Shown: positions 1 through 25,881 of the stretch, in pieces
Layout of the letters: each line of letters begins with the position of its first letter
How positions within the stretch are numbered: the stretch's first letter is position 1
DNA from: Alloascoidea africana
Taxonomy: Eukaryota > Ascomycota > Alloascoideomycetes > Alloascoideales > Alloascoideaceae
Length of the DNA stretch: 25,881 bases
Reading direction: 5' to 3'
Assembly: GCA_030581615.1 (NCBI GenBank)
Contig: JAKTTT010000115.1
Location: 1 to 25,881 of the forward strand
The notes under the pieces: generated by a model
Seen by the model: the letters and a program-made list of their open reading frames with translations, nothing else
What the model was told of the DNA's origin: nothing
Database searches by the model: none
Program-made: the position numbers and the translations under genes

Positions 1-1
1 G

Positions 2-1384
2 AAAAGTCCCAACGACGAAAGATGGTCAGCAAATAAAAGGCATGCACCCGCTGGCTTTCTCTTGATCACAGTTTTATTTGGTATCATCTCTTTGGCAAGC
101 CACATGCTTGCATTGACCTTTATAAACTCGGCAGAAGAAGTCGTCATTGTGCCAAGCCCGTTATCGACTGTTGACAAAACATACCAGAACGTTAGTGGGG
201 AGTCTCTACTGAAAGCAGAACTAACTACTGGCCTCTACGCATGGAGTCAGTTTGCTGACTACGGCACTGAAGAAGGAATTTTGGGACAACCTCCTGAACG
301 CATCAACAAGACCTTTGGCTTGAATGACATTGCACTGGGAATCTCTAGCAAGAATCTCGCAAAAAAAATCTCGGACAGAGTCCTGGCCGACCCGATCTAT
401 ACGAACCTAACCGTCAATAGCATTACCAGTAGCGTTGCCAGTACTGCACTCAGTTCCTACTATACTGCAGATGGCACGTTTTTGACCCTAGGTCCTAAAG
501 TTAGATTGAAAGGATACACCGAAACGTACGACTTTGTTCATGTCCCAATTTACCGTATGCCCAAAGGTACATACTCTTCTTATATTACTGAGATAGTTGA
601 TAAGAATAACAATACCAGGAACTGCCTCGTCAGGGACAAACTGGAAAACGTCGAACCCCTGAATAGTGATTTCATTAACGAAACTCTTGTTCCTTTTCAA
701 AGGCTTATTAAACTAAATATGACACTGAAAGGCAACAATTCCGTCATCACCCCACAGAATGCAGTCATTTTGAAATCAACGCATTTCCCCCAAGGAAAAG
801 CTATTGTTGATTTAATATATGGGATGCCGACAGTTACAGACTCAACCAGGCAAGACCCCTACTCGTGGATGAACCTCACAGAAAAATCCTACTTTGATAC
901 CTTAACGACTTATGAGGACAGATTCTTTACGTCTCCTGCCACCAAGATTTGTGGGACATATTTAACGGACGATGTTGTTTCTTGTTCAAACTATAGTGTT
1001 GCAAAAAACCCTCCCACCGCAGTGGGATACCGCTTCACTTGGATTCACGAGATGATTCCTATTCGGGTACTAAGTTCGGGTGTCTCTTACACGCCTAATG
1101 TTAAAAACAGAGAGCTCTACTTTACAAGACCAAACGTTACAGGAGATTTGAAGTATTTTGTGAGGGATAACGATTATGGAAACGGCCATTATATCGTTTA
1201 TGACCTTCCAAACTCCGTCTTCGTAACGATGATTGTTCTTACTTCACTTGCACTTCTAACTCTTCCCTTCTGGGGCAGAACTTCTAAAACAGCTAGTGTG
1301 TTGTTTGTTGTGAATCAGATCCCAACAGGATCGTCTCGCGCTTGGCTGGAAAACGTTTTTCACCAGAGCCAGTCTAGGAAATAA
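2..1384 (+). CDS. 5'-partial two-TM glycosylated membrane protein, unknown
   Basis: The reading frame is open from base 2, so the gene starts left of the window and the first 20 visible codons (beginning KSPNDERW) are real coding sequence. About 460 residues are visible. A hydrophobic span at roughly 18-44 (AGFLLITVLFGIISLASHML) looks like the first membrane helix. It is followed by about 360 polar residues with ten N-x-S/T sequons and only three cysteines. A second helix at about 405-425 (SVFVTMIVLTSLALLTLPFW) precedes a basic cytosolic tail of about 35 residues ending SQSRK. The topology suggests a protein with both ends in the cytosol and a large, heavily N-glycosylated luminal or extracellular domain. 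I do not recognise the family and no catalytic motif is visible. The internal ATG in SHML lies inside the first helix and is not a likely start. The stop is TAA at 1382-1384. Confidence 0.75.
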   Translation, partial: KSPNDERWSANKRHAPAGFLLITVLFGIISLASHMLALTFINSAEEVVIVPSPLSTVDKTYQNVSGESLLKAELTTGLYAWSQFADYGTEEGILGQPPERINKTFGLNDIALGISSKNLAKKISDRVLADPIYTNLTVNSITSSVASTALSSYYTADGTFLTLGPKVRLKGYTETYDFVHVPIYRMPKGTYSSYITEIVDKNNNTRNCLVRDKLENVEPLNSDFINETLVPFQRLIKLNMTLKGNNSVITPQNAVILKSTHFPQGKAIVDLIYGMPTVTDSTRQDPYSWMNLTEKSYFDTLTTYEDRFFTSPATKICGTYLTDDVVSCSNYSVAKNPPTAVGYRFTWIHEMIPIRVLSSGVSYTPNVKNRELYFTRPNVTGDLKYFVRDNDYGNGHYIVYDLPNSVFVTMIVLTSLALLTLPFWGRTSKTASVLFVVNQIPTGSSRAWLENVFHQSQSRK

Positions 1385-2001
1385 CACCGAAGTATTTTTG
1401 AGGTTTCATTTCCATTGTTCTTAATATATCAAAACTCCCTGGTTGTTGGTACTTTTCTCCGACATCCCACCAACAAAGTCATTGAGCAATAGGATGCCAT
1501 AATAGAAGGAACAAACATTCAGCACTAAATTTCCATTCAATAATTATGCTTATTCTCTTTCTGCTTTTACAGGATTTGCAATCCTCTCAATAAGACTTTA
1601 TTTGAGCTTCAGGAAGAGGCTTTGGACATTGATAGATTTTTTCATTCATGGCCTTTCCTTGGTAGCTTGATTCCTCTGATATTTTAGCCTCTTGGTCTCT
1701 CAGAATACATAGCTTCCTCCAAAACTATCTCCTCTACCTGTAGAACCATTGAAATAGTAGTAACAGAGATTTTATATAGTCATAAAGGAGTAGAATACAG
1801 AGTGAATGCAATAAAACTCGAGTATGGGAGAAAAGGGCGAGTAAGTACGATATATGATATCTAAGGGTATACTGCGATGGGTAACCGCAGATTCTACCAA
1901 ATAAGCTGGTTTTTCTCCATGCACCACGATGGACACATAGTAACAAACACCCTTCTTGGTTGTGATGAATATATGTCCGCGCTAGATCTCTCCAACGCAT
2001 G

Positions 2002-2064
2002 CAAACGTAGGTACATGATGGTTGGCTTGCCCATGTTAACAAGTAGATCGCGCACCTACGTTTG
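2002..2064. repeat. 11-bp inverted repeat (long-loop dyad)
   Basis: CAAACGTAGGT at 2002-2012 is perfectly complementary to ACCTACGTTTG at 2054-2064, with a 41-nt spacer. No gene overlaps it. It could be a structured RNA, a protein-binding dyad or chance. Confidence 0.6.
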
Positions 2065-2861
2065 TATCCCGACTCTGCGAGTGGTCCTGGGGTCATTTCC
2101 CAGCTCGACTCCCATGTTTTGTTTGACTATAAACTTGGACTTGCATCACTGTTTTTTGTTTTTCCAAATACATTTCTACATTCTGGTTAACTGAGAATTG
2201 TAGTTTTTCTGTGCTTCAAATATCTAGTTACATCCTAATGTTTTTGTGGCGATTCCATTATTATTCATCTAGAGCATTCCTTCTGATTCTGCAAAGGTAT
2301 TTAAATTGAGATTTTTCTAGATGGAGACAAGATCCTTTCTAGATAGCATACGGATTGTCTAAAGAGATGCCAGTGTTATACTAAAATCAGCGGCGGGTGC
2401 ATGCATGGATAAATGCTGAAGAAACGGACATTGGATATATGCATCCCATATATCGATAGAAATCACTAGCACAAAGAATCATTCTGTTAACTCTTTTTGT
2501 CATACAAATGACCCACCGTGTCCTCGGGGAATCCAGTATTCAAATCAACCAACGGAGGGCAAACATGGTATTGACATAGTATCAGGTATATTATCCATCG
2601 CTATGAGAGTGTTGAATCATAGCTCTTCTTGCCTTCAGCCGTGTTGGTATAAAGTCCTAATACAATTCTGACGGTCCATTTTTGCCAGCGTCCTTTGTTC
2701 TCTGTTGGCTGGCTGTATCAAATGATGAATGGTTCCTTTTCATGTTTTAAATCCCTGAGATCATGACTGTACAATGTTCTCGTGGCTTTCTACAATCTTG
2801 CGTAACAAATCAGCTGGCTCTGCATCGTTTCTCACTCTGGTGCGAGATCAGAAACAAGGCC

Positions 2862-3000
2862 TGAGACAGCCGACAACATGTCCAGTCCAGAACCTATGAC
2901 GTTTAACCGCCTTTCTTTGCTTTTGGCTCCGTCACCATGACGTTTGCTTGTGCTGTCTCAGATTCACATCTCCAGAGACCCGAGCGGTTCGGCTGTCTCA
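2862..3000. promoter_or_regulatory. Triplicated 9-bp motif GCTGTCTCA upstream of OPI3
   Basis: GCTGTCTCA occurs on the plus strand at 2952-2960 and 2992-3000, and on the minus strand at 2862-2870. The first and third copies share the longer CGGCTGTCTCA. Three copies in 139 bp, 240-375 bp upstream of the OPI3 ATG, suggest a repeated factor-binding site. The factor is not recognised. Confidence 0.5.
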
Positions 3001-3040
3001 CCACCCGCGGAGCTGCAAATCCCGAGCACAGGAAGGCCCG

Positions 3041-3071
3041 TCCCGGAAGTTTGTGCCCCATACTTCCGGGA
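3041..3071. promoter_or_regulatory. Perfect 10-bp inverted repeat in OPI3 promoter
   Basis: TCCCGGAAGT (3041-3050) and ACTTCCGGGA (3062-3071) are perfect reverse complements with an 11-nt spacer, centred about 180 bp upstream of the OPI3 ATG. Everted/inverted CGG-CCG half-sites at fixed spacing are typical of fungal Zn2Cys6 dimers, which is the likeliest reading. A transcribed hairpin is the alternative. Confidence 0.55.
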
Positions 3072-3092
3072 TGTCCCGCAAAGTGTAAATTG

Positions 3093-3101
3093 CATGTGAA
3101 A
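3093..3101 (+). promoter_or_regulatory. UASINO/ICRE-like element
   Basis: CATGTGAAA matches nine bases of the inositol/choline-responsive element CATGTGAAAT, bound in S. cerevisiae by Ino2-Ino4 in front of phospholipid genes including OPI3. Here it lies 137 bp upstream of the OPI3 ATG. The position fits the same regulation. Whether the Ino2/Ino4-type factors exist and act this way in this species is inference. Confidence 0.55.
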
Positions 3102-3237
3102 GACCCAACCGAATGCAGCAATTTCAAAACGGCCCAACAGTTTTCTGGCACCCTTTTCTCTTCTCTGTTGTTGCAATCTTCGTCTTCGTCTGTGTCTGCT
3201 ATATTTCAGATCAATTGGCAGTGGGTTTGGCTAAACG

Positions 3238-4074
3238 ATGGAGTTTATAATTAACACGGTGAACGAGAGCGATCTCAGTAAGACAAGCCTAAAAGGTAAA
3301 GTCGTAGTGCCATTAGCACCACTGGAGAGTACCTAGAGTACCTACTAACTGATCTCGTGTCTCTGCTGGACCAGTGTGCTTGGCCTCAATTGCGTTCAAT
3401 CCCATTTTCTGGAACTTTGTGGCAAGGCTAGGTAAGATTGTGTGTGTGTTTCTGTCTGGGGAGACCAGTCAAGCTGATCTGAACTTTCTGTGGTAGAGTA
3501 CAACAACAAGACCCTGACCAAGCTCGCGGGTGGCAATCCTCGGCTGGGCTGCTACGGGCTCGCGGTCACCATCTTCTCGCTGGGCCTCATCCGCGACTAC
3601 CTGTATCACCAGGCCCTGGACGAGCAGCCGACCTCGGAGTTTCTCGCAAACGATCCGCGCGTCAAGGCTCTTGCAATTGCGTGTTTTGCCGCGGGCAACA
3701 TCTTGGTGCTTTCATCGATGTATGTTCTCGGCGTCACTGGAACCTATCTAGGAGACTACTTTGGAATCTTGATGGATCACCGAGTCACCGGCTTCCCATT
3801 CAACATTACGGACAATCCAATGTACAACGGTAGCACGCTTTGCTTTGTGGGGACCGCTCTGTACTATGGTAAGCCCGTTGGACTCTTGATTTCGGGATTT
3901 GTCAATTTTATGTATATCATTGCGCTTTGGTTTGAAGAGTATGTTATTTGGGGGGTATTTGCTTGTGAACTTGTAGTTACTAATTTTTGTAGACCCTTCA
4001 CTGCTGAAATATATGCGAAACGGGATAGGGAATTGGCAGCAGGCAAATCCTCTAAGGACAAGAAGAATGATTAA
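3238..4074 (+). CDS. OPI3: Phosphatidyl-N-methylethanolamine N-methyltransferase, 4 exons
   Basis: Exons 3238-3295, 3375-3431, 3497-3938 and 3993-4074 give 212 residues, close to S. cerevisiae Opi3 (206). The enzyme makes the last two SAM-dependent methylations from phosphatidylethanolamine to phosphatidylcholine in the ER membrane. Diagnostic stretches are FNPIFWNFVARLEY (27-40), VTIFSLGLIRD, LGVTGTYLGDYFGILMDHRVTGFPFN (116-141), NPMYNGSTL, and the SAM-contacting EE at 185-186 followed by PFTAEIYAKRD. Hydrophobic segments fit the usual multi-helix topology. All exon phases agree. Intron 1 has TACTAAC at 3343-3349 and ends at AG 3373-3374. Intron 2 is 3432-3496. Intron 3 (3939-3992) has GTATGT and TACTAAT. 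An alternative exon-1 donor at 3278 is also in phase and would shorten the N-terminus by six residues. The identification is firm; the exact N-terminus is less so. Confidence 0.93.
3939..3992 (+). other. Stop-free 54-nt intron in OPI3
   Basis: GTATGT donor, TACTAAT branch site at 3978-3984 and TTTTTGTAG acceptor. The intron is exactly 18 codons with no in-frame stop. Removing it restores WFEEPFTAEIYAKRD, which aligns with WEEPFTAMIYANRD of the S. cerevisiae enzyme. Retention would insert YVIWGVFACELVVTNFCR. Confidence 0.93.
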
Positions 4075-4850
4075 ACTCTGATCATCAGGCACCTGCTCTA
4101 CGACCATGCTCATCATCATCATCATCATCCTGATGTTTTTGAGCATGACATTTTGAAAAAGCACGGGACAACACATAAAAAAAAAACTCCATTTATTCTG
4201 ATTTACATCTTCAACAGGGTGGTTTTAAATGAGTACTCGGGAAAAAAAGAAACGGAAAACACACAAACGGGAATTTCATCCATTCCCCAGATATGCCATG
4301 TATATTGTATTTGCATAATTTTTTTGACGTCATATTTTGTCTTTAGATTGAAGCTGTTTCACATAGAATTACCAATTTTTTTGTTTTTAGTAAAAATGGT
4401 TGATGCATAATAAATCCATTTATCCATTTCTATTTCTTGAGAATGCGAATTCATGTGATTCAAGCTATCCAAACTCCATGGCCATTTTGGTTTTGGATCT
4501 TGGAGTACCTCCCGTAAACAAGCTCTCGTATCTAAACAAAACACCCTCATTTCTAAAGCGCTTTAAAACATCAATTTATAAGTATACTAGTATATAGATA
4601 GATATATATATGTATAAGGAGAACTGGCATGCAGTGAATCATCTGGTGCTTTCATTAGCTCTTGCTTAGCAAGAATGATTAGGAATAAAAGAGAGACAGA
4701 ATATAGGTGATGGATGGGAAACGTAACCAGTACCAGCAGAACACACAACAAGGCTTGGAGAAAATGGTGGACACAGCGACCCAGTTTTGTAATCCACCAT
4801 AACAACAGTAATAGTAGTAAAAAAAAAAAAGGGGGAATCATTATTCTTTT
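4075..4850. other. Convergent OPI3/CCC1 3' region
   Basis: 776 bp between two stop codons, AT-rich, with no supported gene. It holds a (CAT)n run near 4108-4129, A-tracts near 4181 and 4819, and an AT/GATA microsatellite near 4592-4614 that could serve in 3'-end formation for either gene. Confidence 0.6.
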
Positions 4851-5741
4851 TTATTCAATCAACTTTACAAGCCCCCAAGCGGCCCCAGCCGCCGTGCCAC
4901 CAACGAGAACCATCTGAATACCGTTTGAAAGCCGGTCATATAATGAAGATTCACTTCCAATAGATATCATTGTTTTGATGAAACCAAACCAGAAGAGCGT
5001 GACGCCCATTACAATTGCAGATATGATCAATCCAGTTTCCACAATTTCGGTGAAAAAATAGGGAATCAGAGGTATAAATCCACCGATGAAATAGGCAGAC
5101 CCAATGGTTAGAGCAGATGTGAATTGTCTGCCTTCTGCAGGTTCTTCCAAACCTTTACCAAACCGAATGATAAAGTCGATCATGGAGGCCGGGGATTTTT
5201 CCAAATCTTGGATAAACGATTCAATTGTTTGATTTGAAATGTCATAGGAGCTGAGAATGTCAACAACCTCCACATCCAAAGTCTCTGGGTCATTGGTGAA
5301 GTTTAACCTCTCTTTTGACACCTGTGCTTCATAGTATTCGGATTCGGATTTTGCAGCAAGGTATCCTCCCAATCCCATCGATATGGCGCCTGACACCAAT
5401 TCCGCCAGTCCTCCTGTAATGACGAGTTTGGAACTCCCCAAGCTACTTAGACCCGCAGTCAACGCAAACGGGACAGTTAGACCGTCCGAAAGTCCAATAA
5501 TCATATCTGACATGACCCGTGGGTCAATTCTGTTGCCCAGAAATGGGATCGAGAGTTCCCATCCTTCACTGTCCGCAGACCCATTGCTCCGTAAGCTCTC
5601 GATGTCTCCTGTATTGGAATTGGAATTGGGCGTGTTACCAATAGCGCCATAGCTGGTCGTGGTCGTGGTGGAATTGTTGTTGTGATCCTTGGAAGATGAC
5701 AAGGACTTTTCAATTGCTTTCTTCAGTGCTACTAACGACAT
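4851..5741 (-). CDS. CCC1: CCC1/VIT1-family vacuolar iron/manganese transporter
   Basis: 296 residues, ATG at 5741-5739 and TAA at 4853-4851, no intron. The family moves cytosolic Fe2+/Mn2+ into the vacuole by proton exchange. The Ser/Thr/Asn-rich N-terminus (1-60) is probably disordered. The core starts at SDMIIGLSDGLTVPFALTAG (78-97, helix 1), then helix 2 at about 105-130 (ITGGLAELVSGAISMGLGGYLAA). A hydrophilic metal-binding domain (130-205) has clustered glutamates (KSESEYYEAQVSKE, EKSPASMIDF). Three further helices follow at about 208-228, 236-258 and 273-293. This order matches VIT1/Ccc1 proteins, and S. cerevisiae Ccc1 is about 322 residues. The gene is convergent with OPI3 and divergent from the glycogen synthase paralogue. 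Its upstream DNA contains CCAAT palindromes, which may tie it to CCAAT-binding-complex control. Confidence 0.95.
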   Translation of the reverse strand: MSLVALKKAIEKSLSSSKDHNNNSTTTTTSYGAIGNTPNSNSNTGDIESLRSNGSADSEGWELSIPFLGNRIDPRVMSDMIIGLSDGLTVPFALTAGLSSLGSSKLVITGGLAELVSGAISMGLGGYLAAKSESEYYEAQVSKERLNFTNDPETLDVEVVDILSSYDISNQTIESFIQDLEKSPASMIDFIIRFGKGLEEPAEGRQFTSALTIGSAYFIGGFIPLIPYFFTEIVETGLIISAIVMGVTLFWFGFIKTMISIGSESSLYDRLSNGIQMVLVGGTAAGAAWGLVKLIE

Positions 5742-5914
5742 GGTATCTTGGTGGTATTTGATTGATTACTCCAGTGAGAGCGTCAACATGAACAACGAAT
5801 AAATAAATATAATAAACAAATAAACAAACAGGAACAGAAGAGTACGTCAAAAAAAGTGGAGGAAAGGGATGGAGAAGAGAAGATGGAGGAAAAAGCGTGA
5901 TGTTTTCTTCCTTC

Positions 5915-6055
5915 GCGCGCGCCTTCTTCGAGATAATTGGCAGCCAATTGCGCGCTGCTCTCGCGTTTTCGCGCACAATTGCGCAAAAGTGCGCCAAAAA
6001 GTGCGCGATGGCCTGCACCGGCTGGTCAGCACAATTGCACGCGCGCTGATTGGCT
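5915..6055. promoter_or_regulatory. CCAAT palindrome and GCGC-rich cluster upstream of CCC1
   Basis: AATTGGCAGCCAATT at 5935-5949 is a palindrome with 7-bp arms around one base, giving two back-to-back CCAAT boxes about 200 bp from the CCC1 ATG. A third box (ATTGG) lies at 6049-6053. AGCCAATTGCGCGC (5942-5955) is mirrored by GCGCGCTGATTGGCT (6041-6055), with a one-base length difference. GCACAATTGC is directly repeated at 5973-5982 and 6029-6038, and GCGC cores recur throughout. CCAAT boxes bind the Hap2/3/5 complex, whose HapX/Hap43-type partner controls iron genes in many fungi. That link to CCC1 here is inference. Confidence 0.6.
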
Positions 6056-6113
6056 GGCGGAACCACACGCTGGGCGACTCTTCTTGCCCCGATGCGGCAG
6101 TAAAGCACCCAGG

Positions 6114-6165
6114 CGAAATCCACGAAATCCACGAAATTGGAATACTGGAATACTGGAATATTGGA
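6114..6165. repeat. Two abutting minisatellites
   Basis: CGAAATCCA is repeated 2.7 times at 6114-6137 (9-bp unit). It is followed directly by TGGAATAC repeated about 3.3 times at 6138-6165 (8-bp unit, last copy TGGAATAT). They lie about 375-425 bp upstream of the CCC1 start. Confidence 0.8.
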
Positions 6166-8649
6166 GAAGAGATTGTGTACTTCCTGCTTGGAGACGAACG
6201 AGCTTGTTTCATCTCTGCTTCTACATTTTAGACACTGCCATTCTATTCTATCTGTGGACCACAACCCCAGACTTGTAAAGACAACCCCTCCCACAGCAAA
6301 TCCTCTACTATTTTTTTTGGCTTATTTGCATGCCTAGGTTAAAGGGGTATCGCTCAAAAGGTGCAAGCGCAAGACGATATTACCGAAGCATCCAGCTACA
6401 ATTGAAATAATAAAAGAAAAAAGACCAAAAAAAAGCTGAAATTAGTTTGCTTTCTAACTGCCAAATTTCATAATTGTAACCAATCCACTAGCGACAACTT
6501 GTTTCGTGTAGATCTGGAAATAAATTTTCAAACCCAAGATAGGAACTTGTCGTGTCGAAGCCTGCTTTTGTTCAGTCTTGGACTGTTAAGCCTCTCTTTC
6601 TCATTGGTACACATGAGTCTATCCATCATGGAGAATCAAGCATCAATATTTTTTTTCTGTTTGCCTAAAGTCGGCTTGCCCTGCTAAATGGGCAAAAGGT
6701 AGTAAAATTGAAGAAGCGCCATGTGTTGATAAGACAGTAAGGAATTTTGGATATCCGACTTTGGCGTAGTGTTTAGAAACTACTTCCAATTTTCACTGTT
6801 TTTCTAAATAACATCTGGATAGATACTTTGCTTTGAACAAGATTTCATGCAATTGGTTAGGATTGGATCTAATCTAACTGGTCACTGGTATATATCTTCA
6901 AAAGTACAATTACTATCTGCTGAACCACCCTCCACTCAATCACTGATCTCTTTTTATTACTAATTTGGTGTTTCCCAATTTTTCAACCCAATGCTCATAC
7001 TCATCAACCATCTCTATCGCATTGTACTATTAGCCCCCCATATACGCCAATCTCATTGGTTCAAATTTATGGCACCAGTCAGGACATATGGGACCAATTG
7101 AGAATACCATTTGTACGTGCTGATCCTTCATTTCAACTCCTTTGGTTAACATTGAATTGTATTAAAAACTCCAATAAACGTTAATATATATCGGGGAGTA
7201 GAACCGCCCATTCATTAACCACCAGCAGCCAGAATCTTTTTTTATTGTTAACCCTTACTTTTTGGTTTTGTGTTTTGGGTGAACGGACTTTTTAAAGTGA
7301 AAATGTTGGCAGGGTAACCAAAGTAAGTTTTTTTTTCCACCACAAAAACCGCTCCCATTTTTTCTAGTACCTTCTGTTTCTTCACCCACAAGAGAAGAAT
7401 TGCATTCAAAGCTTACAAAAGAACCAACTTTTTTGTTTTTGGTTAAATTTAACATGTTTTGGGGAAAGTCTCCGGTCATAATGAAGTGGAAACACAACGA
7501 GGAACTATATTCAAATAGCCTTGTTGAAACTTGTCGGTTTGGTGTAGCACTGTCTAGTTCGGGATTTACGCCTCGGTCTAATAGGTTTTCTACTTTTGCT
7601 TTTGCATATTTGCCCTGAGTATATCTGCGGTGTTTCCTCTTGAAACTTTATGTGATCTTTTAAGGTCTCAACTGTTTGAATTCTTTGGTTGTTTGCTTCA
7701 GCTGGTAGCAAAACTTTGGATCGATGGGAAAATTCATTTCTGTTCTATTCTTGTGCTTACTAAATTGTCATGTTTCTTTTTTGCTGTGATTTTATCACTG
7801 CTTTTATTTCGACGATGGATAGTTTTCTATCTAAACGATAGTTATGCAATTGCCAATTCTTTCTAGAATTGGGAACACAATGGAGCTCATTCTCTCTTGT
7901 GGGTCCTTTTTTTTTTCCAACAAACTTGATCCTTTTTTGTGGATATGCATAGTCAAATATGCCAAGTTTATCTCTTTTTTTTGCTATTGCTATTGCTACG
8001 TCATGATCCAATCTATTTTTCCCTTGGTAATATCTTGAGAGGCCTCATTCGTTGTGAGGATGCCGAGGCTGAGGATACTTGAGTATAGCACGAATGATGA
8101 GATACAATACAACATAGAGTCAAGCTCAGAGGATCCAAAAGAGATTCAAAGACGAGACTTGTAAACTATTTTCTGACTATGCTATATTAAGATGAATCAG
8201 CCTCTAGTAAGCAGCCTCAAGACATGGCCATGCGATGAATAAATTGAATCAAAGACCATCCCAATATAATCAGCTTACCATCCGTACAATTTGTAAAACT
8301 TGATAGGAAGCAAAAACATAATTTTGTCATTCAACCTCTTGTCAGCCCTTGCCTGTGTCATCAACTCTGGGCTGGTGTGACGTCAAATAGAAAAAGAGTA
8401 GGCAGTATTCAAGACACGCATACATAGTAGAGTGACCCCACGGAGTCATAGTTAATGTTAACATGCCACTTTACGTGTGGAGAAGCCTGTTTTACAACAA
8501 TGATCAACACACGGACCAATAAAACAGGATCATTACAAAACCGCACAGATTCTTCTAGAAGTCTCCAGATCTGATCAAATGTCGCAGTTAAAAGTAGTTT
8601 TGGTTTGCATTAGATGACGGTTAGGTAAATCTTAAGTACTGGGATGTGT

Positions 8650-8702
8650 CCGGTCCGGACCGGTCCCGAGGCATGCATGTCCCACCCGATAGCTTGCTAT
8701 CG
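8650..8702. promoter_or_regulatory. Palindrome cluster upstream of glycogen synthase paralogue
   Basis: CCGGTCCGGACCGG (8650-8663) is a perfect 14-bp palindrome containing CGG-N6-CCG, as bound by some Zn2Cys6 factors. GCATGCATG follows at 8671-8679. CGATAGC-TT-GCTATCG at 8687-8702 is a second perfect dyad with 7-bp arms. They sit 300-355 bp before the GSY ATG, so a regulatory role is likely but untested. Confidence 0.5.
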
Positions 8703-9004
8703 CCATTATACCGCCAATTGAGTTTTGGGTCTTTTTATGCGGGAGCAGAGGAATCGGGTAAATCCAAGGTTTGATTGTGTAACGATCAGTAAGAATAGAA
8801 AGTAGATGACATCTATAGAAATCATAATAATATCTTCCTCTCGGATCTTTTCTTCTTTCTATTCTCCTCGGTTGTTTGGGAATCTTTTCTTGTGATTTCT
8901 GTTTGGTTTTTTTGTTCTTTTACTTCTTACCCTTTGCACTCTGTGTTTTTCCCCCAATTCCCATCCTCCAACCTTGCGCAACAAACAAAAAAGATCAAAT
9001 CAAA

Positions 9005-10948
9005 ATGTCAATAAACAGAAACTTGAAACATCATCTTCTTTTTGAGATTTCAACCGAGGTTGCAAACAACACAGGCGATTTTTATTCGTGTTTGAAATCA
9101 AAATCCTCGGTGGTTGAGAAAGAGTATGGGAAAAGGTATCATTTAATAGGTCCTCTAAATATCCAAACCGCAAAAGTTGAAGTTGAAGAATTGGAAATTG
9201 AAAACAAATACCTCGAAAAAGCATTGAAATCGATGGGTGAAAAAGGAATCCGATACCTATATGGCCGTTGGCTTATAGATGGAGCTCCAAGAACTATTCT
9301 TTTCGATACAGATTCCGCAATGCCATTCTTTGAGGAGTGGAAAGCTGATCTTTGGTCAGTTGCCGGTATTCCTGCCCCCGATCAAGACGGAGAAACAAAG
9401 GAAGCGATTTTATTTGGATATCTTGTTGCTTGGTTTTTGGGTCAGTACGTGACAAATGATGGAGGAACTGCTGTCGTTGCCCATTTCCATAACTGGCTCG
9501 CTGGTGTCGCGATTCCACTATGTAGAAAGCGAAAAATTGATGTTACGACAATCTTCACCTCTCATTCCACATTACTTGGTTCCTACCTTTCTTTGGAAAA
9601 AAATGCTACTACCTCAACCAATTACTATGAAAAATTGCCCGAGTTTGATTGCACGTCAGAAGCTGGCAAATTGGGAATTTATCATCGCTATCGAATAGAA
9701 ATGACAGCAGCCCAATTAGCCGATGTTTTCACTGCCACTTCTCTAATCACTTCCCTTGAGTCTGAACATTTCTTGAAAAGAAAACCGGATTTGGTGACCC
9801 CGATTGGTCTTAACGACAGATCAAAATTTTCAGTTGATCTTCATGAGTTTCAAAGTTTGCACACTCTACAGAGGAAAAAAATTAATCAGTTTACAAAAGG
9901 ACATTTCTATAGCCATTATCAATTCAACCTCGATAATACGCTCTATTTTTTCCACGTTGGAAAATATGAATACAAAAATAAAGGTGTGGATATGTTTATT
10001 CAGTCGTTGACAATCCTAAACAGACTTTTAAAAACCGCAAAGTCAGACAAGACAGTCGTGGCGTTTATCATCGTGCCCATTGAACCGACATCGACATCGA
10101 CAACAGAAACAGTAGCAGGACCATACAATGTTGAAACACTCATGAGTCAAGCGCTCATCAAGGCACTTGGTGATACTGTGAGCGAAGTTGGAAGAAGAAT
10201 CGAAAGTCGCCTATTTCAACACTGTTTGGACTATCCAGATCATGGCAGAGAGGTGCCCAACTTGGAAGACATATTGTCCAAACACGATGAAATCATGATC
10301 AAGAATCGTGTCTTTGCCCTACAGAATCTGGGGAATGGAAAAAACACTTTACCCCCAATTATTACTCATGAATTGGTAGATAAGGAAAATTCCGGAAGAG
10401 GAGACCCCATTTTGAATGACATTCGGGCCGCTGAATTGTTGAATGACCCCTCAGATCCAGTCAAAATAGTCTTCCACCCAAGGCTTCCCAGCCCCACTAG
10501 CCCTGTTTTACCACTAGACTATATCAATTTTATGAGGGGCTGTGATTTAGGAGTTTTCCCTTCTTACTATGAGCCCTGGGGTGCACTAACAGCGGAATGC
10601 GCAACAATGGGCGTTCCTACAATCACTTCAAATCTCTCTGGCTTTGCAAGACACTTGGAAAACACTCTCAACTTTGATGATTCTACACAAATGTCGGATT
10701 ACGGAATTTACATCGTCGATCGCGTTTCAAAATCGTTCAGAGAATCTGTAAATGATCTGGCTAATTACATGTATCATTTTACCAAAAAAACCTCGAGAGA
10801 GAGGATAAATCAGAGAAACCGCACTGAAAGACTTGGTGATCTGCTAAGTTGGACTAGAATGCATCGTGAGCTTGAAAAAGCACGAAGACTTTCTTTGGAA
10901 AAAGCATATCCTGATCAGTTTCAAACTAGTTATAAAAGGAAAGCTTAA
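9005..10948 (+). CDS. Divergent GT3 glycogen synthase paralogue, lacks regulatory tail
   Basis: 647 residues from ATG 9005, no intron. The frame stays open upstream to about 8876 but has no ATG there. Homology to Gsy1/Gsy2 (about 705 residues) runs end to end: HLLFEISTEVAN, YHLIGPLN, YGRWLIDGAP, WFLG, CRKRKIDVTTIFT, GIYHRY, HFLKRKPD, HEFQSLH, NTLYFF, VVAFI, IFHP, RGCDLGVFPSYYEPWG, SDYGIYIVDR, RINQRNRTERL. Motifs shared by yeast and human enzymes are altered: NxVGGIY reads NNTGDFY (21-27), HEWLAG reads HNWLAG (162-167), THATLLGRYL reads SHSTLLGSYL (186-195), PNGLNV reads PIGLND (266-271), GRYE reads GKYE (319-322), PWGYTPAE reads PWGALTAE (524-531). Kept are Lys326, Glu523, Glu531 and most of the glucose-6-phosphate arginine cluster (597-609), though one arginine is Ser (596). 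The protein ends just after YPDQF, so the phosphorylated C-terminal tail is absent. It may be an inactive or modulatory paralogue; altered activity is the alternative. Confidence 0.92.
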   Translation: MSINRNLKHHLLFEISTEVANNTGDFYSCLKSKSSVVEKEYGKRYHLIGPLNIQTAKVEVEELEIENKYLEKALKSMGEKGIRYLYGRWLIDGAPRTILFDTDSAMPFFEEWKADLWSVAGIPAPDQDGETKEAILFGYLVAWFLGQYVTNDGGTAVVAHFHNWLAGVAIPLCRKRKIDVTTIFTSHSTLLGSYLSLEKNATTSTNYYEKLPEFDCTSEAGKLGIYHRYRIEMTAAQLADVFTATSLITSLESEHFLKRKPDLVTPIGLNDRSKFSVDLHEFQSLHTLQRKKINQFTKGHFYSHYQFNLDNTLYFFHVGKYEYKNKGVDMFIQSLTILNRLLKTAKSDKTVVAFIIVPIEPTSTSTTETVAGPYNVETLMSQALIKALGDTVSEVGRRIESRLFQHCLDYPDHGREVPNLEDILSKHDEIMIKNRVFALQNLGNGKNTLPPIITHELVDKENSGRGDPILNDIRAAELLNDPSDPVKIVFHPRLPSPTSPVLPLDYINFMRGCDLGVFPSYYEPWGALTAECATMGVPTITSNLSGFARHLENTLNFDDSTQMSDYGIYIVDRVSKSFRESVNDLANYMYHFTKKTSRERINQRNRTERLGDLLSWTRMHRELEKARRLSLEKAYPDQFQTSYKRKA

Positions 10949-11512
10949 TGCCTTGGCCAACAACCTCTCCTGATATTTCATTCAACTGTAAGACAAAATC
11001 TACTCAAAATATTGGTATTTCAAACACTTCACATTTATTTATCAAAGTTGCAACATTATTTTACCACATTGGATTTAAAATTATCTTTTCTTCATTCGAC
11101 ATTTCGAAATGTTTTTGTTATTATTTTATTATGTTCATGAGAAAATAAAAAGGCCCGGCTATACAATAATTTGGAAATTATAGAGAAACTCGTTTAAAAA
11201 AAAACTCGAGTATTTGACTTGTTAATTTGTTATATCTAGACACTTGTTGAAAAGCATTCTTCTTAACTATTTTTTTTTTATTACAACCTCATTCATATAA
11301 ATTAGATCACCTACACTTGTTTTTAAATAATATATCTATTTTACTTGAGCATAAGAATCTAAAAGTTGTAATAACACAATCGTCTTGTGATGCTGGTATT
11401 CAATTTTGACGAAACTAAAAGATCAAATGCTCAACTAATTCTGTGCTCTTTTACTGTGAAAATGAAATAATACTGACATTATATTTCGAACTTTGCGCTT
11501 AGTACAAACAAA
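10949..11512. other. Convergent GSY/MTQ2 3' region
   Basis: 564 bp of strongly AT-rich DNA between the two stop codons, with A- and T-tracts (near 11197-11204 and 11271-11279). I see no gene. It likely holds both polyadenylation regions. Confidence 0.6.
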
Positions 11513-12175
11513 TCATCGTTTCATAAATCGATAAACACTCAATTCCTCCCAGCCCGCTTTTCTATGAATTACTTGCTCAACGCTCCAGCCTGTTGACCGC
11601 ATTTCATTTGCCACCTGCTCCGGTTTATTTCGTGCACAGAATAAAATATATGCGATTCCACTCGGCGACAAAATGCTGCCCAGCCTGTGTAGCAAACGGT
11701 TCGTCACTTCCATCCCATCCCTACCACCCAAAAGCGCCAAGTCAAGCCATCTATCTTGATCTGATTTCCCAACCATACCAGGAACTGTTTCATGGGGGAC
11801 ATAAGGAGGATTAAAGACAAGCAGATCAATTAATCCTGGTTTTATAGCTTCTGTTAAATCGCTCTGAATCGAATCGATATACTTCGTTCCGCCATTATCT
11901 TTTGAAGTCTCTAGCGAGGATTTGCATGCAAAAGGGTTTAAATCTGTAGTTAGAAAAAGACCTTCTTTAATGATATGTGAATGGATAAAAGCTGTAACGA
12001 TTCCTGATCCTGTTCCAACCTCAGTTATCACTGGATAATGGATCCCTGAAAACTTTTCCTCTAAAAGATTGCGTTCAGCCTCAGACTCAAAAAGGTCAAG
12101 CAGTAGGAAAGAATCTTCCGCTGGCTCATAGACTTTATCGAATGGGACATTGTAAGTGTCTGGAGTAGAAAACAT
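11513..12175 (-). CDS. MTQ2: eRF1 glutamine methyltransferase catalytic subunit (HemK2/N6AMT1 type)
   Basis: 220 residues, against 221 in S. cerevisiae Mtq2; no intron. The enzyme, with Trm112 as partner, methylates the glutamine of the GGQ motif in release factor eRF1 using SAM. VYEPAEDSFLLLDLFE (15-30) is the family N-terminal signature. The SAM-binding motif I is EVGTGSGIV (52-60), an acidic residue of motif II is in TTDLNP (76-81), and the substrate-glutamine motif NPPYVP is at 122-127. Its start is 139 bp from that of RUB1 in divergent orientation, so the two probably share a promoter region. It is convergent with the glycogen synthase paralogue. Confidence 0.96.
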   Translation of the reverse strand: MFSTPDTYNVPFDKVYEPAEDSFLLLDLFESEAERNLLEEKFSGIHYPVITEVGTGSGIVTAFIHSHIIKEGLFLTTDLNPFACKSSLETSKDNGGTKYIDSIQSDLTEAIKPGLIDLLVFNPPYVPHETVPGMVGKSDQDRWLDLALLGGRDGMEVTNRLLHRLGSILSPSGIAYILFCARNKPEQVANEMRSTGWSVEQVIHRKAGWEELSVYRFMKR

Positions 12176-12314
12176 GTCTCATCATTTGTCCTTCAAATGG
12201 CTCCTTCTAGCTCATCAGATTACTTCATGTTTTCTGAGATACACCCGTACATTTTATCATCACAACTTGATCCGTGAACATTGATTTACACAAAACGGAA
12301 ACACCCAAATCACA
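12176..12314. promoter_or_regulatory. 139-bp bidirectional promoter MTQ2/RUB1
   Basis: The two ATGs face away from each other across 139 bp, by far the shortest divergent gap in the window. No clear TATA box or known binding motif stands out. Confidence 0.6.
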
Positions 12315-12690
12315 ATGCAGATCAAGGTAAAAACGTTGACAGGCAAAGAGGTATGCTGAGTACAGTTTATTCGACAGTTCTGTGTTGAGTTAAGCTTGGA
12401 CTAATGCCTGTATCAGATTCCTATTGATGTTGATCCCACAGACAAGGTAAGTACCACAGACAGGCCATCATTCTCCTTTCTTTTGATTCTGACCTAAATG
12501 CCTGATTTGGTCACGGTAGATAATCCGGTTGAAGGAAATCATGGAAGAAAAAGAAGGAATTCCGCCAATTCAACAAAGACTGATTTATGCTGGCAAACAG
12601 ATGAATGACGATGCTACTGTCTCATTTTACAACCTTGAACCTGGCTCTCAGCTTCACTTAGTATTGGCTCTACGAGGAGGAGCTTACTAA
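12315..12690 (+). CDS. RUB1: NEDD8/Rub1 ubiquitin-like modifier, 3 exons
   Basis: Exons 12315-12350, 12417-12446 and 12520-12690 give 78 residues. The modifier is conjugated to cullins by a Ula1-Uba3/Ubc12 cascade. [22 protein letters not shown] and [19 protein letters not shown] follow human NEDD8 closely. Position 72 is Ala (LALRGG), the residue that separates NEDD8 from ubiquitin (Arg72) for E1 choice. The mature end is Gly76, followed by a two-residue tail, AY, which a Yuh1/UCH-type protease must remove. Intron 1 (12351-12416) uses GTATGC and GACTAAT, and intron 2 (12447-12519) uses GTAAGT. Both fall in the first 22 codons and are in phase 0. CTG encodes the conserved Leu43, evidence for standard code. 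Confidence 0.96.
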
Positions 12691-12950
12691 TTGAATCATG
12701 ACATTGACCTATTACTTTGCCGGTGTTTCTTGTTCCCGTGCGTTTTGATGGAAACGATCTTCTGATTCAAAAGAGCTACCAATTCCAAGTTTTTAACAAT
12801 ACAGATAGAGTTGTCTAACTTACGAGCAATGAAGCATAATATTACAATACTTTGCACTTGTAAAAGTATATAGATTCCATGGCCTCGTCCTTAAACAAAT
12901 GCCAAAGATGAAAGGAAAAAGACTTGAATACTACTATACATTAAGAAGCA
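12691..12950. terminator. Convergent RUB1/NCBP3 3' region
   Basis: 260 bp between the two stop codons, AT-rich, with AATAC/TATA-like stretches near 12838-12876. Probably carries the 3'-end signals of both genes; no precise site can be assigned. Confidence 0.4.
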
Positions 12951-14149
12951 TTAAAAAAACAAATCATGGGCCCTTTTCTTCCTTCTCCTACTGGCCGGTT
13001 CCACTTGGACATTTATAATCTTCGCCAGCCTTTCAGCATTTGGATTCTTGAACCTTCGGTCCCTATTACCGTCTTTGTTTATTCTCTCATTCATCGATTT
13101 TCGTCCCGGTGACCTAGACCTTGAACGAGAGGAACGAAAGCCATGTCTACTTCTAGATTGGAAATCTGGGAACAGGTCATCGTCGTTCGTTTTGGTTCCA
13201 GTGTACCTATCGTTCGCCCATCTTTCGGCTCCAATTTCGTCTCTCACTCCTGGTTCATATCTATCCTCTCTTTCCCTGTAGTTGCTGCTTCTTCCTCTTT
13301 CGCCCCGCCCACTTTGTAGTGCAGAGAGTTTCTCGGGGAATAGATCTTCATCTTCCTTTGGCTTTATCGAGGGAAACAGATCGTCTCCATCAGCTTTGAC
13401 TCGACGAGGCCGAGATGGATCAGGCCGATATGCTTTCCTTTCAATATATCTATTTTATGCATGTTAAAAATTTGTAAACCTGGGGGCGTGAATCAGCATC
13501 CACACTTACGGTTTTGTAGGTTCTCCATGAAGTAGATAATACCGACTTTGTGCTCTTGCGCCAACCACTTTTTTATCCTTTTTGTAAGCCATTCGAAGTT
13601 TCAAGTCTATTTGAGCATGTTCTGGGTCAACTTTTGCCGGTCGCAGTATCTTTTCTTCTACATCACCTTCGTAATATGCAGATGGAGAAGTGAGTTGGTT
13701 GAGAGCATCTGAACAGTCATCATAAGAATCAAACACGATAACAACTAGAAAATATGGCCAGGGTTAGCATTCATGACTTTGAATGAGTTTTCAGGTTAAC
13801 CTATAACACATACTCGAATTGTCATCCACCCATTCTAAAATGTGCCTCAAGTTTGGTATATGTGATTTCAAATATGCTTTCACATCATTTGTAGATAAGT
13901 CGGCTACACCAAAGAGATATAAAGCTTCTCTTCTAAGGTCATCTTCAATTTCATCCTTCATAGAAATTAGTACTGATAATTTTAAAATGGCCTTTGTGAG
14001 GATTTGGGCCATACCTTGTTTGTCTCTTCAGCCATCATATTTTCATCGTCTTGGTCCATCGTCCCGGGGTCAGCGATATTAACATTCTGAATATATTCTA
14101 GATCCTTATTGTCATCAACTTGTATTTCATCCTCATATGATAAATCCAT
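12951..14149 (-). CDS. NCBP3: NCBP3-like (DUF2414) RNA-binding protein, 4 exons
   Basis: Minus-strand exons 14149-14015, 13955-13814, 13744-13510 and 13449-12951 give 336 residues, with all phases consistent. Residues 1-55 are acidic. REALYLFGVADLSTNDVKAYLKSH (54-77), ILEWVDDNSSIVIVFDSYDDCSDAL and KKVVGARAQSRYYLLHGEP (150-168) correspond to the NCBP3 signatures ALYLYGVDDMSTQDV, IEWLDDTS and KKELGAARRSQYYMKYGNP. This is an RRM-like fold that in animals binds cap-associated complexes and supports mRNA export. The C-terminal half is charged and disordered, with an RS stretch near 268-285 and DLFP at 194-197, 206-209 and 262-265. The very end is HDLFF. Introns have GTATGG/TACTAAT, GTATGT/GCTAACC and GTAAGT/TTTAAC sites. 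The role in this yeast is inferred from family only. Confidence 0.85.
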
Positions 14150-15057
14150 GATTATGCGTTGTTTCTGATTTCAGACTTTTTGTAGAAAGGAAGACTAAAA
14201 CTGAATTGGTCAACAAGGCTTGGCAGGGTAACGACTCTGAATATTGACTGAGATTCGAGTGGGTGGACAGCCATCACCAACTAGGTACCACTTTTTTTCT
14301 AATGCTAAAAGGAACCCTCTTTCATTACTTGCAATGATTAGGAAAGATTTATATCTGAATCTTTATCTAAACTTAAGCGGTCTGCTGTTAATGTTCTAAC
14401 TGGCTGAGTGAAGGAACAAACACAAAGTTGACTGGGGTAGAGAATTACATAAGTGAGATGGTTGAGTTTGGTTAATTTAATTTGGGAAACTGGTGTTTGA
14501 AGTCTTTAAATTCTCTTGGGAACTAGTTGCCTGTTGAACTCTTGAGAATCAAGCGTAAAACGTTTACCTCCAACGTTGGCGTCATGATTATGAGAATTGT
14601 ACTCTTTCAAAATTCGTGGGGGCATATGAAAAGGAGATCACGATCTTAAATCCGAGCTACACGCTTTTCACTTTGCTTGTAGTTTTCAGAAAAAGAAGAA
14701 TAATAATAATATTCACCAACACAAATGCTTTTCACAAGTCTTGAATGTGAAAAATTATTCTCAGACGTCTGATTTTGTTATCGTTGTGAGGGACATCTGT
14801 CTGCACAAAACCAAAAAAATGATGCGTTTTGACAGAACGCATAACAGATTTGTATACATTACAGAACCAAACTCTGTATCTTGGTAATTGAATCAATCTA
14901 AAGTCTCTACAGAAAAGACCTGGATTCGGAAAAACCTTCGTAACTAGCTTGGGCGACTGAAAAAGTCCTTTTTGATTTAAATGATCAAAAGAAACTGAGA
15001 TTGGAAAGATGTGCTTTAGCATATTCCTGAAAGAATGTACAGCAAACAAAGCTTCGC

Positions 15058-15084
15058 TTCGGTTAAGATTTTCTATTAACCGAA
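15058..15084. repeat. 9-bp hairpin
   Basis: TTCGGTTAA (15058-15066) and TTAACCGAA (15076-15084) are perfect reverse complements around a 9-nt loop, 7 bp before the ATG of the 15091-15372 open frame. No T-run follows. Confidence 0.6.
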
Positions 15085-15090
15085 AGAGAA

Positions 15091-15372
15091 ATGCACTGCA
15101 TTTACATTTCTAGCTGTCTCGAATCTTGCTGCAACTTTGCTGATCTACCAAAAGGAAATCACAGTTATACTTCTAGATCAATTGGTGGACTATATTACGA
15201 TTCAAAAACTGTTTGTTTTTCCGTTAACAAATATTTTTGCCGAGAGAGTCAAAGTTTGGGTTTAAAATCTAACCACGATCCTGATTGCAAAGTCTCAAAA
15301 GATGAATATGATTGTTCTGTTACAGTCATGCCTATGAAAGGACCCAATATTTTTCCTTTTCATGCAAAATAG
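15091..15372 (+). CDS. Doubtful 93-aa cysteine-containing open frame
   Basis: ATG-initiated frame of 93 codons in a geneless region. The product has eight cysteines (including SSCLESCCNF and DPDCKVSKDEYDCS) and no clear signal peptide or membrane segment. I do not recognise it. Listed because it is the longest ATG frame on the plus strand here and a hairpin lies just before it. Chance occurrence is more likely than a gene. Confidence 0.15.
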   Translation: MHCIYISSCLESCCNFADLPKGNHSYTSRSIGGLYYDSKTVCFSVNKYFCRESQSLGLKSNHDPDCKVSKDEYDCSVTVMPMKGPNIFPFHAK

Positions 15373-16213
15373 AAACACAGAATTTGGCTTGAATTAATGC
15401 ATCGTAGACGTTGGAATGATGTCAATCCTTTTCCCCTGGATTAAACACAATTATTCTTTTTGAAGCGTTTTCTGGAAACGCAGTATGGAAAAGTTTCAAG
15501 TCAAAATGGTTTCAAAAGTGAATACACAGAAAGAGATGATGCTTAACTTTACCTTTCAAGAGCGACCATTCAATTCTGGCCACTATTTTATCTGACTTAT
15601 AAACGGCATGGGCACCATGGCAAGAATCATCAGTAGAATGATGAACAGACCAACTAAAAGAAAGAATGAAGCAAGCAATGGGGCATCTGCAAGGCACAAT
15701 GGGATACGCTTATGTAGCATTGCCAACTTCAAAGCTGTAAGTCAAACGACACATAACTGTTTTGATCTCAAACATACGAAACCGAGGTGATTGCTCAAAG
15801 TCGGCAATGAGTGAGAATCAGGAAAAGAAACAAAACCACTGGGATGCCTTAAGAAATACGATGGCTACGTGAAATGGTGTTAATGTGTAGCGAAAATAAT
15901 ATCAATAGCAAGATCGAAATCTAGACACTTTGAATTTCAGGTACTATTATTCCTCGGCCCATTCAACGCCAACCTTCTGAGTCCTTTGAAATGAAAATAA
16001 GAAATTAAAAATAGGAACACCATATATGCCTAACTTTTGTGGTGATTGTGTATCGTACCAGCTTTAAGGCGGTGTGTTTGCCATATAATTGTTTTGATCC
16101 CAGTTCCCTTCGCTTATGCCAATTACTTCTTTCTTCAATGAAAGCTTAAAATGCATAGCCGTTTTCTCTCTCTTCTGGCATAATGGGTTAGTCAATTAAT
16201 TGTCCAGTAGAGT

Positions 16214-16297
16214 TTTAAGAGGACCTCCTATTATTAGAGCTGCTCCAGCTCTTAACTGTTGAACAGGTCTCGAGGAAAAACAAGGCGAACTGGAGCA
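16214..16297. repeat. Dyad-rich patch, possible structured RNA
   Basis: AGAGCTG-CTC-CAGCTCT (16236-16252) is a perfect 7-bp hairpin. TTAAGAG just upstream pairs with CTCTTAA ending at about 16255. TGCTCCAG (16241-16248) is complementary to CTGGAGCA (16290-16297). The stems are mutually exclusive. No coding sequence covers it. Confidence 0.4.
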
Positions 16298-16832
16298 ACG
16301 TGCTTCAGCCCACCTTATCTCTACACCATCTTCAGCACAGACTTTTAAGAACACAGTCTTACCTTGCTGTTTTCAAGGCAAAACATTTCATCCACCACAA
16401 AGAACATTTAAACACAGCGAGATCCAAAAAGGGTAGCTCACCAGACTTGCCGAGGTCGGTCTTGTGCTTTTGCCTTACAACATTTTTCTTGTCATGCAAC
16501 TTGTAACGGTATGCAAGGGCGCACATGCACATTTTGTCTAGTGGGTATTAAATATCAGGACAAAATGACCTGGAGCATGAGGTTGGAGTTACCAGCTGAG
16601 CTTTGTTTCTTAAACAATCAGGACACGTAGAGGATGTTGGAGATAGTGTCGTGATTATTTAGGTGTAAAAGCAGGAAATAAGAGAATCTTAGCAAGCGCA
16701 GATAGGCAGATAGAGATACCTCTCCAGTACAGTATTTAACAAGTAGGAATTCCCTCTTGTTGGCACTCTATTGTTATATCTGTGATTCTCTTCTTTACAA
16801 AAACAGAAACCAGACTCATTACATAACGAAAC

Positions 16833-17870
16833 ATGGCATCTCGTTTAAGAAAATCTGCTTCCCGAAGGGCGCTTTCTCCTTCGCCAGCGGAAACCCGGCT
16901 GAAAGACTTGAGAAATGCATCTTCGGCATCTCCTTTGATTCAAGTAACCAAAGCATCAAACACAACAACAAGCTCTTCTTTGAACAATCGCTTTAGGTCT
17001 CCAACAAGACAGAACCCATACAACTTTCAGCAACAGAACAGTTCGAGATTGAATTTAAGAACTGTTTCCTCTTCAGGAGCAGGCTATACATCTTTTGATG
17101 ATATCTCTGACCAAAACTACGGACAATCCAGTTTAACGCCCCAGCAAGAAAGGCTGAAACTTGAAGAGGCCGAGTCCTACAAAGAGAAGGCAGATGAGAT
17201 AGGAGGGAAGGGAAACAGTTACCTTTTGGCCATCGACTATTACAATAGAGCTATCAAAGCTTGTCCACAGAGCTTGAAACCCAACCGTGCAGTCTATTTT
17301 GCAGAAATAGGGAACTGCTACCTTCATTTGGTATGCTGAGTTTTCCGATAAATGTCAAATTCGTGTAAACATTACTAACGTCTATATTTCTTAAGAAACA
17401 ATACAAGCATGCTGTTGACTCATGTTCAAAAGCATTGAGCCTTGACCCTAGTAACCTAAGGGCTCTTGAGTCAAGGGCTGAAGCTAATGAAAACCTGGAC
17501 AGCTGGGATTCATTATACGAAGCCGTAAGAGGTAAACATTCCTCCTTTCGTTTCCTTTTAATTTTGAGTTGTATTTTTAACGACTGTCACAATAGACTAC
17601 CAAGCAATCTGCGATCGAAAAGATGTAGAGCTCAGTCGCATTTCTATGATCCAGGATCGCTTAAATATCCTTATACCACGCAAGCAGGAGAAGGAGAACA
17701 TCGCAAGCAAGGCGAGATTGATGCGGTTAAAGGAGCTCAACATCAACACCACCAATAATAATAGTATGAACGCTGGAGGACACGAAAAATCTCAGACAAC
17801 GAAAAGTTCCGGGATTTTGCCCATTTCCTTCAAATTTAGCAAGAGTAATGCGAACAACAATGATCAGTAG
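16833..17870 (+). CDS. TPR-domain protein, possibly TTC1-like, 3 exons
   Basis: Exons 16833-17330, 17396-17531 and 17596-17870 give 302 residues. Residues 1-100 are rich in Ser, Arg and Asn and look disordered. From about 107 the sequence follows a TPR array: ESYKEKADEIGGKGNSYLLAIDYYNRAIKACP, then RAVYFAEIGNCYLHLKQYKHAVDSCSKALSLDP, then NLRALESRAEANENLDSWDSLYEAVRDY. A charged helix follows (LIPRKQEKENIASKARLMRLKEL), then an Asn/Ser-rich tail. Three TPRs plus the closing RLKEL helix resemble TTC1-type co-chaperone-like proteins, but the GLST-DNF-type ending of TTC1 is absent, so that label is tentative. Intron 1 (17331-17395) has GTATGC and TACTAAC. Intron 2 (17532-17595) has GTAAAC, with an in-frame alternative acceptor 9 nt downstream. 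Confidence 0.8.
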
Positions 17871-18581
17871 TTGGTTTCCCAGGGCATTTAGAATCATCAG
17901 AAACATGACAATACCACCAACATTTTTTACAAAAGAATTCGTTAATTTGCATTTTATCCAGGCTTTCCTTTACTTTGCATCCATTAGCTACTTGTTTCTT
18001 TGCCCATTTCATATCATATACCACTGAACCACCAGTCCTAATAATGATGTACCATAAATCTTTGGCATCTTTGTACCATCTTTGCAACATTAACAATAAT
18101 TAGTCACAGTTGTATTTTATAATTTACTTTCAAATAATTTTAAAAAGGAAATCAGAATCTCTCAACCTTGGGCATTTAACGGATCTGTTAGAAGAAACAG
18201 TGATCGTTTTGATTCTTCCAACCAGGTTATTCTAGAATTATAAAAAGTACAAACCTGTCAAAAAAATCATAAAATCCATAACCAAAACAGGCTTTTAGTA
18301 CACAAGTATTGGATTTTGTTCCTCCACTTTTATTTGTTTTAAGTTTTTCTGGCAGGTACTATCTGATCTAGCTTACAATTAAAACCTTGATAAAGGGTGA
18401 GCAGTTAAAGAGATATGAAAACCACCATACAAATTACTTTTCATGTCCCATATTTTTTTTATGGAAAGAGAGTATCAATAATGCATATGATTACTGACCA
18501 CAAATATTAATTCTTGTTCCTATTTCGTAACTTGTCGTATAGAGCTGAATTTGTGACCGAAACGAAAGGCTAGAATTGAGA
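17871..18581. other. Convergent TPR gene/RPB4 3' region
   Basis: 711 bp between the stop codons, AT-rich. A minus frame at 17836-18096 overlaps the end of the TPR gene and has no recognisable feature, so I take it as chance. Nothing else is visible. Confidence 0.55.
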
Positions 18582-19331
18582 TTATAGAGGCGCTTCTAAT
18601 CGTCGTAGCTATCACAGATGTTAAAAGTGACCAAGGTTAGGGCAAATAAAGATAAACATACCTGGTTTAATATGACCTGTAACTCATCATCTGTCTTTTT
18701 CCCTGCCAAACTTGGAATCAATGTTTTTGCTTCATCCGCTTCGTCACAGGCCAGAGAGCCTATAATAGTTTCAGGTGTTAGTACACACCTAATCAAACGC
18801 ATTATTCTTCTGAGGAAAATCAATTGTATGACTTACCCAATTGAGAAATCTCAAACGGATGCAAATCTGAAGCTTCTTGAGATTTTAGCAGTTGATCAAC
18901 AGCACTGATAGTCTGGGGATTCTTGAACCTGGCAAAAATAGAGAGATAATCAAGCGTTTTTCTTATCACCCTAAACGACAGGACAAAATTAGATCCTTTT
19001 CTCATGGGACGTTAGATGATCATACTAACTCATTTGTACTCGATAATCCCGAGTTATCTTCATCTCCATCTTCATTTCCCATCTCATCCTCTACTGTTTC
19101 TGGTATTTCTTCACCATTCATCTCGTTTTTCCTTCGCTTAAGAGCTTCTTTTATCAGAATTCTTGCCTCGGAAAGATTCAAGGCAATTAAGGGCGCGACG
19201 TTTCCATCGTGATCGATTTGTTTCACATCAAACTCGGGTCCAAGCTTTAGCAACGCAGCGTTTTCTTCTTCTAAAAGACCCTGGGTTTGACGTCTCCGTT
19301 GTTGTGGCACAGTTGAAGTGGATAGATTCAT
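18582..19331 (-). CDS. RPB4: RNA polymerase II subunit Rpb4, 4 exons
   Basis: Minus-strand exons 19331-19030, 18970-18837, 18759-18662 and 18608-18582 give 186 residues (S. cerevisiae 221). Rpb4 pairs with Rpb7 as the Pol II stalk. [27 protein letters not shown] and [17 protein letters not shown] (48-64) match the yeast N-terminus. After an acidic linker shorter than in S. cerevisiae come [41 protein letters not shown] and the final helix. Introns 2 and 3 are clear (GTAAGT with TACTAAC; GTATGT with TAG). The last exon is only 27 nt and encodes LRRLEAPL plus the stop, agreeing with RPB4 C-termini elsewhere. Intron 1 (19029-18971) requires the unusual donor GTTAGT for phase. The more canonical GTATGA four bases on would break the frame. 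Confidence 0.93.
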
Positions 19332-19643
19332 CTTTTAGTAACTAAGAGAGTGGTTGATCTGTTTGGAATAGTGATGCGTTCTAGTAGGCGTAATAAAATA
19401 TCTAACAATATTCTTTTGATCCAAAATAAAGCTTTATCTTAAAACACGTTCTTGAGCTGGTATCGCTTTTTTGGTTTCTGTAAACTCTTTATAATTTTGC
19501 CCTCCAGCTGAAACGTGAAAAGTCCAGGTTGAAAAATCAATATCAGCGACGACAAAAAACGGTACTGATAATAGTAATATGAGTAATACTGGTGAATATA
19601 CAGGTATGCCTATTAAAAGTGACCCGCACGTATGGCGTTTCTA

Positions 19644-19678
19644 TTATCAATCAACAAGCGCTTGATGGTTATTGATAA
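19644..19678. repeat. Nested dyad upstream of RPB4
   Basis: TTATCAAT (19644-19651) and ATTGATAA (19671-19678) form 8-bp arms enclosing CAAGCGCTTG (19655-19664), itself a perfect 10-bp palindrome. It lies about 315-345 bp upstream of the RPB4 ATG. Confidence 0.55.
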
Positions 19679-20868
19679 ACAAGCCTGTGCTTATGTTCCA
19701 AAGTGAGGAAGGGCACAATGGTGTGTAAATTGTGGAATGTAGAGTGTAAATTGAGGCATAATTGTTGAAGAGGAGATCAGTCTCGAAGTTCTGGAAGTTA
19801 CGCCATGCCTGAGTTTACACTTCAGATACATTATTATAGGATGTACTATTCTTTCATCACGTTCGCACTTTATGTCTGAAAGTATTAAAAGACGTACGTA
19901 ATCGCAAAAATGTTCTCATCATTATGGGAATCAGAGTCGTCATCGAGATTGTCTGCAACCTTGATAAAGTATAGTAAAGGAATAACATCCCCACTCCTCA
20001 ACATTACAGGTTTTAGCAACAATATTATCAATCAAGGTGCTTTTCTCCAAACCCTTCGTGGTCAAATATTCCAAGTTTTTTCAAATGATAGTTAGGGATC
20101 CTCGTCTTGATGTAAACCATCTGAATTTCAATATTTTGTTCAAAGTCGAAACATAAAGTTCCAGTACCAGTTGTCATCAACACCCTTTAGCACCCCTCAA
20201 TTACCCATGATTCTCATCCACAATACGGTATCCATTAATGCAATGCTTCAAGCAGCAGCTAACTATCGTGTGATAGGTGTCTGGATCAACCACCAAACTC
20301 TTCTAAAGTGGTGATATTCCACTGTCACAATTGACTGTCGTTTGATCATTCTCCAAAACTTTTTTCCATTTTCTTGCATGTGATAAAACCTGCAAATAAA
20401 TAGCCAATCTTATGAAAAGTAGAAGGGATATGTAGTATCTGACTGATAACATATTAACGTTTCAATTCAAAAACTACGCAAAACCCCCAGAACAACCGCT
20501 ACACTCTTTCCTTCGTAGTTTTACTCAATCTCGTATATGCGACCTCGTATAACCCCGAAACATAACTTTATTTAAATAGAGCATGTATTCGTTAGATAGC
20601 AGAATTAACAGGTTTGAATCCTCCTCGATCAATTAATTTGGCCTTTCCCACACTTCCTTTCCTCGCAGACACATGCTACAGGATGCGTGGATGATCTTGA
20701 TGTGGCTAGCGAATGTGACAAAGTGACAATGAAAAACACAGACATAACCTCGAGAATAATAGTGGAACTGAGCATGTACATTTATCTTGCATGATGTTTG
20801 TGTCGAGACTACAACAGATCTATGAATTTTTTTTTTGATCTCTGTTAATTCGCATTCTCTATTTTCGG

Positions 20869-20911
20869 TTGATCGGTACGGGTGCAGAAAAATGCACTCG
20901 TACTGCATCAA
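20869..20911. repeat. 43-nt hairpin
   Basis: GTACGGGTGCA (20876-20886) pairs with TGCACTCGTAC (20893-20903) over 11 bp with one G-T wobble around a GAAAAA loop. An outer TTGAT (20869-20873)/ATCAA (20907-20911) adds 5 bp after a small internal loop. No gene overlaps it. Confidence 0.65.
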
Positions 20912-22422
20912 GTTGCTCAGATCTTGCATATACAGCGCTGTACCTTGTTGTTATGCTATAGGTTGTTTTATTCAATCAATCGCAAAAAGTTGAGACAAAA
21001 AGGAGATTTACAGAAAACAATACAGGTAAAGTTTGCTTGTTATTGTATGTTGGTATTAGTTATTTTTCATCTACCGCTAGTTTAGTATGTGGGTAAGTTT
21101 CAAAGAGGTAAGAGGTCAAGTTGCAATTTCCGCTTCATTTCATTTTAGACAGAATTTGTTGATCTCTTTTTTATCGATCAAAATCAGGGAAATTTTGGTT
21201 AATTTTATTTTTGCTTTTTAATAGAAAGTCTTTATTCAACGAATTTGTGAACCAAGCCCTTTTTTTTTTTTTTTGAGAAAAAACACTTTAAAAGAACGAA
21301 GTAACGCAAGGAATTGCCGAACCTTTCATTGAAAATCAGAAATCCCAAACTTACCACTTTTTTCTTTGAGGAAAAATCAGCATAGCTCAAAGGTTTTGCT
21401 TTTCAATCCAATAGAATCATGCCCACTCCACCGAAAATGGAAAAGGGAACAGGAGACAAATCTCATGTTGTATGTGTGCAGAACGATGTACATTTTAGTA
21501 TGCAACTATGCTAGAAAAAACATGAAAGAAAACCAAAATGAGTGTGAAAACATCTATAGATGTGGAACAAACATATGAAACAACAACAATCAAAGTTGTA
21601 CTGTAGCGATAGATCTTTTGGAAGAAAAACATCCGCATAAGCTACATGATGTAGCATATAGAATACGTATGTTTTCGATCTACCAGGCTCTATAATTTTC
21701 TCTTTTGCACTTTTGGAAACTACTGTTAGTCAAAAATACAAGAAAAGATTAATCTATCATGAGAAAGTTCTTAAAGCTAGGATGAACGAATGCTCAGACC
21801 AAATACATTCCACCAAATTCAACCAAAAAAATTGACTCTATCAGAGCCTCAGGTTCTGGTCAAATTTCGTTTTTGGACTCTTTGACCGAGGAATTGTTCC
21901 TCAACCTTTTTGGTATTAAAGCCATGGATGGACCAATCTATTGTTCGCATTGGGAATCTGTGGCAACAGACGGACAATCTTCTACATTTCTTGGTGGGGT
22001 ATCAAATCTACCTAAAATAAATAATGTTTACCAAGCAAATGCCCAAATTCAAAGGTTTGGGATTCATCTCTGAGTTTAGGGCAAATATATATATATATGG
22101 AACAAGAAAAAAGAATTCTCGAGATGCGAAATGAACACGACTCGGGAAATGTGACAATTAATCTCGTGATTTGTGTAGATCAGCAACTGCATAGACCATT
22201 CGGCTTTGTGACACTTTGTTGGAAAGCCAGAACTCATAGACATGTACAAAATACGTGAAAGTGGAGAGTCTTGTATGCCTAATCATAAACAATCAGGATA
22301 TACCTTTATATACATTGAACAGCAGTTATTATGGAAAAGTTTAGGTAAACTATGATGGATAGATAGATAGATCAAGAGAAAAAAAGGTCGGAGTTGTCAG
22401 AATCCATCCAAAAGCCCCTATG

Positions 22423-22460
22423 GGTCCTTGGTCCTTGGTCCTTGGCCCTTGGCCCTTGGC
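22423..22460. repeat. 7-bp tandem repeat (GGTCCTT/GGCCCTT)
   Basis: Three GGTCCTT units (22423-22443) followed by two GGCCCTT units and a partial GGC, about 290-320 bp before the GLTP ATG. The homogeneous blocks of each variant suggest recent slippage. Confidence 0.85.
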
Positions 22461-22744
22461 GAAAAACGAAGAAGACCGGGAGTGATCAATCAGTGTATTA
22501 ATCTCTGAATTTATCCATCAATTTAACTATGTATAGAATCCCAATTGTCAATTCCTCCAAATTGCGGTTCTAGGAGTATCAATGTGTTGGAAATTCGCTG
22601 GAGTGGTAAACACACATCATCCAACTCTTGTGCAACGTCACCACCTCCTTCTCCTTCTCCTAACACTCCTCCTCCTTTCCAATTCCACACACACACACGC
22701 ACAAGCCCCTAGCCTTCAGAAACTTTTCTTGAAACAAATCAACA

Positions 22745-23408
22745 ATGACCGATGCCACATTTTTCGACACGATGAAGGTCTCATTTGAGCAAGTTCCCAT
22801 TGATCCTAATGGGGACAAGATCGAGACCAGTGCATTTTTGGAAGCAAGTGAGGCGTTGATCAAGTTATTTGATCTTTTGGGTTCAAGTGCATTTTCCGTT
22901 GTTCAGAATGATATGACTGGGAATGTTAAAAAGATTCGAAGCAGGTTGTTGGCGAATCCAGGGGAAAGTGGAACTTTACAAGATCTTGTATTGAATGAGC
23001 CTTCTATTGATAAGAAGAAGACAGCAACACAGGGACTATTGTGGTTGAACAGGTAAGTATAAACAAAACAAATAAGCAATTTCAATATCTAACTGTGTAT
23101 CTAGAGGTCTTGATTTCACAGCTCAAGCAATCAGACAAAACATTGATTCAACAACTGAGGAGGAACTTTCTGTATCTTTCCAATCCTCGTATGGAAAAAC
23201 TTTGAAACAATATCATAATTTTGTAGTCAAGGGGGTTTTCAACGTTGCTTTAAAAGCATGTCCTTATCGTGTTGATTTTTACAAGAAATTGGGATCTGAT
23301 TTTATCAAAGTTAAAAAACAATTACTTGCTTGGTTAACTGCACTTGAAAACGTGGTCAAAATTATTCAAGACTTTTTCACTTCTGGAAATTACGGTAAAG
23401 GATTGTAA
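22745..23408 (+). CDS. HET-C2/GLTP-fold glycolipid transfer protein, 2 exons
   Basis: Exons 22745-23052 and 23105-23408 give 203 residues, the usual GLTP size (about 205-209). The family moves glycosphingolipids between membranes from the cytosol. Podospora HET-C2 of this family also takes part in vegetative incompatibility. The sugar-recognition residues of human GLTP are present with the same spacing: Asp56, Asn60 and Lys63 in NDMTGNVKK, Trp100 in GLLWLNRGLDF, and His140 in KQYHNFVVKGVFNVALKACPYR. The C-terminus is the amphipathic helix ENVVKIIQDFFTSGNYGKGL. The 52-nt intron (23053-23104) has GTAAGT, ATCTAAC and CTAG sites and splits the conserved W-L-N-R-G-L motif at an Arg codon. The upstream 120 bp has CT- and CA-rich tracts. 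Convergent with ECM33. Confidence 0.95.
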
Positions 23409-23647
23409 TTGAAAAACGAATTCACTTGTTTGTTTTTTTTAAAAAAGAGAGTTTTTTTATTATTATTGCTCGGTTTACATACATATCTATATTAGAGGCA
23501 AAAAAAAAAAAAAAAAACTATTACAGAATTAAAACATATTCGGAAAGAAGCAAGAAAAAAAAACAGGTTAAAAGATTAAATTTTATTTATATTTTTTTTT
23601 TTGGATATGTTTGAAGAGCAAAGAGAGAGTGTGTTTGTGTAGGTGAT
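23409..23647. terminator. AT-rich convergent GLTP/ECM33 3' region
   Basis: 239 bp with long A- and T-tracts on both strands (near 23432-23446, 23501-23517 and 23591-23602). Such tracts are typical of yeast polyadenylation regions. No gene is seen. Confidence 0.5.
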
Positions 23648-25319
23648 TTATAGCAAAGAGGCCAACAAGGCAATGACGATTCCAGTCACAGTTGTGGACT
23701 CGTAACCAAAGGTAGGAGCAGCGCCTTTAGAAGAAGAGCTTGATCCCGAGGCATCTGATTTAGAGGAGGAAGAGGAATCAGAGTCCGAGTCCGAGCCGGA
23801 AGAGCTTGATTTTGAAGACGAGGATTTTGAAGAAGCGGCTTTGCAAACGTAGGAACCTTGGACGTTCTTCTTCAAAGAAGAAAAGTCCGAGCAGTCAAAG
23901 TCCTCGGAGTCGGAAACAACGGTGAATCCACCTCTAACAGAATCAAGAGCGGGCAAAGTTGCGTTGCTAAAGTTTCCACGGAGGATGACGGATCCGGAAA
24001 CGGTTTCGAGGTTATCGAAACCATCAATATCCTCAAGTTTTGTGTTGTTTGCAACGACCAAATCACCCTTGAGTTGAGTGACATTTTTGAGGGAAATTTC
24101 GGTAAGGTCGTCATTGTTGGTGATTGAGACGGATTGGCCCACGCTTGACAGGTTTGTAAGGACAAAGGACTCGATGGAGTTATCGTAAAGGCCGATTGTG
24201 TTGTTTACGGAGGAAAGGCTCTTGAAAGAAATGTTTGAGGCCTTTGAGATTGTAATATTGTTTGCCCAGACGAGGGAGTCGAAGGCGACGGGGATACCGT
24301 CGCCATTGTCGGTGACGATAAGACTGTCAGCGACATCGTGGATGTCCAAGGAGATTCCCTTCAACTGGTTATTATTGTTGAGGTTCAACTCGCTTGTGGA
24401 GTTGAGGGCGAGGCCGGTGAGGCCAGTGAGGCCAGTGTCCGAGATTGTGACGGAGCCTGCTTCCTGGAGGCCGGTGGTGAAGCCGAACTGGGAGAGAGCT
24501 GGCAAGGTGACGGCATTCAAGGAGCCGACTTTTGTGAGGACGGGGAGAGCGAGGGTGTCGAGGACGGTGAGCTGTTGAAGAGCCAGCTCGTCGTCGATGG
24601 ACTGGAGGTCGCCAGCGGTGAATGCAGTGAGCTGGGTAGCGTTTTTGATGATGAGGGAGCCGTCGATTCTCTTGACACCGTTGAGGTTTGCATTGGCGAG
24701 GTCGCCGGAGATGCTAATGTCGCCGGAGATGGTGGAGCAGCCGGTGTACTTGTCGAGGTTGGCCTGGGCGGTTGCGGTGAGGGTTCCGCTGATTTTACAG
24801 CTGTCGTCGGCGGCTAAGGCGGGAGGTTAGTGCGGGCGACATTCCAGGAGAGAAGAGAAAAAAGAGAATAGAAGAATGGAGATATGATATGATCTGTGAA
24901 GTGAAGGGACGGGATCTGGAGGATCTGGAGGAGTCTAGCGAGATATCCAGGAGAATGAAGGAAATGTGACTGAGCTCGGATTCTGCAAGCGGATCTGTCT
25001 CGTATAAAGCCGAGCAGGGGGTTCAGACAGCACACCCAGCACAGAAGAAGACAAGACAAGAGGCCAGAGCAGAGCGGACAAGAAGAGAAGATAAGAGAAG
25101 AGAAGGTCTGAAGCTGGCCCAATCTCATCGAGGCGGCTCTTCCAGCCCATGTGTGTCTCATCCAGCAATAAAAAGCAAAAATAGGGGGGAGGGGGCACAA
25201 ACAAACAACCCCAAGCAAGACAACAATACAGCACTACACAGCACAATGGCAGTGTCAGATTAGTACGTACCAGCGGCGAGAGCCAGAGCGAGCGAGGTGA
25301 GGGCGGCGGAGGCGAGCAT
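23648..25319 (-). CDS. ECM33: ECM33-family GPI-anchored cell-wall protein, 2 exons
   Basis: Minus-strand exons 25319-25271 and 24813-23648 give 404 residues (S. cerevisiae Ecm33 429). The protein acts at the plasma membrane and cell wall in wall integrity. Exon 1 encodes the signal peptide MLASAALTSLALALAA. The mature part starts near ADDSCKISGTLTATAQANLDKYTGCSTISGDISISG and continues as leucine-rich receptor-L-like repeats (for example LNLNNNNQLKGISLDIHDV and VVANNTKLEDIDGFDNLETVSGSVIL), with a cysteine pair in FDCSDF...YVCKAA. A Ser/Asp/Lys-rich spacer (about 340-380) leads to a hydrophobic GPI signal, TTVTGIVIALLASLL. The exons join in phase (G+CC, Ala). S. cerevisiae ECM33 also has a single intron near its 5' end. 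Confidence 0.95.
24814..25270 (-). other. 457-nt ECM33 intron
   Basis: Donor GTACGT at 25270, branch-like CACTAAC shortly before the CTTAG acceptor ending at 24814. It is by far the longest intron here; the others are 52-79 nt. TACTAAT (25265-25259) overlaps the last base of the donor. Confidence 0.9.
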
Positions 25320-25832
25320 GATCCGGGGAACGAGAGCAAAAGCGAGAGCTAGAACGAGAGCGAGAGCAAAAGCGAAAGCGAAAGGAGAAGAGAAGAGAAG
25401 AGAAGAGAAGAGAAAAGAGGAACAAGAGTGAAAGAGGAAGAAAAAACTAATCCGGCCGGGAAAGGCAAAACGCGGTGCCGAGCAAAGCGAAAAACGCTAA
25501 TCGCTATCGCCCCAGCCCGCCGAGCGAGCTCCCGGGGGCTAGCGGGCTGGCCGGGGTCGCACCGTGCTCTTCATGCCCGTGGCCCTCGCTTTCACTCCCG
25601 CTTTCGCTCCCGCTCCCGCTCTTTGAAGCCGTCGCAGTGCTCGCGGCAAGGACACAAACGAAGAAAAGAAGCGGCTGCGGCTGCGATTGTTTGAGATACG
25701 CGCGATTTACGAGCTGCGCCTGCGGCCGAAAACGGCAGCCCGCAGAGGAAAAGTCACGTGCGCTATCACACACACTCTCTTACATAAACACCCGGACACC
25801 CGTATATGCACCCGTGCAGGAATCGTCCCACT

Positions 25833-25836
<4 letters not shown>
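25320..25836. promoter_or_regulatory. ECM33 upstream region with purine/pyrimidine tracts
   Basis: Read toward ECM33, 25321-25440 is a pyrimidine-rich tract of TCTCT and GCTTTTGCTCTCG-type repeats, like the CT-rich leaders of highly expressed yeast genes. CCCGCTTTCGCTCCCGCT-type repeats on the other strand (about 25595-25622) could pair with it. GTCACGTG (25753-25760) contains CACGTG, a Cbf1-type E-box. CACCCG occurs three times (25789-25794, 25797-25802, 25809-25814). The arginine-rich open frames here are low-complexity artefacts. Confidence 0.5.
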
Positions 25837-25873
<37 letters not shown>

Positions 25874-25881
25874 CTTTTTTT
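25837..25881. repeat. Terminal poly-T tract
   Basis: 37 T, one C, then 7 T run to the window edge. This may be a genuine T-tract or a contig-end artefact. Confidence 0.85.

Follow-up and report, generated by a model that had tools for sequence, protein, structure and literature searches.

A glycogen synthase homologue with an altered donor site in Alloascoidea africana, a candidate GT3 pseudoenzyme

Can a protein that descends from glycogen synthase still transfer glucose when motifs shared by the yeast and human enzymes are altered, and if not, what would keep its gene open? This question is raised by a gene of the yeast Alloascoidea africana, located in a window of 25,881 nucleotides (GenBank assembly GCA_030581615.1, contig JAKTTT010000115.1, positions 1 to 25,881), the whole stretch of DNA analysed here. 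Our best reading, to which we assign a probability of about 0.6, is that the gene product is a GT3 pseudoenzyme with an eroded UDP-glucose pocket, whose fold would be under selection and which would serve glycogen synthesis as a partner lacking catalytic activity. An earlier note on this DNA had proposed that the donor site is degraded, that the fold is preserved and that selection has kept the frame open in the past, and this combination is supported by counts of changes in invariant columns, a phylogenetic tree, a predicted structural model and a simulation of neutral evolution.

The gene and its surroundings

The gene occupies positions 9005 to 10948 of the forward strand, on which all of its features given below are located. 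Its frame of 647 codons contains neither a stop nor a frameshift, which bears out the continuity described in the earlier note, and the alignment of its product with yeast Gsy2 gives no sign of an intron. The open reading frame delimited mechanically extends from a TTG codon at 8876 to the stop codon at 10946-10948; we took the ATG at 9005 as the start because the resulting product lines up with the start of Gsy2 (MSINRNLKHHLLFE versus SRDLQNHLLFE). The 647-residue protein matches the Pfam profile PF05693 (Glycogen_syn) with an E-value of 2.6e-233 and a score of 776.7 bits, compared to a curated cut-off of 27, over positions 1-595 of the 639 of the profile. Judged from this match, it is by descent a GT3 glycogen synthase; a scan of NCBIfam returned a single match, below threshold. 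Among proteins of solved structure, its best relatives are yeast Gsy2, human GYS1 and the probable glycogen synthase 4qlb, which we take to be the C. elegans enzyme. The C. elegans enzyme was present in hit lists only, and the eukaryotic sequence controls were limited to Gsy2 and GYS1. The A. africana protein is 55% identical to Gsy2 and 47% identical to GYS1, and Gsy2 and GYS1 are 58% identical to each other. An altered genetic code was considered and set aside: the gene contains three CTG codons, two of them at positions where both Gsy2 and GYS1 have leucine, and one of these two sites is also leucine in 77 of the 80 bacterial sequences described below, which weakly favours the standard code.

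Just upstream of the gene, on the same strand, Rfam models identify adjoining genes for RNase MRP RNA (7385-7902) and snR66 (8084-8186), the latter by a match only one bit over the Rfam cut-off; NME1 and snR66 are adjacent in S. cerevisiae as well. No stress element (AGGGG/CCCCT) was found in the 818 bases upstream of the gene. Neighbouring frames gave matches to a phospholipid methyltransferase, a transporter of the VIT1 family (CCC1-like) and an MTQ2-like methyltransferase. A short frame at 22745-23056 gives a partial match to the glycolipid transfer protein profile GLTP (positions 1-82 of 147), perhaps as part of an intron-split gene. The regions 13300-16800 and 18100-22700 hold no listed frame above 106 codons, which suggests intron-rich genes or large intergenic regions.

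Residues of the donor and glucose-6-phosphate sites

Conservation was assessed using two sets of prokaryotic GT3 sequences. The first comprises 80 bacterial loci, the best 80 of 454 confirmed stretches when ordered by similarity to the A. africana protein, which were found with two peptide patterns (YEYKNKG and YHLIGPLN); a search of viral contigs gave 123 stretches with one of the patterns, none of which coded for a relative. The second set was obtained by an HMM search, using no peptide pattern, of 199 genomes of one phylum (that of locus L001), 33 of which matched and yielded 30 loci, three genomes giving none. L081 duplicates the stretch of L001, and the match of L107 is broken over two frames; both were dropped, and the other 28 of the 30 loci were aligned. 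This gave 108 prokaryotic rows (the 80, plus 11 ordinary and 17 remote GT3 proteins), all taken as synthases by family membership, in which the 28 may overlap the first 80. The remote proteins, titled Planctomycetota (L093-L106 and L108-L110), are longer and occupy open frames that span about 1,250-1,900 codons, with both matched parts in one frame. A scan of two of them placed DUF3417 after the GT3 part in each case, with a sub-threshold phosphorylase match next in one, hinting at a fusion of synthase and phosphorylase; the 91 other rows are referred to as non-fusion rows.

All six motif changes listed in the earlier note are present in the alignment with Gsy2, the numbering of which is used throughout. 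In the glycine loop of the donor site, GGIY has become GDFY (G23D and I24F, 9077..9082), G23 being glycine in 107 of the 108 prokaryotic rows and a gap in the other. HEWLAG reads HNWLAG (E169N, 9491..9493), at a position held by glutamate in 107 of 108 rows and by glutamine in one; the title of structure 4kqm describes an engineered E169Q variant of Gsy2 in crystals that also contain UDP and glucose. THATLLGRYL is replaced by SHSTLLGSYL (T192S, A194S and R199S, 9560..9583), where position 199 is arginine in all 108 rows and position 194 is alanine in 106, serine in one and glycine in one. PNGLN has changed to PIGLN (N269I, 9803..9805), the asparagine being present in 108 of 108 rows, and GRYE to GKYE (R320K, 9962..9964), at the UDP diphosphate ligand position that corresponds to Arg331 of GYS1 and is arginine in 108 of 108 rows. 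PWGYTPAE reads PWGALTAE (Y513A, T514L and P515T, 10583..10591); Y513 is tyrosine in 106 of 108 rows (one leucine, one gap), and T514 and P515 are each conserved in 107 (one gap each). The uridine stacking residue F480 (Phe481 of GYS1) is also changed, to leucine (F480L, 10484..10486), at a position that is phenylalanine in 91 of 91 non-fusion rows and, among the 17 remote rows, tyrosine in 16 and isoleucine in one. R199, N269 and R320 are thus unchanged in every prokaryotic GT3 row, the 17 remote ones included, and all three are altered here. Three base changes are needed for Y513A, and two each for E169N, R199S and T514L.

Contacts with the donor were taken from the structure of human GYS1 with UDP and glucose, in which Arg211 and Ala206 contact the donor glucose (PMC9287172), and were transferred by alignment. 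Arg311, His287 and Lys19 of the same paper were excluded owing to a mismatch or a position outside the mapped stretch; in the GYS1 chain sequence the first two of these numbers correspond to His and Phe, respectively, and are perhaps misprints. The changed contacts are Phe481 to Leu for uridine, Arg331 to Lys for the diphosphate, and Arg211 to Ser, Tyr514 to Ala and Ala206 to Ser for glucose. Ile367, Gly41, Tyr493, Glu518, Lys337, Glu510, Pro511, Trp512, Gly513 and His205 are kept. The Glu pair was rightly said to remain, as both members of the E-X7-E motif, E509 (10571..10573) and E517 (10595..10597), are retained in the alignment, and so are K326 (9980..9982; Lys337 of GYS1, which contacts the diphosphate, PMC9287172), H193 and the PSYYEPWG block. 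Marks of a functional synthase are found in the E-X7-E glutamates and K326, and are missing at positions 199 and 320, where serine and lysine replace the donor arginines present in Gsy2, in GYS1 and in 108 of 108 prokaryotic rows, at E169 and N269, and in the donor-site segment Y-T-P.

The donor pocket as a whole differs from that of Gsy2 and GYS1 by G23D, E169N, A194S, R199S, N269I, R320K, F480L, Y513A, T514L and P515T. Within the invariant columns defined below, 5 of the 14 strict donor contacts are changed versus 17 of the 93 others, a difference that is not significant (Fisher p=0.13), and 10 of the 32 columns within two residues of a donor contact are changed (p=0.066). Because the enrichment at strict contacts is not significant, we interpret the erosion as including the donor site and reaching beyond it.

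The survival of the catalytic glutamates and of K326 makes a weak enzyme, or one with an altered donor, possible; the retention of E509, E517, K326, H193 and PSYYEPWG, and of a positive charge as lysine at position 320, counts against the pseudoenzyme reading, and so does the breadth of the erosion. The same residues would be compatible with neofunctionalisation, in which the protein would remain a catalytic transferase but have a remodelled pocket and a different sugar donor or acceptor; the conservative nature of R320K, the conserved YYEPWG and a frame that looks maintained fit this explanation too. However, every one of the 17 remote GT3 rows retains R199, N269, R320 and G23, and E169 and Y513 each persist in 16 of these rows, whereas the A. 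africana protein has lost all eight of R199, N269, R320, G23, T514, P515, E169 and Y513, and we consider a new transferase activity unlikely.

The glucose-6-phosphate (G6P) site is altered as well. The claim that most of its arginine cluster remains holds for R581, R583 and R587 and fails for R580 of the regulatory arginine helix (Arg579 of GYS1), which is serine here (10793..10795) at a position that is not invariant in bacteria (arginine in 67 of the 80 rows and in 6 of the 11 further non-fusion rows). Three of the five phosphate ligands K290, H500, R580, R583 and R587 are changed. Besides R580S, these are the conservative K290R (9872..9874; Lys301 of GYS1), at a position occupied by lysine in 90 of 91 non-fusion rows and by arginine in one, and H500D (10544..10546; His501 of GYS1), where histidine is found in 90 of 91 non-fusion rows and aspartate in 16 of the 17 remote ones. 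On the sugar side, the contacts H280, E281 and Q283 (His291, Glu292 and Gln294 of GYS1) are kept. With three of five phosphate contacts changed, retained sensing of G6P by this protein appears doubtful. The phospho-regulatory tail is gone, as had been noted: the protein ends 8 residues past YPDQF (last 8 codons and stop at 10922..10948), and no tail-like stretch was seen in the three downstream frames.

These observations could be accounted for by a divergent working glycogen synthase in which control by G6P and phosphorylation alone has been lost. H500D gives the protein the aspartate carried by 16 of the 17 remote GT3 proteins, in which most other G6P ligands are missing, and the loss of the tail goes in the same direction. 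We nevertheless regard this explanation as quite improbable: the donor-site losses extend far beyond regulation, and the remote proteins, which resemble the A. africana protein in their aspartate and poor G6P site, differ from it in that all 17 keep R199, N269 and R320, 16 keep E169 and 16 keep Y513.

Conservation, selection and predicted fold

We analyzed 107 columns whose conservation among the 80 bacterial GT3 sequences reaches 97.5% or more and in which Gsy2 has the same residue. The A. africana protein is altered at 22 of these near-invariant columns, a loss of homologue-invariant residues of the kind expected of a pseudoenzyme. When each of the 80 bacterial rows was left out in turn, the number of changes had a median of 0 and never exceeded 4 of 102, and it is on this comparison that the altered motifs exceed chance. 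With GYS1 as the reference, Gsy2 departs at 4 of the 107 columns and the A. africana protein at 26; with Gsy2 as the reference, GYS1 departs at 4 and the A. africana protein at 22. Among fully invariant columns, 16 of 80 are altered (G23D, I24F, V27C, E169N, T192S, A194S, R199S, N269I, R320K, A334S, F480L, Y513A, T514L, P515T, G534A and Y606L).

Private changes were also counted by class of column, and their surplus is greatest in the family-invariant class. In family-invariant columns, 24 changes are restricted to the A. africana protein, compared to 1 for Gsy2 and 7 for GYS1. The corresponding numbers are 37, 14 and 24 in intermediate columns, and 47, 26 and 58 in variable ones. The contrast between invariant and all other columns, for the A. 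africana protein versus GYS1, both against Gsy2, gives a Fisher p of 0.0056 with columns treated as independent. A maximum-likelihood tree, whose rows include the A. africana protein, Gsy2 and the first 40 of the 80 bacterial loci, joins the A. africana protein with Gsy2 (support 99/93), the end branch being 1.11 for the former and 0.30 for the latter; the tree tool flags the A. africana branch as long and its placement as unsure.

Neutral evolution was simulated with substitutions only until 20% of residues had changed, the level of change seen at the invariant columns. At kappa values of 1, 2 and 4, respectively, 0, 0 and 2 of 400 runs remained free of stops. These numbers suggest that the frame may have been maintained by selection. 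A recent pseudogene or a sequencing artefact, for which nothing speaks beyond the lost residues themselves, is extremely improbable in view of the simulation, of 647 codons without stop or frameshift, and of substitutions that are in frame, several needing two or three base changes.

The predicted model of the protein, which has a mean pLDDT of 87.8 and a pTM of 0.86, adopts a GT-B fold like that of Gsy2 and GYS1, and its best Foldseek match is activated Gsy2 (3nb0_B, TM 0.91), in agreement with the earlier statement that the fold remains. The alignment used for the prediction was built from 65 of the 80 bacterial loci (L017, L033, L040 and L070 were dropped for a stop within their coordinates). 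Being derived from an alignment of bacterial synthases, the model indicates compatibility with the fold and not presence in the cell. The likeness to Gsy2 and GYS1 thus covers full-length homology, the predicted GT-B fold with its tetramerisation insert, E-X7-E, K326 and parts of the arginine helix, whereas the difference covers, beyond the donor pocket, the G6P phosphate contacts (K290R, H500D and R580S) and the lost phospho-tail.

Interfaces with glycogenin and between subunits were compared using glycogenin-side helices named from PMC9287172 and PMC9188544, with approximate boundaries. Within these limits, positions shared by the yeast and human enzymes are kept at 5 of 6 and 14 of 24 in the glycogenin-side helices and at 14 of 22 in the tetramerisation helices, against 233 of 341 overall, so that neither type of helix stands out as specially retained. 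Identity between the A. africana protein and Gsy2, compared to that between yeast and human, is 42 versus 35% in the tetramerisation helices and 62 versus 56% in the C-terminal helices, and is lower in the Rossmann-2 part (56 versus 69%). A minor intersubunit contact, Arg430 of GYS1, is changed in the alignment (R427N, 10304..10306).

Together, the excess of private changes, the long branch, the stop-free frame and the confident model point to a protein kept for a role other than ordinary catalysis. Such a role could also arise if this were the sole GSY gene of a yeast that has lost or reworked its glycogen metabolism, the protein being kept for another purpose or decaying slowly. Losses of glycogen genes in parts of Saccharomycotina are consistent with this explanation: according to PMC12322030, over half of a Dipodascales lineage has lost GPH1 and SGA1, and four Starmerella species have lost GSY1. 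On the other hand, plain decay is at odds with an unbroken frame and a confidently predicted fold at the end of so long a branch, and we find this explanation rather unlikely; it overlaps with the pseudoenzyme reading, and the probabilities behind our wording do not sum to one.

A possible non-catalytic role in glycogen synthesis

In our preferred reading, the protein is probably a maintained member of GT3 that is catalytically dead or strongly altered, its inactivity and its maintained function both being deduced from residues, columns and frame. Erosion of the UDP-glucose pocket would have abolished or much reduced ordinary glucosyl transfer, and selection would have kept the fold despite this erosion. 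The protein might then co-assemble with a canonical Gsy tetramer or, alternatively, hold glucan or glycogenin on the granule. The identity of the partner is a matter of speculation, and so is the insensitivity to G6P and to phosphorylation of the tail that the pseudoenzyme would display.

Analogy with other glucan and disaccharide enzymes provides possible precedents. Yeast Tps3 and Tsl1 are non-catalytic subunits of trehalose synthase, inactive glycosyltransferase paralogues that serve as regulatory subunits; they belong to GT20 and are likened to the A. africana protein by description only. By this analogy, we tentatively propose that some yeasts may have a dedicated non-catalytic GT3 subunit which, blind to G6P and devoid of a tail, would form mixed tetramers with active synthase and fix the structural or regulatory state of the complex, a proposal that we hold with much less confidence than the pseudoenzyme reading itself. 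STARCH SYNTHASE 5 (SS5) of Arabidopsis is an inactive member of the GT5 class, and its resemblance, across a different family and in a plant plastid, is likewise one of description only. In PMC10801857, SS5 is named among granule-initiation components, and a reference title calls it noncanonical and synthase-like. The plant protein MKIP1 is presented in PMC13172542 as a branching enzyme without catalytic activity that has a role in intron splicing. It similarly represents a glucan enzyme that lost catalytic residues and was recruited elsewhere, but it is a branching enzyme with an alpha-amylase domain, comparable by description only. For GT3 glycogen synthases, no pseudoenzyme is described among the matches listed in the open literature, a scope outside which most subscription papers fall. 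C. albicans is reported in PMC10127583 to be without a functionally redundant synthase paralog.

If the pseudoenzyme reading is true, this gene would be a natural experiment on the extent to which the glycogen synthase tetramer can function in the absence of catalysis, and would help to tell the catalytic roles of the enzyme from its structural ones in starting or shaping glycogen granules. GT3 would then join the glucan enzyme families that have inactive, recruited members.
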